Shown here: one piece after another, positions 1 through 64,000 of the stretch | How positions within the stretch are numbered: the stretch's first letter is position 1 | Layout of the letters: the number at the start of each line of letters is the position of its first letter | Assembly (NCBI RefSeq): GCF_001613505.1 | Contig: NZ_BDCM01000012.1 | Location: 372,001 to 436,000, forward strand | From: Nocardia mikamii NBRC 108933 | Lineage (GTDB): Bacteria > Actinomycetota > Actinomycetes > Mycobacteriales > Mycobacteriaceae | Reading direction: 5' to 3' | DNA: 64,000 nucleotides | The notes under the pieces: model-generated | Seen by the model: only the letters and a program-made list of their open reading frames with translations | Told to the model about the DNA's origin: nothing | Database searches by the model: none | Position numbers and translations under genes: made by a program

Positions 1-240
1 CGCGGAAAAGGTGGTGGTGGCGTCCGGGAGGTCGGAGCTGAACAGCAACACGGGCGATCCGAGCCACGTGCCCGACCCCTGACTGTCACCGGTGAAGGTG
101 TCACCGAAGACGAAGCCCGACCCGCCGGGCGCGAAACGATCTCGGCCGTAAGGGATTCCGAGATCGGTGCCACCTACTCCGAACTGTCTCGCCGTACTTC
201 CGGCGAATCCGGTGAGCGGCGTCCCCCAGTGCGTGGCCAT
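1..240 (-). CDS. DUF4185 domain protein, N-terminal part
   Basis: Truncated by the left edge; about 80 N-terminal residues are visible from an ATG at 238-240. The segment reads GGTDLGIPYG, then FVFGDTFTG and SPVLLFSS. This resembles the start of the DUF4185 fold, a beta-propeller-like domain of actinobacterial secreted or phage-associated proteins whose activity is unknown. No signal peptide is visible at this start. It begins 7 bp after the stop of the upstream gene and is the third gene of an operon headed by a GH25 lysozyme-like gene, so a cell-wall related role is plausible but inferred. Confidence 0.6.
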   Translation of the reverse strand, partial: MATHWGTPLTGFAGSTARQFGVGGTDLGIPYGRDRFAPGGSGFVFGDTFTGDSQGSGTWLGSPVLLFSSDLPDATTTFSA

Positions 241-247
241 CGCCGGC

Positions 248-583
248 TCATGCCGGGGCGGCGAGGACGAATCGCGTCCATGCCGCGGCTCGGTTGGCGT
301 TGTCGGTGCACACCTTTCCGGTGGTGAGGTCGATGGCATAGACGCAGCCGTCGGGGACCCCGCCGTTGAAGGTGGCGAACCAGGCCGTCGGCCCGTCCTG
401 CGGTGTGGCGCAGGCTGCCACGTCGGCGAAAGCCCCTTCCGGGAACGTGATCTCGGCGGCCGTGGCGGTGGTGAGGGCGGCCAGGGTTCCGCCCGCGGCG
501 GCGGCCGCCGCCGCCGCCCGGACCTGGGGCACACAGTCGGTGATCACGAAGAAGCGGCCGTCCGTGCTGGCGATTGTCGGCAT
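248..583 (-). CDS. hypothetical protein in lysozyme operon
   Basis: A 111-residue protein I do not recognise. It starts at an ATG with GGAG seven bases upstream, 21 bp after the GH25 gene and 7 bp before the DUF4185 gene, so it is probably co-transcribed with both. It is rich in alanine in the first third, has three cysteines and ends in a Trp/Phe-containing tail. It has no classical signal peptide or membrane segment. The C-terminal part (phrases such as TAWFATFNGG and YAIDLTTGKV) suggests a compact beta fold. Function unknown. Confidence 0.6.
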   Translation of the reverse strand: MPTIASTDGRFFVITDCVPQVRAAAAAAAAGGTLAALTTATAAEITFPEGAFADVAACATPQDGPTAWFATFNGGVPDGCVYAIDLTTGKVCTDNANRAAAWTRFVLAAPA

Positions 584-604
584 GCGAATACTCCGTCGGA
601 GACG

Positions 605-1555
605 TTACGGGTTGGGAGGCTGGAAGCCGGCGATATCGAGTTTCTGCCCGATGGCCGCGATCGCGTCGACCAGGGACCAGCCGCCCAGTTGCGGCCAGCC
701 GGTGCCCTGCAGTCCGCGCATCTGGATCCACTCGTCGCGGATGCGGCCGTCGGAGTCACGCGGCAGCGGCACCTGGGTGGGCCCCGGCGGCGCCGCGAAG
801 CCCGGCAGGCCGAGGCTCTGCCCCACGCTGGCGACACCGTCGACGAGCGTGTGGCCGCCCAGTTGCGGCCAGCCGTTGCCGCCGATGCCCATGAACTGAA
901 TCCACATGTCGGTCACCGGGTCCGTTGCCACCGTGCCGACCCCGACCTGGTTGGCGAAATCCTCCGGTGAGAATCCGTCGGCGGAGTTCATATCGCAGTT
1001 GCCGAAGGGCGAGGCGCCCTCGGGCAGGCCGCCGCCGTACCCCTGGCCGTCGGTGTACTGGTGCGCGATCTGGCCGGGCAGATTGGGATTTCTGCCGTAA
1101 CCGGCGCCGATCATGTTCAGGCCGTCCGGGCGCACCGGCCACATACTGTCGAAATCCGGGCGGTTGGCGTAGCCGATGACGCGCCGGGTCGAACCGAGCC
1201 AATCGGCCAGCCGCCAGTACGCGCGGTTGATGCCGTCCGATTGATCCCCACCGGGATTGCCGCCGGATTCCACGTCGATCATCGTGATCATCTTCGGATG
1301 CGGACCACCCGCCTGACCGACCATGCTCCGGTGGGTGTCGACGGTATCGAGCCAGTTCGGCCGCCAGTAGAAGTAGACGATGAAGCAGGCGATGCGCCCG
1401 GAATCGGCGGCCCGGGACGCCCACGAATAGTTCGAATAGAAGTTGTGGTCCTGGTAGGTCCCGTCGTTGGAGCGGAACGAGAAGAGCTGATACGGATAAG
1501 AGTCGTCGACCGGCACTTGGAACTCGGACACGTCGGCGAAAAGGGAATCGACCAT
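605..1555 (-). CDS. GH25 lysozyme-like muramidase with two C-terminal repeats
   Basis: A 316-residue protein with a glycoside hydrolase family 25 fold in its first ~195 residues. The N-terminal ADVSEFQ places the first conserved Asp at about residue 8, and MIDVESG carries the family's catalytic-type D94/E96 pair. The text RVIGYANRPDF and QIAHQYTDG is very like lysozyme-type mycobacteriophage lysins. GH25 enzymes cut the glycan backbone of peptidoglycan. Residues ~217-253 and ~275-311 form two ~37-residue repeats (WIQ...GWPQLGG...), probably a binding module. The ATG at 1553-1555 is preferred over an upstream TTG because GGAGG lies five bases before it. There is no signal peptide. First gene of a three-gene minus-strand operon. 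Confidence 0.75.
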   Translation of the reverse strand: MVDSLFADVSEFQVPVDDSYPYQLFSFRSNDGTYQDHNFYSNYSWASRAADSGRIACFIVYFYWRPNWLDTVDTHRSMVGQAGGPHPKMITMIDVESGGNPGGDQSDGINRAYWRLADWLGSTRRVIGYANRPDFDSMWPVRPDGLNMIGAGYGRNPNLPGQIAHQYTDGQGYGGGLPEGASPFGNCDMNSADGFSPEDFANQVGVGTVATDPVTDMWIQFMGIGGNGWPQLGGHTLVDGVASVGQSLGLPGFAAPPGPTQVPLPRDSDGRIRDEWIQMRGLQGTGWPQLGGWSLVDAIAAIGQKLDIAGFQPPNP

Positions 1556-1712
1556 ATTCCCCTCCAAGAGTCGACCGGTCCTCGGCAGGACCGGGTTTCG
1601 AGTGGGTGGCTATCTCATTGTCCGAGGCTACGCCTGTCCCGTCATCGATAGTGCGGTTCTCGTGACCGCGTCGTAATCGACGTTCCCCCAACGAAACCCG
1701 TCGATGATCGAA

Positions 1713-2330
1713 TTACCGCCCCTCGGCGCCCGGCACGAGGGCACGGACCCGCAGCTGATGCGTAGTCATTTGTCCGTTACCGCACGCCGTCGCCGCACGG
1801 TCGAGATACAGCGATGCGGTGTTGTCGGGCGGGTAGATTCGCAGCCCCGGCACCTCGACCGGTCCGCACTGCTCGGCCGGAATGTTGTGCACGTCGACCG
1901 CGAACACGAGCGCCGACGCCTGACCGCCGGGCGCCAGTTGCACCGGTCCGGACGCGCCTCCGTCGCGGACGGCCGGGGCGCCGACGGGCGAGCTGTCGGG
2001 GCCGGCGGCATAGGAGACACCCGGAAAACCCTCCAGAACGCACGAGCCGGAGCCGTTGTTGGTGAACACGATCGGAAATGCGACAGTTCCGGCGGCGGCG
2101 TTCGAGGGCCCCAGCGCGGCCGCGAGATCGGATGTCCGGCATTGTGGCGCAACGGCATTCGTATCCCGGACGGGCGGAGTACCATCGTTCGAAGGTACCG
2201 AACCCACGTGTAAGGCCGGGGCCGCGCTCGTATTCGGAGTGTCCGGCGCCGACTGGTCCGATCCGCAGCCCGCGACGGTCACAGCCGCGGCCGCGGTGAG
2301 CGACCACCACGCCATCCGCCTTCTTTTCAC
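1713..2330 (-). CDS. DUF4232 lipoprotein
   Basis: A 205-residue predicted lipoprotein. A basic start (KRRR), a hydrophobic stretch and the lipobox VAGC place the lipidated Cys near residue 22. After a Ser/Thr/Pro-rich linker the C-terminal ~140 residues match the DUF4232 pattern: CRTSDLAAALG, then FTNNGSGSCVLEGFPGVSY and a VxVPGLRIYPP segment. DUF4232 proteins are abundant surface lipoproteins of actinobacteria with no assigned activity. It is divergent from the LysB-like gene. The start used is GTG at 2328-2330; an ATG five codons in is an alternative. Confidence 0.8.
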   Translation of the reverse strand: MKRRRMAWWSLTAAAAVTVAGCGSDQSAPDTPNTSAAPALHVGSVPSNDGTPPVRDTNAVAPQCRTSDLAAALGPSNAAAGTVAFPIVFTNNGSGSCVLEGFPGVSYAAGPDSSPVGAPAVRDGGASGPVQLAPGGQASALVFAVDVHNIPAEQCGPVEVPGLRIYPPDNTASLYLDRAATACGNGQMTTHQLRVRALVPGAEGR

Positions 2331-2404
2331 AACTCCCGACCGTACTCGGTTCGGGGCCGGCCGTGGAAGATCCGTCGAAGTTCGTCGCGGGCAAGGAGAA
2401 CCCG

Positions 2405-3202
2405 ATGATCGACATCATCACGTTGCGAGGAACCGGAGAGCCCCGGAACGCGGACGGCAGCCCTGCGGGCATGCTGGCCGCGGTCACCGATCTGCTCTCG
2501 ACCGACAGCTTCAGCTTCTTCGAACCCGACTGGCCCGCCTCCGTCGGGCCGGATCCGAATCTGTGGGGGCCGTCGCTGGACACCTCGGTCCGGCTGGGCG
2601 TCGCCGCGGGCGTCGAGGCGATCCAGCAATCGCCGAATGTCTGTGCGCTGCTGAGCTATTCGCTCGGCGGCATCTGTGCGAGCCGGATACTCGAGGGGGT
2701 GGCCCGGGGCGAGTACACCAACACCGACGGCAGCCCGCTCGAGATCGCCTTCGCCGTCTTCATCGCCAACCCGCTGCGCAAGGCCGGCGACTCGGTGAAC
2801 AACCTCTGCCCGCCCACGACCTTCGGGCTGCACGGCCAGCACGGCACCTGGCCCGCGGCGGTCGCGACCCGGGAGTACGCGAATCCCGGCGACATCATCA
2901 CCGCCTCCCCGGCCGACTCGCCGCTGCGCATCATCGACGTGGGTATCTCGCCGTTCTCCTTCGTCGAGGGCGCGCGTTTCGGCAACGCGAGCTATCTCAT
3001 CTTCGCGCAGCTGATGCAGTTCCTGATGTCGAATCCGGTGGCCAACCTGCAACGCTTCGCCATCACCATCAATGGTGTGATCGGCTACCTCACCCCGTAT
3101 CCCGACGGTCAGCACGTGCTGTATCCGGCCCACGACATGCCGGGCACCGACGTGACGTGGACGACCGCAGCGGCGAACTACATCACGGAGAATTTCGCGT
3201 AG
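2405..3202 (+). CDS. LysB-like/cutinase-type serine esterase
   Basis: A 265-residue alpha/beta hydrolase. The nucleophile elbow is SYSLGG, followed by a helix; AVFIANPLRKAG resembles the strand after the nucleophile in mycobacteriophage lysin B. YANPGDIITA and a His in YPAHDMPG are in suitable places for the acidic residue and the histidine. LysB enzymes hydrolyse the mycolate-arabinogalactan ester, so a role in the outer mycolate layer is inferred. The ATG at 2405 has AAGGAGA six bases upstream and is preferred to an earlier GTG at 2363. There is no signal peptide. It lies close to a GH25 lysozyme-like gene, which is reminiscent of phage LysA/LysB pairs, but no other phage genes are present. 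Confidence 0.6.
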   Translation: MIDIITLRGTGEPRNADGSPAGMLAAVTDLLSTDSFSFFEPDWPASVGPDPNLWGPSLDTSVRLGVAAGVEAIQQSPNVCALLSYSLGGICASRILEGVARGEYTNTDGSPLEIAFAVFIANPLRKAGDSVNNLCPPTTFGLHGQHGTWPAAVATREYANPGDIITASPADSPLRIIDVGISPFSFVEGARFGNASYLIFAQLMQFLMSNPVANLQRFAITINGVIGYLTPYPDGQHVLYPAHDMPGTDVTWTTAAANYITENFA

Positions 3203-3660
3203 GGCCGGGCAATTCGCCGGCGTGCCGGGCCGGCGGGCGGGCGCGCGTGGTACTCGGTGGCGGGCAGGGGAACCGACCAGACGAGGCGGGTGCCCCGCTC
3301 GATATCGCACCGCCCGCCCAGTAACCGCGCCCGGGCGCTCGAGCCGAGCAGCGGAGGCAGCAGGAGGCCGACCGGGCCGGCGGCTTCGACGACCACCGTC
3401 ACCGTGGTCGTGACCGACGCCGTCACGACCACGGTGTCGGCGCCGGGGTGGGCGGCGATGTGCCGCACGGCCTCGTCGACCACCGCTGCGGCGTGGAGAG
3501 TCAGATAGTCCGGGACCACGTGCACCGGACCGGTGACCGCGGTGACGATGCGGAGCATGGTGTGACCGAGGTGGCGGCGCATCACCTCGTCGATGCGCAC
3601 CAACAGTCCGGAAGCGCCGACAGCGCACGGGGCGGTGGTGACCGCGGGAGTATCAGCCAT
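3178..3660 (-). CDS. orphan DevS-type histidine kinase ATPase-like domain, degenerate
   Basis: A 160-residue protein that looks like only the C-terminal ATP-binding part of a DevS/NarX-type histidine kinase. TAVTGPVHVVPDYLTLHAAAVVDEAV aligns in style with the helix and N-box region, and the end (ARARLLGGRCDIERGTRLVWSVPLP) is typical of this family. The N-box Asn and the DxGxG box of active kinases are not present, and there is no dimerisation or sensor domain. It is therefore probably a non-kinase binding or scaffold protein. A paralogue lies at 44081-44695. It overlaps the 3' end of the esterase gene convergently and is followed at its 5' side by sigF. Confidence 0.6.
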   Translation of the reverse strand: MADTPAVTTAPCAVGASGLLVRIDEVMRRHLGHTMLRIVTAVTGPVHVVPDYLTLHAAAVVDEAVRHIAAHPGADTVVVTASVTTTVTVVVEAAGPVGLLLPPLLGSSARARLLGGRCDIERGTRLVWSVPLPATEYHARPPAGPARRRIARPYAKFSVM

Positions 3661-3713
3661 CGATCGGCCGGACCTCTCTCGCCGAGAAAACGAACCGACC
3701 CTGCGGTCTAGAG
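3661..3713 (-). promoter_or_regulatory. conserved leader shared with the paralogous gene at 44081
   Basis: The 53 bases before the ATG align with the leader of the second kinase-ATPase gene (44026-44080). Both begin CTCTA and share the identical 16-base block GCAGGGTCGGTTCGTT (here 3689-3704, minus strand). Both have a GAGAGG-like purine tract before ATGGCT. Conservation outside the coding region suggests a shared promoter or post-transcriptional control element; which one cannot be decided from sequence. Confidence 0.55.
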
Positions 3714-3789
3714 TCGGCACGCCTTCCCAATAATGGCCGCCGGGCCGGACATTCGGGCACGAACCGGCGAATTCGAGCGACGGAACCGA

Positions 3790-4641
3790 TCAGGCGACCG
3801 CGCGGAGATGGCGAGTCCGCGCGGGCTCGGCGAGGGCCTGTTCGCGCAGACCGCTGAGCACCCGGCTCAGGATCCGCGAAACCTGCATCTGCGAGATGCC
3901 GTGCAGCGCAGCGATCTCGGACTGGGTCTTGCTCTCGTAGAAGCGCTGGATCAAGATCTTGCGTTCCTGCTCGGGCAGGGCCTCGATCAGCGGTTTCACC
4001 GTGATCGCGTCCTCGGTGAACTCGTAGCGCGGTTCATCGACCGCCAGCCGGGCACCCAGCGGCGTGGGGCTGTCGCTTTCTGCGGACTGGGTTTCGTCGA
4101 GCGAGTCGCACAGGTAGCTGTTGGCCGCCACCGTTGCCTGCACGACCTCCTCGACCGGGACGTCGAGGGCGCGGGCGAGCTCATGGCTGCTGGGCTCGCG
4201 ACCGAGTTGCTGGGACAGCACCAGGCTGTGCTGGGAGATACGGGCGCGCAGCTCCTTCATGCGGCGCGGGACCTTCACCGCCCACCCGCTGTCGCGGAAA
4301 TACCGGCGCACCTCCCCCATGATCGTCGGCACGGCGAAGCCCAGGAACGGTGCGCCCCGGGACACGTCGTACCGGTCCACCGAGAGCACCAGTGCGAGGT
4401 TCGCGACCTGCTGCAGATCTTCCCGCGACTGTCCGCGTCCCTCGTACCGGCGGGCGATGTGGGCGGCCAGCGGCATGCAGTCGGCGATGATCTGCTCCCG
4501 CAGCCGGGCGCGGCGCGGATCGGTGGCATCGAGTTCGGCCAGCGCACGGAAGGAATCTTCGATCCCGTCATAGGAATTGCGGCCACCGTCGTCGCGAGCG
4601 GTGGCGGAACGGGTCGAGGCAGCAGTGGTATCGGTGCTCAT
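3790..4641 (-). CDS. sigF: RNA polymerase sigma factor, SigF/SigB type (group 3)
   Basis: A 283-residue sigma-70 family factor. Region 2 is visible in DLQQVANLALVLSVDRYD and FLGFAVPTIMGEVRRYFRD, followed by VKVPRRMKELR; region 3 covers the REPSSHELARALDV stretch; region 4 is the HTH SEIAALHGISQMQVSRILSR. This layout is that of the SigB/SigF stress factors. The start at 4641 has GGAGA seven bases upstream and removes a spurious 36-residue extension. No RsbW-type anti-sigma gene is adjacent, although the neighbouring gene at 3178-3660 is an ATPase-fold protein of another class. Several promoters of the GTTT-N15-GGGTAT type in this window are candidate targets. Confidence 0.9.
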   Translation of the reverse strand: MSTDTTAASTRSATARDDGGRNSYDGIEDSFRALAELDATDPRRARLREQIIADCMPLAAHIARRYEGRGQSREDLQQVANLALVLSVDRYDVSRGAPFLGFAVPTIMGEVRRYFRDSGWAVKVPRRMKELRARISQHSLVLSQQLGREPSSHELARALDVPVEEVVQATVAANSYLCDSLDETQSAESDSPTPLGARLAVDEPRYEFTEDAITVKPLIEALPEQERKILIQRFYESKTQSEIAALHGISQMQVSRILSRVLSGLREQALAEPARTRHLRAVA

Positions 4642-4777
4642 GATCGTCTCCGCAGCTTCCGTATGAACCATGCCGCCCTGGGTATCCGCGACTCGGAGGC
4701 TCAAACAAGAAATTTCGGTCGAATCCGTCGCGGGCGACGGCGGTGGCATCCGTGCCGCGATGTGCTGTACTTGCCGG

Positions 4778-5755
4778 GTGAGCGAGTCTGGTGAGTCGAC
4801 CGACGTGGTCGACGCGGTGGTGGAAACAACTCTCCTCGGTGGTCCTCGCCGCTACACCCGCGCTCAGGTGGCCGAGCTGTCCGGTGTCTCGGTCGACAAT
4901 GCCCGCAAACTGTGGATCGCCTTGGGGTTCCCGGCCGCGGCGAGCGACGACGAGGCGGCGTTCACCGACGCCGATGTCGCCGCCGTCCGCACCTTCTGCG
5001 CGCTGGGCCCCACCTCGAATGTGAACGAGCAGAACCAGATTGCCGCCGCCCGCACCCTCGGGCAGTCGATGGCGCGACTGGCCGAATGGCAGGCGGACCT
5101 GATCACCCGCGAACTCGGCGCCGGCACCGACGCCGCGGCCACCGCCCACGCCATCGAGGTGCTCACCGATCTGCAGCAGTACGCGTGGCGGCGGCATCTG
5201 GCCGCGGCGCTGAGCCGATCCCTCGAATCCGACGGCGCCGCACGGCAATTACTCGTCGGATTCGCCGATATGGCCGGCTACACCCGGCTGTCGCGGCACC
5301 TGGACCCCGACGAGCTGACCGATCTGCTGGAAGCGTTCGAAACCGCCACCACCGAGGCGATCACCGCCCACGGCGGCTGGGTGATCAAGAACGTGGGCGA
5401 CGAGGTGATGTTCGCCGTCGACGATCCGCACCGGGGCGCGCGCATCGCGCTGGCTCTGCACGTGGCGATCGGCCGGGCGGCGCAGACGATTTCGGAGATG
5501 CCCCAGATCCGGGTGGGCCTCGCCTACGGGCCGGTGCTGACCCGCTTCGGCGACCTCTACGGCACGGTGGTCAACATCGCCGCCCGGCTGACCGGCGTCG
5601 CCCGTCCCGGAACGGTGCTCGTGGACGACGGCGCGGCCGCGGCCCTGGCCGGCGACACCGAATTCTCCCTGCGTCACCTACGCAGCGTGCGCGTCAAGGG
5701 ATTCTCCCGCCTGCGTTCCCATGTGCTGCGGGAGCGACAGCGCAGACAACGCTGA
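4778..5755 (+). CDS. class III adenylate/guanylate cyclase with N-terminal regulatory domain
   Basis: About 325 residues. The N-terminal ~150 residues include an HTH-like YTRAQVAELSGVSVDNARKLW segment and a helical region, as in the autoinhibitory N-domains of mycobacterial Rv1264/Rv2212-type cyclases. The C-terminal catalytic domain keeps the key residues: metal Asp in FADMAGYT (~D164), Lys and Asp in IKNVGDEV (~K204, D208), adenine-type Asp in FGDLYG (~D259), and Asn/Arg in VNIAARL (~N266, R270). It should therefore be an active cytosolic cyclase, with cAMP the likely product. The start is uncertain. GTG at 4778 sits six bases after TGTACT, which would fit a leaderless transcript; ATG at 4760 is the alternative. 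A weak SigF-like GTAT-N15-GGGTAT lies at 4661-4685. It is divergent from sigF. Confidence 0.85.
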   Translation: MSESGESTDVVDAVVETTLLGGPRRYTRAQVAELSGVSVDNARKLWIALGFPAAASDDEAAFTDADVAAVRTFCALGPTSNVNEQNQIAAARTLGQSMARLAEWQADLITRELGAGTDAAATAHAIEVLTDLQQYAWRRHLAAALSRSLESDGAARQLLVGFADMAGYTRLSRHLDPDELTDLLEAFETATTEAITAHGGWVIKNVGDEVMFAVDDPHRGARIALALHVAIGRAAQTISEMPQIRVGLAYGPVLTRFGDLYGTVVNIAARLTGVARPGTVLVDDGAAAALAGDTEFSLRHLRSVRVKGFSRLRSHVLRERQRRQR

Positions 5756-5758
5756 TCC

Positions 5759-6568
5759 TCAGGTCGCCGAGGCCGCCGACGCGATCACATCGGCTACCGC
5801 GGCGGGCTGTGAGACGAGCGCGACATGCGATGCCTGTACCTCGCTGGTGTGCGCGCCGATCCGGCCGGCCATCCACCGCTGCGCGGCGGGCGGAATCACG
5901 GTGTCGTTCGCGGAGACCAGATACCAGCTCGGCGTGCTCGACCACGAAGGCGCCCCGGACGGCTCGATATTCGCCGCCACTGCCAGGGACTTCTGGTGGG
6001 CGAGCATGGTGGCCGCCGTCGCGTCGCTGACGTCGGGGGCGAACACCTGATGGAACGACGCGTCGGCGATGTAGGCGTCGAGGTTGCGGCCGAGGGCGTT
6101 GGTCGAATCGTCGACGATCTTCATCTGCAGTGCGGGCGGCAGTAATTGGCTGCCGGGAAAGCGGATCGGATCCAGCGCCAGCGCCACCGGCTCACCCTGC
6201 GCCGGCGCGAACGCCGCCACGTACACCAGAGCCCGCACGTTCGGATTGTGGATGTTGGTGATCACCGCCCCGCCGTAGGAATGGCCGACCAGGACCACCG
6301 GGCCGGAGATTCCGGCGACGGTCTTCTCGACGGCCGCGGAGTCGTAGGCGGGTCCGCGCAGCGGATTCTCGGGCACCACCACCGGGTATCCCCGCGCCCG
6401 CAAATTCCCGGCGACAGCATCCCAGCTGGTGGTGTCGGCGAACGCCCCGTGCACCAGCACGATCGTCGGCATGGTCTGGGCATTCGCGGGTCCGACTGCC
6501 GCCACGACGAAACCGGCGATCAGCGCGAACACGATCGACACGGCTTGCGCGAAACGGGTGAATCTCAT
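5759..6568 (-). CDS. secreted alpha/beta hydrolase
   Basis: A 269-residue protein with a clear signal peptide (MRFTRFAQAVSIVFALIAGFVV, cleavage likely after ANA near residue 30). The mature part is a salicylate esterase/EstC-like alpha/beta hydrolase: VLVHGAF oxyanion loop, nucleophile GHSYGG, candidate acid in SANDTVIP and His in SHVALVSQP. The substrate cannot be read from sequence; small-ester hydrolysis outside the membrane is inferred. The start at 6568 has AAGGGA six bases upstream; an ATG five codons earlier is possible. Its stop lies three bases from the convergent cyclase gene. Confidence 0.85.
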   Translation of the reverse strand: MRFTRFAQAVSIVFALIAGFVVAAVGPANAQTMPTIVLVHGAFADTTSWDAVAGNLRARGYPVVVPENPLRGPAYDSAAVEKTVAGISGPVVLVGHSYGGAVITNIHNPNVRALVYVAAFAPAQGEPVALALDPIRFPGSQLLPPALQMKIVDDSTNALGRNLDAYIADASFHQVFAPDVSDATAATMLAHQKSLAVAANIEPSGAPSWSSTPSWYLVSANDTVIPPAAQRWMAGRIGAHTSEVQASHVALVSQPAAVADVIASAASAT

Positions 6569-6693
6569 GGCGTGTCCCTTCATCGCTGCGCCGGCGGGCA
6601 GATGCACACGACCGGCAATCAATGGGCAAAGGCGACCTGGCAGCGACGATAGCGCTCTCGACACGCACGGGCAGCGGTTCGGGGAAGATCCGC

Positions 6694-7440
6694 TCAGCCG
6701 GCCTCGAAGCGGGTGGCGATATCGGCGGCGGTCACCTTGGCGAGTTCGACGAACAGCGGGAGTCGCTCGGGGATCATCAGCGCCGTGGGCCCGCGCAGTC
6801 CGAGCGCGAAGCGGCAGTCGCCGCCCCGGGTGAGGATCGGCAGGCCGATGGTCCGGAATCCGGGATCCAGTTCCTCGTCGTTGTAGGCGTACCCGCGCGT
6901 GAGCGTGCGATCGAGTTCGGCGCGAAGTTCGGCCGGGGAGGAGACCGACCGGGCGGTGCCCTCGTCGTAGGTGAGGGTGGCCAGGACCTCGTCGGAGGCG
7001 CCGGACCAGGCGAGCAGGGCCTTGCCCAGCGCGCTCGCGTGCAGGGGCAGGCGGACTCCCATCAGCCGATGTCCGTCGGTCTCCCGCCAGCGGCTGGTGC
7101 CGAGCAGGACGGCATGAATGCTGTGGCGGATCGCGACCGACGCGCTCGCGCCCGTGGTGGCCGCGAGCTGTTCCAGGCTCGGCTCGGCGAGGTAGATACG
7201 GTGCTGGCGGTAGGCGATCTGACCGTATTCGGCGAGCGCGCCGCCCATGCGATAGCGGCTCGAGGCCTCGTCCTTCTCCAGGAAGCCCGCCTGCACCAGC
7301 GCGGTGAGCAGGCGGTGAGTGGTGCTCACCGCCAGGCCCTGCTGACGGGCGACTTCCGATACGCCGCGTTCGTCGCCGTCGCGGAAACAGTCGAGGACCG
7401 ACAGCGCGCGGGTGACGGTCTGCACTCCGGAGGCTTCCAC
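6694..7440 (-). CDS. IclR-family transcriptional regulator
   Basis: A 248-residue regulator. An N-terminal winged HTH (VTRALSVLDCFRDG...GVSEVARQQGLAVSTTHRLLTALVQAGFLEK) is followed by the IclR effector domain, including LPLHASALGKALLA and the closing LTRGYAYNDEELDPGFRTIGLPI signature. It is transcribed divergently from the organosulfur operon, with 281 bp between them that hold two perfect dyads. The simplest reading is that it controls that operon and itself in response to a sulfur compound or its breakdown product. The effector is unknown. Confidence 0.9.
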   Translation of the reverse strand: MEASGVQTVTRALSVLDCFRDGDERGVSEVARQQGLAVSTTHRLLTALVQAGFLEKDEASSRYRMGGALAEYGQIAYRQHRIYLAEPSLEQLAATTGASASVAIRHSIHAVLLGTSRWRETDGHRLMGVRLPLHASALGKALLAWSGASDEVLATLTYDEGTARSVSSPAELRAELDRTLTRGYAYNDEELDPGFRTIGLPILTRGGDCRFALGLRGPTALMIPERLPLFVELAKVTAADIATRFEAG

Positions 7441-7502
7441 GCCGGGGACGGTAACACAGGAAGGAGGCTCGCACCGCCTCGTTCATTCCACTATTCGGAA
7501 AG

Positions 7503-7521
7503 CGAACTCGCACCGAGTTCG
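7503..7521. promoter_or_regulatory. perfect dyad, candidate operator near the IclR gene
   Basis: Eight-base arms CGAACTCG and CGAGTTCG are separated by CAC, about 60 bp upstream of the IclR start codon. It is a perfect inverted repeat in a non-coding region beside a regulator gene, so an autoregulatory operator is plausible. Confidence 0.45.
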
Positions 7522-7639
7522 GATCACGCTGCGCGAAAAGCACGGTCGATCAAGCTGATTGGCCAGTACAGAGGACTCGTGCGCCGGAATACACCCGGAG
7601 CCAATGTTTCGTCAAGCCTTCCGATCCTCGGAAAGCATT

Positions 7640-7654
7640 ACCTCGTAACGAGGT
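7640..7654. promoter_or_regulatory. perfect dyad overlapping the organosulfur operon promoter region
   Basis: Arms ACCTCG and CGAGGT are separated by TAA. A TACTGT hexamer some 15 bp downstream could be a -10 element, which would place the dyad over the -35 region of the promoter for the ABC transporter operon. It is a candidate IclR binding site; it shares the CTCG core and 3-bp spacing with the dyad at 7503-7521. Confidence 0.45.
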
Positions 7655-7721
7655 CCGTCCGTCCCTACTGTCGCTGGATATCACTCGACTTCGGTCCCCG
7701 ATTCGGAAGAGGTGCTCCACG

Positions 7722-8765
7722 ATGTTCCGCACGCGCAGGCCACACGGTTGGCGACTCGCGCTCGCGCTCGCCCCCGTCGTCGCTCTGGTCGCGGCGTGTG
7801 GCTCCGGATCCGCGACCGAATCCGGCGCCGGATCACAGCTGGTGTTGAAGGTGGCCGATCCGGGCAACGCGGGGCCACTCGCGGTGGCCAAACGGGACGG
7901 CACGTTCGACAAGGCCCTGGCCCCGCTGGGGGCCAAGGTCGAATGGGTCAACACCACACCGGGTTTCAGCTCCATGCTCAAGCTGTTCAACACCAGGCAA
8001 CTCGATATCTCCGGGGCCGCGTTCAGCCCGGTCGTGGGTGCGCTGTCGAAGGATGTCGCGGTCCGCATCGTGGCGGTGCAGGATCCGGCCGGTAAGGACC
8101 AGAGCGGCATCATCGCCACCAAAGAATCGGGCATCCACTCGGTGGCCGAACTGGTCGGCAAGCGCGTCGCGGTGAATCCGGCCGGCAAGGGCGAATACAT
8201 CCTGCTGAAGGCCCTCGCCCAGGCGGGCGTGCCGGCCGACAAGGTGACGCGAGTGCCGTTGCAGCAGAAGGACGCCGCCTCGGCCTTCGCCACCGGCAAG
8301 GTCGACGCCTGGGCCTCGTTCCTGGTGCCCTATCAGGAGGCCAAGGCCAACGGCGGCGTGGAGATCGCGACCGAGCAGAGCATCGGCTCCAAGGACAACA
8401 CGGTGGTGGTCTTCCGCACCGAGATCCTCGACAAGCGCCCGGAGATCGCCGCCAAATACCTGGAGGTGCTGCAGGGGCTGACCGTTGCGCAGCACGACAA
8501 TCCGTCGGCGTTCGAGAACGTCTTCGAACAGACCGGCCCGCGCGCGCTGACCGGCGCCCGCCTCGCCGACGCGATCCGGGTGGACAGCGAAGCCACCGTG
8601 CCGCGCCTGCCGCTGGAATCCGATGCCGCCGACCTCGCCGACGTGGTCGACCTGTTCGCCGGTAACGGCGTGATCAGCCGCAAGATCACCGCCGCCGACA
8701 TCTTCTACGACCTGAAGGCCAAGCTCACCCCCGACCAGCTGGCCGCGCTGAAAACGGGGCGATGA
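7722..8765 (+). CDS. ABC transporter substrate-binding lipoprotein (SsuA/NMT1 type)
   Basis: A 347-residue extracytoplasmic binding protein. Basic start (MFRTRRPHGWR), hydrophobic core and lipobox LVAAC put the lipidated Cys at about 26. The mature part has the two-lobed SsuA/TauA layout: a first segment on gain of substrate (LKVADPGNAGPLAVAKRDGTFDKAL), IGVxV-like KRVAVNPAGKGEYILLKAL, and a VDAWASFLVPY hinge motif. It is the first gene of an operon with its permease, ATPase and sulfur-releasing enzymes, so the cargo is probably an organosulfonate, sulfone or sulfinate. Confidence 0.85.
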   Translation: MFRTRRPHGWRLALALAPVVALVAACGSGSATESGAGSQLVLKVADPGNAGPLAVAKRDGTFDKALAPLGAKVEWVNTTPGFSSMLKLFNTRQLDISGAAFSPVVGALSKDVAVRIVAVQDPAGKDQSGIIATKESGIHSVAELVGKRVAVNPAGKGEYILLKALAQAGVPADKVTRVPLQQKDAASAFATGKVDAWASFLVPYQEAKANGGVEIATEQSIGSKDNTVVVFRTEILDKRPEIAAKYLEVLQGLTVAQHDNPSAFENVFEQTGPRALTGARLADAIRVDSEATVPRLPLESDAADLADVVDLFAGNGVISRKITAADIFYDLKAKLTPDQLAALKTGR

Positions 8766-8766
8766 C

Positions 8767-9606
8767 ATGACCGCCGTCATCGCTGCCCCCGCGTCGACGG
8801 GCCGGCTCGCGCCGCCGCGCAGCCGGGTCGAGAAACGCAGACCCGCATGGCTGTCGGTGCCCCTGCGCTTCCTGCTCCCGGTACTGATCTTCGCCGGCTG
8901 GTGGATCGGGTCGGCCACCGGCGCGCTGTCGCCGGAGGTGCTGGCCGGGCCGCCGAAGGTCTGGTCGGCGTTCACCGAACTGGTGCACAATGGCCAGCTG
9001 GTCGATTTCGCGCTCGCCTCCTTCGTCCGCGCGGGGCTGGGGGTGGGGCTCGGAGTGTCGGCCGGATTGTTCCTCGGCTTGGCGGCCGGATTATCGAGTC
9101 TCGGTGAGGAACTGGTCGATTCGACGATGCAGATCGTGCGCGCCGTCCCCTTCCTCGCGCTGGTGCCGTTGTTCATCGCCTGGTTCGGGATCGACGAGTT
9201 GTACAAGGTGCTGCTCATCGCGGTCGCCACCGTCGCACCCATGTACGCCTACACCTATCTCGGCGTACGCAATGTCGATCGCAAGGTGGTGGAGGCCGCC
9301 CGCGGCTTCGGGCTGACCGGCCCGCGACTGGTGCTCGAGGTGATCCTGCCGGCGGCGCTGCCCGGCATCCTCATGGCGCTGCGGGTCTGCCTGTCCATCA
9401 GCATCACCGGCCTGATCGCCGCCGAACAGGTCGGCACCAGCAAGGGCGTGGGCTACCTGGTCACCCTCGCGCAGGAATACAACCGCACCGACTACATGGT
9501 GCTGTGCGTCGTGCTCTACGCCGTCCTGGGCCTGGTGTTCGACGGCGCGGTGCGGCTGATCGAACGCTTCGCGATGCCGTGGCGCGGACAGGTGGCGATC
9601 CGATGA
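8767..9606 (+). CDS. ABC transporter permease (SsuC type)
   Basis: A 279-residue inner membrane protein with about six hydrophobic segments after a ~30-residue basic cytoplasmic start. The ATPase-contacting EAA loop is visible as EAARGFGLTGPRLVLEVILPAALPGI. BPD_transp_1 family. It starts two bases after the stop of the binding protein gene, and its own stop overlaps the next start (ATGA). It forms the membrane channel of the organosulfur importer. Confidence 0.9.
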   Translation: MTAVIAAPASTGRLAPPRSRVEKRRPAWLSVPLRFLLPVLIFAGWWIGSATGALSPEVLAGPPKVWSAFTELVHNGQLVDFALASFVRAGLGVGLGVSAGLFLGLAAGLSSLGEELVDSTMQIVRAVPFLALVPLFIAWFGIDELYKVLLIAVATVAPMYAYTYLGVRNVDRKVVEAARGFGLTGPRLVLEVILPAALPGILMALRVCLSISITGLIAAEQVGTSKGVGYLVTLAQEYNRTDYMVLCVVLYAVLGLVFDGAVRLIERFAMPWRGQVAIR

Positions 9607-10355
9607 CCGCCGTGGACGAACCGCGCACCGCCGCACCGCTGGCCGTGCAGATCACCGGATTGCGAAAAGCCTTCGGCGACAATGTCGTTCTCGACGGAGT
9701 GGATCTGAGCATCCGCCGCGGTGAGTTCGTCGTCCTGCTCGGGCCCAGCGGCACCGGTAAGACGACGCTGCTGCGACTGCTCACCGGCCTGGAGGTTCCG
9801 GACGCGGGCGACGTGCTGGTTCCGGCCGTCCGCACCACCGTCTACCAGGAGCCCCGGCTCATCCCGTCCAAACGTGTGCTGGCGAATGTCGTTGTCGGGC
9901 AACGCCGTTCCAAGCCGGTGCGGGCGGCGGGCCTGCGCGCCCTCGCCGAGGTCGGACTCGACGAGAAGGCGCGGCAGTGGCCCGCCACCCTGTCCGGCGG
10001 CGAAGCCCAGCGCGCCGCACTCGCGCGCGCACTGGTCCGGGAGCCCGAACTGCTGCTGCTGGACGAGCCGTTCGCCGCGCTGGACGCCCTGACCCGGTTG
10101 CAGATGCAGGACCTCGTCGGCGACCTGGTGGAGCGGCATCGCCCGGCGGTGCTGATGGTCACCCACGACGTGGACGAGGCGGTCCGGCTGGCCGACCGGG
10201 TCCTCGTCCTGAACCGGGGCCGCTTCGCCGTCGACATCGATATCGATCTGCCTCGCCCGCGCGACCGGACCGACCCCGCCGCCCTGCGCTACCAGGCGGC
10301 TCTGCTCGCCGAACTCGGCGTCGGCCACACCACCGACCACCACCGGATTCCTTGA
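9603..10355 (+). CDS. ABC transporter ATP-binding protein (SsuB type)
   Basis: A 250-residue ATPase. Walker A is GPSGTGKTT, the signature is LSGGEAQR, Walker B is LLLLDEPFAALD, and the switch His is in VTHDVDEA. The SsuB/TauB lineage fits its neighbours. The start overlaps the permease stop by four bases, which fixes it. A shortened region between Walker A and the signature gives a compact domain without extra C-terminal regulatory parts. Confidence 0.92.
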   Translation: MTAVDEPRTAAPLAVQITGLRKAFGDNVVLDGVDLSIRRGEFVVLLGPSGTGKTTLLRLLTGLEVPDAGDVLVPAVRTTVYQEPRLIPSKRVLANVVVGQRRSKPVRAAGLRALAEVGLDEKARQWPATLSGGEAQRAALARALVREPELLLLDEPFAALDALTRLQMQDLVGDLVERHRPAVLMVTHDVDEAVRLADRVLVLNRGRFAVDIDIDLPRPRDRTDPAALRYQAALLAELGVGHTTDHHRIP

Positions 10356-10371
10356 ACCCACGGAGCTTTTC

Positions 10372-11397
10372 ATGACCGACACCCTCTGGTACACCCGTTG
10401 CCCCGTCCCGACCGCCAGCGGTCTGGCGCACAGCCTGGGCTGGCTCGACGACGCCGCGCAGCGCGGCGGCCTCACCTTCGGCGTCCTGCAGGACGCCGGA
10501 CCCGAACTGGCCGGATTCCACTTCGACCACGGGCTGGCCGGCCTGGTGCGCGAGGGCGGCAACGTGCCCGCCCTGGCGGCCCGCGCCGCCGGCTCGCCCA
10601 GCCGGCTCATCGGCCTCACCTGGATCGACGAATCGCAGGCCATCCTGGTCGGCCCGGATTCCCCGGTCGCCTCCCCCGCCGACCTGGCCGGTCTGCGCAT
10701 CGGTATTCCGGCCTGGGCACAGGATCAGGCCCGCAGCTTCCCGCGCGCCATGGCGTTGCACGGCTTCGCCAACGCGCTGCGGCTGGGCGGTCTGACCCTC
10801 GCCGACGTCACCGTGGCCGAACTCGCCGTGGAACGAGATCCGCAGGTGCGCACCGATGTTCAGCAGCGCGCTCGCCGCGTCACCTGGGGCGCCGAGGAGT
10901 TGCTGCGCGGCGAGGTGGACGCGATCTACGTCAAGGGCGCCCGGGCCCAGGAGGTCGCCGCCGAGCACGGCCTGCGGGTGGCGGTGGACCTCGACGCCAC
11001 CGACAGCAAGCGGCTGCGCGTCAACAACGGCACCCCGCGCCCCATCACCGTGCATCAGCACCTGCTCGACACCCGGCCCGAGGTGGTGGTCGACTTCCTC
11101 GCACAGAGTCTGCGCGCCGCCGACTGGGCCGGCGACAATCTCGACGGCGTCCGCGCGGTGCTGCAACGCGAAACCCTTTCCGGCCCCGACGGAGTCGTGG
11201 CCGCCTACGGGGAGGACTTCCATCGCAGCCTGCATCCCAGCCTGGACGAAGAACGGCTGGAGTTGCTGGGCGTGCAGAAACAGTTCCTCTACACCCACGG
11301 CTTCCTCGCCACCGACTTCGATCTCGAATCGTGGGTCGCGCCGGAACCCCTGGCCCGGGCACGGGAGCTGGTCGCGGCCGGACGGGCGGCGGCATGA
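10372..11397 (+). CDS. DszB-like desulfinase (periplasmic-binding-protein fold)
   Basis: A 341-residue protein without a signal peptide, resembling DszB (2'-hydroxybiphenyl-2-sulfinate desulfinase), which releases sulfite from an aryl sulfinate. The DszB catalytic set appears to be kept: Cys in YTRCPVP (C10), His in GFHFDHG (H50) and Arg in VREGGNVPAL (R60); as I recall DszB, the His-Arg spacing of 10 matches Cys27/His60/Arg70. The C-terminal AAYGEDFHRSLHPSLDEERLELL and QKQFLYTHGFL also parallel DszB. The starting compound in this organism is not known. GGAG lies six bases before the ATG. It is followed by two flavin monooxygenase genes, as expected for oxidation then desulfination. Confidence 0.7.
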   Translation: MTDTLWYTRCPVPTASGLAHSLGWLDDAAQRGGLTFGVLQDAGPELAGFHFDHGLAGLVREGGNVPALAARAAGSPSRLIGLTWIDESQAILVGPDSPVASPADLAGLRIGIPAWAQDQARSFPRAMALHGFANALRLGGLTLADVTVAELAVERDPQVRTDVQQRARRVTWGAEELLRGEVDAIYVKGARAQEVAAEHGLRVAVDLDATDSKRLRVNNGTPRPITVHQHLLDTRPEVVVDFLAQSLRAADWAGDNLDGVRAVLQRETLSGPDGVVAAYGEDFHRSLHPSLDEERLELLGVQKQFLYTHGFLATDFDLESWVAPEPLARARELVAAGRAAA

Positions 11398-12524
11398 CCG
11401 AATACCTGTGGCGGCTGCCCAGCCGCGGTGACGGCCGCCGGGCACGCCCGGAGCTGCGGCATCGCGGTGGTTTCGGCGCTTCGGTGCCCACCCCGGCGAG
11501 CGGGCACACCGGTAATCGTGTGCCCGATCGCGAACCCACCGATGTGCGGCCCGGCCGCTTCGGCCCCTTCGACGACCTGCACCAGGTGATCGACGCCGCC
11601 GAACTGGCCGGACTCGACGGTGTGCTCGCACCCTACGACCCGCTGGGTGAGGAATCGTGGATCGTCGCCGGCGGTGCCCTGCGCGCCACCCGGCACAGCC
11701 GGGTGATCGTCGAATTCCAGCCCGCCTTCGGCACTCCCGTCTACGCGGCGAAGATGTCGGTCACGTTGCAGCGCCTGTCGGCGGGGCGGCTGGGCTGGCG
11801 ACTGGCGGTCGACACCGACGAGGCGGAGGCGCGCTCGCGCGGCGACCGGGTGTCCGGTGCCGACCGCTACCGGCGCGCCGCGGAATTCCTCACCGTCGCC
11901 CGTGGTGTGTGGAACCGCGAACCGGTGCCGGCGGCCGGGTTCCGGGGCACCGGATTCGATGTCGCGGGCGACTACTACGACGTGATCGACGGCGGTTTCC
12001 GCGGCGTACTGTCGGGGCTGCCCTTCCCGGCCGTGTACCTGTCCGGCACCTCCCCCGAGGCCCTGGACCTGTCGGCGCGGCACGGTGATGTGCACGTGTT
12101 CACCGAATCCCCCGACGGCCCGGGCGAACAACTGGCCGCGTTGCGCGCCCGCACCGGCGAGACCGGTCGTACCGTGCGCGCCGGACTCGAGATCCCGGTC
12201 ATCGCGCGCGAGACCGAGGACGAGGCGTGGGCGCGTGCGGAACGGCAATGGCGTGAGGTGCGCCCGGACGGCCCGGGCGCGCGATCGCTGGCCCTGGGCG
12301 ACGGCCGCTGGGCCGGATTCGACCTGCTCGGCTACCCGCAGGCCATCGGCCTGGTCGGCAGTTACGAACAGGTGGCCCGGCAGCTACAGGTCTACACCGC
12401 AACAGGTTTCGACACCATCGTGCTCTCCGGGCACCCGCACATCGAGGAGGTGCACCGCGCCGGTGAGCATCTGCTGTTCCTGGCCGACCCGGCGGGGCGC
12501 ACTCTGAAGGAGGTCGCGCTGTGA
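11394..12524 (+). CDS. LLM-class flavin-dependent monooxygenase
   Basis: A 376-residue luciferase-like monooxygenase (bacterial luciferase/SsuD superfamily). It has an N-terminal TIM-barrel start after a ~45-residue extension, the LQRLSAGRLGWRLAVDTDEAEARSRGD and ADRYRRAAEFLTVARGVW segments, and the closing VGSYEQVARQLQVYTATGFDTIVLSGHPHIEE. These enzymes use FMNH2 and O2 to cleave or hydroxylate C-S bonds. The GRLGWRLAVDTD region differs from the NIISGG of the next gene, so substrate or role may differ. The start overlaps the previous stop (ATGA). Confidence 0.85.
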   Translation: MTEYLWRLPSRGDGRRARPELRHRGGFGASVPTPASGHTGNRVPDREPTDVRPGRFGPFDDLHQVIDAAELAGLDGVLAPYDPLGEESWIVAGGALRATRHSRVIVEFQPAFGTPVYAAKMSVTLQRLSAGRLGWRLAVDTDEAEARSRGDRVSGADRYRRAAEFLTVARGVWNREPVPAAGFRGTGFDVAGDYYDVIDGGFRGVLSGLPFPAVYLSGTSPEALDLSARHGDVHVFTESPDGPGEQLAALRARTGETGRTVRAGLEIPVIARETEDEAWARAERQWREVRPDGPGARSLALGDGRWAGFDLLGYPQAIGLVGSYEQVARQLQVYTATGFDTIVLSGHPHIEEVHRAGEHLLFLADPAGRTLKEVAL

Positions 12525-13690
12525 CGATCGACATCTACTGGCGCATCGGCATGGAGGGCGACCACGCCTCGCTGCGCACGCCGCGCCGCTACAACCGCGG
12601 CAACGCCGGCGGCTACGGTCCGGGCAATATCGCCCCGGCCGTGCGCGGCGGTGAACTCGACGGGTACAGCTATATCGATCACGTCGCCGCCGTCGCCCGA
12701 GCGAGCGAATCCGCGGGATTCCTGGGCGGGCTGCTGCCCTCGTTCCCGGTCACCGAGGATCCGTGGGCCTTCGCCGCCGCGCTGGCCCGCGAAACCACCA
12801 CCTACCGCTTCATGGTCGCCTTCCAGCCCGGCTTCCTGCACCCGGTGCAGGCCGCGCGCATGTCGGCAAGTCTGCAGCGCGCCACCGGCGGGCGGCTCGT
12901 CTACAACATCATCAGCGGTGGCGGCGGCCCGGCCCAATTGTGGTGGGGCGACAAGGTTTCCCACGACGACCGCTACGCCCGCACCAGCGAATTCCTCGAC
13001 GTGCTGCGCGGGGTGTGGGACGGGCGGCCGTACACCCACGACGGCCGGTTCTTCCACACCGAGGCGGCCGCCCTGCCGCCGGGCCTGGCCGGGCAACCGT
13101 TCCCGGAGGTGTACTTCTCCGGGTCCTCCGGCGCCGCGGTGCAGGCCGCCGGACGCCACGCCGACTACTACCTGTCCTGGCTGGAGCCCTTCGCCGACCT
13201 GCGCGCCAAATTCGACGGCGTGCGCGCGCACGCCGAAAAGATCGGCCGCACACCGAAATTCGCGGTCCGCATCGACATCCTGGCCCGGCACACCGAAGAG
13301 GCCGCGTGGGACGAGATCCGCAAGGGCTGGGCCTTCGTCGACCGCGAGGCCGCCAACCGCGCCGCCCAGGGCGATTCGGTGGGAGCGGCACGGATCAAGG
13401 GCTGGGTCCCCGAAACCATCACCGGCTACCGGGACCTGGAGGTGCAACCCAACGTCTGGTGCGGTTTCAGCCTGATCCGCGGCGGACCCGCCTTCGGGCT
13501 GGTCGGCAGCTACGAACAGGTCGCCCAGCGCCTCGACGAGCTGATCGACCTCGGTGTAGACGCCTTCATCCTCGCCGGAAACCCGCATCTGGAGGAGGCC
13601 TACCGGGTCGGGGAAGAAGTGCTGCCGCTGCTCGGCCGCTCCCGCCTGACCGCACCCGACACCACCCCCGCACTGACGCACGCCCACTAG
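12521..13690 (+). CDS. SsuD-like FMNH2-dependent monooxygenase
   Basis: A 389-residue LLM monooxygenase close to alkanesulfonate monooxygenase. Characteristic parts are DPWAFAAALARETTTYRFMVAFQPGF, GGRLVYNIISGGGG, DDRYARTSEFLDVLRGVW, YFSGSSGAAVQAAGRHADYYLSW and VGSYEQVAQRLDELIDLGVDAFILAGNPHLEE. It would desulfonate an imported sulfonate to an aldehyde and sulfite with reduced flavin supplied by a separate reductase, which is not encoded in this operon. The GTG start overlaps the previous stop (GTGA). Confidence 0.88.
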   Translation: MTIDIYWRIGMEGDHASLRTPRRYNRGNAGGYGPGNIAPAVRGGELDGYSYIDHVAAVARASESAGFLGGLLPSFPVTEDPWAFAAALARETTTYRFMVAFQPGFLHPVQAARMSASLQRATGGRLVYNIISGGGGPAQLWWGDKVSHDDRYARTSEFLDVLRGVWDGRPYTHDGRFFHTEAAALPPGLAGQPFPEVYFSGSSGAAVQAAGRHADYYLSWLEPFADLRAKFDGVRAHAEKIGRTPKFAVRIDILARHTEEAAWDEIRKGWAFVDREAANRAAQGDSVGAARIKGWVPETITGYRDLEVQPNVWCGFSLIRGGPAFGLVGSYEQVAQRLDELIDLGVDAFILAGNPHLEEAYRVGEEVLPLLGRSRLTAPDTTPALTHAH

Positions 13691-13697
13691 GAGAATC

Positions 13698-14405
13698 GTG
13701 ACCACCACCGAAATCCGGCTCGACGACACCGTCACCGAATTCGTCGCCGCCGCCACCCGCGACGCCGAGAAGGCGTTCCGGGTGTTCCGCGAAACCGGCA
13801 CCGTCGCAGGCAACGGGACCGTCAATTTCGTCGAACGCGTACCCGGCCACGACATCGCGGTAGCGCTCAACGAGCCCGGCCCCTGGGCCGACGACCGCAC
13901 CGTGCGACCCGTGGTCGCCGATTTCGACGGAGAAGTACTGTCCGGCACCGGTTCCGCCGGCTTCGTCACCGGTTACGCCGCGGTGTTCCGCGCGCATCCG
14001 GAGATCACTTCCGTGGTGCACGTGCACAGCCCCTGGCTGGGTGGCTGGGCGCAGACCCACCGCGTCTTCCCGATCCGCTACGCCGCCGTGCAGCGGCTGA
14101 CCCTGTCGCGGGAGATCCCGCCGCACATCGATCGAAGCATCGGCGCGGGCGACTTCATCCTCGACCGGCTGTCCCGCGACCCCGACCTCATCGCGATCTT
14201 CGAGGCCAACGGCGGCGCGAACGTCATCGGGCGTGCCGGACTGCTGGAGCTGGCGAAGCTGGTCGTGTTGCTCGAAGAGGGCGCACAGTATCAGGCGATC
14301 GCCGAAACCCTCGGCGGCTCCGTCGAATTCGACAAGTCCAATCTCGCGGTGCAGTGGGGGCGCACCGGGCTCGCGGACGAGGCCCGCCGCCGCGGGCTGA
14401 TCTGA
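13698..14405 (+). CDS. class II aldolase/adducin family protein
   Basis: A 235-residue protein of the class II aldolase/adducin fold. The metal-binding HVHSPW motif is near residue 115, with further parts such as FVTGYAAVFRAHPEITSVVHVH and LIAIFEANGGANVIG. These enzymes act as zinc aldolases or epimerases on phosphorylated or oxidised sugars and related aldehydes. In this operon it may process the aldehyde left after C-S cleavage, but that is inference from position. A GTG start with AGGAG five bases upstream, eight bases after the previous stop. Confidence 0.85.
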   Translation: MTTTEIRLDDTVTEFVAAATRDAEKAFRVFRETGTVAGNGTVNFVERVPGHDIAVALNEPGPWADDRTVRPVVADFDGEVLSGTGSAGFVTGYAAVFRAHPEITSVVHVHSPWLGGWAQTHRVFPIRYAAVQRLTLSREIPPHIDRSIGAGDFILDRLSRDPDLIAIFEANGGANVIGRAGLLELAKLVVLLEEGAQYQAIAETLGGSVEFDKSNLAVQWGRTGLADEARRRGLI

Positions 14406-14440
14406 CCCCTACTTCCGTACCTTCTCGAGGAGCAATCCCC

Positions 14441-15388
14441 ATGACCGTTCGTGTCGGCTACTTCCCGCACAACAATTCGCTGTTCGTCCTGCGTCACCGC
14501 GGCATCCTGGAACGCGCACTGCCCGACGTGGAGTGGGTGGACCTGCGGGCCCTTCCGCAGCCGCCCCGCGCCGACGTGAAAACCGCACTGCCGTCGCTGC
14601 ATTCGGACTACCTGTTCGACGCGACCGGCTACGACTTCATCGGCACCGGCTTCACCCCGCCGATCACCGCGCTCGGCAACGACCGCGACATCGTCTACGT
14701 CGGCATCTCCGGACCGCGCATCGAGAACGGCCGGCTGGTCACCAAGGCGGGCAACGGTATCGAGTCGGTGGCCGATCTGGCGGGTAAGCGGGTCGGCATC
14801 GCGCACGGTTCCTGGCAGACCACGCTGCTGCTGTTCGCCTTGGAGCGGTCGGGTCTGGGCTGGGGCGACATCGAGCCGGTCGACACCGACGTGCACGACG
14901 GCGGCGCCCTGCTGCTCGACGGCAGCCTCGACGCCTGGGTCGGCGCCTACCCCGGCCTGGCCGCCGTGGAGGCCGCCACCCCGTTGCACACCCTCGTCGA
15001 CACCGAATCCGTCTTCAGCCACCCCTCGCTGTGGTTCACCCGCCGCGACTTCGCCGAAGCCCACCGCCCGGCGCTGGAAGCGATCATCACCGCCTTGCGG
15101 GAGTCCGACGCCTGGATCGCCGAAAACCCACGCGCCGCAGCGCAATACTTCGTCGACGATATCCTCGCCCGCGGCGGCACCGCCGACCTCGACACCTGGG
15201 AAGCCGCGCTGCGCGGCCGCCCGTTCGGCCTCGGCCCGGTCACCGAGCAATTCCTCGACGAACAACAGCACGCCGCCGACCTGCTGCACGCAAACGGCCT
15301 GCTACCCAAGAAGATCCGGGTCCGCGACGCGGTCGATCCCGCGATCACGGAGTTCCTCACCGCACCCGAACCGGCACCGGCCGGCTGA
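14441..15388 (+). CDS. substrate-binding-protein-like protein without signal peptide
   Basis: A 315-residue NMT1/SsuA-like protein: RVGYFPHNNSLFVLRHRGILERAL at the start, ESVADLAGKRVGIAHGSWQTTLLLFALERSGLGWGDI in the first lobe, and LLLDGSLDAWVGAYPGLAAVE at the hinge. The chain begins directly with the first beta strand; there is no signal peptide or lipobox at the ATG (14441), which has GAGGAG eight bases upstream. It may be a cytosolic binding protein or, like DszB, an enzyme built on this fold. A DszB-type CPVP motif is absent (it has no Cys near the start). Last gene of the organosulfur operon. Confidence 0.75.
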   Translation: MTVRVGYFPHNNSLFVLRHRGILERALPDVEWVDLRALPQPPRADVKTALPSLHSDYLFDATGYDFIGTGFTPPITALGNDRDIVYVGISGPRIENGRLVTKAGNGIESVADLAGKRVGIAHGSWQTTLLLFALERSGLGWGDIEPVDTDVHDGGALLLDGSLDAWVGAYPGLAAVEAATPLHTLVDTESVFSHPSLWFTRRDFAEAHRPALEAIITALRESDAWIAENPRAAAQYFVDDILARGGTADLDTWEAALRGRPFGLGPVTEQFLDEQQHAADLLHANGLLPKKIRVRDAVDPAITEFLTAPEPAPAG

Positions 15389-15393
15389 CGTAG

Positions 15394-15472
15394 TCACCTC
15401 GACGGACCGCCGGCGCGGGGGTACGCGTCGGCGCTCCGGTCGCCGCCGGCGCGCACGCACGGACCGAGGTGA
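15394..15472 (+). terminator. long GC-rich hairpin after the organosulfur operon
   Basis: TCACCTCG (15394-15401) pairs with CGAGGTGA (15465-15472), and the GC-rich interior can fold further. It lies between the operon's last stop and the SigF-type promoter of the cold-shock gene. It could act as a terminator without a T-tract; function is inferred. Confidence 0.35.
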
Positions 15473-15474
15473 TT

Positions 15475-15499
15475 GTTTGGTCTCGGGACGGGCGGGTAT
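15475..15499 (+). promoter_or_regulatory. SigF-type promoter of the cold-shock gene
   Basis: GTTT at 15475-15478, a 15-bp spacer and GGGTAT at 15494-15499: an exact fit to the mycobacterial SigF pattern. It lies about 70 bp before the ATG at 15567, which argues against the longer reading frame that begins at 15477. Confidence 0.65.
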
Positions 15500-15566
15500 C
15501 GCGGGTGGCGGCGCCGGGAAACCGGCCGCCCGCCAGTTGCCCACCCGCACCGCGACCGGAACGAGT

Positions 15567-15887
15567 ATGCGCATGACCGTGACCTGGACCCCCGCCGTTG
15601 TTCCCGCCGAGCATCGCACCCATCCGGATCCGCACCTCACGCAGGTCGACGAGAAGCTGCCCGACTGGCAGCGGGGGCAGGTGGCGTGGTTCAACGCCGA
15701 AAAGGGGTTCGGCTACCTCACCAGCGCCACCGGCGACGCGGTCTTCGTCGACTACCGCACGATCGACATGCCCGGCTACAAGACCCTCAGCCCCGGGCAA
15801 GCGGTGGTGTTCACACTGACCCACACCTGCGGCGGCCCCGAGGCCACCCAGGTTCTCCCCTTCCCCCGCACCGGCGACGAGTTGTGA
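15567..15887 (+). CDS. cold-shock domain protein with N-terminal extension
   Basis: About 106 residues. The C-terminal ~70 residues are a cold-shock (OB-fold) domain: GQVAWFNAEKGFGYLTS carries the RNP1-like KGFGYL, followed by DAVFVDYRTIDMPGYKTLSPGQAVVFTL. RNP2 (normally VFVHF) reads VFVDY. The length exceeds the usual 67-70 residues because of a ~40-residue polar extension. It is likely a single-stranded nucleic-acid binding protein made under SigF control. The ATG at 15567 is chosen because a SigF-type promoter occupies the upstream region; an ATG two codons further is possible. Confidence 0.8.
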   Translation: MRMTVTWTPAVVPAEHRTHPDPHLTQVDEKLPDWQRGQVAWFNAEKGFGYLTSATGDAVFVDYRTIDMPGYKTLSPGQAVVFTLTHTCGGPEATQVLPFPRTGDEL

Positions 15888-16570
15888 AAGCCGAACGCCT
15901 GGTCGAGGAATCCTTCGAGCTGGTCGCCCGCGTCCGGCGCGCCCGCGTCTTCCATCCGCGCGGACTCTGGTTCAGCGGACACCTGCACCCCGCCCCGGCG
16001 TTCGAGAAGTACTTCGGGGACGGAGAACGCGACGTCGAGGTCCGTCTGTCCAAAGCCCTCGGCATGCCGGGACGCCTGCCCGATGCCGTGGGAATCGGTC
16101 TGCGCGTGCGGACCCCCGGCGGGCGCTGGGACCTCGCCCTGGCGTCCACACCCACCGGCACACTGACCCGATTCTTCGCGATACCCGTCCCGTCGTGGCG
16201 CCGCGCGACCTACGGGACGCTGATGGCCTACCGGTTCGACAGCGGCGCCCCGCAGTGGATATTCGCCCGGCCGGACCCCGATCAACCCGCCGATGCCTCC
16301 CTCGCGACGCTGCGCGACTACGCGACCACCCACGGCCTCGGTTTCACACTCACCGCGCGGCGACTGAACGGACCCGACGAGCCGTTCGCGGACCTGCGGC
16401 TCACCGCCGCAACCGTGGCGCCACCTCCTGACGACGCCGTCGACCCGACCCTGCACCACCCGCCCGGCGTCGCACTCGCCCCACGATTCGTCACTCGTCT
16501 CCGGCGCAGCGCCTACCGGGGCAGCCGCGAGGGACGCGGCGCAGAGCCGTCACCCGGCCCCAACCCCTGA
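15884..16570 (+). CDS. conserved actinobacterial protein co-transcribed with the cold-shock gene
   Basis: A 228-residue protein starting at a GTG that overlaps the cold-shock stop (GTGA), so the two are translationally coupled. It contains RVFHPRGLWFSGHLHP, EVRLSKALGMPGRLPDAVGIGLRVRTPGGRWDLALASTPTG and an RATYGTLMAYRF segment. This pattern recurs in actinobacterial proteins that are sometimes labelled phosphodiesterase or catalase-related, but I see no metal motif and would not assign an activity. No signal peptide. Likely part of the SigF stress response through its promoter. Confidence 0.7.
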   Translation: MKAERLVEESFELVARVRRARVFHPRGLWFSGHLHPAPAFEKYFGDGERDVEVRLSKALGMPGRLPDAVGIGLRVRTPGGRWDLALASTPTGTLTRFFAIPVPSWRRATYGTLMAYRFDSGAPQWIFARPDPDQPADASLATLRDYATTHGLGFTLTARRLNGPDEPFADLRLTAATVAPPPDDAVDPTLHHPPGVALAPRFVTRLRRSAYRGSREGRGAEPSPGPNP

Positions 16571-16662
16571 GGATTCATTCGTTCGCACTGTCGTCGTCGC
16601 ACCGCGCTCAGCAGTGCCTCGCCGCAGCCGAGGCTCCGCGAAAGATGGTGGGCCAGAACAGG

Positions 16663-16824
16663 CTAAGCGTTCGGGCGGGGCGGGTCGGCCGACAGGCCCA
16701 TGATGTCGTTCCACCACGAATCGAGGGGGCTGGGGTCCGGCCAGCTCACCGCGGCCGGTTGTTCGGCGGGCATCGAGGCCACGGCTTCATCGTCGACGAA
16801 TACGGAATCTCTGTTACTCGGCAT
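16663..16824 (-). CDS. WPDPSPL mini-protein
   Basis: A 53-residue acidic protein whose core is SWPDPSPLDSWWNDIMG. A second copy of this motif occurs at 46003-46302 (HWPDPSPLQSWWDTVM). Start ATG at 16824 with AGGAG eight bases upstream. A SigF-type promoter lies 44-68 bp upstream. No signal peptide or membrane segment; the invariant tryptophans suggest a short protein-binding peptide. I do not recognise a described family. Function unknown. Confidence 0.6.
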   Translation of the reverse strand: MPSNRDSVFVDDEAVASMPAEQPAAVSWPDPSPLDSWWNDIMGLSADPPRPNA

Positions 16825-16867
16825 GCGGCTCACTCCTCGTTCCCCCAAGATCACAGCTGACTACCGA

Positions 16868-16892
16868 AAACCCCGATCCCGGCCCGCTAAAC
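16868..16892 (-). promoter_or_regulatory. SigF-type promoter of the WPDPSPL gene
   Basis: On the minus strand GTTT (16889-16892), a 15-bp spacer and GGGTTT (16868-16873), one base away from GGGTAT. It precedes the small gene by 44 bp. It shares the GTGGTTT context with the promoter at 33062-33088. Confidence 0.45.
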
Positions 16893-16974
16893 CACTTTTT
16901 TTCATCACGCGACGGAGACCGTAGGGTTGCCGACACAGGCCAGTGAACTCTTTTCCGCCCAGCAAGGAGCAGAA

Positions 16975-17325
16975 TTGCCGAATTTCACCTTCCGCCGTGT
17001 CGTCACCGCCGCCGCGATCTCGACCGCGGGGCTGGCCGCGCTCGCCCCGGGCGCGGCCGCCCAACCCACGATCTATCACCCGGTGATCACCCCGTGCAGC
17101 CAGCAGTTCCGCACCCCGCTGGAACCGCCGCGACCGGGCACCGAGGTGTATTGGAGCCCGTTCGGCACCGCCGGCATCGTCTGCTACGACGACGGCACCG
17201 GCATCGAGCGCTACTACCAGCGCGATCCCGCCGGCAGCTGGCACGACATCAACGAACTGCTGCCGGGCCAGCACTTCTACGTGATCTTCACGTCCACCGT
17301 TCCGGACCAGGCCGCCTGGGGTTGA
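16975..17325 (+). CDS. small secreted protein
   Basis: A 116-residue secreted protein. The TTG at 16975 has AAGGAG five bases upstream and begins a textbook signal peptide (MPNFTFRRVVTAAAISTAGLA, cleavage after AAAQ or GAAA near residue 32). The mature ~85 residues have two cysteines (TPCSQQF and IVCYDD) that may form a disulfide, and aromatic-rich text (YWSPFGTAG, ERYYQRDPAGSWHDI). No known family is evident. It is followed by a strong terminator shared with the convergent thiolase gene. Confidence 0.75.
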   Translation: MPNFTFRRVVTAAAISTAGLAALAPGAAAQPTIYHPVITPCSQQFRTPLEPPRPGTEVYWSPFGTAGIVCYDDGTGIERYYQRDPAGSWHDINELLPGQHFYVIFTSTVPDQAAWG

Positions 17326-17367
17326 GCGGACCGGTCGCTGCCGAGGCGACGATTCGCGCCCCGAATA

Positions 17368-17400
17368 CACGAAAACCCGGGCACAGCCCGGGTTTTCGTG
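17368..17400. terminator. bidirectional intrinsic terminator
   Basis: A perfect 15-bp inverted repeat, arms CACGAAAACCCGGGC and GCCCGGGTTTTCGTG, with loop ACA. A-tract and T-tract on the two sides serve both strands; it lies between convergent genes. Confidence 0.85.
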
Positions 17401-17412
17401 AGCACGGCCGGT

Positions 17413-18612
17413 TCAGCGGGTGGCGATGATGGCCGAACCGTGGCCGAACAGGCCCTGGTTCACGGCGATGCCGGCGCGGGCGTTCTCCACCTGCCGCCCG
17501 TCGGCTCGGCCGCGCAACTGCCAGGTGAGTTCGCAGATCTGGGCGATCGCCTGCGCCGGGATGGCCTCACCGAAGCAGGCCAGGCCACCGCTGGGATTCA
17601 CCGGCACGCGTCCTCCCAAAGTGGTTGCGCCGCTGCGCAACAGCTCCTCGGCGCCGCCGATCTCGCACAACCCGATATCTTCGTACCAGTCCAGCTCCAG
17701 CGCGGTGGACAGGTCGTAGACCTCCGCGAAGGACAGGTCGGCGGGACCGAGTCCGGCCTCCTCGTAGGCGGCATCCGCGATCGCGGACCGGAACGACCGC
17801 GAGGGCACATCGAAGGCCACCGCGGAGTCGGTCGCGAAATCCGGCAGATCGAGAACGGTTTTCGGGAAGGTCGGCGTGACCGTCGACAGCGCCCGGATGC
17901 GGACCGGATCGGCGATGCCGTGGCGGCGGGCGTAGTCCATCGACGTCAGCACCAGCGCGGCGCCGCCGTCACTGGTGGCGCAGATGTCGAGCAGCCGCAA
18001 CGGATCGGAGACGATCGCCGAGGCCGCGACCTCCTCGGCCGCCACCTCTTTGCGGTAGCGCGCGTAAGGGTTGTTCAGGCCGTGCTTGGCGTTCTTCACC
18101 TTGACGGCGGCGAAATCGTCGAGCGTGGCCCCGTGCAGCGCCATCCGCCGGCGCGCGTACAAGGCGAAGTAGATGGGGTTGGTGGCGCCGAGCAGATGGA
18201 AACGCAACCAGTCCGGATCGTCGCGGCGTTCGCCGCCGACGGGCTGGAAGAATCCCTTCGGGGCGGCATCCGCACCGACCACGAGCGCCACATCGGTCAG
18301 CCCGGCCAGGATCTGGGCCCGCGCGTTGGCGATGGCCTGGGCGCCGGAGGCGCAGGCGGCGTAACTGCTCGAGATCCGGGCGCCGGACCAGCCGAGCGCC
18401 TGCGCGAACGTCGCACCCGACACGAATCCGGGGTAGCCGTTGCGGATCGTGTCCGCGCCGGCGATGTAGCCGACGTCGCGGTGGTCGACTCCGGCATCGG
18501 CCAGCGCCGCCCGCGCGGCCACCAAGCCGTATTCGACGAAATTGCGTCCCCATTTGCCCCACTGGTGCATACCCGCACCGAGGACGGCGATATCGCGATC
18601 GTTGTCAGGCAT
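17413..18612 (-). CDS. thiolase-fold lipid-transfer (SCP-x type) protein
   Basis: A 399-residue thiolase-like enzyme of the non-decarboxylating lipid-transfer group. The nucleophilic Cys is in SSSYAACASGAQAIANA, DICATSDGGAALVLTS lies mid-chain, and NPSGGLACFGEAIPAQ and NQGLFGHGSAIIATR provide the C-terminal His/Cys region. Such proteins paired with a DUF35 partner act as acyl-CoA thiolases or retro-aldolases, often in sterol or fatty-acid side-chain breakdown. It overlaps the DUF35 gene by eight bases, so the two form one unit, behind a KstR-like operator. Confidence 0.85.
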   Translation of the reverse strand: MPDNDRDIAVLGAGMHQWGKWGRNFVEYGLVAARAALADAGVDHRDVGYIAGADTIRNGYPGFVSGATFAQALGWSGARISSSYAACASGAQAIANARAQILAGLTDVALVVGADAAPKGFFQPVGGERRDDPDWLRFHLLGATNPIYFALYARRRMALHGATLDDFAAVKVKNAKHGLNNPYARYRKEVAAEEVAASAIVSDPLRLLDICATSDGGAALVLTSMDYARRHGIADPVRIRALSTVTPTFPKTVLDLPDFATDSAVAFDVPSRSFRSAIADAAYEEAGLGPADLSFAEVYDLSTALELDWYEDIGLCEIGGAEELLRSGATTLGGRVPVNPSGGLACFGEAIPAQAIAQICELTWQLRGRADGRQVENARAGIAVNQGLFGHGSAIIATR

Positions 18613-19051
18613 CGACCGGCCTCCACATCCACACCGTGTGCTCCGCTTCCTCGTCCTCGTACAGCACGCCCAGCGCCAGCTCGACCGGCATGCCGACGGC
18701 CAGGTCGTCCACGGTGAGGCCGCGTACGACCTGCCCGAGAATCACCATCTGCTCTTCCTCGAGCTCCACCGCCGCCACGACGTACGGCTCGAACGGATCC
18801 GGCGAGACGTAGGGCGCGGGCGGTTTGTAGCGGGCGTCCGCGTACGACCAGATCCGGCCTCGCGTGGAGAACAGGTACTCGACCAGCTCGGATCCGTCCT
18901 TCGGGCTCGCGCACTGCGGGTTGCGGCAGGCCAGCGTGTTCCGCGGGAAGTACGGTGTGCCGCAGACCTCGCAGCGACTTCCCTGGAGACGTACGGTGCC
19001 GTCGTCCGCAGTGAACCAGCCTTCCACGGCGGGGCGTTGTTCTTTCTGCAC
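18605..19051 (-). CDS. DUF35 zinc-ribbon/OB-fold partner of the thiolase
   Basis: A 148-residue Zn-ribbon plus OB-fold protein. The rubredoxin-like ribbon is CEVCGTPYFPRNTLACRNPQC, with four cysteines; the OB domain follows (GRIWSYADARYKPPAPY... VVAAVELEEEQMVILGQV). DUF35 proteins bind to thiolase-like partners and are needed for their activity in several sterol side-chain pathways. GTG start at 19049-19051; the gene's 3' end overlaps the thiolase start by eight bases. A GAACACGTTC palindrome lies just upstream. Confidence 0.85.
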   Translation of the reverse strand: MQKEQRPAVEGWFTADDGTVRLQGSRCEVCGTPYFPRNTLACRNPQCASPKDGSELVEYLFSTRGRIWSYADARYKPPAPYVSPDPFEPYVVAAVELEEEQMVILGQVVRGLTVDDLAVGMPVELALGVLYEDEEAEHTVWMWRPVDA

Positions 19052-19064
19052 AGCGCCGACGATA

Positions 19065-19079
19065 TAGGAACACGTTCTA
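19065..19079. promoter_or_regulatory. KstR-like operator upstream of the DUF35-thiolase pair
   Basis: TAGGAACACGTTCTA contains the palindrome GAAC-AC-GTTC. It matches the KstR pattern TnnAACnnGTTnnA at all fixed positions except the first. It sits 14 bp before the start codon, in promoter position. KstR represses cholesterol catabolism genes in mycobacteria and relatives. Confidence 0.5.
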
Positions 19080-19182
19080 TTTTGGCGAGGAAATCCGCTC
19101 CGCCGATGCGCGCGCCCGGGTACGGTGTGACCGGATCGAGGATGGCCCCCACCCTCGAGGGGATCTGGAGTACCACACCGAG

Positions 19183-19971
19183 ATGGGCATGAAAATCATT
19201 GACCCGCAGTCGATTCGCAACGTCACGATCGTCGGGGAACCCGGGGAGACGGCGGCGCTCCTCGGCCGGCTGTGCCGCCGGCCCGCCGGAAACGGGTCCC
19301 ACTCAGCGGTCACCGTCGACTGGGTGACCGACCGGGTCGAGCACACGGTTCGCCTCACCGAACTGTCGAGCCATGCGCCGATCGCGGAACTCGAACGGGC
19401 CGTGCGGACGGCCGACGGGGTGGTCGCGCTGATGAACGCGGCCGCGGTGAGCGTTGCGCGACTCGAGGCGGTGCTGCGGGTGGCCGACGACCATCAGGTC
19501 GCCCGCCTGTGCCTGGTGCACGGACTCGACCATCGCGCCGCGGATTTCGGCCGCTGCGTGCGCACCGTCGCCGCCACGCGCGGAGCGGTGCCGCTGACGG
19601 TGCAGATTCCACTCGGTATCGGGGCCGGATTCGAGGGAGTCATCGATCTGATCCCGATGGGGGCACTCGAACCGATGGCCGCCGAATTCTTCGGCAGCCA
19701 CTGGCCGGTCGCCGAACAGCGATATCACGAACTCGTCGACGCGGTGCTGGCCCAGGACACCGCGCGACCCCGCGTGCCGAGCACCGGGAAGTTGCCGCCG
19801 GAACAGTTGTACGACCGGATCCGCCGCCTCACCCGGATCGGCGACGTCGTGCCCGTCCTGTGCGATACCTCGCCGCGCACCGACGACACCGCCGCACTAC
19901 TGGACGCGATGGTCCGCTACCTGCCATCACCGATGCACGTCTGCCAACCGGAGCACGTCCTCGACCAATAA
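19183..19971 (+). CDS. eroded EF-G-like G-domain protein
   Basis: A 262-residue protein that follows the N-terminal G domain of elongation factor G or ribosomal protection proteins only. IRNVTIVGEPGETAALLGRL stands where the P-loop should be, VARLCLVHGLDHRAADFGRCV parallels the NKxD strand of EF-G, VQIPLGIGAGFEGVIDLIPMGAL parallels the G' region, and VVPVLC...LLDAMVRYLPSP closes the domain. The P-loop Lys is replaced by Glu, DxxG is not visible and NKxD reads HGLD, so GTP binding is doubtful. Domains II-V are missing. The frame is intact over its full length, which suggests a retained protein rather than decay. ATG at 19183; a second ATG is two codons on. Confidence 0.65.
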   Translation: MGMKIIDPQSIRNVTIVGEPGETAALLGRLCRRPAGNGSHSAVTVDWVTDRVEHTVRLTELSSHAPIAELERAVRTADGVVALMNAAAVSVARLEAVLRVADDHQVARLCLVHGLDHRAADFGRCVRTVAATRGAVPLTVQIPLGIGAGFEGVIDLIPMGALEPMAAEFFGSHWPVAEQRYHELVDAVLAQDTARPRVPSTGKLPPEQLYDRIRRLTRIGDVVPVLCDTSPRTDDTAALLDAMVRYLPSPMHVCQPEHVLDQ

Positions 19972-20037
19972 CCGGCTCGACCGACAACCGATTCGGCCGA
20001 GGAACGACTCGGCGACGCCGACGGCACCCGCACGGTG

Positions 20038-20066
20038 GATTCGGCTCGCGGGTAGCGAGCCGAATC
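20038..20066. terminator. intrinsic hairpin between the EF-G-like gene and the 31-residue gene
   Basis: Perfect 12-bp arms GATTCGGCTCGC and GCGAGCCGAATC with loop GGGTA. It lies 8 bp beyond the stop of the small minus-strand gene and 67 bp beyond the plus-strand gene, so it could end both transcripts. Confidence 0.7.
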
Positions 20067-20074
20067 GGTGACGT

Positions 20075-20170
20075 TCACCAACCGGAGCCGGAGCCACCCG
20101 AACCGGTGTTGGCAAGGATGGTGCCGATCACCATCTGCAGGATGCCAGCGACAGAGCCAAGAAATTCCAC
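20075..20170 (-). CDS. 31-residue hydrophobic peptide
   Basis: A short gene with a GTG start at 20168-20170 and an ideal Shine-Dalgarno GGAGGA four bases upstream, followed directly by a strong hairpin. The peptide begins MEFLGSVAGILQMVIG, continues with a hydrophobic stretch to about residue 20 and ends in a Gly/Ser-rich tail and a final Trp. There is no signal peptide; it could insert in a membrane by itself. A TAGGTT hexamer at 20217-20222 (minus strand) could be its -10. Size and character recall the leaderless small porin subunits of Corynebacteriales (PorA/PorH type), but identity to them is not shown. Too short for most gene finders. Confidence 0.55.
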   Translation of the reverse strand: MEFLGSVAGILQMVIGTILANTGSGGSGSGW

Positions 20171-20683
20171 GGTGTCCTCCGACTTTCTCATCCGCCGAGT
20201 GTCCGGCGTAGCGGAGAACCTAGCTCAGCAACCTTGTGAAAGAAAGACATTTCGGAAAATTCGGTGGGACTCATGGCCCCTCGGCCGATCCGGAACCGGT
20301 GGTGGCGACCCCGTGAAGCAAAACCCTACCAGCCGGAAAAGTTGCGAACGAGACCGTCGTGAACACTCCGCGACCTTCCGGCAATCGCCGTTCACACCGG
20401 CGCTCGACGGCTCGCTGCCAAACACCTCCTGTGGCTCGAAACCTGCCGCGCCACAGCGACACTCGCCTGCCGGAAGGCCGCGGCGGTGGCGGTTGCGCGG
20501 GTACGACACGGCCGACCGAACGAGAAAGGCGTGGGCGCGCGATCTTCCCTCGGTGACGAGCCGACGCACGATATGTCCGGCCGAGCCGCGACGCACTGGC
20601 CTCCCCCTGCTCAACGGCGCTCTCGCCAACTCGATTAGCATTTTCGCCGCGTCACATACGAGCTGAGTGGAGGGTGGGTTTTC
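20171..20683. other. gene-free stretch before lsr2
   Basis: About 510 bp without a convincing gene. The left end carries the ribosome binding site and a possible -10 for the 31-residue gene. The right end has TAGCAT (20636-20641) as a possible -10 for lsr2 and a GGAGG before its ATG. Short frames in the middle lack ribosome sites and family resemblance. Confidence 0.5.
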
Positions 20684-21022
20684 ATGGCCAAGAAGGTCAT
20701 CGTCGAGCTGGTGGACGACTACGACGGCAAGTCCGATGCCGACCAGACGGTGCACTTCGGCATCGACGGGATCGAATACGAAATCGACCTGTCGACAAAG
20801 AACGCCGAGAAACTGCGCAAGATCTTCGAGCAGTGGACCGAGTCCGCCCGCAAGGTCGGCCGAAACCGCAAGGGCGCCGTCAAGTCCGGCGCTCCTCGCA
20901 CGACCCCGGACCGCGAGCAGACCGCCGCCATCCGGGAGTGGGCGCGTAACAACGGCTACGAGATCTCGAGCCGCGGCCGCATCCACAAGGACATCGTCGA
21001 GGCGTACAACAAAGCCGGTTAG
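20684..21022 (+). CDS. lsr2: Lsr2 nucleoid-associated protein
   Basis: A 112-residue xenogeneic silencer, the actinobacterial counterpart of H-NS. The N-terminal dimerisation domain reads MAKKVIVELVDDYDGKSDADQTVHFGIDG followed by YEIDLSTKNAEKLRKIFEQW. The C-terminal DNA-binding domain has REWARNNGYEISSRGRIHKDIVEAYNKAG, with the RGR minor-groove hook. It coats AT-rich DNA and bridges it, repressing many genes. The length is standard. GGAGG lies about ten bases before the ATG. Mycobacterial Lsr2 is essential in some species and controls virulence and persistence genes. Confidence 0.97.
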   Translation: MAKKVIVELVDDYDGKSDADQTVHFGIDGIEYEIDLSTKNAEKLRKIFEQWTESARKVGRNRKGAVKSGAPRTTPDREQTAAIREWARNNGYEISSRGRIHKDIVEAYNKAG

Positions 21023-21037
21023 ACGACGGTCCGCCCG

Positions 21038-22072
21038 TCACGAACCTGCCAGTGTCACGGCACGCGCCATGAGCGCGTCCGCGACGGCACGGGGACGACG
21101 GCCGAGCCCGCAGGCGCAGGCGACGCCGTCGACGCGGCGCCCCAGCGCATTCTCGATGGTGTGCAGCGTCTTTCGCTGCTGCTCCTCGGTAGGCACGTCG
21201 TGGACGACACCCGCGTAGAAGCGGGTGCCCGCGGGCAGGGACAGATCGGCGAGGGGCGCGTAGAACCGGGACTCCGCAGCCGGCGGTCTGTCGCCAGCGG
21301 CGAACGGAACATGGACATACTCCAGGGTGCGCCCGGAGGGCCATTGCCGCGCAACGGAATTGGCCAGGTCGACGAACGGCCGTGCGGTGCGCAGCGGCAC
21401 GCCCCTGTTGTGCAGACTGCCCAGGCACAGGTGCACGCCGAGCCGGGAGCCTTCCGGCGCCGCCGCGGCGAGCGCCGCGATTCCCCGGCCCGAGCCCAGC
21501 AGTCGCTCCACCACGCGGTGCGCGGGCTGGCTCAGCGCCATCGCCACCAGCTCCGCGGTGGCCTCCAGCTGGATGACGACGTCGTTTCCGCCCCTGCGCG
21601 CGATGGCGGCGATCTCTCGCGTGGTGGCCTCGGTGAACGCGGTGCGTTCGGAGCGAATTCCCCTGGGCCCCAATGCGACGAACGCCAGGGTGAGATCGGT
21701 CGGCATGCCGATCTGCAACGCGAGTTCGGGCCGGCCCAGGTCGGCGCGCACGGCGGAGAAGATCGGCAGCGCCTCGGCGGTTTCTCCGGAATATCCGAGA
21801 TCCATCCCGTCCCCGGTCGCCTTCCGGCCCTCCGGTACACGGTATCGAGGTCGATCGCGGCGAGTCCGCCACTCCCCCGCCCGGGTGACCTCGAGCGCGC
21901 CCTGAGCAACCAGGTCTTCCAGGATCGGCCGGACGTAATACTCGTACCGGCGGGTCTCACCGGTGGGCAGGGTGTGTAACAGCGGCCCGGCACTGTCGGC
22001 CATCGCCCGCATCGCCTCATCCGTACTCGTGGCAGGGAAGCTCCCCACGAAATGCACGCTGCGCGAAGGCAT
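21038..22072 (-). CDS. MetE/UROD-like fold protein
   Basis: A 344-residue protein with the TIM-barrel of the cobalamin-independent methionine synthase/uroporphyrinogen decarboxylase superfamily. VHLCLGSLHNRG carries a His-x-Cys like the MetE zinc site, and VACACGLGRRPRA gives the C-terminal Cys. FYAGVVHDVPTEEQQRKTLHTIENALGRRVDG is typical. It lacks the N-terminal half of MetE, so it may be a stand-alone methyltransferase acting with a corrinoid or other donor. The substrate is unknown. Its stop lies 15 bp from the convergent lsr2. Confidence 0.7.
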   Translation of the reverse strand: MPSRSVHFVGSFPATSTDEAMRAMADSAGPLLHTLPTGETRRYEYYVRPILEDLVAQGALEVTRAGEWRTRRDRPRYRVPEGRKATGDGMDLGYSGETAEALPIFSAVRADLGRPELALQIGMPTDLTLAFVALGPRGIRSERTAFTEATTREIAAIARRGGNDVVIQLEATAELVAMALSQPAHRVVERLLGSGRGIAALAAAAPEGSRLGVHLCLGSLHNRGVPLRTARPFVDLANSVARQWPSGRTLEYVHVPFAAGDRPPAAESRFYAPLADLSLPAGTRFYAGVVHDVPTEEQQRKTLHTIENALGRRVDGVACACGLGRRPRAVADALMARAVTLAGS

Positions 22073-22209
22073 TTACCCATCGTACCCGCCAGGCCGACGC
22101 TGCGGGATGCATCGAGAGGCGCGGGCGGGCGGGCCGATCCACATCGGGTGTTTGCACACAATTTACGGGCTCGAATTCTCGGCGAAGCGCGGGCGGCAGC
22201 GATCGCCCC

Positions 22210-22242
22210 TAGACTCGCAGCCACGTCTCGGACATCGAGACG
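22210..22242 (+). promoter_or_regulatory. promoter and dyad upstream of the wax ester synthase gene
   Basis: TAGACT (22210-22215) resembles a -10. Nine bases later lies a perfect dyad, arms CGTCTCG and CGAGACG with spacer GACAT (22224-22242), near the expected start of transcription and 130 bp before the gene. It is a candidate repressor site. Confidence 0.4.
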
Positions 22243-22371
22243 ACTCGACGTTCGACCAGCGCCGCGCGAACACCGTCCCGCGCCTCGCCGAGGCGCCACC
22301 CAGCTGTCCGGGCTCGATCCGGTGCACCGTCTGCCGGTGAACCGCCCCGGACCGTCCCCCGGGAGGTAACG

Positions 22372-23880
22372 ATGGCCGTCTCGCACAGCACCGTCTCGCA
22401 CGCGGAAGGGACCACCGTCCACCTCCGGACGCCGGGCGAATCGTTCGCCACCGGACCGCAGCGCGCGGCGACGCCGCCGTCGGCGACGATCCCCACCGCG
22501 GCGGAATTCGGACCGCCGCGGCAGTTGAGCGCCCTGGACCTGCATCTGCTGGACAGCGAAACCGCCTCGGCGCCGATGCATATCGGCGCCGTCATGCTGC
22601 TCGATTCGGGCCGCTCGCCGCGCGGCGCGCTGGATGTCGGCGCACTGCGGCGGCTGTTCGCCGCGCGGCTGCACCTGGTGGCCCCGCTGCGCCGCCGGGT
22701 ACGCACCGTGCCACTGGGCCTCGACGAGCCGTACTGGGACGATTGCGCCACCGTCGATCTCGGTTTCCACGTGCGCGAGGTGCGACTGCCCGACGGGGCG
22801 ACCGACGCCGACCTCGCCGACTATGTCGCACGCCGCCATGCCCAGCCGCTCGACCGATCCCGCCCGCTGTGGGAATGCCACCTCGTCTCCGGACTCTCGG
22901 ACGGCCGCCAGGCGGTCTACACGAAGGTGCACCACGCGGTGATCGACGGTGTGTCCGCGGCGGAGATCATGGGGGCGATCCTCGACGTCTCCGAAACCCC
23001 CACGGCCACACCGCCTCCCGAGGGCGGTATCCGCCGCGACCGCACGCCGTCGATGATCGGGATGCTGGCCCGCAGCGCTCCCAAGGCGGTGACCCGCCAA
23101 TCGGCCCGCACGCGCGCGGCGCTCGACGCGGTCCCGACACTGCTACGCACCCGGGACGCCTTCCGCGCCAAACACGACGACGTTCCGTTCAACCACCCGC
23201 TCACCACGACCCGCAGCGTCGCCTACACCTCGCTGCCCCTGGATGCGGTCAAGGCGATCAAGAAGTCGATCGACGGCACGGTCAACGATGTGGTGATGGC
23301 ACTGTGCACCTCGGCGCTGCGCAACTGGATGCTCGACCGCGAAATCCCCATCGACCGGCCGCTGCTGGCCGCGATCCCGGTTTCGGTGCGCACGCCCGAA
23401 CAGTTGGGCACCGCGGGTAATCAGTTCTCGCTCATGCTGTCCCCGCTGCCGATCGGTGAGCACGATGCGCACGCCCGGCTGAAACTGCTGCACAACAATC
23501 TGCTCGTGGCCAAGGACCGGTTCGGCAAACAGCCACCGACGCTGCTGCACGAACTGACCACACTGCTCACACCGGCCCTGCACGGCCTGCCGACCCGAGC
23601 GCTGCTACGTGCCGCCGCCCGCACCCTCCCTCTGGTCAACCTGATCGTCTCGAATGTCCCGGGACCGCAGATTCCGCTGTATCTCCACGGTATCCGCGTG
23701 CTGGCCAGCTATCCGGTCTCGGTGCTCACCGAGTTGTCCGGCGGCCTGAACATCACCGTGATGTCCTACGACGGGCACCTCGATTTCGGTATCGTCGCCT
23801 GCCCGGAGGCGGTTCCCGATGTCTGGGAGATCACCACCCATTTGGCGGACGCGCTGGCGGAGTTGCAGCGGAGCTTGTGA
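22372..23880 (+). CDS. wax ester synthase/diacylglycerol acyltransferase (WS/DGAT)
   Basis: A 502-residue enzyme. The catalytic HHxxxDG motif is VHHAVIDG at residues 187-193. Other family parts are LSALDLHLLDSETASAPMHIGAVML near the start, YVARRHAQPLDRSRPLWECHL, NDVVMALCTSALRNWML and NLIVSNVPGPQIPLYLHG. It would esterify diacylglycerol or fatty alcohols with acyl-CoA to make storage lipid, as Tgs1 does in dormant mycobacteria. An N-terminal ~50-residue polar extension is longer than usual. The ATG is preceded by GGGAGG. A possible regulatory dyad lies upstream. Confidence 0.92.
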   Translation: MAVSHSTVSHAEGTTVHLRTPGESFATGPQRAATPPSATIPTAAEFGPPRQLSALDLHLLDSETASAPMHIGAVMLLDSGRSPRGALDVGALRRLFAARLHLVAPLRRRVRTVPLGLDEPYWDDCATVDLGFHVREVRLPDGATDADLADYVARRHAQPLDRSRPLWECHLVSGLSDGRQAVYTKVHHAVIDGVSAAEIMGAILDVSETPTATPPPEGGIRRDRTPSMIGMLARSAPKAVTRQSARTRAALDAVPTLLRTRDAFRAKHDDVPFNHPLTTTRSVAYTSLPLDAVKAIKKSIDGTVNDVVMALCTSALRNWMLDREIPIDRPLLAAIPVSVRTPEQLGTAGNQFSLMLSPLPIGEHDAHARLKLLHNNLLVAKDRFGKQPPTLLHELTTLLTPALHGLPTRALLRAAARTLPLVNLIVSNVPGPQIPLYLHGIRVLASYPVSVLTELSGGLNITVMSYDGHLDFGIVACPEAVPDVWEITTHLADALAELQRSL

Positions 23881-23902
23881 TGCGGCGCCCACCCTTTGGT
23901 AA

Positions 23903-23931
23903 TATGACTCTCTTATAGAGAGAATGTCATA
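23903..23931. promoter_or_regulatory. dyad upstream of the thioesterase gene
   Basis: Outer arms TATGAC and GTCATA enclose a perfect CTCTC-TTATA-GAGAG (23908-23922). It is an AT-rich island in GC-rich DNA, 15-44 bp before the ATG, so it could contain both the -10 and a repressor site. Confidence 0.45.
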
Positions 23932-23946
23932 TACACAAGGGGGCCG

Positions 23947-24855
23947 ATGGCCGACGATCCGCATGCCGGAGCGGGCCCGGGCGGGCCACCCTGGAGCCAA
24001 GCCGAGCTGTCGCGCCTCATGGACGTACGTCCCTGTGGCGCAGGCCATTACGTCGCCCCCGCACATGGTCCGACCGTCCGTAACGTCGTCGAGGCCGGCC
24101 AGATGCTCGGCGACGCGATCGTGGCGGCCGCCAAGGAGGTACCCGGGCAGCGCGTGGTGTCGGCGTCGATGATCTTCTCGCGGGTCGCCGCCCACGACGC
24201 GCCGCTGGACGTCGAGGTCGAGGTGCTGCACTCGGGTCGCACCTACAGCACGGCACACGTCCGGATCCGGCAGGACGGCACCCTGCGGTGCGCGGGCACC
24301 GTACTGCTGGACGCCGGCGCACCCGATCTGATCCGTTCGGCGGCGCCGATGCCGAAGGTCGAACCGCCGGAAAAGCTGGCGGCGCTGGATATTCCGGGCA
24401 CGGAGGTGGACGGCCGGGACATGCGCGTAGCCGGCGACGGGTACAGTCCCGACCCCGGACACGTCGGTCCTCCGGAACTGTTCGTGTGGACGCGATACCG
24501 CGACACGCCCGAGGCCGGCTGTCTGCATGCGGCACTGCTGGCGCACTCGTGTGCCCACTGGACGGTGGCCGCCGCATTGCGCCCGCATCCCGCCTACGGT
24601 GAATCGATGGCCCATTCCGCGATCTCGACCGGAATCACCATGGCCACCATCACCTTTCACGACGAGGCGGATGTGACACAGTGGCTGCTGTACAGCACCC
24701 GCGTCATCTACGCCGGACGCGGCCACGCCCAGAGCGAAGGACAGGTACACGCCGCCGACGGACGACTGATGGCGTCCTACAGCGTGCACGCGATGGTGCG
24801 AGCGTTCCGGCCCGCCGATACCGCCGCCCGCACCCGCTCCGGCACCGTACTCTGA
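23947..24855 (+). CDS. acyl-CoA thioesterase II-like double-hotdog protein
   Basis: A 302-residue protein with two hotdog domains in the TesB manner. VVSASMIFSRVAAHDAPLDVEVEVLHSGRTYSTAHVRI in the first half matches the TesB-type SxxxxFLRPA...EVEVLRxGRS pattern. MAHSAISTGITMATITFHDEADVTQWLLYSTR, GRGHAQSEGQV and GRLMASYSVHAMVR in the second half match its D-WLLY...G-G pattern. It probably hydrolyses acyl-CoA. The first 40 residues are Gly/Pro-rich and untypical. AAGGGGG precedes the ATG at a short distance. It is followed by the DUF427 gene 37 bp downstream. Confidence 0.7.
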   Translation: MADDPHAGAGPGGPPWSQAELSRLMDVRPCGAGHYVAPAHGPTVRNVVEAGQMLGDAIVAAAKEVPGQRVVSASMIFSRVAAHDAPLDVEVEVLHSGRTYSTAHVRIRQDGTLRCAGTVLLDAGAPDLIRSAAPMPKVEPPEKLAALDIPGTEVDGRDMRVAGDGYSPDPGHVGPPELFVWTRYRDTPEAGCLHAALLAHSCAHWTVAAALRPHPAYGESMAHSAISTGITMATITFHDEADVTQWLLYSTRVIYAGRGHAQSEGQVHAADGRLMASYSVHAMVRAFRPADTAARTRSGTVL

Positions 24856-24892
24856 CCACCGGCCATCGGGGGAACACATCTCGGAGGAACAC

Positions 24893-25321
24893 ATGGAATC
24901 GTCCGGCTTCGCCGATTGGCCCGACTATCGCATCGACGTGCGGCGAATTCGCAATCTGGTCCGCGTCCTGCACGAGGATCGGGTACTGGCCGAGACCACC
25001 GCGAGCCTGCTCGTCGCCGAACAGGACCACGGGATCGTGTTCTACATACCGGTCGCCGATATCCGCTTCGACCTGCTCACCCTGGACGAACAGCTCACCT
25101 CCCGCTGCCCCTTCAAGGGCTGGGCCCGGTATTGGCGCCCGAACGACAGCGACGAGCCCATCGCGTGGGAGTATCACGAGCCCTATCCGGAGGTGGCGTT
25201 GATCCGGGACCACATCGGCTTCTATCAGGATCGCGTCCGCCTCGAGATCGGTGTGGCGGATCCGGCCGTGTCCGGACTGCGGCACCGACCCGAATCCGGC
25301 CGGCCACCGCACGCCGGGTAA
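24893..25321 (+). CDS. DUF427 domain protein
   Basis: A 142-residue protein of the DUF427 family: RVLAETTASLLVAEQDHGIVFYIPVADIRFDLL, then SRCPFKGWARYW and IAWEYHEPYPEVALIRDHIGFYQDRV are the conserved parts. The fold is a small beta structure and no activity is established. AGGAG eight bases upstream supports the ATG. Probably co-transcribed with the thioesterase. Ends 11 bp from the convergent fatty acid hydroxylase gene. Confidence 0.85.
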   Translation: MESSGFADWPDYRIDVRRIRNLVRVLHEDRVLAETTASLLVAEQDHGIVFYIPVADIRFDLLTLDEQLTSRCPFKGWARYWRPNDSDEPIAWEYHEPYPEVALIRDHIGFYQDRVRLEIGVADPAVSGLRHRPESGRPPHAG

Positions 25322-25332
25322 CCCACCGGCCC

Positions 25333-26226
25333 TCAGCATCCTCCGTCCGGGGTGAAGGGATGGCGCAACTGTGCCGAATAGGCGGTGGGATAGTGCGGTT
25401 TCGCCGCCATACCGAGTTCGGCGGAGCTGAATCGGCGCGCCGGATCGTAGAAGTAGGTCCGGTAGAGGTGGTCCCAGATCAGCGTGAAGAGCCCGAAGTT
25501 CACGTCCCCGACACCGGCCCATCTGAGGTGGTGGAAGCGGTGTCCCGCGTTGAGGGCGAGCACGTAGGTCGCGGGGCCGACGCGGTAGTCGGCATTGGAA
25601 TGCTGGAGCAGCAGTTGCACGGCGACGGCCAGAGCCAGCACGCCGGCGACGGAGACCGGCAGGCCGACCAGGATCAACGGCGCCACCCCCGCGGCCGTTT
25701 CGATCGCCTGGTGCAGAGGGTGTTTCATCAGGCCGTTGAGTCCGTAGAACCGGGTGACGCTGTGGTGCACGGCATGGAATCGCCACAGGACACCGAGCTT
25801 GTGGCTGGCCAGATGCGTGGTCGTGATGCCGAAATCGGCGACCAGGATCGCCACCAGGACCTGAGCGAGGAACGGCCAGTGCCGCGGCCAGAGATCCGGG
25901 GCCGGGACCACGGACGCCAGCAGCGGAATCACCGCCACACCGGCCAGGATCATCGTTTCGTTCACCGCGGCATGGATACGGTCGCGGCGGGTGTCGTCGT
26001 GGTCGGTGTTCCACGACCGCTCGTACGGGATGACCCGCTCGGCGAGGAACGAGGCCACGACTGCGATCACCAGCAGGGGTAACAACCACACCTCCGCAAC
26101 GCCGGCGGCCGACAGCGCGATCGCGGCACCGTCGACACCCGAGACCATGAACGGCACGTAGACATAACTCAGAATCCGCTGCGAGACAGTGTGTTTCGCA
26201 GTATTCGCAGGGGTTGTATCGGTCAC
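25333..26226 (-). CDS. sterol desaturase/fatty acid hydroxylase family membrane protein
   Basis: A 297-residue membrane protein with 4-5 hydrophobic segments and the di-iron histidine clusters of this superfamily: HLASHKLGVLWRFHAVHHS, LMKHPLHQ, and HRFHHLRW near the C-terminus. These enzymes use O2 to hydroxylate or desaturate lipids. The substrate is not evident. It is preceded by an AraC-family gene on the same strand with 46 bp between them. Confidence 0.85.
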   Translation of the reverse strand: MTDTTPANTAKHTVSQRILSYVYVPFMVSGVDGAAIALSAAGVAEVWLLPLLVIAVVASFLAERVIPYERSWNTDHDDTRRDRIHAAVNETMILAGVAVIPLLASVVPAPDLWPRHWPFLAQVLVAILVADFGITTTHLASHKLGVLWRFHAVHHSVTRFYGLNGLMKHPLHQAIETAAGVAPLILVGLPVSVAGVLALAVAVQLLLQHSNADYRVGPATYVLALNAGHRFHHLRWAGVGDVNFGLFTLIWDHLYRTYFYDPARRFSSAELGMAAKPHYPTAYSAQLRHPFTPDGGC

Positions 26227-26272
26227 CGTTCCAGCCTGGAGGAACCGCCGCGGATGCGATTGAACGATTCGG

Positions 26273-27109
26273 CTAGATCGCGGAACCGATCTCCACGCGG
26301 ACAGTGCGACTCAGCGCGGACGGCGGCAGGCCGAAGGTGGCGCGACAGGTCCGCGACAGATGCGCGCTGTCGGCGAATCCGGCCGCATGCGCCGCCGCGG
26401 TCACGTCGTCGCCGGCGGCCGTCCGCGCGACGGCGGTCATGACCCGCAACCACAGCACGTACCGGCGCAGCGGCAATCCGACCTGATCGGTGAACACATG
26501 TGTCAGCCGGCTCGTCGAGATCCCCACCCGCTCGGCGAGTGTGCCGGTGCGCACCGGGCCCTGCGCGATCAGCTCCGGCAGCAGTTCGAGCGCGGCGCTG
26601 ACACCGGGGTGCCGCGCCGGCCGCACGGCCCCGGCGCCCACCGACCTGGTCAGCGCCGACACCGCGGCGCGCGGATCGCCGCTCGCGGGATCGAGACCGG
26701 CCAGCACGTCGGTGTCCGCCCAGGACGCACCGAGACGATTTTCCACCGCGCTACCCAGCGCGGATTCGGGATCGATGAACAGCGCGACGGCCGGCTGCGC
26801 ACCGGCCGTGATCGCATGTCCGGTATCGGAGGGAATCCCCATCCGGCCTCCGGTGTGCACGCGCCCGTGGTCGTCGACCACCCGCAGTTCCCCCGCCGCG
26901 ACCATCAGCTGCACCGCATGGTGGGCATGCCGCTCGGTCGGTCCGATGGCGCCCGCGTACGCCAGCACGCCCGGCAACAGCAGGGCCGCGCCGGACCACC
27001 GTCCCGGACCCGGAACATTCGACGCCACAGCGGGTGTCGGACGATGGAGCGCCGCGTCGGCACCCTCGCCCGGGAACGAGCCTTCGGCATCGCAGACGTC
27101 ACTCGGCAT
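26273..27109 (-). CDS. AraC-family transcriptional regulator
   Basis: About 278 residues. The C-terminal double HTH is clear: LAERVGISTSRLTHVFTDQVGLPLRRYVLWLRVMTAV for the first, then AAHAAGFADSAHLSRTCRATFGLPPSAL for the second. The N-terminal ~150 residues have a cupin-like part (HAHHAVQLMVAAGELRV) that probably binds a ligand. Start chosen at an ATG at 27109; earlier ATGs at 27121 and 27154 are possible. Candidate regulator of the adjacent fatty acid hydroxylase gene. Confidence 0.85.
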   Translation of the reverse strand: MPSDVCDAEGSFPGEGADAALHRPTPAVASNVPGPGRWSGAALLLPGVLAYAGAIGPTERHAHHAVQLMVAAGELRVVDDHGRVHTGGRMGIPSDTGHAITAGAQPAVALFIDPESALGSAVENRLGASWADTDVLAGLDPASGDPRAAVSALTRSVGAGAVRPARHPGVSAALELLPELIAQGPVRTGTLAERVGISTSRLTHVFTDQVGLPLRRYVLWLRVMTAVARTAAGDDVTAAAHAAGFADSAHLSRTCRATFGLPPSALSRTVRVEIGSAI

Positions 27110-27181
27110 GCCTCGAACCATAGGGCGGCACGCGCGCCACGCCCGTCCCCGCACACCGGCGCAACGACCGCCGGATCGAGA

Positions 27182-27673
27182 TCAGGCGAGGACCTCCTGA
27201 AGTTTGCCGGTGGCGACGTCGAACACGAATCCGCGCAGTGAGGTCGTCTTCGTCACGAACGGGCTGGCCTCGATGCGCCGGATCGACTGGCGCACATCCA
27301 CATCCAGATCGTCGAAGGCCTCCGCCGCCCAGGCGGGCTTCAGGCCGGTCTCGTCCTGGATTCCGCGTTTGAACTCGTCGTCGGTGAAGGTCAGCATGCC
27401 GCAGTCGGTGTGATGGATGAGGATGATCTCCGTAGTGCCCAGCAACCGCTGACTGATGGCCAGCGAACGGATCTCGTCGTCGGTCACCACCCCGCCCGCG
27501 TTGCGGATGACATGGGCCTCACCCTCCTGGAGTCCGAGGATGCGGTAGACGTCGAGCCGCGCATCCATGCACGCCACCACGGCGACGTGCTTACTCGGCG
27601 GCAGCGGAAGCGGTCCGCTGAACTGTGCCGCGTAGTCGGCATTGTTGGCCAAGAGCTCATCTGTCACAGTCAT
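27182..27673 (-). CDS. beta-class carbonic anhydrase
   Basis: A 163-residue enzyme. The zinc ligands are visible: CMDAR (C35, with D37 and R39) and HHTDCGM (H88, C91). It interconverts CO2 and bicarbonate in the cytosol. It is of the short, plant-type-like group common in actinobacteria (Rv1284 type). The ATG at 27673 is chosen for its AAGGG upstream; an in-frame ATG 11 codons earlier is possible. No partner transporter is adjacent. Confidence 0.92.
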   Translation of the reverse strand: MTVTDELLANNADYAAQFSGPLPLPPSKHVAVVACMDARLDVYRILGLQEGEAHVIRNAGGVVTDDEIRSLAISQRLLGTTEIILIHHTDCGMLTFTDDEFKRGIQDETGLKPAWAAEAFDDLDVDVRQSIRRIEASPFVTKTTSLRGFVFDVATGKLQEVLA

Positions 27674-27828
27674 GATCGCGCCCTTCGTCGGGGTAAGTGC
27701 GGACATTCACATGTGCGCATGGATCATGCCTGCCGGCAGCCGCGAACACCAGGTATTCGCTCAGCGTGAAGTCAACGGTTGCCGATCATGTGACATGAAC
27801 GCCGCGATCGGCTGCCACCGGGCCGGGA

Positions 27829-29160
27829 TCACGGACGCATCGTCTTCACCGCCTGCGTGATGCGGGATTCCGGGTGGGCGCGGCGGGTGCGCAGGCCGTT
27901 CACCAGCGCGAGCACGGCGCCCAAACCGACCAGGATCAGGCCGCGCGCCCAGATCTCGGCGTCGATGCGGGTGAACAGGTAGAGGCAGGAGGCCAGCGCC
28001 AGCCAGGGAACGAGCGCAGGGACACGGAAGTGGTCGGTGTCGACGGGATGGCGGCGCTCGAGCAGAACCGAGCAGTTGACCGCCGCGAAGACGACGAGCA
28101 GAAGCAGGACCAGGGTTTCGGCCAGCACCGCGACCTCGCCGGTGAGCGCGAGGGCGATGGATGCTCCCGAGGTCACCACCACCGCCACCCAGGGAGTGCG
28201 GCGGCCGGGAAGCAGGCGGGTGAGCACCGCCGGCAGCAGTCCGTCGCGAGCCATGCCGTAGGCGAGCCGCGAGGCCATGATGCCGGTCAGCAAGGCACCG
28301 TTGGCGACGGCGACCAACGCGATGACACTGAACAACCGGTCGGGCACGCCGCCGGCCCGGCGCACCACCTCGAGCAGCGGACCGCTCGACCGCGCCAGTT
28401 CATCGGTGGGCACGGCGGCGCTGGCGACCACACCGACCAGCACGTACACCACTCCGGCGGTGAGCAGGGCGCCGAACAGCGCGATCGGGTACGAGCGCCG
28501 CGGATCACGCACCTCCTCAGCGAGATTCACCGAGGTCTCGAAACCCACGAAGGAGTAGAAAGCCAGCACGGTACCCGCGAGCACCGCCGCGACCGGACCG
28601 TGTTCCGCGGTGCCGATCTCGGTGAGCCTGCCGGGATCGGCGTCACCGCGCAGCAGGATCCACGCGCCCAGGCCGATGATCAGCACCAGCCCGCTGAGCT
28701 CGACCAGGCTCGCCGCCACATTGGCGCGCAACGATTCCTTGATCCCGCGGATGTTGAGCGCCGCCAGCGCGACCAGGAAGACGACGATGACGACCGCGGT
28801 CGGCGCGGACACGATCGCCTGGAGATAGTCACCGGCGAACGCCCGGGCCAGCGCTCCCACCGACACCACGCCCGCGGCGAGCATGCAGAAGCCGACCAGT
28901 GAGCCGGCGGCCGGTCCCAGCGCCCGCGTCGCATAGTGCGCGGAGCCGCCCGCCCGCGGATACTTCGTCGCCAGTTCGGCATACGACGCCGCGGTGAGGG
29001 TGGCCATGCCGAGCGCGACGGCCAGCGGTAACCACACCGCACCGCCCGACGCCTGAGCGACGGAACCGATCAGCACGTAGACCCCGGCTCCGAGCACGTC
29101 GCCCAGGATGAAGAAGTACAGCAGAGGCGTACTGACGGCGCGCTTCAAGGAATGGGGCAT
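27829..29160 (-). CDS. APC-family amino acid permease
   Basis: About 443 residues with 12 hydrophobic segments. The first helix has FFILGDVLGAGVYVLIGSVA, the glycine-rich unwound helix of APC transporters; FYSFVGFETSVNLAEEVRDPRRSYP is the conserved helix 6 to loop part. It imports amino acids or polyamines, substrate unknown. The ATG at 29160 is chosen over a GTG three codons earlier. A SigF-like promoter overlaps the upstream region and would give a very short or absent leader. Confidence 0.88.
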   Translation of the reverse strand: MPHSLKRAVSTPLLYFFILGDVLGAGVYVLIGSVAQASGGAVWLPLAVALGMATLTAASYAELATKYPRAGGSAHYATRALGPAAGSLVGFCMLAAGVVSVGALARAFAGDYLQAIVSAPTAVVIVVFLVALAALNIRGIKESLRANVAASLVELSGLVLIIGLGAWILLRGDADPGRLTEIGTAEHGPVAAVLAGTVLAFYSFVGFETSVNLAEEVRDPRRSYPIALFGALLTAGVVYVLVGVVASAAVPTDELARSSGPLLEVVRRAGGVPDRLFSVIALVAVANGALLTGIMASRLAYGMARDGLLPAVLTRLLPGRRTPWVAVVVTSGASIALALTGEVAVLAETLVLLLLVVFAAVNCSVLLERRHPVDTDHFRVPALVPWLALASCLYLFTRIDAEIWARGLILVGLGAVLALVNGLRTRRAHPESRITQAVKTMRP

Positions 29161-29169
29161 ACCGGCCAC

Positions 29170-29194
29170 GTACCCGCCCAGCGCGCATCGAACC
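29170..29194 (-). promoter_or_regulatory. possible SigF-like promoter of the permease gene
   Basis: Minus strand GGTTC (29190-29194) and GGGTAC (29170-29175) with a spacer of 14. Both hexamers deviate by one base from the SigF pattern. Position just before the start codon implies a leaderless or nearly leaderless transcript. Confidence 0.3.
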
Positions 29195-29214
29195 GGACGG
29201 TGGCGTTCGCGGCC

Positions 29215-29589
29215 CTACCGGCGAGCGCACTCCACCTCGATCCAGCGGCAGATGAGGTCCACGACGTATTCACGCTCCCGCGTGGTCAGTTCGCGGCCCT
29301 TGGCGATGCCGTGCGTGCGCTGCAGACAGCTGCGACAGCACGTGGCGGTGGCGTGCTGAGCACGAAAGACCGGATGCCCGCCCCAGGGAGTCTGCTTCCC
29401 GTCCTTGGCTGGATGAGCAGGTGCGAGCCGCGTGCCGATGAGGTCGGCAGCGTGTTCCCGCACCACCGTCATGCCGCGCAGCGCGACGAACTCCACCTCG
29501 GGCGCGCGCAGGTGGAACTTCGCCCGGAACGGCTGCCGGGCGATGGCGTCGAGGCGAGCGTCGAGGGTGGTGTGGTCCAGCCGCACCAC
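29215..29589 (-). CDS. DUF4186 family protein
   Basis: A 124-residue protein. The family text is LDAIARQPFRAKFHLR, DGKQTPWGGHPVFRAQHATATCCRSCLQRTHGIAKGREL, with a CC..C cluster and nearby His residues that could bind metal. DUF4186 has no assigned function. It ends as a compact single-domain protein and is six bases downstream of the GH15 gene's stop side, with which it is likely co-transcribed. Confidence 0.85.
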   Translation of the reverse strand: MVRLDHTTLDARLDAIARQPFRAKFHLRAPEVEFVALRGMTVVREHAADLIGTRLAPAHPAKDGKQTPWGGHPVFRAQHATATCCRSCLQRTHGIAKGRELTTREREYVVDLICRWIEVECARR

Positions 29590-29595
29590 ACCACC

Positions 29596-31542
29596 CTAGA
29601 TATGGATGTATCCGCCGGTGAGCATGCCGTCGTCGAGGCGCGGGGCGATGGACTCTCCCCCGAGCGCGGTGCGCAGCTCGATCTGCTCGTCCCGGACGAC
29701 GTGCATGACGGCATTGATCAACGCCAGGTGCGTGAACGCCTGGGGATAGTTGCCCCAGTGCCGGCCCGTCACCGGGTCGATCTCCTCGGCGTAGAGGCCC
29801 AGCGGGCTGGCGTAGCCGAGCAATTTCTCGCACAACTGTTTGGCGCGGTGATTTTCACCGATTTCCGAGAGTGCGGACACCAGCCAGAACGAGCAGATCG
29901 TGAACGTGCCTTCGGCCCCGGCGAACCCGTCGTCGGTTTCGTCGGTGCGATAGCGCAGGACGAGTCCGTCACTGGTCAGTTCGTCGGCGATGGCGAGCAC
30001 CGTTTTACGGACGCGTTCGTCGTCGGGAGGAAGGAACCGGACCAGCGGGATGAGCAGTGTCGAGGCGTCCAGCGCCGTGCTGCCGTAGTACTGGGTGAAC
30101 ACACCCCGCGAGTCGACGGCGTTGGCGCAGACGTCGGCGCGGATCTCGTCGGCCGCACGCTGCCAGCGGGCGGCGCGTTCGAAGTCCTGGTGGATGCGGG
30201 CCAGTCGCGCGCCACGATCGGCGGCGACCCAGCACATGACCTTGCTGGAGGTGAAGTGCTGCGGCTTGCCGCGCACTTCCCAGATACCGTGGTCGGGTTC
30301 GCGCCACACCGCGAGCGCGCTTTTGACCGCCCAGCGCAGCAGCGGCCAGGTGCGCGCGTCGATCTGATCCTGATGGCGGGCGTAGAGGTAGACCGAGTCC
30401 AGCGCCGCGCCCCAGACATCGTGCTGGCGTTGGCGATACGCGTCGTTGCCGACTCGCACCGGGGAGGCGTTCTCGTAGCCCCGCAGGTTGTCCAGGGTGT
30501 GTTCGCGCAGGTCGGTTTCGCCGCCGATGCCGTAGACGATCTGCATGTCCTGGGCGTTCTCGGCCAGATTGATGATGTGGGAGAAGTAGTCGTTGGCTTC
30601 CCAGTTGAAGCCCAATGTGTACAGCCCCCACAGCGCGAAGGCCGAATCCCGGACCCAGGTGTAGCGATAGTCCCAATTACGTTCTCCGCCAGGGGTTTCC
30701 GGTAGCGAGGTGGTCGGCGCGGCGACGATGGCGCCGGTCGGGGCGAAGGTGAGGCCCTTCAGGGTCAGCGCGCTGCGCGTGAGCTGGGCGCTCCAGGGAT
30801 GGTCCGGGAACCGGCCGCCGGCCAGCCAGTGCCGCCAGTGATGGACGGTCCCGACCAGGCGCCGATTGGCCTCTTCGACGGTTTCGGGAGCCTCCCGGCT
30901 GCCCCACGACAGCGCACAGAAGCGGGTATCGCCGCTCTTGAGCAGGGTGCGGGCCACCGCGCGCGAGCCCTCGATACCCAGGCGCAGATCGGTGGTCAGC
31001 CGCAACGGCAGATCGACACCGTCGGCGCCGGCCTGGGCCAGGTGGTAGCTGTCGAGGTATTCCCAGGCGGCTCGCGCTCGCCCGTAGTCGTATGCGGGCT
31101 GACAGTCCAGCACGAACTGGATCTGCCCGGTCTCGCAGTGCACGATGCGCAGCAGGATGTGTTCGGCGTCGTAGTCGGTGGGCGCACGGCGGTGCGCGCT
31201 GCGACCGGGTTGCTGGTGCCGCCACGGGCCGACGAGCAGGACGTCGCGAACGGTTGCCCATCCTTCGCCACTGCGCCAGCTCGTCTCCATGACCATCGTG
31301 CCGGGGATGTAGCGGCGATCGGCCGGAGCCGCGATGTCGTCGGGCGCGAAGCGGAACGACCCGGCGGAGCGATCGAGGATCGCGCCGAAGACGCTGGGGG
31401 AATCCATACGGGGCAAGCACATCCATTCGATGGCGCCACTGGGCCCGATCAGGGCTGTGACCTCGGAATCGGAGATGAACGCATAGTCGTCGATGCGCGG
31501 GAAAGCGGTGACCCGGGGCGTGTGTTCCGGATGGTCGTTCAT
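29596..31542 (-). CDS. GH15 family glucoamylase/trehalase
   Basis: A 648-residue enzyme. The N-terminal beta-sandwich begins IDDYAFISDSEVTALIGPSGAIEWMCLPRMDSPSVFGAIL, then an (alpha/alpha)6 barrel with NWDYRYTWVRDSAFALWGLY and a late GTFTICSFWLVSALSEIGE carrying a likely catalytic acid. The closest known type is the mycobacterial GH15 trehalase (Rv2402 type), which hydrolyses trehalose. A glucoamylase is the alternative. ATG at 31542 with GGGAG six bases upstream; a long in-frame extension further upstream is not likely. The next gene on the plus strand diverges. Confidence 0.85.
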   Translation of the reverse strand: MNDHPEHTPRVTAFPRIDDYAFISDSEVTALIGPSGAIEWMCLPRMDSPSVFGAILDRSAGSFRFAPDDIAAPADRRYIPGTMVMETSWRSGEGWATVRDVLLVGPWRHQQPGRSAHRRAPTDYDAEHILLRIVHCETGQIQFVLDCQPAYDYGRARAAWEYLDSYHLAQAGADGVDLPLRLTTDLRLGIEGSRAVARTLLKSGDTRFCALSWGSREAPETVEEANRRLVGTVHHWRHWLAGGRFPDHPWSAQLTRSALTLKGLTFAPTGAIVAAPTTSLPETPGGERNWDYRYTWVRDSAFALWGLYTLGFNWEANDYFSHIINLAENAQDMQIVYGIGGETDLREHTLDNLRGYENASPVRVGNDAYRQRQHDVWGAALDSVYLYARHQDQIDARTWPLLRWAVKSALAVWREPDHGIWEVRGKPQHFTSSKVMCWVAADRGARLARIHQDFERAARWQRAADEIRADVCANAVDSRGVFTQYYGSTALDASTLLIPLVRFLPPDDERVRKTVLAIADELTSDGLVLRYRTDETDDGFAGAEGTFTICSFWLVSALSEIGENHRAKQLCEKLLGYASPLGLYAEEIDPVTGRHWGNYPQAFTHLALINAVMHVVRDEQIELRTALGGESIAPRLDDGMLTGGYIHI

Positions 31543-31714
31543 GCGGTGCTCCCATTCGTCACCTGCTCGGCCCGCTCGGGCACTGCTTCGATCGTATGTC
31601 CGCCGGTGCGTGGTTTCTACCGGCACGGACCAGCCGATGCGTACATCAACCGTGTTCTCTGGAAATTTGCCAAATACCGCATGGGGGACCGCTTCGCCGG
31701 ACGACCATGGGAGG

Positions 31715-32221
31715 GTGACCGACCGAGACGGCATGCGCGCCCTGGCCACCGCCCAGCATCGCGGCCACGAGGTGCGACGGGCGTGGCTCGAGACGCTGGG
31801 GCCCGGCGAGCGGTCGGCGGTGTGGGCGTGGGCCGCGTTCACGGCCACCTTCGGGACCACACGGGCCCTCACACACTGGATCCGCGCCGGACACGGACCC
31901 AGCGGTGGCGGAATCAGCCTGGGCGGCAAGCATTTTCACCACTACAACATCGGGATCGCGACGCTCGCGGCGGTGGGGATGGTGGCGCTGCGCGGCACCG
32001 AGCGCGCCCGCCGCCATCCGGTGGTGGCCACCTCCTACGGCGCCGGTTCGGCGCTGATCGTCGACGAACTGGCACTGCTGCTGGATCTCGAGGACGTCTA
32101 CTGGGCACGCGAAGGGCGTACCAGCGTCGACGCGGCGGTGCTGGTGATCGGTCTCGGCGGTCTGGCCACCGCCGGATTCGAGTTCTGGCCGCGCGCCCAC
32201 CGCGCGCTGCGGGGACGGTGA
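31715..32221 (+). CDS. integral membrane protein, unknown function
   Basis: About 168 residues with four hydrophobic segments (WAWAAFTATFGTTRAL, GIATLAAVGMVAL, VVATSYGAGSALIVDELALLL, AAVLVIGLGGLATAGF). Conserved-looking GGKHFHHYNIG has three His between the first two segments, and the DELALLLDLEDVYW follows. This resembles small actinobacterial membrane proteins of unknown role. The start is uncertain: GTG at 31715 or ATG at 31733. No ribosome site stands out. Confidence 0.65.
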   Translation: MTDRDGMRALATAQHRGHEVRRAWLETLGPGERSAVWAWAAFTATFGTTRALTHWIRAGHGPSGGGISLGGKHFHHYNIGIATLAAVGMVALRGTERARRHPVVATSYGAGSALIVDELALLLDLEDVYWAREGRTSVDAAVLVIGLGGLATAGFEFWPRAHRALRGR

Positions 32222-32250
32222 GCGCGGTCCCGCGGTGACGCGGGCAGGGG

Positions 32251-32790
32251 TCAGCGTCCCTCGGTGGGGTTGTTTCTCGGGACGTCGTTTCGCGGAACAT
32301 CGCTTCGCGGAACATCGCTTCGCGGAACATCGCTTCGCGGAGCATCGTTTCGCGGAGCATCGTTTCGCGGAGCATCGTTTCGCGGAGCATCGGCTCCGGA
32401 CGTGCGACCGCCCTCGGCGTCCTTCCCCGGCTCGCGGGTCCGCGCGTCCGGATCGACCTTGTCGGCGCGGCGGAATTCCTGGGAGAGTTCGTCGCGCGAG
32501 GTCGCGGCCTCGTTGTGGTGGGCGGCTGCCTGTTCCTTCAGACCTGCCGCCTGCGCCGCCTTGATATCGGCCTCGGCCGACGCCGCTCGGGCCTTCGCCG
32601 CGGTTTCGTCGGCCAGCGCTTGGCGACGACCGACCTCGTGGGAACGCTCGGTCGCCTTCTCACGGATCTCCGCGGCCTCGGCGCGACGATGTTCCTTACG
32701 TTGAACCACGGCCACCCGGGCAAGCGCGGCGATGACCAGGATCGCCACAACCACGACAACAACGATCACGACGATCGTGGTGGTACTCAT
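32251..32790 (-). CDS. membrane-anchored coiled-coil protein with C-terminal pentapeptide repeats
   Basis: A 179-residue protein. An N-terminal membrane anchor (STTTIVVIVVVVVVAILVIAAL) is followed by an Ala/Glu/Arg-rich segment of ~90 residues likely to form a coiled coil (KEHRRAEAAEIREKATERSHE...). A C-terminal run of DAPRN/DVPRS units is encoded by 15-bp DNA repeats. GAGGAG lies six bases before the ATG at 32790. It is 50 bp downstream of the DUF6131 gene and likely shares its SigF-type promoter. Probably a stress-induced envelope protein. Confidence 0.75.
   Translation of the reverse strand: MSTTTIVVIVVVVVVAILVIAALARVAVVQRKEHRRAEAAEIREKATERSHEVGRRQALADETAAKARAASAEADIKAAQAAGLKEQAAAHHNEAATSRDELSQEFRRADKVDPDARTREPGKDAEGGRTSGADAPRNDAPRNDAPRNDAPRSDVPRSDVPRSDVPRNDVPRNNPTEGR
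32281..32400 (-). repeat. 15-bp minisatellite in the membrane coiled-coil gene
   Basis: Seven copies of a 15-bp unit (minus strand type CCGCGAAGCGATGTT) plus a degenerate eighth. Two sub-types, three or four copies each, differ by two or three bases; the copies within a sub-type are identical. Each unit encodes five residues, so copy change would keep the frame. Confidence 0.85.
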
Positions 32791-32840
32791 CTCGACTCCT
32801 CGAATTCGCTCGGGCGTTCCGGCGTGCGGCCGCACCGGCG

Positions 32841-32996
32841 TCAGTAGTAGTGGCGTCGCCCGCCGACGGCACGCCCCATCGAGCCCAGAGCCAGCAGCAC
32901 CAAACCGATGACGAGGACCACGATTCCGATGATCCAGATGATGTGGATCTTCAGCAGAAAACCGACGACGAGGAGAATGATTCCGAGAATGATCAT
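32841..32996 (-). CDS. DUF6131-like small membrane protein
   Basis: A 51-residue protein that is nearly all membrane: MIILGIILLVVGFLLKIHI, then WIIGIVVLVIGLVLLALGSMG, ending in the basic GRRHYY tail. This is the pattern of the DUF6131 family of small actinobacterial membrane proteins of unknown role. ATG at 32996. It is preceded by an excellent SigF-type promoter (33062-33088), so it belongs to the stress response. Confidence 0.8.
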   Translation of the reverse strand: MIILGIILLVVGFLLKIHIIWIIGIVVLVIGLVLLALGSMGRAVGGRRHYY

Positions 32997-33323
32997 GGTC
33001 GATACCTGATTCGGTGAATGAAGCGGCAGGCCTGCACCGGGCACTTCGACAGTCTGCAAAGCTACCCGCTGGCTACACGCTAAAAACCACTCAACCACCG
33101 CGAACGCACCGTGTCAACGGTGTCGGGCTACTGCCCGCCGCCCGATGTGCGGCCGCGCCGGCCCCGGTGGTCCCGGTGCCGACGCACGGCGCAGCGCGCG
33201 TCCCGGTTATCGGGAACCGTATCGCCGTGAGCGCCGGTCAGCGGGACGAGATCTGCTCGAGCGCCGTACCCCTTCTTAGCGTCGAAGGCGGAGAAACAGG
33301 TCTCCGGCGAAAGGTATCCGACT
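32997..33323. other. divergent intergenic region between DUF6131 and the monooxygenase
   Basis: 327 bp without a convincing gene. It holds the SigF-type promoter on the minus strand and, near 33107-33122, a dyad with arms CACCGT and ACGGTG around GTCA; the minus strand of this dyad contains TTGACA, a possible -35. Nothing else stands out. Confidence 0.5.
33062..33088 (-). promoter_or_regulatory. SigF-type promoter of the DUF6131 gene
   Basis: Minus strand GGTTT (GTTT at 33084-33087), a 16-bp spacer and GGGTAG (33062-33067). Sixty-five bp before the start codon of a small stress-type membrane protein. Confidence 0.6.
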
Positions 33324-34970
33324 GTGACCCCCGAGACGACATCGTCCACTGGGAATATCCGTACCGGCGTCGATGTGGTGATCGTCGGCGCAGGCATCGC
33401 AGGGCTCTACGCGATCCACCGGCTGCGCGGGCAGGGTCTGCGCGTGCGGGCGTTCGAGGCCGGCGACGGCGTGGGCGGCGTGTGGTATTGGAACCGCTAC
33501 CCGGGCGCGCGCTGCGACGTCGAGAGCGTCGACTACTCGTACTCGTTCGACGACGCCCTGCAGCAGGAATGGAACTGGAGCGAGAAGTACGCCACCCAGC
33601 CCGAGATCCTGTCCTATCTCGAACATGTCGCCGACCGTTTCGATCTGCGCCGCGACATCGAATTCGGCACGCGGGTAACCGATATCGTGCTCGACGAGAC
33701 CACGCTGCGCTGGCGGGTCCGCGTCGACAGCGGCGCCGAGGTGACGGCGCGGTTCGTCGTGCTGGCCACCGGTCCGCTGTCCAATGCCAACACCCCGGCC
33801 ATCGACGGGCTGCCGACCTTCGCCGGCCGGCTGCTGCACACTTCCAGCTGGCCCGCCGACGGTGTCGACTTCACCGGTCAGCGGGTCGGTGTCATCGGCA
33901 CCGGATCCTCGGGCATCCAAGCCATTCCGCATCTGGCCGAGCAGGCGGAACGGCTGTACGTCTTCCAGCGCACACCCAATTACAGTGTGCCCGCGGGTAA
34001 TACGCCGCTGGACGAGCAGACGCGCCGCGAGCAGAAGGCCGGCTATCCGGAGCGGCGGCGGCTGTCGATGGCCAGCGGTGGCGGTTCACCGCACCGGCCG
34101 CATCCGAAGAACACCCTCGAGGTTTCCGAGCAGGAGCGCCGCGACGCCTACGAGAAGCGCTGGCAGCTCGGCGGTGTGCTGTTCAGCAAGACGTTCCCGG
34201 ATCAGATGGTGACCGCCGAGGCGAACGAGCCGGCGCGCCTGTTCTGGGAGCAGAAGGTGCGCGCGGTGATCGACGACCCACGCGTCGCCGACCTGCTGAT
34301 CCCGCGCGACCATCCGATCGGCGCCAAACGGATCTGCACCGATACGAACTACTACGAGACCTACAACCGCGGCAACGTCGAACTGGTGGACCTGCGCACC
34401 ACACCGATCCAGCGGATCGACGCCGCGGGCGTGCACACCACCGACGCGCACTACGCGCTCGACACCCTCGTCCTGGCCACCGGCTTCGACGCGATGACCG
34501 GATCGGTCGCGAAGATGAATATCGTCGGCCGCGGCGGCGAAACGCTGAACGAGGCGTGGCGCGAGGGCCCGAAAACCTATCTGGGCCTGGGCATCAGCGG
34601 CTTCCCGAATTTGTTCAACCTCACCGGGCCCGGCAGTCCCTCGGTCCTGGCCAATATGGTGCTGCATTCGGAACTGCACGTGGACTGGGTGGCCGACGCG
34701 ATCGACTTCCTGGAACGCCGCGGCGCGGCCGCTCTCGAGGCGCGACCGGACGCGGTGTCGGCCTGGGTCGCCGAATGCGCCGAGCGGGCGGCGAAAACTC
34801 TGATGCCGCAAGCCAATTCGTGGTACCTCGGCGCGAACGTGCCGGGTAAGCCTCGGGTGTTCATGCCCTTCGTCGGCGGGTTCGGCGTGTACGGCGAGAT
34901 CATCGCCGAGGTGGCCGCGGCCGACTACAAGGGTTTCGACGTCCTCGACGTCCCCTCGGACCGGACGTAA
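33324..34970 (+). CDS. Baeyer-Villiger monooxygenase (type I, FAD/NADPH)
   Basis: A 548-residue flavoprotein. The FAD Rossmann motif is VVIVGAGIAGLYAIHRL; GVWYWNRYPGARCDVESVDYSYSF is the conserved stretch after it. The Baeyer-Villiger fingerprint FxGxxxHxxxW is FAGRLLHTSSWP, and the NADPH Rossmann motif is VGVIGTGSSGIQAIPHL. It inserts oxygen into ketones to give esters or lactones (cyclohexanone or cyclopentadecanone monooxygenase-like). The GTG start at 33324 is chosen because it begins the chain about 18 residues before the FAD motif. Followed by a strong terminator. Confidence 0.92.
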   Translation: MTPETTSSTGNIRTGVDVVIVGAGIAGLYAIHRLRGQGLRVRAFEAGDGVGGVWYWNRYPGARCDVESVDYSYSFDDALQQEWNWSEKYATQPEILSYLEHVADRFDLRRDIEFGTRVTDIVLDETTLRWRVRVDSGAEVTARFVVLATGPLSNANTPAIDGLPTFAGRLLHTSSWPADGVDFTGQRVGVIGTGSSGIQAIPHLAEQAERLYVFQRTPNYSVPAGNTPLDEQTRREQKAGYPERRRLSMASGGGSPHRPHPKNTLEVSEQERRDAYEKRWQLGGVLFSKTFPDQMVTAEANEPARLFWEQKVRAVIDDPRVADLLIPRDHPIGAKRICTDTNYYETYNRGNVELVDLRTTPIQRIDAAGVHTTDAHYALDTLVLATGFDAMTGSVAKMNIVGRGGETLNEAWREGPKTYLGLGISGFPNLFNLTGPGSPSVLANMVLHSELHVDWVADAIDFLERRGAAALEARPDAVSAWVAECAERAAKTLMPQANSWYLGANVPGKPRVFMPFVGGFGVYGEIIAEVAAADYKGFDVLDVPSDRT

Positions 34971-34989
34971 TCGAAGAGGTCCCACAGTA

Positions 34990-35021
34990 GGTCCCGCGGT
35001 CCGGATCCGGACCGCGGGACC
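34990..35021. terminator. bidirectional hairpin terminator
   Basis: A perfect 32-bp palindrome (arms GGTCCCGCGGTCCGGA and its complement), which folds as a GC hairpin, between the convergent monooxygenase and PIG-L genes. It has no T-tract. Confidence 0.65.
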
Positions 35022-35104
35022 GATACCGTGGTACGGCATTGCGTCCCACCGAAAGCCCCGGATCGGCTTGCGGCCCGGCGCAATCGCGACCGGTCCGCGC
35101 GATG

Positions 35105-35899
35105 TCACCGAGAGGCGAACAGATCCGTTTCGAGAAGGTCCGGTCGCGCGCCGCTGCGGATGAACCATTCGGTGCCGAACGCCCGGGCGAACGCCGGATC
35201 CGGCAGCGCGAGAAAGAAGGACTGCTCGTCGATCTGGCTCCGGTGCGCCCGCATGGCTTCGCGCTTGTGGCCGAGATAGGCGGAGACGTCGACCGCCGTG
35301 GTCAGCATCGATTCCGGCTTCCCGAATTCGGCGACCTCGCTGATATCGGGCGCCTCGATTCCCGTCTCCCCGGCCTGCTCGGCGATCTCCTTCATACCGC
35401 GCACGACCTCGTCGCGGTTCATGGTGCTCTGGAAAACCCGTGGGGTACCGGCCAATTCGGCGGCCCGCATCCCGACACGGTGGACCTGAATATGGTCGGG
35501 ATGACCGTATCCGCCGTTGTCGTCGTAGACGGTGAGTACCTCGGCGTCCTCCTCGGCGAGGATGGCGGCCAGCCGCCGCGCGGCATCCTCGACGGGAACG
35601 GTCCAGAACGATCCGGCCGCGTCGTTGGTGGGCGTCCCCATCATCCCCGAGTCGACGTAACCGAGGAACTCCACCCGCGCGACGCCGAGAATCTCTGCGG
35701 CAGCGTGGGTTTCGCGCACCCGCCGCTGCCACAACGGCTCGCCTTCGTCGAGGAATCCGTCCGGCACCTCGCCGTGCTCGCCGCGTGTCGCGACCACGAG
35801 AACCACTCGGTGCCCCTGCTCGTACGCCTTGCGCATCACCCCGCCACAGGTGATCGCCTCGTCGTCGGGATGGGCGTGGAAACTGACCAACGTTGCCAT
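35105..35899 (-). CDS. PIG-L family deacetylase
   Basis: A 264-residue zinc deacetylase. The metal motif is FHAHPDDEAI near residue 10, with GYGHPDHIQVHRVG carrying the third ligand. The layout is that of MshB and Mca of the mycothiol pathway; the sequence is nearer to the general LmbE group, so acetylated sugar conjugates are likely substrates but not certain. It sits 86 bp downstream of ilvD across a short repeat. Confidence 0.88.
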   Translation of the reverse strand: MATLVSFHAHPDDEAITCGGVMRKAYEQGHRVVLVVATRGEHGEVPDGFLDEGEPLWQRRVRETHAAAEILGVARVEFLGYVDSGMMGTPTNDAAGSFWTVPVEDAARRLAAILAEEDAEVLTVYDDNGGYGHPDHIQVHRVGMRAAELAGTPRVFQSTMNRDEVVRGMKEIAEQAGETGIEAPDISEVAEFGKPESMLTTAVDVSAYLGHKREAMRAHRSQIDEQSFFLALPDPAFARAFGTEWFIRSGARPDLLETDLFASR

Positions 35900-35940
35900 G
35901 GCGCAACGCTACGGCACGGCCACGGCCTTGTCGGCCTCAC

Positions 35941-36009
35941 CCGGTCACGGCTCCGAGAGCTCAGCCGGGTCACGGCCCCGAGATCTCAGCCGGTCACGGC
36001 TCCGTGGGC
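35941..36009. repeat. 24/25-bp tandem repeat spanning the ilvD stop codon
   Basis: Units CCGGTCACGGCTCCGAGAGC (35941 on), a 25-bp variant from 35965 and a partial third from 35990. The third unit encodes the last residues of IlvD (AVTG) and the others lie just after its stop, toward the PIG-L start at 35899. Confidence 0.7.
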
Positions 36010-37677
36010 GGCGGAGCTGACCAGCTTGCGGTACTTGGCCAGCACTCCCGAGGTGTACTTCGGAGCAAGCGGCTCCCAGCCGACCTTGCGCGCGGCCAGT
36101 TCGGCCTCGTCGATCTCGACGTCGAGAATGCGGTTGGCGACGTCGAGAACGATGGGATCGCCGTCGGCGACGAAGGCGATCGGCCCGCCGTCCACGGCCT
36201 CGGGCGCGACGTGACCGACGCACAAACCGGTGGTGCCGCCGGAGAATCGGCCGTCGGTGAGCAGCAGGACGTCCTTGCCCAGGCCCGCGCCTTTGATCGC
36301 CCCGGTGATGGCGAGCATCTCACGCATACCGGGTCCGCCCTTGGGGCCTTCGTAGCGGATCACCACCACATCGCCCGCGCCGATCGTGCCGTCCTCGAGC
36401 GCGTCCATCGCGGCGCGCTCTCCGTCGAAGACCCGCGCGGTACCGCGGAAGACGTCGGAGTCGAATCCGGCGCTCTTGACCACAGCGCCCTCGGGCGCGA
36501 GGGTGCCGTGCAGGATGGTCAGGCCGCCGGTCTTGTGGATGGGGCGATCCAGGGGGCGGATCACGTCACCGTCGAGGCCCAGCTCGATGTGCGCCAGATT
36601 CTCGGCCATGGTCGCGCCGGTCACTGTCAGCACATCGCCGTGCAGCAGCCCCGCGTCGAGCAGGGCCTTCATCACGACCGGGATGCCGCCGACCCGGTCG
36701 ACATCGTTCATGACGTAGCGGCCGAAAGGCTTGAGGTCACCCAGATGTGGCACCTTGTCGCCGACCCGGTTGAAGTCGGCCAGGGTCAGCTCGACTTCGG
36801 CCTCCCGCGCGATGGCCAGCAGATGCAGGACGGCGTTGGTGGAACCACCGAGCGCCATGACGACGGTGATGGCGTTCTCGAACGCCTCGCGGGTCAGGAT
36901 GTCGCGGGCGGTGATGCCACTGCGGAGCAGTCCGACCACGGCCTCGCCGGACTTGCGGGCGTAGTCGTCGCGGCGCCGGTCGGGCGCGGGGGGCGCGGCC
37001 GAACCGGGCAGGCTCATGCCCAGCGCTTCGGCGGCCGAGGCCATGGTGTTGGCGGTGTACATACCGCCGCAGGCGCCTTCGCCCGGACAGATCGCGCGCT
37101 CGATCCGGTCGACGTCCTCGCGGCTGATCAACCCCTTCATACAGGCGCCCACCGCCTCGAACGCGTCGATGATCGTGACATCACGGCCGTCGACGTTGCC
37201 CGGCAGCGTGGAACCGGCGTAGAGGAACACACTCGCCAGATCCAGGCGCGCCGCGGCCATCAGCATGCCCGGCAGGCTCTTGTCGCAGCCGGCGAGCAGG
37301 ACCGATCCGTCGAGCCGTTCGGCCATCATGACGGTCTCGACGGAGTCGGCGATGATCTCGCGGCTCACCAGGGAGAAGTGCATCCCCTCGTGGCCCATCG
37401 AAATTCCGTCCGAGACCGAGATCGTGCCGAATTCGAGCGGGTAGCCGCCGCCGGCGTGCACGCCCTCCTTGACCGCCTTGGCCAGGCGATCGAGCGACAG
37501 ATTGCACGGGGTGATCTCGTTCCAGCTGGAGGCGACGCCGATCTGCGGCTTGCCCCAGTCGTCGTCGCCCATGCCGACGGCGCGGAGCATGCCGCGGGCG
37601 GCGGTCTTCTCCAGCCCGTCGGTGACATCCCGGGAGCGAGGCTTGATGTCGTGCGCCGTGTCGCGATCGTGTGCCAT
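35986..37677 (-). CDS. ilvD: dihydroxy-acid dehydratase
   Basis: A 563-residue enzyme of branched-chain amino acid synthesis. The three Fe-S cysteine regions are present: a Cys in [17 protein letters not shown] and [17 protein letters not shown]; the later [11 protein letters not shown] and [21 protein letters not shown] are also conserved. It dehydrates 2,3-dihydroxy-3-methylvalerate and -isovalerate. The full length and start match the family. The C-terminal four residues are encoded within a small tandem repeat. It is divergent from the desaturase reductase gene. Confidence 0.96.
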
Positions 37678-37866
37678 GGGGCAAGCCTACGACCGGCGCA
37701 AACCCCGGAGCGGGTTGGTCGGTCTTCGGCGCGTGGCGTGGCGAGGCGGTTCGGCGCACAGTCGTCCACTCAACGAGCGAGCAGACCTGGCGACGGTGCG
37801 ACTCGCGGCGATACCGCGGGTGGATTCCGACGAACTTCGAGAATCGTGTGTACCGGCGCGCGACGG

Positions 37867-37917
37867 TGGTATACCAGCGCAGGTAGGCACAGGCATTTCG
37901 AGTGTACGGATGTACAC
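37867..37917. promoter_or_regulatory. two palindromes upstream of the desaturase operon
   Basis: TGGTATACCA (37867-37876) and a perfect dyad of GTGTAC and GTACAC around GGAT (37902-37917), 17 bp before the reductase start codon. TetR-type lipid-responsive regulators use sites of this kind. Confidence 0.45.
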
Positions 37918-37933
37918 GGAAGTGAGGGCTTCC

Positions 37934-39046
37934 ATGGATCTGTTGAAATGGAGTAAACGGCCTGCCGCCGATGTCAGCGCCAAGAAGCCGCGAGTCAACA
38001 TCGTGCGGGGGCTGGTGGCGCGGGCCACCACGCCACTGCTTCCCGACGACTACCTCCGCCTCGTCAACCCGCTGTGGACCGCCCGCGAACTGCGCGGCAA
38101 GGTCGTCGACGTCGTCAAGGAGACCGCCGATTCGGCCACCGTCACCATCCGGCCCGGCTGGGGCTTTCCGACCACGTACACGCCGGGACAGTACGTCGGC
38201 ATCGGACTGCAGATCGGCGGGCGCTGGCATTGGCGCTCGTATTCGCTGACCTCGATCGGCGGGGACGACGACAAGACCATCTCGATCACGGTGAAGGCGA
38301 ATCCCGACGGGTTCCTGTCGACACATCTGGTCGACGGTGTCGTGCCGGGCACCGTCATCCGGCTGGCGGCGCCGAAGGGCGATTTCCATCTGCCGGAGCC
38401 GGTGCCGGACAAACTGTTGTTCGTCACCGCCGGCAGTGGGATCACGCCGGTGATCGCGATGTTGCGCGCGCTCGAGGCCCATGGGCAGGAGCCCGACATC
38501 TGCCACGTGCATTCGGCACCCACCCGCGACGCCGTCATCTTCCTGGACGAGATGCAAAGCCGGGCCGCGGACTCCCCCCGCTACGACCTGACGCTCCAAC
38601 TCACCAGGGAGATGGGGAATTTCGACGCGGCACGGCTCGACGAATGGGTGCCCGATTGGCGCGAGCGCCACTGCTGGGCGTGTGGCCCGCCGGCGCTGCT
38701 GGACGAGATGGAAGCGCATTACGAGGCCGGCGGACTGCGCCGCCGGCTGCATACCGAGCGATTCACCATCGCCCGCACCGACCACGGCGGCGAGGGCGGA
38801 ACGGTGTACTTCGCCGCGTCCGGGAAGAAGGCGGAGATCGACGGCGCCACAACACTTCTCGAAGCGGGAGAAGAGCTGGGCATCGGAATGCCCTTCGGCT
38901 GCCGGATGGGAATCTGCCAAACCTGTGTCGTCCCGCTGGCGGGGGGATATGTGCGCGATCTGCGCACCGGCGCGGAGCGGCGCGAAGGAGAACGAATCCA
39001 GACATGCATCAGCAGCGTGTCCGGAGAATGCACCCTCGATCTGTAG
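37934..39046 (+). CDS. ferredoxin-NADPH reductase of the desaturase system
   Basis: A 370-residue protein that joins an FAD/NADPH oxidoreductase domain (YTPGQYVGIGLQIGG, WRSYSLTS, VTAGSGITPVIAML) to a C-terminal [2Fe-2S] ferredoxin domain with GCRMGICQTC and a final Cys in IQTCISS. It would pass electrons from NADPH to the desaturase encoded next, as Rv3230c does for DesA3. GAGGG lies six bases before the ATG. The desaturase gene follows after eight bases. Confidence 0.92.
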   Translation: MDLLKWSKRPAADVSAKKPRVNIVRGLVARATTPLLPDDYLRLVNPLWTARELRGKVVDVVKETADSATVTIRPGWGFPTTYTPGQYVGIGLQIGGRWHWRSYSLTSIGGDDDKTISITVKANPDGFLSTHLVDGVVPGTVIRLAAPKGDFHLPEPVPDKLLFVTAGSGITPVIAMLRALEAHGQEPDICHVHSAPTRDAVIFLDEMQSRAADSPRYDLTLQLTREMGNFDAARLDEWVPDWRERHCWACGPPALLDEMEAHYEAGGLRRRLHTERFTIARTDHGGEGGTVYFAASGKKAEIDGATTLLEAGEELGIGMPFGCRMGICQTCVVPLAGGYVRDLRTGAERREGERIQTCISSVSGECTLDL

Positions 39047-39054
39047 GAGCCCCT

Positions 39055-40296
39055 ATGGCCATCACCGATATCGACGCCTACGCCCACCTGACTCCCGAGG
39101 ACATCGAGGCGCTCGGCGACGAACTGGACACCATCCGCCGCGATATCGAGGAGTCCCGCGGTGAGCGGGACGCCCGTTACATCCATCGCACCATCGCCCT
39201 GCAGCGGGCCCTGGCGGCAGGCGGCCGGGTCACGCTGATGTTCAGCAATCGCAAGGCCGCATGGCTCGCCGGCACGGCGATGCTCGGGCTGGCCAAGATC
39301 ATCGAGAACATGGAGCTCGGCCACAATGTGATGCACGGGCAATGGGATTGGATGAACGATCCGGAAATCCACTCCTCGTCCTGGGAATGGGATACCACCT
39401 GCCCCAGCGTGCAATGGAAGCATTCGCACAATTTCGTCCATCACAAGTACACGAACGTCGTCGGCATGGACGACGACGTCGGCTACGGAATTCTGCGAGT
39501 GACCCGCGACCAGCGGTGGGAGTGGTGGAACATCGGAAATCCGGTGTACAACCTGACATTGGGAACGTTGTTCGAATGGGGCGTCGCGCTGCACCACCTC
39601 GAGGTGGAGAAGATTCGCCGCAAGGACAAGACCTGGCGCCAGGCGTTCCGGGACCTGCGCATCATCGGAACGAAGGTCGGCAAACAGGCGGCCAAGGATT
39701 ATCTGATCTACCCGGCGTTGGCGGGGCGCAACTGGAAGACGACGCTGACCGCCGACGCCACCGCCAATCTCATCCGCAACTACTGGGCCTACATGGTGAT
39801 CTTCTGCGGCCACTTCCCCGACGGCGCGGAGAAATTCACGACCGAGGAGCTCGCGGAGGAGGATCAGCCCCGCTGGTATCTGCGACAGATGCTGGGGTCG
39901 GCCAACTTCCGCGCCGGGCCGCTCATGCGCTTCATGAGCGGTAACCTCAGCCACCAGATCGAACACCATCTGTTCCCCGACCTGCCCAGTAACCGGTACG
40001 AGGAGATCGGCGTCCGGGTCCGGGAACTGTGCGAGAAATACGACCTGCCGTACACGACCGGTTCGCTCGGCCGCCAGTATCTGCAGTCGTTCCGGACGAT
40101 CGCGAAGCTGGCCCTGCCCAATGCCCTGCTCACCGCGACCTCCGATGACGCCCCGGAGACCGCTTCCGAGTTGCGGTTCGCGATTCGCGACGGGATGCGT
40201 GCGCATTTCGGTGTCGACCCGGAGACCGGCAAGCGCCGGGGGCTGCGCACGGCGCTGCGCGAACTGAAGCAGGCGCCGGTGCGCACGGCATCCTGA
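39055..40296 (+). CDS. membrane fatty acid desaturase (DesA3-like)
   Basis: A 413-residue integral membrane desaturase. The histidine boxes are GHNVMHGQWDW, HSHNFVHHKYTN and HQIEHHLFPDLPSNRY, as in acyl-CoA delta-9 desaturases (stearoyl-CoA to oleoyl-CoA). It pairs with the reductase upstream. GGAG in the short intergenic space precedes the ATG. The C-terminal 30 residues are polar. A strong terminator follows 16 bp after the stop. Confidence 0.95.
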   Translation: MAITDIDAYAHLTPEDIEALGDELDTIRRDIEESRGERDARYIHRTIALQRALAAGGRVTLMFSNRKAAWLAGTAMLGLAKIIENMELGHNVMHGQWDWMNDPEIHSSSWEWDTTCPSVQWKHSHNFVHHKYTNVVGMDDDVGYGILRVTRDQRWEWWNIGNPVYNLTLGTLFEWGVALHHLEVEKIRRKDKTWRQAFRDLRIIGTKVGKQAAKDYLIYPALAGRNWKTTLTADATANLIRNYWAYMVIFCGHFPDGAEKFTTEELAEEDQPRWYLRQMLGSANFRAGPLMRFMSGNLSHQIEHHLFPDLPSNRYEEIGVRVRELCEKYDLPYTTGSLGRQYLQSFRTIAKLALPNALLTATSDDAPETASELRFAIRDGMRAHFGVDPETGKRRGLRTALRELKQAPVRTAS

Positions 40297-40312
40297 ACGC
40301 GGGAACCCACAT

Positions 40313-40351
40313 CGAACGCCGGCCCGCCACTCGGTGGCGGGCCGGCGTTCG
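40313..40351. terminator. bidirectional intrinsic terminator
   Basis: Perfect 18-bp arms, CGAACGCCGGCCCGCCAC and its complement, with loop TCG, between the desaturase gene and the convergent DHFR-fold gene. Confidence 0.8.
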
Positions 40352-40358
40352 GTGCCGG

Positions 40359-40934
40359 TCAGCCGATGTCGTAGACGTAGCTCAGTCGGCCGTCGGGCCA
40401 TTGCTCGAACTTCCGGAGCGCGAGTGGATGGCGAATACTCGTGGTCGCGAACAGGAACGGCCCGTTTCCCGCGATGAGTGGGTAGACGATGAGTCGGATC
40501 TCGTCCACCAAGCCCGCGTCGAGCGCGGCGCCGGTGAGGGTGGCGCCGCCCATGAGGTAGATGTCCTTTCCGGGTCGCGCTTTCAGTGCCGCGACGTCAT
40601 CGAGGCCGCGCAGGAATCGCGTATTCGGCCATGCGGCCGTACGTTTCGTTGCGGAGACGACGTAATGCGGTGTGCGCCGGGCGAATTCGACCCATTCGAG
40701 CTCGCCCGGCGTCGGCGCCGCGCCGGTCTGGGGCAGGGGTTTGCCCGGGTGGTCGCCGATCGCGGTCCAATACGCTTCGTAGCCGTCGTACATCCGGCCT
40801 CCGAGCACACAGGCGTCGATCTGCGGCGTCACACCGTAATCATCGGACCAGCCGTGCACCCAGTCCGCATACCCTTGTGCCCCTTCGTATTTCCCGTCCA
40901 CCGAGATCTTCATCGCTGCGATGAGCTTGCGCAT
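40359..40934 (-). CDS. dihydrofolate reductase-fold (RibD C-terminal type) protein
   Basis: A 191-residue protein: RKLIAAMKISVDGK at the start, DACVLGGRMYDGYEAYW and DIYLMGGATLTGAALDAGLVDEIRLIVYPLIAGNGP are the family's NADPH-fold marks. Such proteins reduce small compounds with NADPH, target usually unknown. The start ATG is at 40934. It is the last of a minus-strand run that begins with the ECF sigma gene, though 42 bp separate it from the short-chain dehydrogenase gene. Confidence 0.85.
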   Translation of the reverse strand: MRKLIAAMKISVDGKYEGAQGYADWVHGWSDDYGVTPQIDACVLGGRMYDGYEAYWTAIGDHPGKPLPQTGAAPTPGELEWVEFARRTPHYVVSATKRTAAWPNTRFLRGLDDVAALKARPGKDIYLMGGATLTGAALDAGLVDEIRLIVYPLIAGNGPFLFATTSIRHPLALRKFEQWPDGRLSYVYDIG

Positions 40935-40976
40935 CCGTTCCTCTGCTTTCGTCGGTCGAACGGCGAACGCCGCCGA

Positions 40977-41711
40977 TCAGGGCAGGGCCGTCAGGCCGTC
41001 GGCGGTGAGTTGACAGGACCCCGGGGGTTCGGCCGCGGAGGCGAGTTCGAGCAATGCGGCGCCGGCGATCTCGGGAGTGAGCGGCTCACCCGCCTGCTCG
41101 ATGTATTCCCGCACGCTCCGCCCGGCACGGGCCGCGTAGGCGCGCACAGCGGGCAGGCCGAGGCTCGTGGCGGGAGTGAGCCGCGGCAGCACCGTCGTGA
41201 AGGTGATGTCCGAGCCGGCGCGCCGGGCCTCGTCCTGGGCGTAGCCGGTGATGAACCGCTGCGTCGCCTTGGCCCCGGCATATCCGCCGCTGAGCGGTGA
41301 ACCGTGGACGGCGGCGCCGCTGCTGACGACGATCACGCGAGCGCCGGGCGGCAGCGGTGTCAGCAGCGCTTCGCGCAACCAGTGAAAGGCGATGCGCACG
41401 TCCGTATTCCAGTTCGCCGAGAACGTCTCCCAGGTGTGATGGTGCAGCGGCCGCAGCAGCGGTGGTGCACCCGCGACGATGATCAGAGTGTCCGGCCGGT
41501 GGCGGTCGAGCAGCGCCCCCGGCACGGTCGGATCGGCCGCGTCGGCGACCTCGATGTCGATGCCGGGTGTCTCGGCGGCCAGTTCCCGCAGTGCGGACTC
41601 CGTGCGCGCCACGGCGACGACCGCAGCACCGGCGCGCGCGAACGCGACCGCGATCCCCCGGCCCAGCCCGCGGCTGCCGCCGACTACCATCGTCGGCCGG
41701 GAGCCGTTCAC
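40977..41711 (-). CDS. short-chain dehydrogenase/reductase
   Basis: A 244-residue SDR. The cofactor motif is VVGGSRGLGRGIAVAFARAG, and the active-site Ser and Tyr-x3-Lys are in VVSSGAAVHGSPLSGGYAGAKATQRF. The usual NNAG motif reads VAGAPP. The GTG start at 41709-41711 overlaps the stop of the other SDR gene, so the two are translationally coupled. Substrate unknown. Confidence 0.85.
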   Translation of the reverse strand: MNGSRPTMVVGGSRGLGRGIAVAFARAGAAVVAVARTESALRELAAETPGIDIEVADAADPTVPGALLDRHRPDTLIIVAGAPPLLRPLHHHTWETFSANWNTDVRIAFHWLREALLTPLPPGARVIVVSSGAAVHGSPLSGGYAGAKATQRFITGYAQDEARRAGSDITFTTVLPRLTPATSLGLPAVRAYAARAGRSVREYIEQAGEPLTPEIAGAALLELASAAEPPGSCQLTADGLTALP

Positions 41712-42445
41712 GACGCCACCGCCACTGCTTGTACGGCGGCGGCATTCGCGCGCTCCAGGCTCTTGACGACCCCGTCGTCCCACGCGGTCGCGAGTGATGC
41801 GGACATCGGATCCGGGAAGATCTCCTCCCGGCCGTCCGCGAGCCCGGACAGGATCGCGCGGGCCACCGCCCCCGGCTCGGCTTTGGGAATGTCCCAGCCG
41901 CGGATCATGTCGGTATCCACCGGACCGGGCAGGACGGCGTGCACGCCGACACCGTGCGCGGCCGACAGGAACCGCAGCGACTGCGTCATCGAGAAGGCGG
42001 CGGCCTTGGAGATGGCGTACGCCGGCGTGACGGGCACGGTCGCCAGCGCGGCCAGCGAAAGCACGTTCACGACCGCCCCGCGGGATTCGCGCAATCGCGG
42101 CAGGAAGGCGTGGGTGACCCGATACGTGCCGAACAGGTTGACCGCCAGATGGGCCTCGATGGCTTCCGAGTCGGTCAGATCGTCCGGTGTGGAGACGCCG
42201 GCATTGTTCACCAGGACGTCGAGCGAGCCGACGAGTTCAGCGGCCGCGCGGACCTGGCCGGGATCGGTGATGTCGAGCCGTATGGCGGTGACGCGCGGAT
42301 CCGGATGGTCGACCGGTCGCCGGGCTGCGGCGTAGACCCGGTGCGCTCCGCGGCGCAGCGCCTCGTCGACGAGCGCGCTCCCGAGGCCGCGTCCGGCGCC
42401 CGTGACGAGTATTGCCTTGCCGGCCGCTGTGGTTGAGACGGACAT
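41708..42445 (-). CDS. short-chain dehydrogenase/reductase
   Basis: A 245-residue SDR: LVTGAGRGLGSALVDEALRRGAHRVYAAAR, DVLVNNAGVS and a catalytic YAISKAA after VLSLAALATVPVTPA. It is a classical NAD(P)-dependent SDR with intact catalytic Tyr/Lys. AGGAG precedes the ATG. A 37-bp element shared with the ECF sigma gene lies directly upstream, so it may be a target of that sigma factor. Confidence 0.9.
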   Translation of the reverse strand: MSVSTTAAGKAILVTGAGRGLGSALVDEALRRGAHRVYAAARRPVDHPDPRVTAIRLDITDPGQVRAAAELVGSLDVLVNNAGVSTPDDLTDSEAIEAHLAVNLFGTYRVTHAFLPRLRESRGAVVNVLSLAALATVPVTPAYAISKAAAFSMTQSLRFLSAAHGVGVHAVLPGPVDTDMIRGWDIPKAEPGAVARAILSGLADGREEIFPDPMSASLATAWDDGVVKSLERANAAAVQAVAVAS

Positions 42446-42478
42446 GTTGTGCTCCTACTCGGTGAATTCGATGTCTTC

Positions 42479-42515
42479 ACCTGTGTGACGCACGCGGGGT
42501 CGGTCCGTCATCGGT
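42479..42515 (-). promoter_or_regulatory. 37-bp element upstream of the SDR pair (copy 1)
   Basis: On the minus strand it starts ACCGATGAC and ends TGCGTCACACAGGT, 34 bp before the SDR start codon. It matches the copy at 43779-43815 at 29 of 37 positions. It overlaps the cupin gene's stop by eight bases. Confidence 0.55.
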
Positions 42516-42765
42516 GGGGTCGTCGCGCGACCGCGGACAGCACCAGGGGCTCGGGGCCGGGATTGAGGAGCCGTCGCACCGGTACGGCGGCGGGGGCGAT
42601 GACCGCTCCGGCGGCGAATCGAGCCCGTCTGCCGCTGCGGCATTCCAGCTCCAGTTCGCCACTGGTCACCACGACGAGAGTGTCGGTCCAGTCGGCGGCG
42701 ACGTAATCGAGCGCGGCCCCCGGCTGCAGCACCACCCGCCAGCGCCGCACGCGCCGAGCGTCCAT
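42508..42765 (-). CDS. small cupin-like protein
   Basis: An 85-residue single-domain protein with the core of a cupin barrel (WRVVLQPGAALDYVAADWTDTLVVVTSGELELECRSGRRARFAAGAVIAPAA). The metal-binding His of classic cupins are absent. It starts one base inside the ECF sigma stop, so it is translated with the sigma factor and could be a ligand-sensing partner of it. Confidence 0.7.
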   Translation of the reverse strand: MDARRVRRWRVVLQPGAALDYVAADWTDTLVVVTSGELELECRSGRRARFAAGAVIAPAAVPVRRLLNPGPEPLVLSAVARRPHR

Positions 42766-43778
42766 CAGTTCTGGGACGGCAACGCCGGCGGCAGCGCGAA
42801 CGCGGCGAACAACTCCGGCTGATGGAACAGCGCGATCTCGGCGAGCGCATCGCCGTCGACGGTCAGCACTCCGATCGCGAACGCGTCGAACGCGTCCGCG
42901 CCGGGCTCGCGCCAGTACAGCCCGAACGCCGGTTGCCGGTTGGCGCCCGTCGGACGTAGCCGCCAGCCGCCGCCCATCTCACCGAAGACGTGGTCGGCGA
43001 AGAATGTGCCGATGTCGCGGCGACCTGCGAACCACACCGTCCCCGGCGGCATGATCAGCGTCGCGTCGTCGCGCAGCAATGCGACCAGTGCGGCCGGGTC
43101 GGCGCTCTCCCACGCGCCGATCAACCTCGCCAGCGCCCGGCGTTCGGACGCCGTCGACACCGGATGCCACCGATCTCGTTGTGCGGGAAGATGTTCCGAC
43201 AGGGTGGCATGGGCACGCTGCAACGCGCTGTTGACCGCCGCCCGGCTGACCCCCAGTGCGGCGGCGGTGTCGGCGACCGACCAGTCCAGCGTGTCTCGCA
43301 GGATCAGCACGGCGCGCTGACGCGCGGGCAGCCGCTGGATCGCGGCCAGGAACGCCAGCTCGATCGTCTCCCGCGCGGTGACGACCGCCTCCGGGTCCTC
43401 TCCCGCGGCGGCCACGTCCAGCAGCCGATCGGGATACGGCTGCAGCCACGGCACATCCACCGTGCCCAGCTCGTAGCGATGCGGGTCCGCCGGGCCGGCC
43501 AGATCGACCGGCCACGCCCGGGCCTTGCGCCGCCGCAGCGCGTCCAGGCAGGTATGGGTCGCGATCCCGTACAACCACGCGCGCAGCGGGGCGCGCCCGG
43601 CGTAGGTGTCCAGCCGTGACCACGCCCGCAACAGCGTCTCCTGCACGGCGTCCTCGGCGTCTTCGACCGAGCCGAGCATGCGATAGCAATGCACCTGCAG
43701 CTCGCGCCGCACCGGCTCGACCAGATGCGCGAACGCGACCTGGTCGCCGTCGCGCGCTGCCTCCACTCGCTGATCCAT
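42765..43778 (-). CDS. ECF sigma factor with SnoaL-like C-terminal domain
   Basis: About 337 residues. Sigma region 2 is AFAHLVEPVRRELQVHCYRMLGSVEDAEDAVQETLLRAWSRLDTYAGRAPLRAWLYGIATHTCLDALRRRK; region 4 is LPARQRAVLILRDTLDWSVADTAAALGVSRAAVNSALQRAH. The C-terminal ~130 residues form a SnoaL/NTF2-like domain (LLRDDATLIMPPGTVWFAGRRDI...). This is the SigG/SigJ-like extended ECF design (TIGR02960 type), where the extra domain controls activity in place of an anti-sigma factor. The start at 43778 follows directly after a 37-bp repeated element; an ATG at 43793 or 43811 is possible. Confidence 0.85.
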   Translation of the reverse strand: MDQRVEAARDGDQVAFAHLVEPVRRELQVHCYRMLGSVEDAEDAVQETLLRAWSRLDTYAGRAPLRAWLYGIATHTCLDALRRRKARAWPVDLAGPADPHRYELGTVDVPWLQPYPDRLLDVAAAGEDPEAVVTARETIELAFLAAIQRLPARQRAVLILRDTLDWSVADTAAALGVSRAAVNSALQRAHATLSEHLPAQRDRWHPVSTASERRALARLIGAWESADPAALVALLRDDATLIMPPGTVWFAGRRDIGTFFADHVFGEMGGGWRLRPTGANRQPAFGLYWREPGADAFDAFAIGVLTVDGDALAEIALFHQPELFAAFALPPALPSQN

Positions 43779-43815
43779 ATCTGTATGACGCATCCGGGCC
43801 CGATCGGTCATCGGT
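43779..43815 (-). promoter_or_regulatory. 37-bp element upstream of the ECF sigma gene (copy 2)
   Basis: Minus strand: starts ACCGATGACCGATC and ends TGCGTCATACAGAT, immediately before the preferred ATG. It matches copy 1 (42479-42515) at 29 of 37 positions. Candidate sigma-dependent promoter. Confidence 0.5.
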
Positions 43816-44025
43816 CCGGAAACGACCAACCCCTTCCGCCTCGTCGGCTACCGGAGACGGACCAGCGCGCCGGACCTCGGCGAGACGAAATCGACTGCGC
43901 CGCGCAACCACTCGGACAATCGACCAGGTGAGTGGTGGCGCACTGTGTCCGATACCTCACGATTCGAATCGGCCGCCTCCGTTTAGCCGCGCCGATAGCG
44001 GTCACTCTGGAGAAAACGTTATCGG

Positions 44026-44080
44026 CTCTACACGCAGGGTCGGTTCGTTGTGAGTCGGTACGAAGAGGTTCACGCCATCC
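44026..44080 (+). promoter_or_regulatory. conserved leader of the second kinase-ATPase gene
   Basis: Begins CTCTACAC and carries the 16-base block GCAGGGTCGGTTCGTT (44034-44049), identical in the leader of the gene at 3178-3660. It ends in a similar purine tract (GAAGAGG) before ATGGCT. Confidence 0.55.
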
Positions 44081-44695
44081 ATGGCTTTCATCCCCACTGG
44101 CCGCAACGACAGCGATCCAACCGCCCACGTCGCGGTGCGGAATGCGTTGTCGCAGGCCTTCGAACTGGTCGACGCGATGCTGCAATCCGATTACGCGGGC
44201 CCGCAATCCCCCAGCGGCGACGCGGCATCCATCACTCCCCAGCGAGCGACGGGCGACGGCATCATCGCGTTCACGCGCGGCGCCGGTCTGCTCCAGCGCG
44301 TCGAGCGAGCGGTGCAGCGCCGCATCGGGCATACCCAGCTGCGCAGCATCGTCGCGGTGACGGGCCCGGCGCAGCAGGTGCCGGATGCCCTGGCCGACCA
44401 TGTCGAAGCAGTCGTCGCCGACACCGCCTCCGCTGCCGCCGCGCGAGCGGGCGTCGCGGCGATCGTCGTCACCGTCACCGTGGCCGACGTGCTCACCGTC
44501 ACCATCGACACCCTCGACCCGACCGGCACCACCACGGCCGACACCCTGCCGACGGCAGTGGTGTCGGCCGTGCACGCACGCGCCCGCGACGTCGGCGGAT
44601 GCTGCCGGGTCTTCCCCGGTGGCCGGGTCTCCTGGACGGCACCGCTGCCACCGCACGGCAAGGACGCGATCGCCGCCTACCCGGCCGGGTTCTGA
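44081..44695 (+). CDS. orphan DevS-type histidine kinase ATPase-like domain, degenerate (paralogue)
   Basis: A 204-residue paralogue of the gene at 3178-3660. VERAVQRRIGHTQLRSIVAVTGPAQQVPDALADHVEAVVADTASAAAARAG matches the DevS helical part, with the N-box Asn and His missing; IVVTVTVADVLTVTIDTLDPTG stands where VxVxDDGxG would be, with the glycines changed; GGCCRVFPGGRVSWTAPLP closes it. It has a ~90-residue N-terminal helical part absent from most of the other copy. It would not be an active kinase. Located beside the Hsp20 and P-type ATPase genes. Confidence 0.6.
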   Translation: MAFIPTGRNDSDPTAHVAVRNALSQAFELVDAMLQSDYAGPQSPSGDAASITPQRATGDGIIAFTRGAGLLQRVERAVQRRIGHTQLRSIVAVTGPAQQVPDALADHVEAVVADTASAAAARAGVAAIVVTVTVADVLTVTIDTLDPTGTTTADTLPTAVVSAVHARARDVGGCCRVFPGGRVSWTAPLPPHGKDAIAAYPAGF

Positions 44696-44715
44696 CACGG
44701 ACGCCGCCGCCGCGG

Positions 44716-45069
44716 TCAGTGCGGTGCTTGCCGGTCGGTGATCGTGTCGCGCAGATGGTCACGTTCGGCGGTCAAAGCGGTGTTGTGGGCGCGCAGAGCG
44801 CTGTTGTCGTCTTCGAGGTCGAGGATCCGCGCGATGGCCGAGAGATGGATCCCCTGCCGGGTGAGGGCGGTGATGCGCTGAAGCCGGGCCAAGTCGTCGC
44901 CGCTGTAGCGCCGGGTGCCGCCCGCGCTGCGGGCGGGCGTGATCAGGCCGTGCTGCTCGTAGAGGCGCAGGGTGTGGATTTCGATGCCGGTCAGCTCGGC
45001 AGCGACCGATATCGGGTACACCGCCCGACCCGATCCCGGCAGATGTCCCTCGCGCCGATCCGAACCCAT
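44716..45069 (-). CDS. MerR-family regulator, HspR-like
   Basis: A 117-residue regulator. The winged HTH is YPISVAAELTGIEIHTLRLYEQHGLITPARSAGGTRRYSGDDLARLQRI, nearly the HspR consensus, followed by GIHLSAIARILDLEDDNSAL and a coiled-coil tail. HspR represses heat-shock genes in actinobacteria. It is divergent from hsp20; a CIRCE element and a second palindrome lie between. The ATG at 45069 is chosen for the GGGAG upstream. Confidence 0.88.
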   Translation of the reverse strand: MGSDRREGHLPGSGRAVYPISVAAELTGIEIHTLRLYEQHGLITPARSAGGTRRYSGDDLARLQRITALTRQGIHLSAIARILDLEDDNSALRAHNTALTAERDHLRDTITDRQAPH

Positions 45070-45114
45070 CCTGCTCCCTTCTCCGTGCGGCAATCAGTTT
45101 ATCTCCCGCGACTT

Positions 45115-45141
45115 CTTGCACTCTCCTCACGGGAGTGCTAA
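45115..45141. promoter_or_regulatory. CIRCE element (HrcA operator)
   Basis: CTTGCACTC, nine bases, GAGTGCTAA. The right half is identical to the CIRCE consensus (GAGTGCTAA) and the left half matches it at seven of nine positions (TTAGCACTC), with the exact 9-bp spacing. It lies between the divergent MerR and hsp20 genes. Confidence 0.8.
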
Positions 45142-45152
45142 ATAAATCTGTG

Positions 45153-45174
45153 TCAGGTAACAGAGGTTATCTGA
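45153..45174. promoter_or_regulatory. second palindrome in the hsp20 promoter region
   Basis: Arms TCAGGTAAC and GTTATCTGA around AGAG; eight of nine base pairs match. It sits 11 bp to the right of the CIRCE element, 44 bp before the hsp20 start. It differs from the known HAIR box of HspR. It could be the site of the adjacent MerR regulator. Confidence 0.5.
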
Positions 45175-45217
45175 GGTTCCTTCGAGTGATATAAGGAGTG
45201 AACTGGAGGTGGCGACC

Positions 45218-45640
45218 ATGCTGATGCGCACCGATCCGCTTCGCGATCTGGACCGTTCGACGCAGCAGGTGTTCGGCACGCAGGCTCGACCGGTAGCGAT
45301 GCCGATGGACGCCTGGCGCGAGGGTGACGAGTTCGTCGTGGAGTTCGATCTACCCGGCATCGACGCCGATTCGCTGGATGTGGACATCGAACGCAACGTG
45401 GTCACCGTGCGGGCGTCGCGCCCCGGAATCGACTCGGGCAGGTCGATGATCGCGGCCGAACGCGTTCGCGGAGTGTTCCGGCGTCAGGTGATGCTGGGTG
45501 ACAGCCTCGACACCGATCGCATTCGCGCCGACTACCGCGACGGCGTACTCCGGTTGCGAATCCCGGTGGCGGACAAGGCCAAACCACGCAAGATCAGCGT
45601 GGACCGGGTCGACAGCGACCGGCAGGCGATCGCGGTCTGA
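45218..45640 (+). CDS. Hsp20/alpha-crystallin small heat shock protein
   Basis: About 140 residues. The alpha-crystallin domain is clear: [39 protein letters not shown], then [43 protein letters not shown]. It starts [20 protein letters not shown], the common N-terminus of actinobacterial Hsp20s. The protein holds unfolding proteins as large oligomers. ATG at 45218 with GGAGG eight bases upstream; a GTG at 45209 is the alternative. Controlled by a CIRCE element and possibly a divergent MerR regulator. Confidence 0.93.
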
Positions 45641-45731
45641 TCCGGTCGGCCGGACGGAATCGATGAGGGTGAGGTGATGCCTGTCGACTCACACATCGCA
45701 ACCTCTGAACCAGAACCTGTATATCCACGGG

Positions 45732-45762
45732 TGGGCCCGGTCAGCTCCGGCTTCCGGGCCCA
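45732..45762 (+). terminator. intrinsic terminator after hsp20
   Basis: Arms TGGGCCCGG and CCGGGCCCA with a 13-base loop, followed shortly by CCCCTTTT. About 90 bp after the hsp20 stop. Confidence 0.7.
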
Positions 45763-45830
45763 TCCGGCCCCTTTTCCGATCCGCACCGGCGCCGCCCGAC
45801 GCCGGTGATCGCTCGCAGAAGGAGTCCGTG

Positions 45831-46037
45831 ATGACCGCATTTCCCGCAGGCAGCGACGCCGACCACGCCGAACAGCAGACCCTGGCCGACATCCGCGACC
45901 GCGACACCGGCCCGGACTTCACCGGGGTACACCCCCTGGCCGAACGCATTCGCGACGCTTTCGACACCGCCGACCGCATCGATCAATCCTGGACTCTTCC
46001 CCATGCCGATGACGACTACGACTGCCTCGCCTACTGA
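45831..46037 (+). CDS. small acidic protein, unknown
   Basis: A 68-residue acidic protein (rich in Asp, with a DDDYDC tail). ATG at 45831 with AAGGAG seven bases upstream. Its 3' end overlaps the start of the WPDPSPL gene by 35 bp. No membrane segment. Not recognised; first of three overlapping micro-genes. Confidence 0.55.
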   Translation: MTAFPAGSDADHAEQQTLADIRDRDTGPDFTGVHPLAERIRDAFDTADRIDQSWTLPHADDDYDCLAY

Positions 46038-46302
46038 CCACACCGCTGCCCGCACTTCGCCACACCGTCCAGGGCGGTCCGAGACGGCGGCACCATTGAT
46101 CATCCGGCCGCACCGCCGCGATCCGGACGAATCGAGGCAGCCCGGCAATCATTGCGCAACAGACTCTTCCGATCCGGAAGCGGTCGTGCACTGGCCCGAC
46201 CCCAGCCCGCTGCAATCGTGGTGGGACACCGTCATGCGGCCCTCCCGCGGGGCCTCCGCCGCCGAGAGGAGGGAGCTCTCATGCCGGTGGCGCTCGCGCT
46301 GA
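46003..46302 (+). CDS. WPDPSPL mini-protein, second copy
   Basis: A ~99-residue frame whose C-terminal third holds VVHWPDPSPLQSWWDTVM, close to the protein at 16663-16824 (VSWPDPSPLDSWWNDIM). The N-terminal half is Thr/Arg/Pro-rich and unlike the first copy. The start is uncertain; the ATG at 46003 has no clear ribosome site and lies inside the previous gene. Overlaps the next gene by 22 bp. Function unknown. Confidence 0.5.
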   Translation: MPMTTTTASPTDHTAARTSPHRPGRSETAAPLIIRPHRRDPDESRQPGNHCATDSSDPEAVVHWPDPSPLQSWWDTVMRPSRGASAAERRELSCRWRSR

Positions 46303-46499
46303 CCGGTGGCGCCGGCATCGCCGCAGCCGTCGCCGTCGCCTATCTCACCGTCGCGGCGACCTACTGGTGGGAGATGCGCGCTTCCCAGCCCGGCTCGGGC
46401 GCGGACCCGGTACACGATATCGACGGTGCGGCCCGGCGCGGCCTTCCCCGCACCCGATCGGGGCGCTCCGCGGCGGTGCATCGACCGGGCCCCGAATAA
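46281..46499 (+). CDS. small single-span membrane protein
   Basis: A 72-residue protein with an N-terminal hydrophobic segment (MPVALALTGGAGIAAAVAVA, continuing YLTVAATYWW) and a polar, Arg-rich tail. A strong GAGGAGGGAG ribosome site precedes the ATG at 46281, within the end of the previous frame. Third gene of the micro-cluster. Not recognised. Confidence 0.55.
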   Translation: MPVALALTGGAGIAAAVAVAYLTVAATYWWEMRASQPGSGADPVHDIDGAARRGLPRTRSGRSAAVHRPGPE

Positions 46500-46605
46500 C
46501 CGTCGAAACCGCAGCCGCGCTGGCTATGCTCGGTTCGACTGTGGTGCCGACGGGTCCGGGGCGGTCGTCGGCACCGTGACCATCGCGAGTGACCGAGGAG
46601 CCCCG

Positions 46606-47097
46606 GTGACCGTCATCCACAACCTGCCCGCGCACGTGCTGTTCGTTCATTTCATCGTCGTGCTGGTGCCGTTGACCGCGATCCTGGAAATCCTGTGCGC
46701 GGTGTGGCCGGCCGCGCGCCGCGGCCTTCTGGTCTGGCTGACGCTGGTGCTGGCGGTGATCGTCATGGTGCTGACCCCGATCACCATTCACGCCGGACAG
46801 TGGCTGTACAACCTGCGTCGCAATCCCGACGAGATCCTGCGCGAACACGCCGAACGCGGCGAGACGATGCTCTACTTCGCCATCGCCCTGCTGGTCGTCG
46901 CGGTGGCGTTGACCGGCCTCCACCTCGCCGAACGCCGCGACGCCGATCTGCGCACGCTCGTCACGGTGGGGGTCGCCGTCCTCGCCGTGGTCGTCGGCAT
47001 CGCATCGATCGTGCAGACCTACCGCGTCGGCGATGCCGGGTCGCAATCGGTGTGGGGCGACGAGATCGCACACCTGCAGAAGAACCGCGGCGACTGA
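46606..47097 (+). CDS. DUF2231 family membrane protein
   Basis: A 163-residue protein with four membrane segments: VLFVHFIVVLVPLTAILEILC, LLVWLTLVLAVIVMVLTPITI, MLYFAIALLVVAVALTG and LVTVGVAVLAVVVGIASIV. NLPAHVLFVHFIVVLVP is the DUF2231 N-terminal pattern, which includes conserved His residues of a possible heme-binding membrane domain. GAGGAG six bases before the GTG at 46606. Ends 16 bp from the convergent P-type ATPase gene. Confidence 0.8.
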   Translation: MTVIHNLPAHVLFVHFIVVLVPLTAILEILCAVWPAARRGLLVWLTLVLAVIVMVLTPITIHAGQWLYNLRRNPDEILREHAERGETMLYFAIALLVVAVALTGLHLAERRDADLRTLVTVGVAVLAVVVGIASIVQTYRVGDAGSQSVWGDEIAHLQKNRGD

Positions 47098-47112
47098 GCG
47101 ACGCCGACCCTG

Positions 47113-50100
47113 TCAATTCGATCGCACATCAACGCGTTCGATGCTCGGCGGGGACTCGCCGTCCTCGACGTATTCGCCGTCTTGCGGGGCGACAGTGGGC
47201 TGTCCCGGTTCGGTCGGGCGGCGGGAGGGCAGGAGCGCGCCGGCGGCGGTCGCGGTCGCCGCCGAGGTGAGCGCGGTGGCCCAGCCGACCGGCCCGAGGG
47301 GGCGGCAACCGAAGTAGGTCGACAGTCCGGGCGTCATGACGACGGTGCCCAGGAAGGCCGCGCTGCCGGCCGCGGTGAGCCAGACCTGCGGGCTGTGGCG
47401 GGCGGCCAGCACCGTCTGCCCGAGCTGTGTGCCCACCAGTGCGACCAGGGCGACGGTCGCCGCCCGGCGTTCGGTACCGGTCCAGCGGGCGATCGACCAC
47501 GCCACGGTCGAGGCCGCCGCGGTGGTGGAGCCGCGGATCACGATCGTGCGGCGCAGATCCGCGGCGATATCGGTGCGCGGCCGCGCGGCGAGCTGTTCGG
47601 CCAGCAGATCGGCGCGTTCCTGGTGGCCGGTGGGCTCCTCGTCGCCGGACCGCTCGGTCGACAGCGCGACGGCCATCGCCGGGAACATGTCGGTGAGCAT
47701 GTTGACCAGCAGGAACTGCCTGGTGCCCAACGGGGCCCGGCCCGCGAGCGCGGTACCCAGGACCGTGAACGCGACCTCACCGGCATTGCCGCCGACCAGG
47801 ATGCCGACCGCATCGCTGACGCGCCGCCACATGCCGCGCCCCTCGATCAGCGCGTGCAGCAGCACCAGCGGGTCGGGATCGGTCAGCACCAGGTCGGCGG
47901 CATTGCGGGCGGCGGTCGACCCCTGCGCGGTGAGCCCGATGCCGACGTCGGCGGTGCGGATCGCGGCCGCGTCGTTGCCGCCGTCACCGGCCATCGCCAC
48001 CACCTCGCCGCGCCGCTGCAGAGTGGTGACGATGCGAACCTTCTGCTGCGGGCTGACGCGCGCGAAGACGCCGCTGCGCGCGATGAGCTCCGACTGCGCG
48101 GCATCGTCGAGTTCGGCCAGATCGCTTCCCGTGACCACAGGATCGGCGTCGATGCCCAGATCGGCGGCGATCGCGGCGGCGGTGACCGGATGGTCGCCGG
48201 TGATCATCCGTACACGAATGTCGTTGCGCTGCAACGCGCCGACGAGTGGGCGCGCCTGCGGACGCGCGGTGTCGGCGAGCCCGATGAAGCCGAGCAGGGT
48301 GAGTTTCTCCACCGCGCTCACCACATCCCCCGGCGCCGCGGACAGATCGCGGCGGGCGACGACCAGCACCCGCAGCCCGCGTTCGGCCATGCGATGAATC
48401 ATGCGGTCGGCCGCCCGGCGATGGTCGGCCGACATCGGTTCGTCGTGGTCGGCACCGTCGCGCCGGGTCCGGATCGCGGTGCAGCGGGCGAGCACGATCT
48501 CCGGCGCACCCTTCACGATCAGCCGCCAGTGCCGCCGCCGCGTCTGCCCCAGCGTCGCGGCATAACCGCGATTCGATTCGAAGGGCAGTTCCTCGACCGT
48601 ATCCCAGCGCTCGTCCCGGTCGAGCCGCTCGGCGGCGTCGAGCACCGCCTGATCGGTGGCGTGCACGATCGGGCCGTCGTCCGGATCGGGACAGGCGTGG
48701 GCCGCGGCCCGCAACAACCGGCGGGCACGCGGGTCGTCGTCCTCGGGCGACCATTGATGCTCGAGGTCGGCCAGGGTGGTCAGCCGCAGGCGGCCGAAGG
48801 TGAGGGTGCCGGTCTTGTCGAAGCAGATGGTGTTCACCCGGCCCAGGGCCTCCACCGTCCGGCTGGCCCGCACCAGCAGGCCGTGGCGCGACAGGCGCCG
48901 GGCGACGGCCAGCTGCGCCACCGTCGCGACGAGCGGAAGTCCTTCCGGCACAGCGGCGGTCGCGACCGCGACGCCGTCGGCGATGGCGGCGCGGATGCGC
49001 TGGCCTCGCAACCATCCCAGCGTCGTGACCAGCGATCCACCGCCCAGTGTCAGCGGCAGCGCCTGATCGCTGAGCGCACGCAGCTGCGCCTGCACTCCCC
49101 CCAGGCGCGGCGGCACCGCGACCGCGGCGGCGCGGTTGGTCTCGGTGTCGGATCCCACCGCGACCACCACGGCCACCGCGGCGCCGTTGACGATCGTGCT
49201 GGCCTCGTACACCATGCAATGCCGGTGATTGAGGTCCGCACCGGGCGTGGCGGGGCTGTCCTTGGGCACCGTGACCGATTCGCCGGTCAGGGCTGATTCG
49301 TCGACTTCCAGGTCTTCGGCTCGCAGCAGCCGCGCATCCGCCGGGACGACATCGCCGGTGCGCAGCGCGATCACGTCACCGACCGCCAGGGCCGTACCGG
49401 GCACCGATTCGCTCGGCGGCTCGGGATCGTGGTCGAGCGCGGCGCGCTCGACGCGGCGGCCGGTGATCCGCTCGTGCGCGATCAGGTCGCGCAGCGCGTT
49501 CTCGGCGCGCTGGCGCTGCAATGCCGACACCACGGCGTTGACCGCCACCACGCCGGCCACCAGCGCCGCGTCGCCGGGCGACCCCAGCACGGCGGAGGCC
49601 GCGGCCCCGACACCGAGAATCGGGGTGAGCGGATCGGCCAGCTCGCGGCGCACGGTGGCGAGGAAGCGCGTCGCCGGGGACAGCTGCGCGGGAATGCGGG
49701 TGAGCGGCGCGGTCCACGACCGCGGCGGAGCCGGTTCGCCGCGTTCGGGCTCGGGCAACCGGGTCAGCACTTCGTCGGGTTCGAGACTGTGCCAGGGAAC
49801 CAGCGGTGCGCCCGACTCCGGGAGCCGGCCGCGTGCGGCCTGTACGCCCGCCCACGTACCCTGCAACAGGCCGCTGGCCTGCGCCGCGGTCACCGGCCAC
49901 GCGTCGCGTGAGCGGCCGGCGGCCAGCAGCAGGCCCGCTAGCGAACACGCCGACAGCGCCAGGACGCGGCCGCGTTCACTGACCTGGCGGGCGGGAGCCA
50001 CCGTCAGCAGCACCCGCATGACCTGATCGAGATCGCCACAGACCACATCGGCCGCCCACGGCATCGCCTCGACCTCGGCGGCGCTGATCCGGCTCACACC

Positions 50101-51735
50101 GATGGCCACATCCGCGCAGTTCAGATCCCCGGCGGAATCGGTGGCGACCAGCCCTACCGCATGTCCGTCGGACTGCAACCGGCGGACCAGTTCCGCCGCC
50201 GATCCTTCTCGTTCAACGAATTCATCTGCCAGCGAACGCAATTCGAACGCGTCACGCTGCCCGCGCACCACCACCCTCAGGCCCGAGGCCCGGGCGGTGA
50301 GCATCAGGGTCCGCGCGCGCGGATCGAGTTCGCGGCCGACCAGGACCCGGCCCAGCACGTCCGTTCCGTCACAGACGTCGTACCACCCGGGAATCGAGTC
50401 GCGGGGATTGCGGTCCGGGTCCGGCCGCAGCCGGAGGTCGCCGGTATCCGGCGTCGACGCGGCGGCGTCGGGTCCCGACCACAACAATCGCTGAGCGGCG
50501 TTCCACACCTGGGCCGTGGTCCGGTCCGACGCGGACTTCTCGGCATTCCCCGAGTCGGATTCGCGGGTTTCGGCATCGAGCACCAAGCGTCCGCTTCCGT
50601 ACAGCACGGCCCCGTCGATCACCAAGGCGCTCAATCGATCCAGCCGCCGCCACACCGAGGGATCCATCGTCAGCACGCCGGACGTCGCCAGCAGCGTCGA
50701 TACGATCGCCGCGAAACTCTCCCGGCTCGCCCGCGCGGCCTTCGGCGCCGCGAGCGACAACGCCCGCCCCACCGACGACAAACCCTGCCCGGCGGCCACG
50801 GCCGCGGCTCCGGCGGCCGCGGCGGCCGAGGCCTCGTCCGCGCACCGCTCGATCGGGCCGGGCGGCAGTTCGACCGGACGCTCCCGATGTGGCGGGGACT
50901 GCAGGATGTCGCGGGCCCGGCGGTGACCGTGTTCGATCTCCCACAACCGCCAACGGGCATGGCGCACACCGTGTTCGGTGACGGCCAACGCCCGATGCAG
51001 CGCATCGACCAAAACGTTCGCGGGGCTGTCGCCGGCGGCCTGGGCCAGCGCGTTCGCGGTGGTGAGCAGCAGATCGGTGCGGGCCCGGCCGAGACGCTGT
51101 TCCAGCAACCGCCGGATGCGGGGCTGAGAGTCGGCCAGCGCGACCAGCGACTGCAGCGTCTCCACGCCGTTGCGGCCGGGAATGGCTGCTCCGACGAAGG
51201 TGACGCCGGCGGACAGCATGTCCCCGGCCAGCGAAATCGCCGCCGACACAACGGGTTCCAGATCGGCGGGATGTTCGGCACTCGGGTCCCAGACGGTATC
51301 GGCGACACCGGCGTCCTGCTCGGCGGCGGCAATCGCGTCGACCAGTCCGGGCACCGCCGCATCGTCGCGGACCGCGGCGATTACGTCCCCGGTCACGGCG
51401 TTCACCCGCATCCAGCGCACACCCGGCAGCGAGCCCACTCGCCGGTGCACGGCCTCAGCGACCTGCTCGCTCCGCTCCGAACACAGGCCCCGCACTTCGA
51501 CGACCACCCGGTCCTCGACGGCGGCGATCCGCCTCCTGTCCCGGCGCAGCGCCGGGTTCAGCAGCGACCGCACCTCGCGCTGCAACTGGCCGGCGATATC
51601 GTCGGCGACCTCGGTCAGACGCAGTGCGGCCTGCCCCGCGGCCACCGCCCGCACGGGCAGCCGCGCAGAGCCGCCGATGAGAGCCGTCCCCGTCCGGGAG
51701 ACCTCCGACACCACACCGATCAACGCCTGGAACAC
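47113..51735 (-). CDS. large P-type cation ATPase, CtpH/CtpI type
   Basis: A 1540-residue pump, twice the size of ordinary P-type ATPases but matching CtpH of mycobacteria (about 1540). The phosphorylation motif ICFDKTGTLT has its Asp at about residue 973; LTGESVTVPKD and VAMAGDGGNDAAAIRTADVGIGL are the actuator and hinge motifs. The N-terminal ~600 residues hold ferredoxin-like metal-binding-type repeats and a degenerate HAD-like part (DVVCGDLDQVM). The ion is unknown; heavy-metal, Ca or alkali metal have been proposed for relatives. A possible SigF-like promoter lies upstream. Confidence 0.9.
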   Translation of the reverse strand: MFQALIGVVSEVSRTGTALIGGSARLPVRAVAAGQAALRLTEVADDIAGQLQREVRSLLNPALRRDRRRIAAVEDRVVVEVRGLCSERSEQVAEAVHRRVGSLPGVRWMRVNAVTGDVIAAVRDDAAVPGLVDAIAAAEQDAGVADTVWDPSAEHPADLEPVVSAAISLAGDMLSAGVTFVGAAIPGRNGVETLQSLVALADSQPRIRRLLEQRLGRARTDLLLTTANALAQAAGDSPANVLVDALHRALAVTEHGVRHARWRLWEIEHGHRRARDILQSPPHRERPVELPPGPIERCADEASAAAAAGAAAVAAGQGLSSVGRALSLAAPKAARASRESFAAIVSTLLATSGVLTMDPSVWRRLDRLSALVIDGAVLYGSGRLVLDAETRESDSGNAEKSASDRTTAQVWNAAQRLLWSGPDAAASTPDTGDLRLRPDPDRNPRDSIPGWYDVCDGTDVLGRVLVGRELDPRARTLMLTARASGLRVVVRGQRDAFELRSLADEFVEREGSAAELVRRLQSDGHAVGLVATDSAGDLNCADVAIGVSRISAAEVEAMPWAADVVCGDLDQVMRVLLTVAPARQVSERGRVLALSACSLAGLLLAAGRSRDAWPVTAAQASGLLQGTWAGVQAARGRLPESGAPLVPWHSLEPDEVLTRLPEPERGEPAPPRSWTAPLTRIPAQLSPATRFLATVRRELADPLTPILGVGAAASAVLGSPGDAALVAGVVAVNAVVSALQRQRAENALRDLIAHERITGRRVERAALDHDPEPPSESVPGTALAVGDVIALRTGDVVPADARLLRAEDLEVDESALTGESVTVPKDSPATPGADLNHRHCMVYEASTIVNGAAVAVVVAVGSDTETNRAAAVAVPPRLGGVQAQLRALSDQALPLTLGGGSLVTTLGWLRGQRIRAAIADGVAVATAAVPEGLPLVATVAQLAVARRLSRHGLLVRASRTVEALGRVNTICFDKTGTLTFGRLRLTTLADLEHQWSPEDDDPRARRLLRAAAHACPDPDDGPIVHATDQAVLDAAERLDRDERWDTVEELPFESNRGYAATLGQTRRRHWRLIVKGAPEIVLARCTAIRTRRDGADHDEPMSADHRRAADRMIHRMAERGLRVLVVARRDLSAAPGDVVSAVEKLTLLGFIGLADTARPQARPLVGALQRNDIRVRMITGDHPVTAAAIAADLGIDADPVVTGSDLAELDDAAQSELIARSGVFARVSPQQKVRIVTTLQRRGEVVAMAGDGGNDAAAIRTADVGIGLTAQGSTAARNAADLVLTDPDPLVLLHALIEGRGMWRRVSDAVGILVGGNAGEVAFTVLGTALAGRAPLGTRQFLLVNMLTDMFPAMAVALSTERSGDEEPTGHQERADLLAEQLAARPRTDIAADLRRTIVIRGSTTAAASTVAWSIARWTGTERRAATVALVALVGTQLGQTVLAARHSPQVWLTAAGSAAFLGTVVMTPGLSTYFGCRPLGPVGWATALTSAATATAAGALLPSRRPTEPGQPTVAPQDGEYVEDGESPPSIERVDVRSN

Positions 51736-51774
51736 CGGACCTCCAAGCCCGCAGAAGTACCGTCGTCCGAGCTA

Positions 51775-51798
51775 CTACCCAGGATTGCGGCGGCCAAC
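51775..51798 (-). promoter_or_regulatory. possible SigF-like promoter of the P-type ATPase gene
   Basis: Minus strand GTTG (51795-51798) and GGGTAG (51775-51780) separated by 14 bp, 40 bp before the start codon. One mismatch in each box. Confidence 0.3.
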
Positions 51799-51850
51799 CG
51801 CGAATCCGGCAGCCTGAGCGGGTCCGATTGTTTCCGCCGCCGCGGCGCGG

Positions 51851-52792
51851 TTACCGGCATGCGGCCACGGCAACTAGGTCGGCGACCCTGTGCGGGGCCG
51901 GTGCGGTGAACCACCCGGCCGCGTCGGCCGGCGTTTGTTCCGAGGGGATCGGGTCGTGGAACCGGGCGCGTTCGAACGAGCCGTCGACGGTGAACGCGGC
52001 CCCGTCGAATCGAGCCGGTCCCGTGAAGCCCGCCGCGCCGAAGTCGGCATTGCCGCGAAACTGCGCGCTGTCGAAGTACGCCCCGCCACGAAATGCCGCC
52101 CGATGGAATCGAGCGTCGCCGGCGAAGACGGCCAGCGGAAATTGGGCGCTGCCGCGGAAGGTCGTTCCGTCGAACCGGGCCCGCGCGAATCGGGCGCCGA
52201 AGAATCTGGCGGAATCGGTGAACACCGCCTCCCGGAACCACGCGGTCTCGAAGGCCGCATTCTGAAAATGGGTGTCCGCGGAGAATGTCGCGCGGTCGAA
52301 TCGGGTGATACCCGCCAGATTCGCACCCTCGAATATCGCGGGGCCGCCGAAAACCGCGTCGGTGAAATCGGCGTCGTCGAGCCGGGCGTTGCGGAAATCG
52401 AATGTGGCGCGCGACCAGCTGCGCCGCGCGCCGCGGCGGAGGTGGTCGGCGATGACGGCCGCAATGGTCCGGCGGACCGTCCGATCGTCGCCGCCGAGCC
52501 GTCCGGTCGCGCGAGGCAGTCGAAGATAACCGCAGAGTACGTCCACGCATTGCTGGCGTGGTGTGGACGTGGCGGCGTCGGCGATATCGGCCAGCGTGCG
52601 CACGGCGGACACTTGCGATCTTCCCTCACCGACATACAGTTGCGCCGCCGCGGAAACGAACATGTCGGCCAGTTGCCACGGCCACCGAAAACGCTTGCGT
52701 CGAACGGAATCTACCGAATTCGCTTCGCTGTCGAGCAATAGATTCGCCGCCGCGGCCACCGGTGCCGGTCGGCGTTGTACGAGCACGACCAT
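51851..52792 (-). CDS. pentapeptide-repeat protein
   Basis: A 313-residue protein. Residues ~125-285 are a run of pentapeptide repeats of the A(D/N/R)F/L type: FRNARLDDADFTDAVF, then FEGANLAGITRF, RATFSADTHFQNAAFETAWFREAVF and so on, which build a right-handed quadrilateral beta helix. The first ~100 residues are helical (FRWPWQLADMFVSAAAQLYVGEGRSQVSAVRTLADIADA), with a likely protein-binding role. Relatives mimic DNA and inhibit gyrase (MfpA), but the helical N-terminus differs from MfpA. AGGAGG lies before the ATG. Confidence 0.88.
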   Translation of the reverse strand: MVVLVQRRPAPVAAAANLLLDSEANSVDSVRRKRFRWPWQLADMFVSAAAQLYVGEGRSQVSAVRTLADIADAATSTPRQQCVDVLCGYLRLPRATGRLGGDDRTVRRTIAAVIADHLRRGARRSWSRATFDFRNARLDDADFTDAVFGGPAIFEGANLAGITRFDRATFSADTHFQNAAFETAWFREAVFTDSARFFGARFARARFDGTTFRGSAQFPLAVFAGDARFHRAAFRGGAYFDSAQFRGNADFGAAGFTGPARFDGAAFTVDGSFERARFHDPIPSEQTPADAAGWFTAPAPHRVADLVAVAACR

Positions 52793-53065
52793 TCGAACCT
52801 CCTAAACGCCTGCAACGCCCAGAAAAGCTCTTCACTCGCTGTAACGACGGTATAACCGGTCGACATCCGCCATAACAATCGTCACCGAAAAGTAATCGAC
52901 CGGCCACGGCGCGCCGGTCGACCTGCGCGGGATCCGAACCCTCGAGATGCGGGAAAATCGCTGTCGGATAACCGTCGCGCCCACCCGCTGCGAGACCCCG
53001 GTTCGAGAGCCGGAGCGCGATAAAATTCATCATGTCTCGACGTCTGATCCCGGAGTGACCAGCAC

Positions 53066-55006
53066 ATGGGCGCTCGACCGGAAGGCGATGCCACCGCCGC
53101 CTTCGACCCGTGGGCCGATCGGACGGTGAACACTGCCCGGCAACCCGCCGGCAGCGAGGAATCCACCGGCACGGTCGGGCCGCCGACCGCGCCCGCGCCG
53201 GGCGCCGGCCTCGAACCCGGCGACCGGATCGACGATTTCGATCTGCTGCTGGAATTGGGGCACGGCGCCTTCGCCAAGGTGTTCCTGGCGCGGCAGCGGT
53301 CGATGCAGCGCCTGGTGGCGGTGAAGATCTCCGCCGACCACGGCACCGAACCCCAGACCCTCGCCCAGCTGGATCACGAATTCATCGTCCGGGTCTATGA
53401 CCAGCGGGTGCTGCCGGACCTGGGTCTGAAACTGCTGTATATGCAATACGTTCCGGGCGGAACACTGGCGTCGGTGCTGACGCGGGTCCGCGCGACGGCA
53501 CCGGAGCGACGCAGCGGCCGGCTGCTGCTGGACGCCGTCGACGAGGCATTGGAGGACAAGGGCGACATCCCGATGTCGAGCAGTCGCGCACGGGAGGAGA
53601 TCGCCGCCCTGTCCTGGCCGGAAACCGTGGCCTGGCTCGGACGCGGGCTCGCCGAAGCCCTCGCATACGCCGAACGGTGCGGTGTACTGCACCGCGATAT
53701 CAAACCGGCGAACGTCCTGCTCGCCGCGGACGCCGCACCCAAACTGGCCGATTTCAACATCAGTTTCAGCGACCACCTCGCGGGCAGCAGTCCGGTGGCC
53801 TACTTCGGCGGATCGCTGGCCTACATGTCCCCCGAACATCTCGAAGCCAGCCACCCGGAGCTACCCGGCACGGTGGACGACCTCGACACACGCAGCGACA
53901 TCTACGCACTCGGGGTCATGCTGTGGGAGCTGCTGACCGGGCGCCGGCCGTTTCCCCCGACCGAGGCGAAGGATTCCCAGGGCTCGGTCGAGCAGCTGCT
54001 GGAGACGCGCCGCCGCCCGATAGCGCCACAATTCCTCGACGACCTTCCCGCCGACTGCCCGGCCTCACTGCGCCGCGTGCTGCTGACCTGCCTGGCACCG
54101 CAGCGCACCGACCGCTGGAGCAACGGCACCGAGCTGGCCCAGCAATTCGAGCTCTGCCTCGACCCGCGGGCCCGCGATCTCGTCGACGCACCGCCACGCA
54201 GCCACCAGCCGCGCGGGCCGCTGTGGCCGATACCGATTCTCGCGATCGCGATCGCCGTGCCGAACCTGGCCGCCGCTTGGTACAACTACTACTACAACAG
54301 GACGTTGATCGTCGGCAAACTCACACCCGAGGTGCAGCAGTCCTTCCACGATGTGGCCCGAGTGCTGTATCCGCTGGCCATCGTCGTGGCCACCCTGCTG
54401 ATCCTCTACATCGCGCGCCACCTCATCGAGATATCCATCGGACTGCACAACGGGCGTAGCTATCCCGACAGGGTCCTCACCGGCGCCCGCATCGATGCGT
54501 TGCGGCTCGGCAACCGGGTGGCCGCCATCGCCTTCGTCTTCTGGTTCTCCGGCGGCGTGCTGTTTCCGGTGATGCTGAATCTCGTCGCCGGCGCCGTTCC
54601 GCGCGGCACCTACGCGCATTTCCTGCTGTCGCTGGTCGTCTGCGGTGCGGTCGCACTGGCCTATCCGTACTTCGCGATCACCTGGTACGTGGTCCGATTC
54701 CTGTATCCGATCTTCCTCGCACACGGCCGATCCGACGCCGCCGACGTCGAACACCTGCGCCGGCTCGCCCGGCGCACCGGCATCTACCTCACCGCGGCCG
54801 CCGCAGTACCGCTGGTCGGCGTCACCGGGATCACGTTCCTGCCGGCGCCGGACATCGAGTCCATCATCTGGGCGGTCCGCATCCTCTGCGTCGGCGGCAT
54901 CATCGGTTTCATCCTCGCCTACCTGCTCTACGGAGTCATCGAGAAGGATCTCCGCGCGCTCGAAAGCGTCGCCGCCGCATCCACCACGGACGCGGGCGGC
55001 GAGTAG
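53066..55006 (+). CDS. membrane Ser/Thr protein kinase with six C-terminal membrane segments and a DFN motif
   Basis: A 646-residue protein. The kinase domain spans residues ~55-385: P-loop LGHGAFAKVF, VAVKI (K87), HRDIKPANVLL (H209-D211), LADFNISF where DFG would be (D229-N231), YMSPEHLE and SDIYALGVMLWELLTGRRPF. The C-terminal ~250 residues carry about six membrane segments (PIPILAIAIAVPNLAAAW, VLYPLAIVVATLLILYIA, VAAIAFVFWFSGGVLFPVML and three more). Most actinobacterial kinases have a single span with an extracellular sensor, so this layout is unusual. GGAG is ten bases before the ATG. Confidence 0.88.
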   Translation: MGARPEGDATAAFDPWADRTVNTARQPAGSEESTGTVGPPTAPAPGAGLEPGDRIDDFDLLLELGHGAFAKVFLARQRSMQRLVAVKISADHGTEPQTLAQLDHEFIVRVYDQRVLPDLGLKLLYMQYVPGGTLASVLTRVRATAPERRSGRLLLDAVDEALEDKGDIPMSSSRAREEIAALSWPETVAWLGRGLAEALAYAERCGVLHRDIKPANVLLAADAAPKLADFNISFSDHLAGSSPVAYFGGSLAYMSPEHLEASHPELPGTVDDLDTRSDIYALGVMLWELLTGRRPFPPTEAKDSQGSVEQLLETRRRPIAPQFLDDLPADCPASLRRVLLTCLAPQRTDRWSNGTELAQQFELCLDPRARDLVDAPPRSHQPRGPLWPIPILAIAIAVPNLAAAWYNYYYNRTLIVGKLTPEVQQSFHDVARVLYPLAIVVATLLILYIARHLIEISIGLHNGRSYPDRVLTGARIDALRLGNRVAAIAFVFWFSGGVLFPVMLNLVAGAVPRGTYAHFLLSLVVCGAVALAYPYFAITWYVVRFLYPIFLAHGRSDAADVEHLRRLARRTGIYLTAAAAVPLVGVTGITFLPAPDIESIIWAVRILCVGGIIGFILAYLLYGVIEKDLRALESVAAASTTDAGGE

Positions 55007-55224
55007 GCGCACGCGGGACTCCGGTCGGTCATGTCAGGACAGCAAACCCCGGCACCCCCGGGGCGCCGGAATGTACCGTGCGCACCCGCCTTTCACGCGA
55101 GCGACATCGTCACCGAAAGGAAACCGCATCGGCCGCGCGTGGCGGGATGCGGTAGTGGTATTCCGAACACGTGCGCCGTCGATCCGACTGTGCGCGGATC
55201 GAAATCTGCTGGGAGGTACACACT

Positions 55225-56115
55225 GTGGCGGTCGGATCGGAGCCGGCGCTCCGGTACCGGGTGTTTCGCCGGGCCGAGGTGAGAGTGCTCCTGCGTACCG
55301 TGCGCGCGGCGTGGTCGGACGAATTGTCCGACTGGGCGGCGGCATTGACGTACTACAGCATGTTGTCGCTGTTTCCGGCCCTGCTGATCGCCATCGTGGT
55401 GCTGAGTATCGCCGGACCCGCCCCCGCCGACTCGCTCGCGGGCGCGGCCGGTCGGCTGGGACCCGGCGGCGGCACGTCACTGATCTCCGACTCGATCCAC
55501 CACCTGCAGTCGGTCAAATCGCTGTCCGGTCCGATGGCGGTCGTGGGCCTGCTGTCGGCGTTCTGGACCGTATCCACCTACCTGGGGGCGTTCATCCGCG
55601 CGGCCAACGACCTCTACGGGGTGCGGGAGAGCCGATCACTGTGGCGCACACTGCCACTGCGATTCGCATTGGGTCTGATGCTGGTGGTCGCCGTGGTCGT
55701 CACCGTGCTCGGCTTCGCCATCACCCCGGGCCTGGCCGAACACGCCGGCAACCGGATCGGGATGGGTTCGGCGGGCCTGCTCGTCTGGTCGATCGTGAAG
55801 TGGCCGCTGCTGGCCCTGCTGGTGAGTATCGCACTGGCGCTGCTGTATTGGGTCGCGCCGAACACCGAGGGCCAGCGGTTGCGCTGGCTGACCTCCGGAA
55901 GCGTGATCGCCGTGGGCATCTGGATCGCGGGATCGGCCGGACTGGCGCTCTACGCCGCCCATTTCGACTCGCTCGATCGCGTGTACGGATCGTTGACCGC
56001 GGCGATCGTCCTGCTGATGTGGCTGTGGCTCACCAACTTCGCGATCCTGCTCGGCGCGGTGGTCGACGCCCAGATCACCCGGGAACGAACGTTGCGCGAG
56101 CACCCGGAGCGGTAA
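55225..56115 (+). CDS. YihY/BrkB family membrane protein
   Basis: A 296-residue protein with six hydrophobic segments. Family marks are DWAAALTYYSMLSLFPALLIAIVVLS near the start and GSLTAAIVLLMWLWLTNFAILLGAVVDAQ near the end. YihY/BrkB proteins have no settled function; some were once called ribonuclease BN in error. The GTG at 55225 is chosen for the GGGAGG nine bases upstream, over an earlier GTG at 55171. Confidence 0.88.
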   Translation: MAVGSEPALRYRVFRRAEVRVLLRTVRAAWSDELSDWAAALTYYSMLSLFPALLIAIVVLSIAGPAPADSLAGAAGRLGPGGGTSLISDSIHHLQSVKSLSGPMAVVGLLSAFWTVSTYLGAFIRAANDLYGVRESRSLWRTLPLRFALGLMLVVAVVVTVLGFAITPGLAEHAGNRIGMGSAGLLVWSIVKWPLLALLVSIALALLYWVAPNTEGQRLRWLTSGSVIAVGIWIAGSAGLALYAAHFDSLDRVYGSLTAAIVLLMWLWLTNFAILLGAVVDAQITRERTLREHPER

Positions 56116-56127
56116 CCGCTATCGCAG

Positions 56128-56883
56128 TCACGAGGCCCGTGAGCGCCCGGCCGCACTCGCGGAGTTCGGGTCCAGCCGGCGGTTCGTGGCCGCCAGCTGC
56201 CAGGCCGTCGCGGAAGTGAGCCGATCGAGCCGGGCGCGGTCGAGCCGGGCGCAGATGTGCTCCCAGTGCAGCGCGAGATGGTCGCCCACCTCGATATCGG
56301 CGGCGTCGATGCCCGCACCGGCCAGTTCGATGCGGCGCGACGTCTCCGCCGACAGCGAGAGCCGGGAATCGCTCCAGCACAGCCGCCGCGCGCGCACCGT
56401 CGCGGTGGTGGCGTCGCGCGCGCAGACCCGTGCCCACGTGATCCGGCAGTTGTCGAGCACACGCAGCGGCAGATCCGCGGGACCCCGCCCGAGCAGGCGG
56501 GTCCACGGGTAGATGCCGAAGACGTGGAAGTTGTGATTGGCCGCGCTCTCCTCGGCCAGCTCGGGACCCAGGTGACGCCAGTACCCGCCGGCGATCGGGC
56601 CGATCACCGACAACAGCCGCGACAGGAACTCCGTCCTGTCGATCCGGGCGCCGACTCCTCCACCGAGCCAATAGGATTCGACCAGACGCGGGTCGAGCGG
56701 ATCGGCGATTCCGGTCATCGACGACAGCACCAGCAAGTACGGCCAGGCTCCGGAGAAGCGCCGTGCCACGGCCCGGATCTCGGCATCGGTCCCGCCGGCC
56801 AGCGCGGGTGCGTCGGCGGGTCCGCAGTAGCCCAGCGCATTCGGCGCGTAGGCGTAGCGCGCGAACATCTGCGGCCCGCTCAT
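56128..56883 (-). CDS. DUF6390 family protein, hydrogenase-cluster associated
   Basis: A 251-residue protein: MSGPQMFARYAYAPNALGYCGPAD at the start, FSGAWPYLLVLSSMTGIADPLDPRLVESYWLGG, and NHNFHVFGIYPWTRLLG. This matches the DUF6390 pattern found next to high-affinity [NiFe]-hydrogenase genes of actinobacteria. Its role is unknown; HFHVF with His and Cys residues might bind metal. The start overlaps the nickel transporter stop (ATGA) and has GGAGGAG upstream. Last gene of the maturation operon. Confidence 0.75.
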   Translation of the reverse strand: MSGPQMFARYAYAPNALGYCGPADAPALAGGTDAEIRAVARRFSGAWPYLLVLSSMTGIADPLDPRLVESYWLGGGVGARIDRTEFLSRLLSVIGPIAGGYWRHLGPELAEESAANHNFHVFGIYPWTRLLGRGPADLPLRVLDNCRITWARVCARDATTATVRARRLCWSDSRLSLSAETSRRIELAGAGIDAADIEVGDHLALHWEHICARLDRARLDRLTSATAWQLAATNRRLDPNSASAAGRSRAS

Positions 56884-57953
56884 GTCTCCTCCCGTCGCCA
56901 CAGGATCAGCGCCAGCAGCCAGGTCGCGACGAACAGCGCCACCACGACGAATCCCATCGTCCCCAGATCGAGACCGCCGATCCAGGCCAGCGGGCCGGAG
57001 GTGATGCCCAGTGCGCCGGTGACCACGGAGACGATCTCCTGGGCGCCGATCAGCAGGGCCACCGCGACCGACAGCCCGGTCACCAGCAGGTTGTAGTAGA
57101 TCTTGCGGGCCGGGACGGCGCAGGCCCAGCCGTAGGCCGCGTTCATACACGCCCCGTCCAGCGAGTCGAACAGGGTCATACCGGCCGAGAACAGCAGCGG
57201 CAGCACCACGATCGCGTACCAGGGCAGATCGGTGTCGGCCGCCGCGCCCCCCGCGAGCACCAGCAGACTCACCTCGGTCACCGTGTCGAATCCCAGCCCG
57301 AACAGCACGCCGATCGGATACATCTGCCCCGGCCGGCGCACCGCACGGACCAGCGGCGCGAGCACCCGGTTCAGCGCTCCGCGCGCGTGCAGCCGGGAAT
57401 CCAGTTCCCGCTCGTCACCCTCGCCTCGGCGCACCGCGCGCAGTGCCCGCCCGATACCGATGAGCGACACCAGGTTCAGCAGACCGATGAGCAGCAGGAA
57501 GGTTCCCGAGACGCCGCTGCCGAAGGTGCCGGTCCAGCGCCGCAGCCCGGACCCGTCGTCCTCGACACCGGACGCCAGCACCCGCGCGCCCAGTGCCAGC
57601 GCGCCGACCATGACGAAAACGACGGTGGAATGCCCGAGCGAGAACCAGAATCCGACCGACACCGGTGTCTTGCGCTCGCCCACCAGCTTGCGGGTGGTGT
57701 TGTCGATGGCGGCGATGTGGTCGACGTCGAAGGCGTGCCGCATCCCCAGCGTGTACGCGGTCACGCCCAGGCCGGCACCGAACACCACATTGCCCACCGC
57801 GTAGTGGTTCGGTACGACCAGGGCGACCAGCAGCCCCCAGCCCGCGACGTGCAGCGCGGCCACCGTCACGGCCATGCCGGTCACGCCGCGGCGCCGGGCG
57901 CGCTGTTCTCGCGCCCGCTCCCGAGGGGGCGACACCGTCATCGTCGGCTGCAT
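56880..57953 (-). CDS. nickel/cobalt transporter, NiCoT family
   Basis: About 357 residues with eight membrane segments. The NiCoT signature is RHAFDVDHIAAIDNTTRKL (H-x4-DH), with the further LGHSTVVF, GLGFDTVTE and LFDSLDGACMNAAYGWA boxes. It imports Ni2+ at high affinity for the hydrogenase active site. It is placed between hypE and DUF6390 and overlaps the latter. Start at 57953 has no strong ribosome site; 57941 is the alternative. Confidence 0.92.
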   Translation of the reverse strand: MQPTMTVSPPRERAREQRARRRGVTGMAVTVAALHVAGWGLLVALVVPNHYAVGNVVFGAGLGVTAYTLGMRHAFDVDHIAAIDNTTRKLVGERKTPVSVGFWFSLGHSTVVFVMVGALALGARVLASGVEDDGSGLRRWTGTFGSGVSGTFLLLIGLLNLVSLIGIGRALRAVRRGEGDERELDSRLHARGALNRVLAPLVRAVRRPGQMYPIGVLFGLGFDTVTEVSLLVLAGGAAADTDLPWYAIVVLPLLFSAGMTLFDSLDGACMNAAYGWACAVPARKIYYNLLVTGLSVAVALLIGAQEIVSVVTGALGITSGPLAWIGGLDLGTMGFVVVALFVATWLLALILWRREET

Positions 57954-57984
57954 CGTATCTGCCGCCCGCGACCCCGCAACGCTC

Positions 57985-59062
57985 TCAGCAGATCCGCGGA
58001 AGCTGTTCGCCGGCAGGCAGATCCACCACGCGGGTACCGCCGAGGGCGGTGCGCGCGACCACCATCCCGGGATGTTCGTCGACGCAGACGCCGATCGCGC
58101 AGGCCCGCGCGCCGAGCGGATGCGCCCGCATGGCCGCCAGCGCGCGGTCCGCGTCCTCGGCGGCGACGAAGGCGACCGCCTTCCCCTCGTTGGCCACATA
58201 CAGCGGATCCAGTCCCAGCAGTCCGCACGCATCGCGGACCGCGTCGGGGATCGGCAGCGCGCGCTCGTCCAGTCGCACTCCGATATTCGCGGCTTTCGCG
58301 ATCTCGTTCAATGTCGCCGCGACCCCGCCGCGGGTGGGGTCACGCAGTGTGTGGACATCGGCGCCGGTGGCGAGGACGGCGGCGACCAGACCGTTCAGCG
58401 CCGCGGTGTCGCTGCGCACGGTCGTGCCGAACTCCAGGCCCTCGCGGCAGCTCATCACCGCCACCCCGTGCACACCGATGTCGCCGCTGACCAGCACGAC
58501 ATCTCCGGGCCGGGCGCGCTCGGGACGGATGTCGACCCCCGCGGGCACCAGCCCGATGCCCGCGGTGTTGACGAAGATGCCGTCTCCGTGACCGGCGTCG
58601 ACCACTTTCGTATCGCCGGTCACCAGCTTCACCCCGGCCGTGCCGGCGGCCTCGCCCATGGCCTCGGCGACCCGGGCGATCTCGGCCAGCTCGGTGCCCT
58701 CTTCCAGAATGAACGCCGTCGACAGCACCAACGGCTGCGCACCGGCCATGGCCAGGTCGTTCACGGTGCCGTTGACCGCCAGCTCGCCGATCGTGCCGCC
58801 GGGGAAGACGAGTGGTTTCACCACGAACGAATCGGTGGAGAACGCCAGCCTCGTGCTACCGACCTCGACCACCGCCGCATCGCCGAGCGCGGCGTCGGCG
58901 GCGGCGCCGAACGCGGGCAGGAACAGGTGCTCGATCAGCTCGCCCGACATCGCGCCTCCGCCGCCGTGCGCCATCACGATCGTCGGCGAATCCCGCAGCG
59001 GCAGTGGGCACACCCAGCTCTGGGCATCGAATACCGGTGGCGGAGTGGAGGTTTCGGCGTGG

Positions 59063-59070
<8 letters not shown>
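57985..59070 (-). CDS. hypE: hydrogenase maturation protein HypE
   Basis: A 361-residue ATP-dependent dehydratase that makes the thiocyanate on its C-terminal Cys, from which the cyanide ligands of the hydrogenase iron are formed. [49 protein letters not shown] and the C-terminal PRIC (with the carrier Cys) are diagnostic. The start overlaps the end of hypD by eight bases. The full length is as expected. Confidence 0.96.
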
Positions 59071-60171
<1,101 letters not shown>

Positions 60172-60175
<4 letters not shown>

Positions 60176-60507
60176 CGGTTCACCTCGTCGTCACGGGCGG
60201 GCTCCGACGGCGCGCCGGAGGTGGGATCGGGAAGACCGGACTGCCGGGCGGCGATGGCGAAGCCGTCACCGAATTCCTCGTTCAGTACACCGAGGTGTTC
60301 GAATTCGGCCAGGGTGGCCAGCGCCGATTCCTCGTCGAGGCGCTGAATGGCGAATCCGACGTGCACGACGACGTAGTCGCCGACCGCGGCGTCCGGAATA
60401 TATTGCAGGCATACGTCTTTGTGGACACCGCCGAAGTCGACCACCGACATCAGCGTGCCGTCGCGCTCGTACAGGTCGAGCACCTTCCCCGGGACTGCCA
60501 GGCACAT
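60172..60507 (-). CDS. hypC: hydrogenase assembly chaperone HypC (first copy) with long tail
   Basis: A 111-residue protein starting MCLAVPGKV, where the Cys at position 2 is the metal ligand, so the start is fixed at 60507. The core ([41 protein letters not shown]) is standard for the 75-90-residue family; the last ~30 residues are an added polar tail. It partners HypD in Fe(CN)2CO assembly. GGAACC-type ribosome site just upstream. Confidence 0.95.
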
Positions 60508-60527
60508 GATCGGTTCCTTCCTTTCGC

Positions 60528-62873
60528 TCATCGAGCCCCGGCGGCGAGCAGCTGCCCGAATGCCAGGCCGCCGTCGTTGGGTGGCACTCTGTGATGAGTG
60601 ATGACCTGAAAACCCTCCTCTCGCAGCCGGTTTCGCGAGAGCGAGAGCAGCAGCGCGTTCTGGAACACGCCACCGGACAGGGCCACCGGCACACCCGGTT
60701 CGCCGAATCGGCGCGCCAGTGCGGCCACGAGTTCGGCGACCGCGACGTGGAAGCGCGCGCCGACGAGGTCGGCACCGGCCCCTGCCGCGATGTCGGCGAG
60801 TACGGCGGCCAGCACCGGAGCCGGGTCCATTCGCACGGCCCCGTCCGGATCCGCGGCGCCGAGCGTGAATCGGTAGCCGTGCCCGGGGTTCGCGTCCCGC
60901 GAGCGGGCCTCCAGTTCGATGGCGGCCTGCGCCTCGTAGTCGACCACGTGGCGCACACCCGCCAGCGAGGCCACCGCGTCGAACAGCCGCCCCATGCTAG
61001 AGGTCGGGACGCAGCCCAGCCCGGTGCCGAGTTGATGCGCGAGGATCCGGCGCTCGGCGGGCGGGCAGGCCGCGACCGAGGCGATGGACTCGCCCCACGC
61101 AATGCCGGCGGCGTGCAGATGGGCCAGCGCCATCCGGTAGGGCCGGTGCACACTGGCGTCACCGCCCGGTAGGGGGACGTAGGCCAGATGTGCCAGGCGA
61201 CGGAATCCCTTGTAGCCGGCGGCCAGCACCTCACCGCCCCAGATCGCCCCGTCCGGGCCGAAACCCGTTCCGTCGAAAGCGATTCCGAGGACGGTCGACG
61301 ATCCGGGCAGGCCGTGCTCCCCCATCACCGCCGCGATGTGGGCGTGGTGATGCTGCACGGTGTGTACCGGCCGCCCGGCCGCGGCGCGACGCGCCCAGGC
61401 GCTGGAGCGATAGCCGGGATGGGCGTCGACTGCCAGCTGCGCAGGGTGCACGCCGGTCAGTTCCTCCAGATGCTGTTCGGCGGCGCCGAAGGCGCGCAGC
61501 GTGGCCAGATCGTCCATATCGCCGATGTGCTGACTCAGCCACGCGTACCGGCCCTCGGCGACCGCGCAGGTGTTCTTCACATCGGCGCCGACCGCGAGGA
61601 CGGGCGCCGACTCCTGCGGCAGCGCCAGCGGCAGCGGCGCGTACCCGCGGGAGCGGCGGATCGGCATTTCGGTCCCGTCGACCAGCCGGACCACCGAATC
61701 GTCGCAGGGCACCAGGATGCGGCGGTCGTGGTCCAGCACCGCGTCGGCCAGTTCCGGCAGCCGTCGTTCGGCGTCCTCGTCGGTGTAGCACAGGGGCTCG
61801 CCGCCGAGATTGGCCGAGGTCATGACCAGCGCGACCGGTCCGGGCGGGTCGCCGGGCAGTCCGAACAGCAGGAGATGCAGCGGGGTGTAGGCCAGCATCA
61901 CCCCGAGCTCGCGAAGCCCCGGGGCCACCGATTCCGCCGGTGTTCGCTCACCGCGCGGCAGCAGCACGATCGGCCGCTGTGGTCCGCTCAGCATCGCCGC
62001 GGCGGCCGCGTCGACCCGCGCGAGGGTGCGGGCCGCGGCGAGATCGGCGACCATGACGGCGAAAGGTTTCGCGCCGCGCCGTTTGCGGGCGCGCAGTCGC
62101 GCCACCGCGTCCTCGTCGTCGGCGGCGCAGGCGAGGTGATAGCCGCCGATGCCCTTGACCGCGACGATTCCGCCCTCGCGCAACATCTTTCGCGCGGCGG
62201 CCACCGGGTCGCCGGTTCCGGGACCGGAGTAGCGCAGGGTGGGCCCGCAGTCGGGGCAGGCGATCGGCTGGGCGTGGAAACGGCGGTCGGCGGGATCGTG
62301 ATACTCGCGCGCGCAGCGCTCGCACATGGCGAAATCGGCCATCGAGGTCCGCTCACGGTCGTAGGGCAGACTCGCGATGATCGTGAAGCGGGGGCCGCAA
62401 TTGGTGCAGGTGATGAACGGATGCCGGTAGCGGCGGTCGGCCGGATCGGCCAGCTCCCGCGCACAGTCGGCGCAGATCGCCACATCGGGCGAGGCCAGGG
62501 TGCGTCCGCCGCCGCGGGTCGTGCCGGCGATGTGGAATCCGGTGCCACCGCGCACCGGAAGATCGGTGCGCTCGACGGAGTCGACCACCGCCAGCGGCGG
62601 CGGGTCGCGGCGCACCCGTTCGGCGAATTCGGCCAGCGCCCGCGGCGTTCCCTCGATGTCGACGATCACCCCGTCGCTGTCGTTGCAGACACTGCCGGTC
62701 AGTGCGAGTTCGGCGGCGGTGCTGTAGACGAAGGGGCGGAACCCGACGCCCTGCACCACACCGCGCACCACCAACCGGCAACGAGCGCGCCCGCCGCCTG
62801 CCACTCGGCCCGCCTCGGTGCCCACCGCTCGGCCCGCCTCGGTACCCAGAACCCGGCCCGCCTCGGTACTCAC
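60528..62873 (-). CDS. hypF: carbamoyltransferase HypF
   Basis: A 781-residue enzyme. From the N-terminus: a ~30-residue low-complexity start made of three TEAGR units, an acylphosphatase domain (LVVRGVVQGVGFRPFVY, NDSDGVIVDIEG), two zinc fingers (CADC...CTNCG and CERC...CPDCG), a YrdC domain (RKRRGAKPFAVMVADL), and the Kae1-like transferase (HHHAHIAAVMGEHG, LSGGVFQN). It moves carbamoyl from carbamoyl phosphate to HypE as the source of cyanide. The GTG start at 62873 overlaps the stop of the second hypC-type gene. Confidence 0.95.
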   Translation of the reverse strand: MSTEAGRVLGTEAGRAVGTEAGRVAGGGRARCRLVVRGVVQGVGFRPFVYSTAAELALTGSVCNDSDGVIVDIEGTPRALAEFAERVRRDPPPLAVVDSVERTDLPVRGGTGFHIAGTTRGGGRTLASPDVAICADCARELADPADRRYRHPFITCTNCGPRFTIIASLPYDRERTSMADFAMCERCAREYHDPADRRFHAQPIACPDCGPTLRYSGPGTGDPVAAARKMLREGGIVAVKGIGGYHLACAADDEDAVARLRARKRRGAKPFAVMVADLAAARTLARVDAAAAAMLSGPQRPIVLLPRGERTPAESVAPGLRELGVMLAYTPLHLLLFGLPGDPPGPVALVMTSANLGGEPLCYTDEDAERRLPELADAVLDHDRRILVPCDDSVVRLVDGTEMPIRRSRGYAPLPLALPQESAPVLAVGADVKNTCAVAEGRYAWLSQHIGDMDDLATLRAFGAAEQHLEELTGVHPAQLAVDAHPGYRSSAWARRAAAGRPVHTVQHHHAHIAAVMGEHGLPGSSTVLGIAFDGTGFGPDGAIWGGEVLAAGYKGFRRLAHLAYVPLPGGDASVHRPYRMALAHLHAAGIAWGESIASVAACPPAERRILAHQLGTGLGCVPTSSMGRLFDAVASLAGVRHVVDYEAQAAIELEARSRDANPGHGYRFTLGAADPDGAVRMDPAPVLAAVLADIAAGAGADLVGARFHVAVAELVAALARRFGEPGVPVALSGGVFQNALLLSLSRNRLREEGFQVITHHRVPPNDGGLAFGQLLAAGAR
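62796..62867 (-). repeat. three 24-bp tandem units in the hypF N-terminus
   Basis: Three adjacent copies of a 24-bp unit that shares ACCGAGGCGGGCC on the minus strand and encodes TEAGR plus three variable residues. They lie directly after the start codon of hypF and before the acylphosphatase domain, and keep the frame. Confidence 0.8.
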
Positions 62874-63109
62874 GGTTCGCCTCGGCTCAGCAGTCGCAGT
62901 CCGGCCAGCGCCTCGCGGGCGCCCGCCTCGTCGGTACGCTCGACCGCGAGACCCATGTGGATGATCACCCAGTCGCCGGGTGCCACCGGATCGTCTTCCA
63001 GCAGGCCGATATTCACCTTGCGCTCGGCGCCGGAGACGTCGACGAGCGCCAGCTGACCGCCGTAGCCGTCCACGATCTGCACGACCCGGCCCGGAATTCC
63101 GAGGCACAT
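62870..63109 (-). CDS. hypC: HypC/HupF-type chaperone (second copy)
   Basis: A 79-residue protein starting MCLGIPGRVVQIVDGYGGQLALVDVSGAERKVNIGLL, with Cys2, and DPVAPGDWVIIHMGLAVERTDEAGA. It is the normal length for the family. Two distinct HypC-type proteins in one operon suggest division of labour, one for HypD assembly and one for the large subunit. GGAGG lies before the ATG. Its stop overlaps the hypF start (GTGA). Confidence 0.93.
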   Translation of the reverse strand: MCLGIPGRVVQIVDGYGGQLALVDVSGAERKVNIGLLEDDPVAPGDWVIIHMGLAVERTDEAGAREALAGLRLLSRGEP

Positions 63110-63111
63110 GA

Positions 63112-63588
63112 TCACACCTCCGTTCGCGACATCCGCAGCTGCGCGATCACCCGCGCCACGGTCGCGGCGCCCTCGTCCACGGCGGCCGCCACGGGTGCGG
63201 ACAGGCCGATTCCCTCGTCGGTCGACAGCGCCTGGCAGCCGACGACCACGGTGGGTGGGACGACCCCGCCCAGTGCCCGGACCCCCGCGAACACCGCCGC
63301 CGGATCCATTCCGTGGGCGTCCAGACCGGCCGGTGCCTCCTGACCCGGTTCGGCCCGCATCACCTCGATGCGCCCCGCCGCGCCCCGATTCGGGATCGCG
63401 TCGACGAGGACCAGCGCATCCCATTCATCGAGCAGGTCGTAGGCCAGATGCATGCCGCGGATGCCGTAGTCGACCACCCGCACGTCCCCGTCGCGGTCCG
63501 GCGGTATCCGCCGCACCACCTCGGGGCCGAATCCGTCGTCGCCGAGAAAGATGTTGCCGATTCCGGCGACGAGCACCCGGCTGTTCAC
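63112..63588 (-). CDS. hydrogenase maturation endopeptidase (HyaD/HycI family)
   Basis: A 158-residue protease: VLVAGIGNIFLGDDGFGPEVVRRI at the start carries the Glu/Asp metal ligand region, VVDYGIRGMHLAYDLLDEWDALVLVDAI carries the middle Asp. The usual C-terminal His stands in the ...DAHGMDP region. It trims the C-terminal tail of the hydrogenase large subunit after Ni insertion. The GTG start overlaps the stop of the DUF6893 gene. Confidence 0.9.
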   Translation of the reverse strand: MNSRVLVAGIGNIFLGDDGFGPEVVRRIPPDRDGDVRVVDYGIRGMHLAYDLLDEWDALVLVDAIPNRGAAGRIEVMRAEPGQEAPAGLDAHGMDPAAVFAGVRALGGVVPPTVVVGCQALSTDEGIGLSAPVAAAVDEGAATVARVIAQLRMSRTEV

Positions 63589-63704
63589 ATGCGCCGCATT
63601 CGCAGGTAGCGGCGCATATCCGGAATCGAGCGGATTCCGATCAGCGCCAGGACGACAACCGCCGCCGCGACGACTCCCGTGGCCACCATTCCCACCGTCT
63701 CCAT
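63585..63704 (-). CDS. DUF6893-like small membrane protein
   Basis: A 39-residue protein with one membrane span (METVGMVATGVVAAAVVVLA) and a basic tail (PDMRRYLRMRRM). This matches the DUF6893 small proteins found in actinobacterial hydrogenase operons. Function unknown. ATG at 63704 with AAAGGA upstream; its end overlaps the protease start. Confidence 0.75.
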   Translation of the reverse strand: METVGMVATGVVAAAVVVLALIGIRSIPDMRRYLRMRRM

Positions 63705-63730
63705 GACATTCGTCCTTTCCTCCGGCCGCG

Positions 63731-64000
63731 CTACTCGCCCGGTCCGTCCAGTGGCTCCAGTTCGTCGGGATCGAAATACAGGTAACGCCCGTACCATTCG
63801 TGCAGATCGGCTCCGGGATCGTCGGCGATGACCACACCGACGTGGGTGCGCCCGTCGACGTCGGCGTGCACCGAGGTGACCCGCGCGTCCCGGCCGTCGA
63901 AGAACATGTCGTGGATATCGGCGCGCCGGGCCGGATGCAGCCGCACCCTGCTCCCCTTGCGCACCAGCGTCCCGGCGATCGGCACGGCATCCGAATCCGG
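63731..64000 (-). CDS. hydrogenase-operon protein, C-terminal part
   Basis: The last ~89 residues of a protein whose start lies beyond the right edge; the frame is open through position 64000. It reads RVRLHPARRADIHDMFFDGRDARVTSVHADVDGRTHVGVVIADDPGADLHEW, ending YFDPDELEPLDGPGE. The same pattern closes proteins in actinobacterial hydrogenase gene clusters, so it is probably cluster-specific. No enzymatic motif is visible in this part. A GTG at 63985 could start a shorter protein, but the continuing frame argues for a longer gene. Confidence 0.6.
   Translation of the reverse strand, partial: PDSDAVPIAGTLVRKGSRVRLHPARRADIHDMFFDGRDARVTSVHADVDGRTHVGVVIADDPGADLHEWYGRYLYFDPDELEPLDGPGE

Follow-up and report, generated by a model that had tools for sequence, protein, structure and literature searches.

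Eight collinear genes on the plus strand at positions 7722-15388 of the window (the whole stretch of 64,000 nucleotides analysed from Nocardia mikamii NBRC 108933) make up what is probably an operon for scavenging sulfur, of the type described as bds in Gordonia terrae and acting by the mechanism proposed below. The encoded products are, in order, a lipoprotein SBP, a permease, an ATPase, a DszB-like protein, two LLM flavoproteins (LLM1 and LLM2), an aldolase-fold protein and an SsuA-like protein, and all genes were found at the positions given in an earlier note on this DNA. The unit measures 7.7 kb as opposed to the "nine-kilobase-scale" arrangement of that note, and the 4-bp overlaps it attributed to most junctions were present at only three of seven, including that between the start of P0003 and the end of permease P0002; spacings at the other junctions were +1, +16, +7 and +35 bp. 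The features of the locus are as follows.

6694..7440, minus strand: divergent IclR-family regulator (PF09339 and PF01614)
7486..7502, no strand: putative operator copy 1, TTCCACTATTCGGAAAG, a TTCC-N7-GGAA palindrome
7619..7635, no strand: putative operator copy 2, TTCCGATCCTCGGAAAG, a TTCC-N7-GGAA palindrome
7722..8765, plus strand: SsuA-type substrate-binding lipoprotein P0001 (PF09084, TIGR01728)
8767..9606, plus strand: SsuC-type permease P0002 (PF00528; best NCBIfam match SsuC, 204 bits)
9603..10355, plus strand: SsuB-type ATPase P0003 (PF00005; best NCBIfam match aliphatic sulfonate ATP-binding protein, 232 bits)
10372..11397, plus strand: predicted DszB-like desulfinase P0004 (PDB sequence matches, predicted fold, C10/H50/R60, tree)
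11394..12524, plus strand: LLM1, P0005, luciferase-like monooxygenase without the sulfonate-binding motif (PF00296)
12521..13690, plus strand: LLM2, P0006, alkanesulfonate-monooxygenase-type (PF00296; 7jv3, MsuD/SsuD family, E 5e-65)
13698..14405, plus strand: class II aldolase-fold protein P0007, with HxH but without the third His (PF00596, E 8e-9)
14441..15388, plus strand: cytosolic SsuA-like protein P0008 (TIGR01728; SsuA 2x26, E 5e-22)

The identity of P0004 was indicated by PDB sequence matches, which were to DszB entries only (E 5e-24), and by an alignment in which C10, H50 and R60 corresponded to DszB C27, H60 and R70, with R60-E-G-G in P0004 where DszB has R70-X-G-G. Of 100 homologous ORFs that could be aligned across these positions, 93 retained the three residues, and the Cys, His and Arg-X-Gly-Gly were almost invariant from Nocardia through Nostoc and methanotrophs. 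The hydroxyl of DszB S25 was likewise retained, this position being Thr in 35 of 37 sequences. The predicted model of P0004 (pLDDT 89) matched DszB 2de3 with a Z score of 33.1 (315 residues, 2.6 A) as compared to 25.4 for SsuA. In the tree, DszB and a 67% identical relative branched together as sisters of the P0004 family (99/96 and 98/94), placing P0004 outside the clade of authentic DszB. The binding proteins included in this tree had none of Cys, His and Arg. P0004 has no signal peptide. Thus, alignment, fold match and tree agree with the DszB-like assignment and C10/H50/R60 pattern of the earlier note, the correspondence of residues with DszB being by sequence alignment and fold match rather than by measured coordinates, and P0004 did not group with plain SsuA-type proteins. 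The conclusion that P0004 is a DszB-like protein with its catalytic residues kept is supported, and a plain SsuA-type binding protein is ruled out by the residues, the tree and the missing signal peptide. This result corrects the common annotation of such proteins as ABC transporter substrate-binding.

P0004 nevertheless differs from DszB in that it is approximately 30% identical over the structural alignment, belongs to a sister clade rather than one nested in DszB and is encoded without an adjoining dszA or dszC. Of the aromatic pocket residues of DszB, F61 is kept, W155 is opposite a gap and F203 lies opposite R166 in a weakly aligned region; the position of W225 is an invariant Lys (Lys188). 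The loss of the DszB pocket makes it likely that the substrate is one other than dibenzothiophene, as the earlier note had suggested.

The two LLM proteins differed in the sulfonate-binding motif, which in MsuD consists of W195, R225 and R296 (PMC8234197). LLM2 retains this motif (W220 in 69/69, R250 in 69/69 and R320 in 68/69 loci) as well as H333, and departs from SsuD/MsuD in having D for H228, N for Y331 and T for C54. In contrast, LLM1 has lost the whole motif, with F236, E266 and G313 where SsuD has W196/R226/R297. The description of both proteins as SsuD-type therefore applies only to LLM2, and their interpretation as a pair of alkanesulfonate monooxygenases fails for LLM1. No DszC-type (acyl-CoA dehydrogenase-like) or DszA-type gene was found among the eight from profile matches. 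The class II aldolase of the earlier note was recognizable by fold but not by its third metal ligand. As the earlier note had stated, a flavin reductase gene was not present among the eight operon genes; PF01613 matches numbered nine elsewhere in the genome, the nearest lying on the same contig at a distance of approximately 93 kb.

The predicted fold of P0007 (Z 18.6 over 195 residues; approximately 18 to fuculose aldolase and AraD) and its HxH are shared with fuculose aldolase, AraD and pyruvic oxime dioxygenase. H108, H110, E169 and N171 are invariant. Unlike class II aldolases, P0007 has no third metal His, its replacement lying inside an invariant E-[AS]-N-G-G motif (here E-A-N-G-G), and FucA E73 is not kept, the third-His comparison being with the FucA sequence. 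P0007 was rejected as a canonical class II aldolase by the loss of this ligand. The last gene product, P0008, the SBP-like protein of the earlier note, is SsuA-like and has no signal peptide; the same was noted for approximately 60 homologs, many with in-frame stops close upstream. P0001, by comparison, has a signal peptide with the lipobox LVAAC, identified from the sequence.

The IclR gene at 6694-7440, omitted from the earlier note, belongs to the unit. Such a gene is divergent in most actinobacterial loci, and one occurs in a Streptomyces plasmid locus as well. Both palindromes sit between this gene and the operon. At least two copies were noted in 45 of 51 intergenic regions as opposed to none in 200 shuffles, and the whole genome contained six sites compared with zero for the reversed control. 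Scans for sigma-70 promoters and terminators gave no signal above chance.

A search for the same gene order in other genomes recovered it in dozens, indicating that the operon is not a chance arrangement. The eight-gene order is conserved in Nocardia, Rhodococcus, Prescottella, Williamsia and Amycolatopsis, and near relatives without the aldolase gene occur in Pseudonocardia, Actinokineospora and Streptosporangium. A close homolog of P0004 was present in 59 of the 150 Nocardia species. DszB-like genes accompany other oxygenases in rhizobia, Sphingobium and Burkholderia. Viral contigs gave 12 pattern matches, not one of which encoded a relative, and a virus-borne copy was accordingly rejected.

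The type of operon is already known, and the Nocardia locus adds another member. In a 2013 report on Gordonia terrae C-6, a collinear operon is described in the bdsABC region (GTC6_01620-01585, KC831580) with the order SBP, permease, ATPase, desulfinase, FMNH2 monooxygenase, alkanesulfonate monooxygenase, hypothetical protein and SBP (PMC3868597). The Nocardia order matches these published locus tags for all eight genes, although the species differs and the aldolase-fold gene is listed there only as hypothetical. From this gene order and annotation, the two operons would appear to be the same. Primers used for cloning from G. terrae C-6 had no convincing match in the genomes searched, which included 59 of one related genus. 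According to the same text, each of the eight genes was 29-54 fold up on benzothiophene versus sulfate by RT-qPCR, and bdsABC extracts produced o-hydroxystyrene from benzothiophene, a reaction that needed DszD, NADH and FMN; the activity is from a single report on crude extracts (PMC3868597). Since many other ssu/tau genes of this strain were also raised by benzothiophene (PMC3868597), the induction may reflect general sulfur starvation. In Rhodococcus qingshengii IGTS8, growth on dibenzothiophene gave higher levels of the products of peg4799, 4801, 4802, 4804 and 4806 than did growth on sulfate, and their annotations and numbering fit the order SsuA, SsuB, DszB, SsuD, SsuA, with three of the eight gene products absent from the proteome table and five detected; the authors' assignment of the locus goes no further than sulfur acquisition or alkanesulfonate transport (PMC8557817). 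Thus, the novelty implied by the earlier note is unsupported, the G. terrae C-6 operon having already been described (PMC3868597) and the IGTS8 locus being visible in a proteome (PMC8557817). A literature search for an operon pairing a DszB-like protein with an aldolase found no report; the bds and IGTS8 papers surfaced from broader searches.

Other explanations of the locus were weighed against this evidence. True benzothiophene desulfurization, with LLM1 and LLM2 in the roles of DszC and DszA and the ring-opened product desulfinated by P0004, agrees with the published bdsABC result (PMC3868597) but is considered unlikely in view of the absence of a DszC-type gene, the loss of DszB W155 and F203 and the invariant Lys for W225. 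Moreover, an SsuABC-type importer fits anionic sulfonates better than a neutral thiophene, P0004 homologs are more widespread in Nocardia than expected for a fuel-compound trait, and IGTS8, despite its matching locus, is described as unable to desulfurize benzothiophene (PMC3868597). Similarly doubtful is an ordinary alkanesulfonate (ssu) operon with accessory DszB-like and aldolase-fold genes. The importer and LLM2 are indeed Ssu-like and several relatives are without the aldolase-fold gene, whereas actinobacterial loci throughout retain the DszB-like gene together with those for LLM1 and the cytosolic SsuA-like protein, and the pairing of DszB-like genes with other oxygenases extends beyond them.

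It is quite improbable that P0004 is a cytosolic SsuA-fold protein for ligand binding or sensing that lost or never had catalysis, with LLM2 alone freeing sulfite. Its fold is common to binding proteins, and non-catalytic forms do exist, since the Cys and His are lost (S/I) in certain paralogs from Burkholderia and Paraburkholderia that are still retained beside transport genes. Against this stand the near invariance of Cys, His and Arg-X-Gly-Gly in the family, the binding proteins of the tree without these residues and the missing signal peptide.

In the preferred reading of a bds-type sulfur-scavenging operon, the SBP/permease/ATPase importer would take up an organosulfur compound of anionic or polar character. 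The LLM flavoproteins, with FMNH2 presumably supplied in trans by a reductase encoded elsewhere, would then oxygenate the carbon adjoining sulfur and open the C-S bond, a step order that is conjectural, and LLM2 may also free sulfite straight from a sulfonate. P0004, acting on a putative sulfinate, would protonate the sulfinate-bearing carbon and free sulfite for assimilation, with Cys10 as probable proton donor, a His50-Thr8 dyad that would stabilise Cys10 and Arg60-X-Gly-Gly that would hold the sulfinate. The divergent IclR protein would control the operon via predicted binding to the two palindromic operators.

More tentatively, P0004 may found a desulfinase family of wide distribution, with members in Actinomycetota, methanotrophs, Burkholderia, rhizobia and Nostoc. 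Its substrates would be natural sulfinates of polar or anionic character instead of biphenyls, and Lys188 would replace DszB Trp225. P0007 could then have an HxH...E centre and act as a metal enzyme, with P0008 as a second enzyme on a binding-protein fold, all forming a widespread aerobic route by which a natural organosulfur compound yields sulfite. In fuel biodesulfurization, the rate-limiting enzyme is DszB, which has, to our knowledge, few characterised relatives; the P0004 family provides many sequences for enzyme discovery. The occurrence of a conserved sulfur-regulated operon with a DszB-like enzyme across many soil actinobacteria points to desulfination as a general route for gaining sulfur rather than a rarity of oil degraders.

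The organosulfur operon at 7722-15388 is real, conserved and of the bds type, i.e., that of the bdsABC operon region of Gordonia terrae C-6. Within the window (contig 12, 372001-436000, of a 7.56-Mb genome), all eight genes were found with the content and coordinates that the earlier note had given. The span measured was 7.7 kb rather than of nine-kilobase scale, and only three of the seven gene junctions (+1, -4, +16, -4, -4, +7 and +35 bp) were 4-bp overlaps, which had been described as predominant. The reported lack of a flavin reductase gene in the operon was borne out; nine candidate flavin reductases were noted elsewhere in the genome. Outside the operon, 4670-5755 (+), lying two genes upstream of IclR, has a product bearing an adenylate/guanylate cyclase catalytic domain, and 17413-18612 (-) encodes a thiolase-like lipid-transfer protein that well exceeds the NCBIfam PRK06059 cut-off.

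The relationship of P0004 (the DszB-like protein) to the desulfinase DszB was evident from sequence, fold and phylogeny. In a search of all PDB sequences the sole matches were to DszB (E 5e-24), and the AlphaFold model (pLDDT 89) was nearest in fold to DszB (Z 33.1 and 32.4; best SsuA, Z 25.4). Alignment placed the proposed catalytic C10, H50 and R60 on DszB C27, H60 and R70; the DszB sequence that was aligned agreed with entry 2de2 across all 365 residues. In a tree, P0004, its relatives and DszB formed one clade (100/99) separate from SsuA, P0001 (the SsuA-type lipoprotein) and P0008 (the last, SsuA-like protein), with true DszB as sister branch, while the exact placing of some distant rows is unsure because they are long-branched. 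Cys, His and Arg were retained in 93 of 100 homologous ORFs alignable at those positions; six Burkholderia or Paraburkholderia paralogs carried Ser for Cys and Ile for His, and one Novosphingobium paralog had neither catalytic Cys nor His. Ser/Ile paralogs from Burkholderia and Paraburkholderia (in local coordinates of relatives' loci, L109:1879-3090 (-), L111:1950-3296 (-), L112:7590-9035, L113:2858-4249 and L115:7293-9035) have no evident signal peptide, adjoin transport genes and may be likened to natural counterparts of the inactive DszB C27S mutant.

By computation, the ring carbon in DszB receives its proton from Cys27, which is stabilised by H60-S25 (PMC6100217). In the P0004 family the S25 position is Thr in 35 of 37 members, F61 and G73 are conserved in the alignment, W155 lies opposite a gap, F203 aligns with Arg166 and W225 with an invariant Lys188. 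These residues favour DszB-like chemistry on a substrate that would be smaller or more polar, a lead short of proof because the alignment is weak around 148-160 and 198-205.

The two luciferase-like monooxygenases differed at the sulfonate-binding motif known from the MsuD structure (W195, R225, R296 and residue 299; PMC8234197). Thus, the description of both as SsuD-type held for LLM2, in which W220, R250 and R320 were present almost without exception (69 loci), making it a good candidate sulfonate monooxygenase, but not for LLM1, which has F236, E266 and G313 and whose substrate must therefore differ (e.g., a sulfone or another oxidation step). P0007 (the aldolase-fold protein) folds like fuculose aldolase and ribulose-phosphate epimerase (Z about 18), although among PDB sequences only pyruvic oxime dioxygenases matched (E about 4e-4). 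Across 13 members, drawn from Actinomycetota and Pseudomonadota, H108, H110, H121, E169, N171 and G172-G173 did not vary, but the aldolases' third His was absent; an HxH...E metal centre may be possible. The gene is not required in every such system, since several actinobacterial relatives lack it. P0008 resembles SsuA by sequence, but the N-termini of about 60 homologs showed no signal peptide, which indicates a cytosolic protein; in several, a stop lies four to thirteen codons 5' of the start. An insert, P-x-[LV]-H-[SG]-D-x-L-F, is common to these homologs and missing from E. coli SsuA. P0008 thus resembles DszB in being cytosolic on a binding-protein fold but lacks the C/H/R residues.

The 281-bp gap between the IclR gene and the operon contains two palindrome copies:

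6694-7440, pointing away from the operon, IclR-family gene
7486-7502, palindrome copy 1, TTCCACTATTCGGAAAG
7619-7635, palindrome copy 2, TTCCGATCCTCGGAAAG

At least two copies of TTCC-N7-GGAA occurred in 45 of 51 intergenic regions and one in the remaining six, whereas no region in any shuffled set had two. Genome-wide, TTCCNNTNNNNGGAAAG was found six times, twice in this gap, against zero for the reversed control. The palindromes are putative operators to which the IclR protein would bind. The divergent position of IclR is kept in most actinobacterial relatives; in Actinokineospora (L094:11079-11867) the gene lies within the operon and on its strand, between LLM2 and the last gene, where other genomes have the aldolase-fold gene. 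On a Streptomyces plasmid, IclR accompanies a DszB-like gene, the importer and one LLM.

The closest named relatives of P0004 (96-97% protein identity) were from Nocardia cerradoensis, N. kruczakiae and N. aobensis, which places the genome in Nocardia. A close homolog (at least 74% identity) was present in 59 of 150 Nocardia species and one at 52-54% identity in six more. Among 78 loci compared, most actinobacterial ones had all of the genes in unchanged order; the operon is also present in named Rhodococcus species, and eleven further genomes of the same family show a matching one. In Prescottella defluvii CP121458 (L102:7818-9027) three genes (DszB-like, ATPase and last SBP-like) are broken across two frames apiece, probably through sequencing errors. 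Outside Actinomycetota the DszB-like gene has different surroundings. Methanotroph genomes had tandem DszB-like copies with an aldolase-fold gene. In Methylococcaceae and Myxococcaceae loci L098, L099 and L101, two to four different DszB-like genes run consecutively before an LLM gene, L098 having the aldolase-fold gene as well. Sphingobium combines DszB-like, SsuD-type and aldolase-fold genes, and Sinorhizobium meliloti pSymA combines DszB-like, acyl-CoA dehydrogenase-like and NtaA/DmoA-type monooxygenase genes, a make-up recalling the DszB/DszC/DszA trio (dszABC). Two DszB-like genes of pSymA (L119:9974-17412) are annotated as substrate-binding proteins.

In the C-6 paper of Wang et al. 2013 (PMC3868597), GTC6_01620 to GTC6_01585 have exactly the order of the Nocardia operon; gene order and annotation suggest orthology. 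According to the same paper, all eight C-6 genes were up on benzothiophene versus sulfate, with RT-qPCR giving 29-54 fold and RNA-seq 92-188 fold, and extracts of E. coli with bdsABC converted benzothiophene to o-hydroxystyrene given added DszD, NADH and FMN. In R. qingshengii IGTS8, products of peg4799, 4801, 4802 (annotated as DszB), 4804 and 4806 were higher on dibenzothiophene than on sulfate, and peg4799-4806 are separate from the plasmid dszABC genes (PMC8557817). The natural substrate may be something other than benzothiophene, because IGTS8 is said in the C-6 paper not to be capable of desulfurizing it (PMC3868597) and many other sulfonate genes are co-induced.

New in this analysis are IclR with its putative operator pair and the observations that LLM1 has lost the sulfonate motif, that the metal site is altered in the aldolase-fold protein, that the last protein is cytosolic and that DszB-like proteins form a broad family. 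Most likely, the operon serves uptake of a polar organosulfur compound and its C-S cleavage under sulfur limitation, with P0004 as desulfinase.
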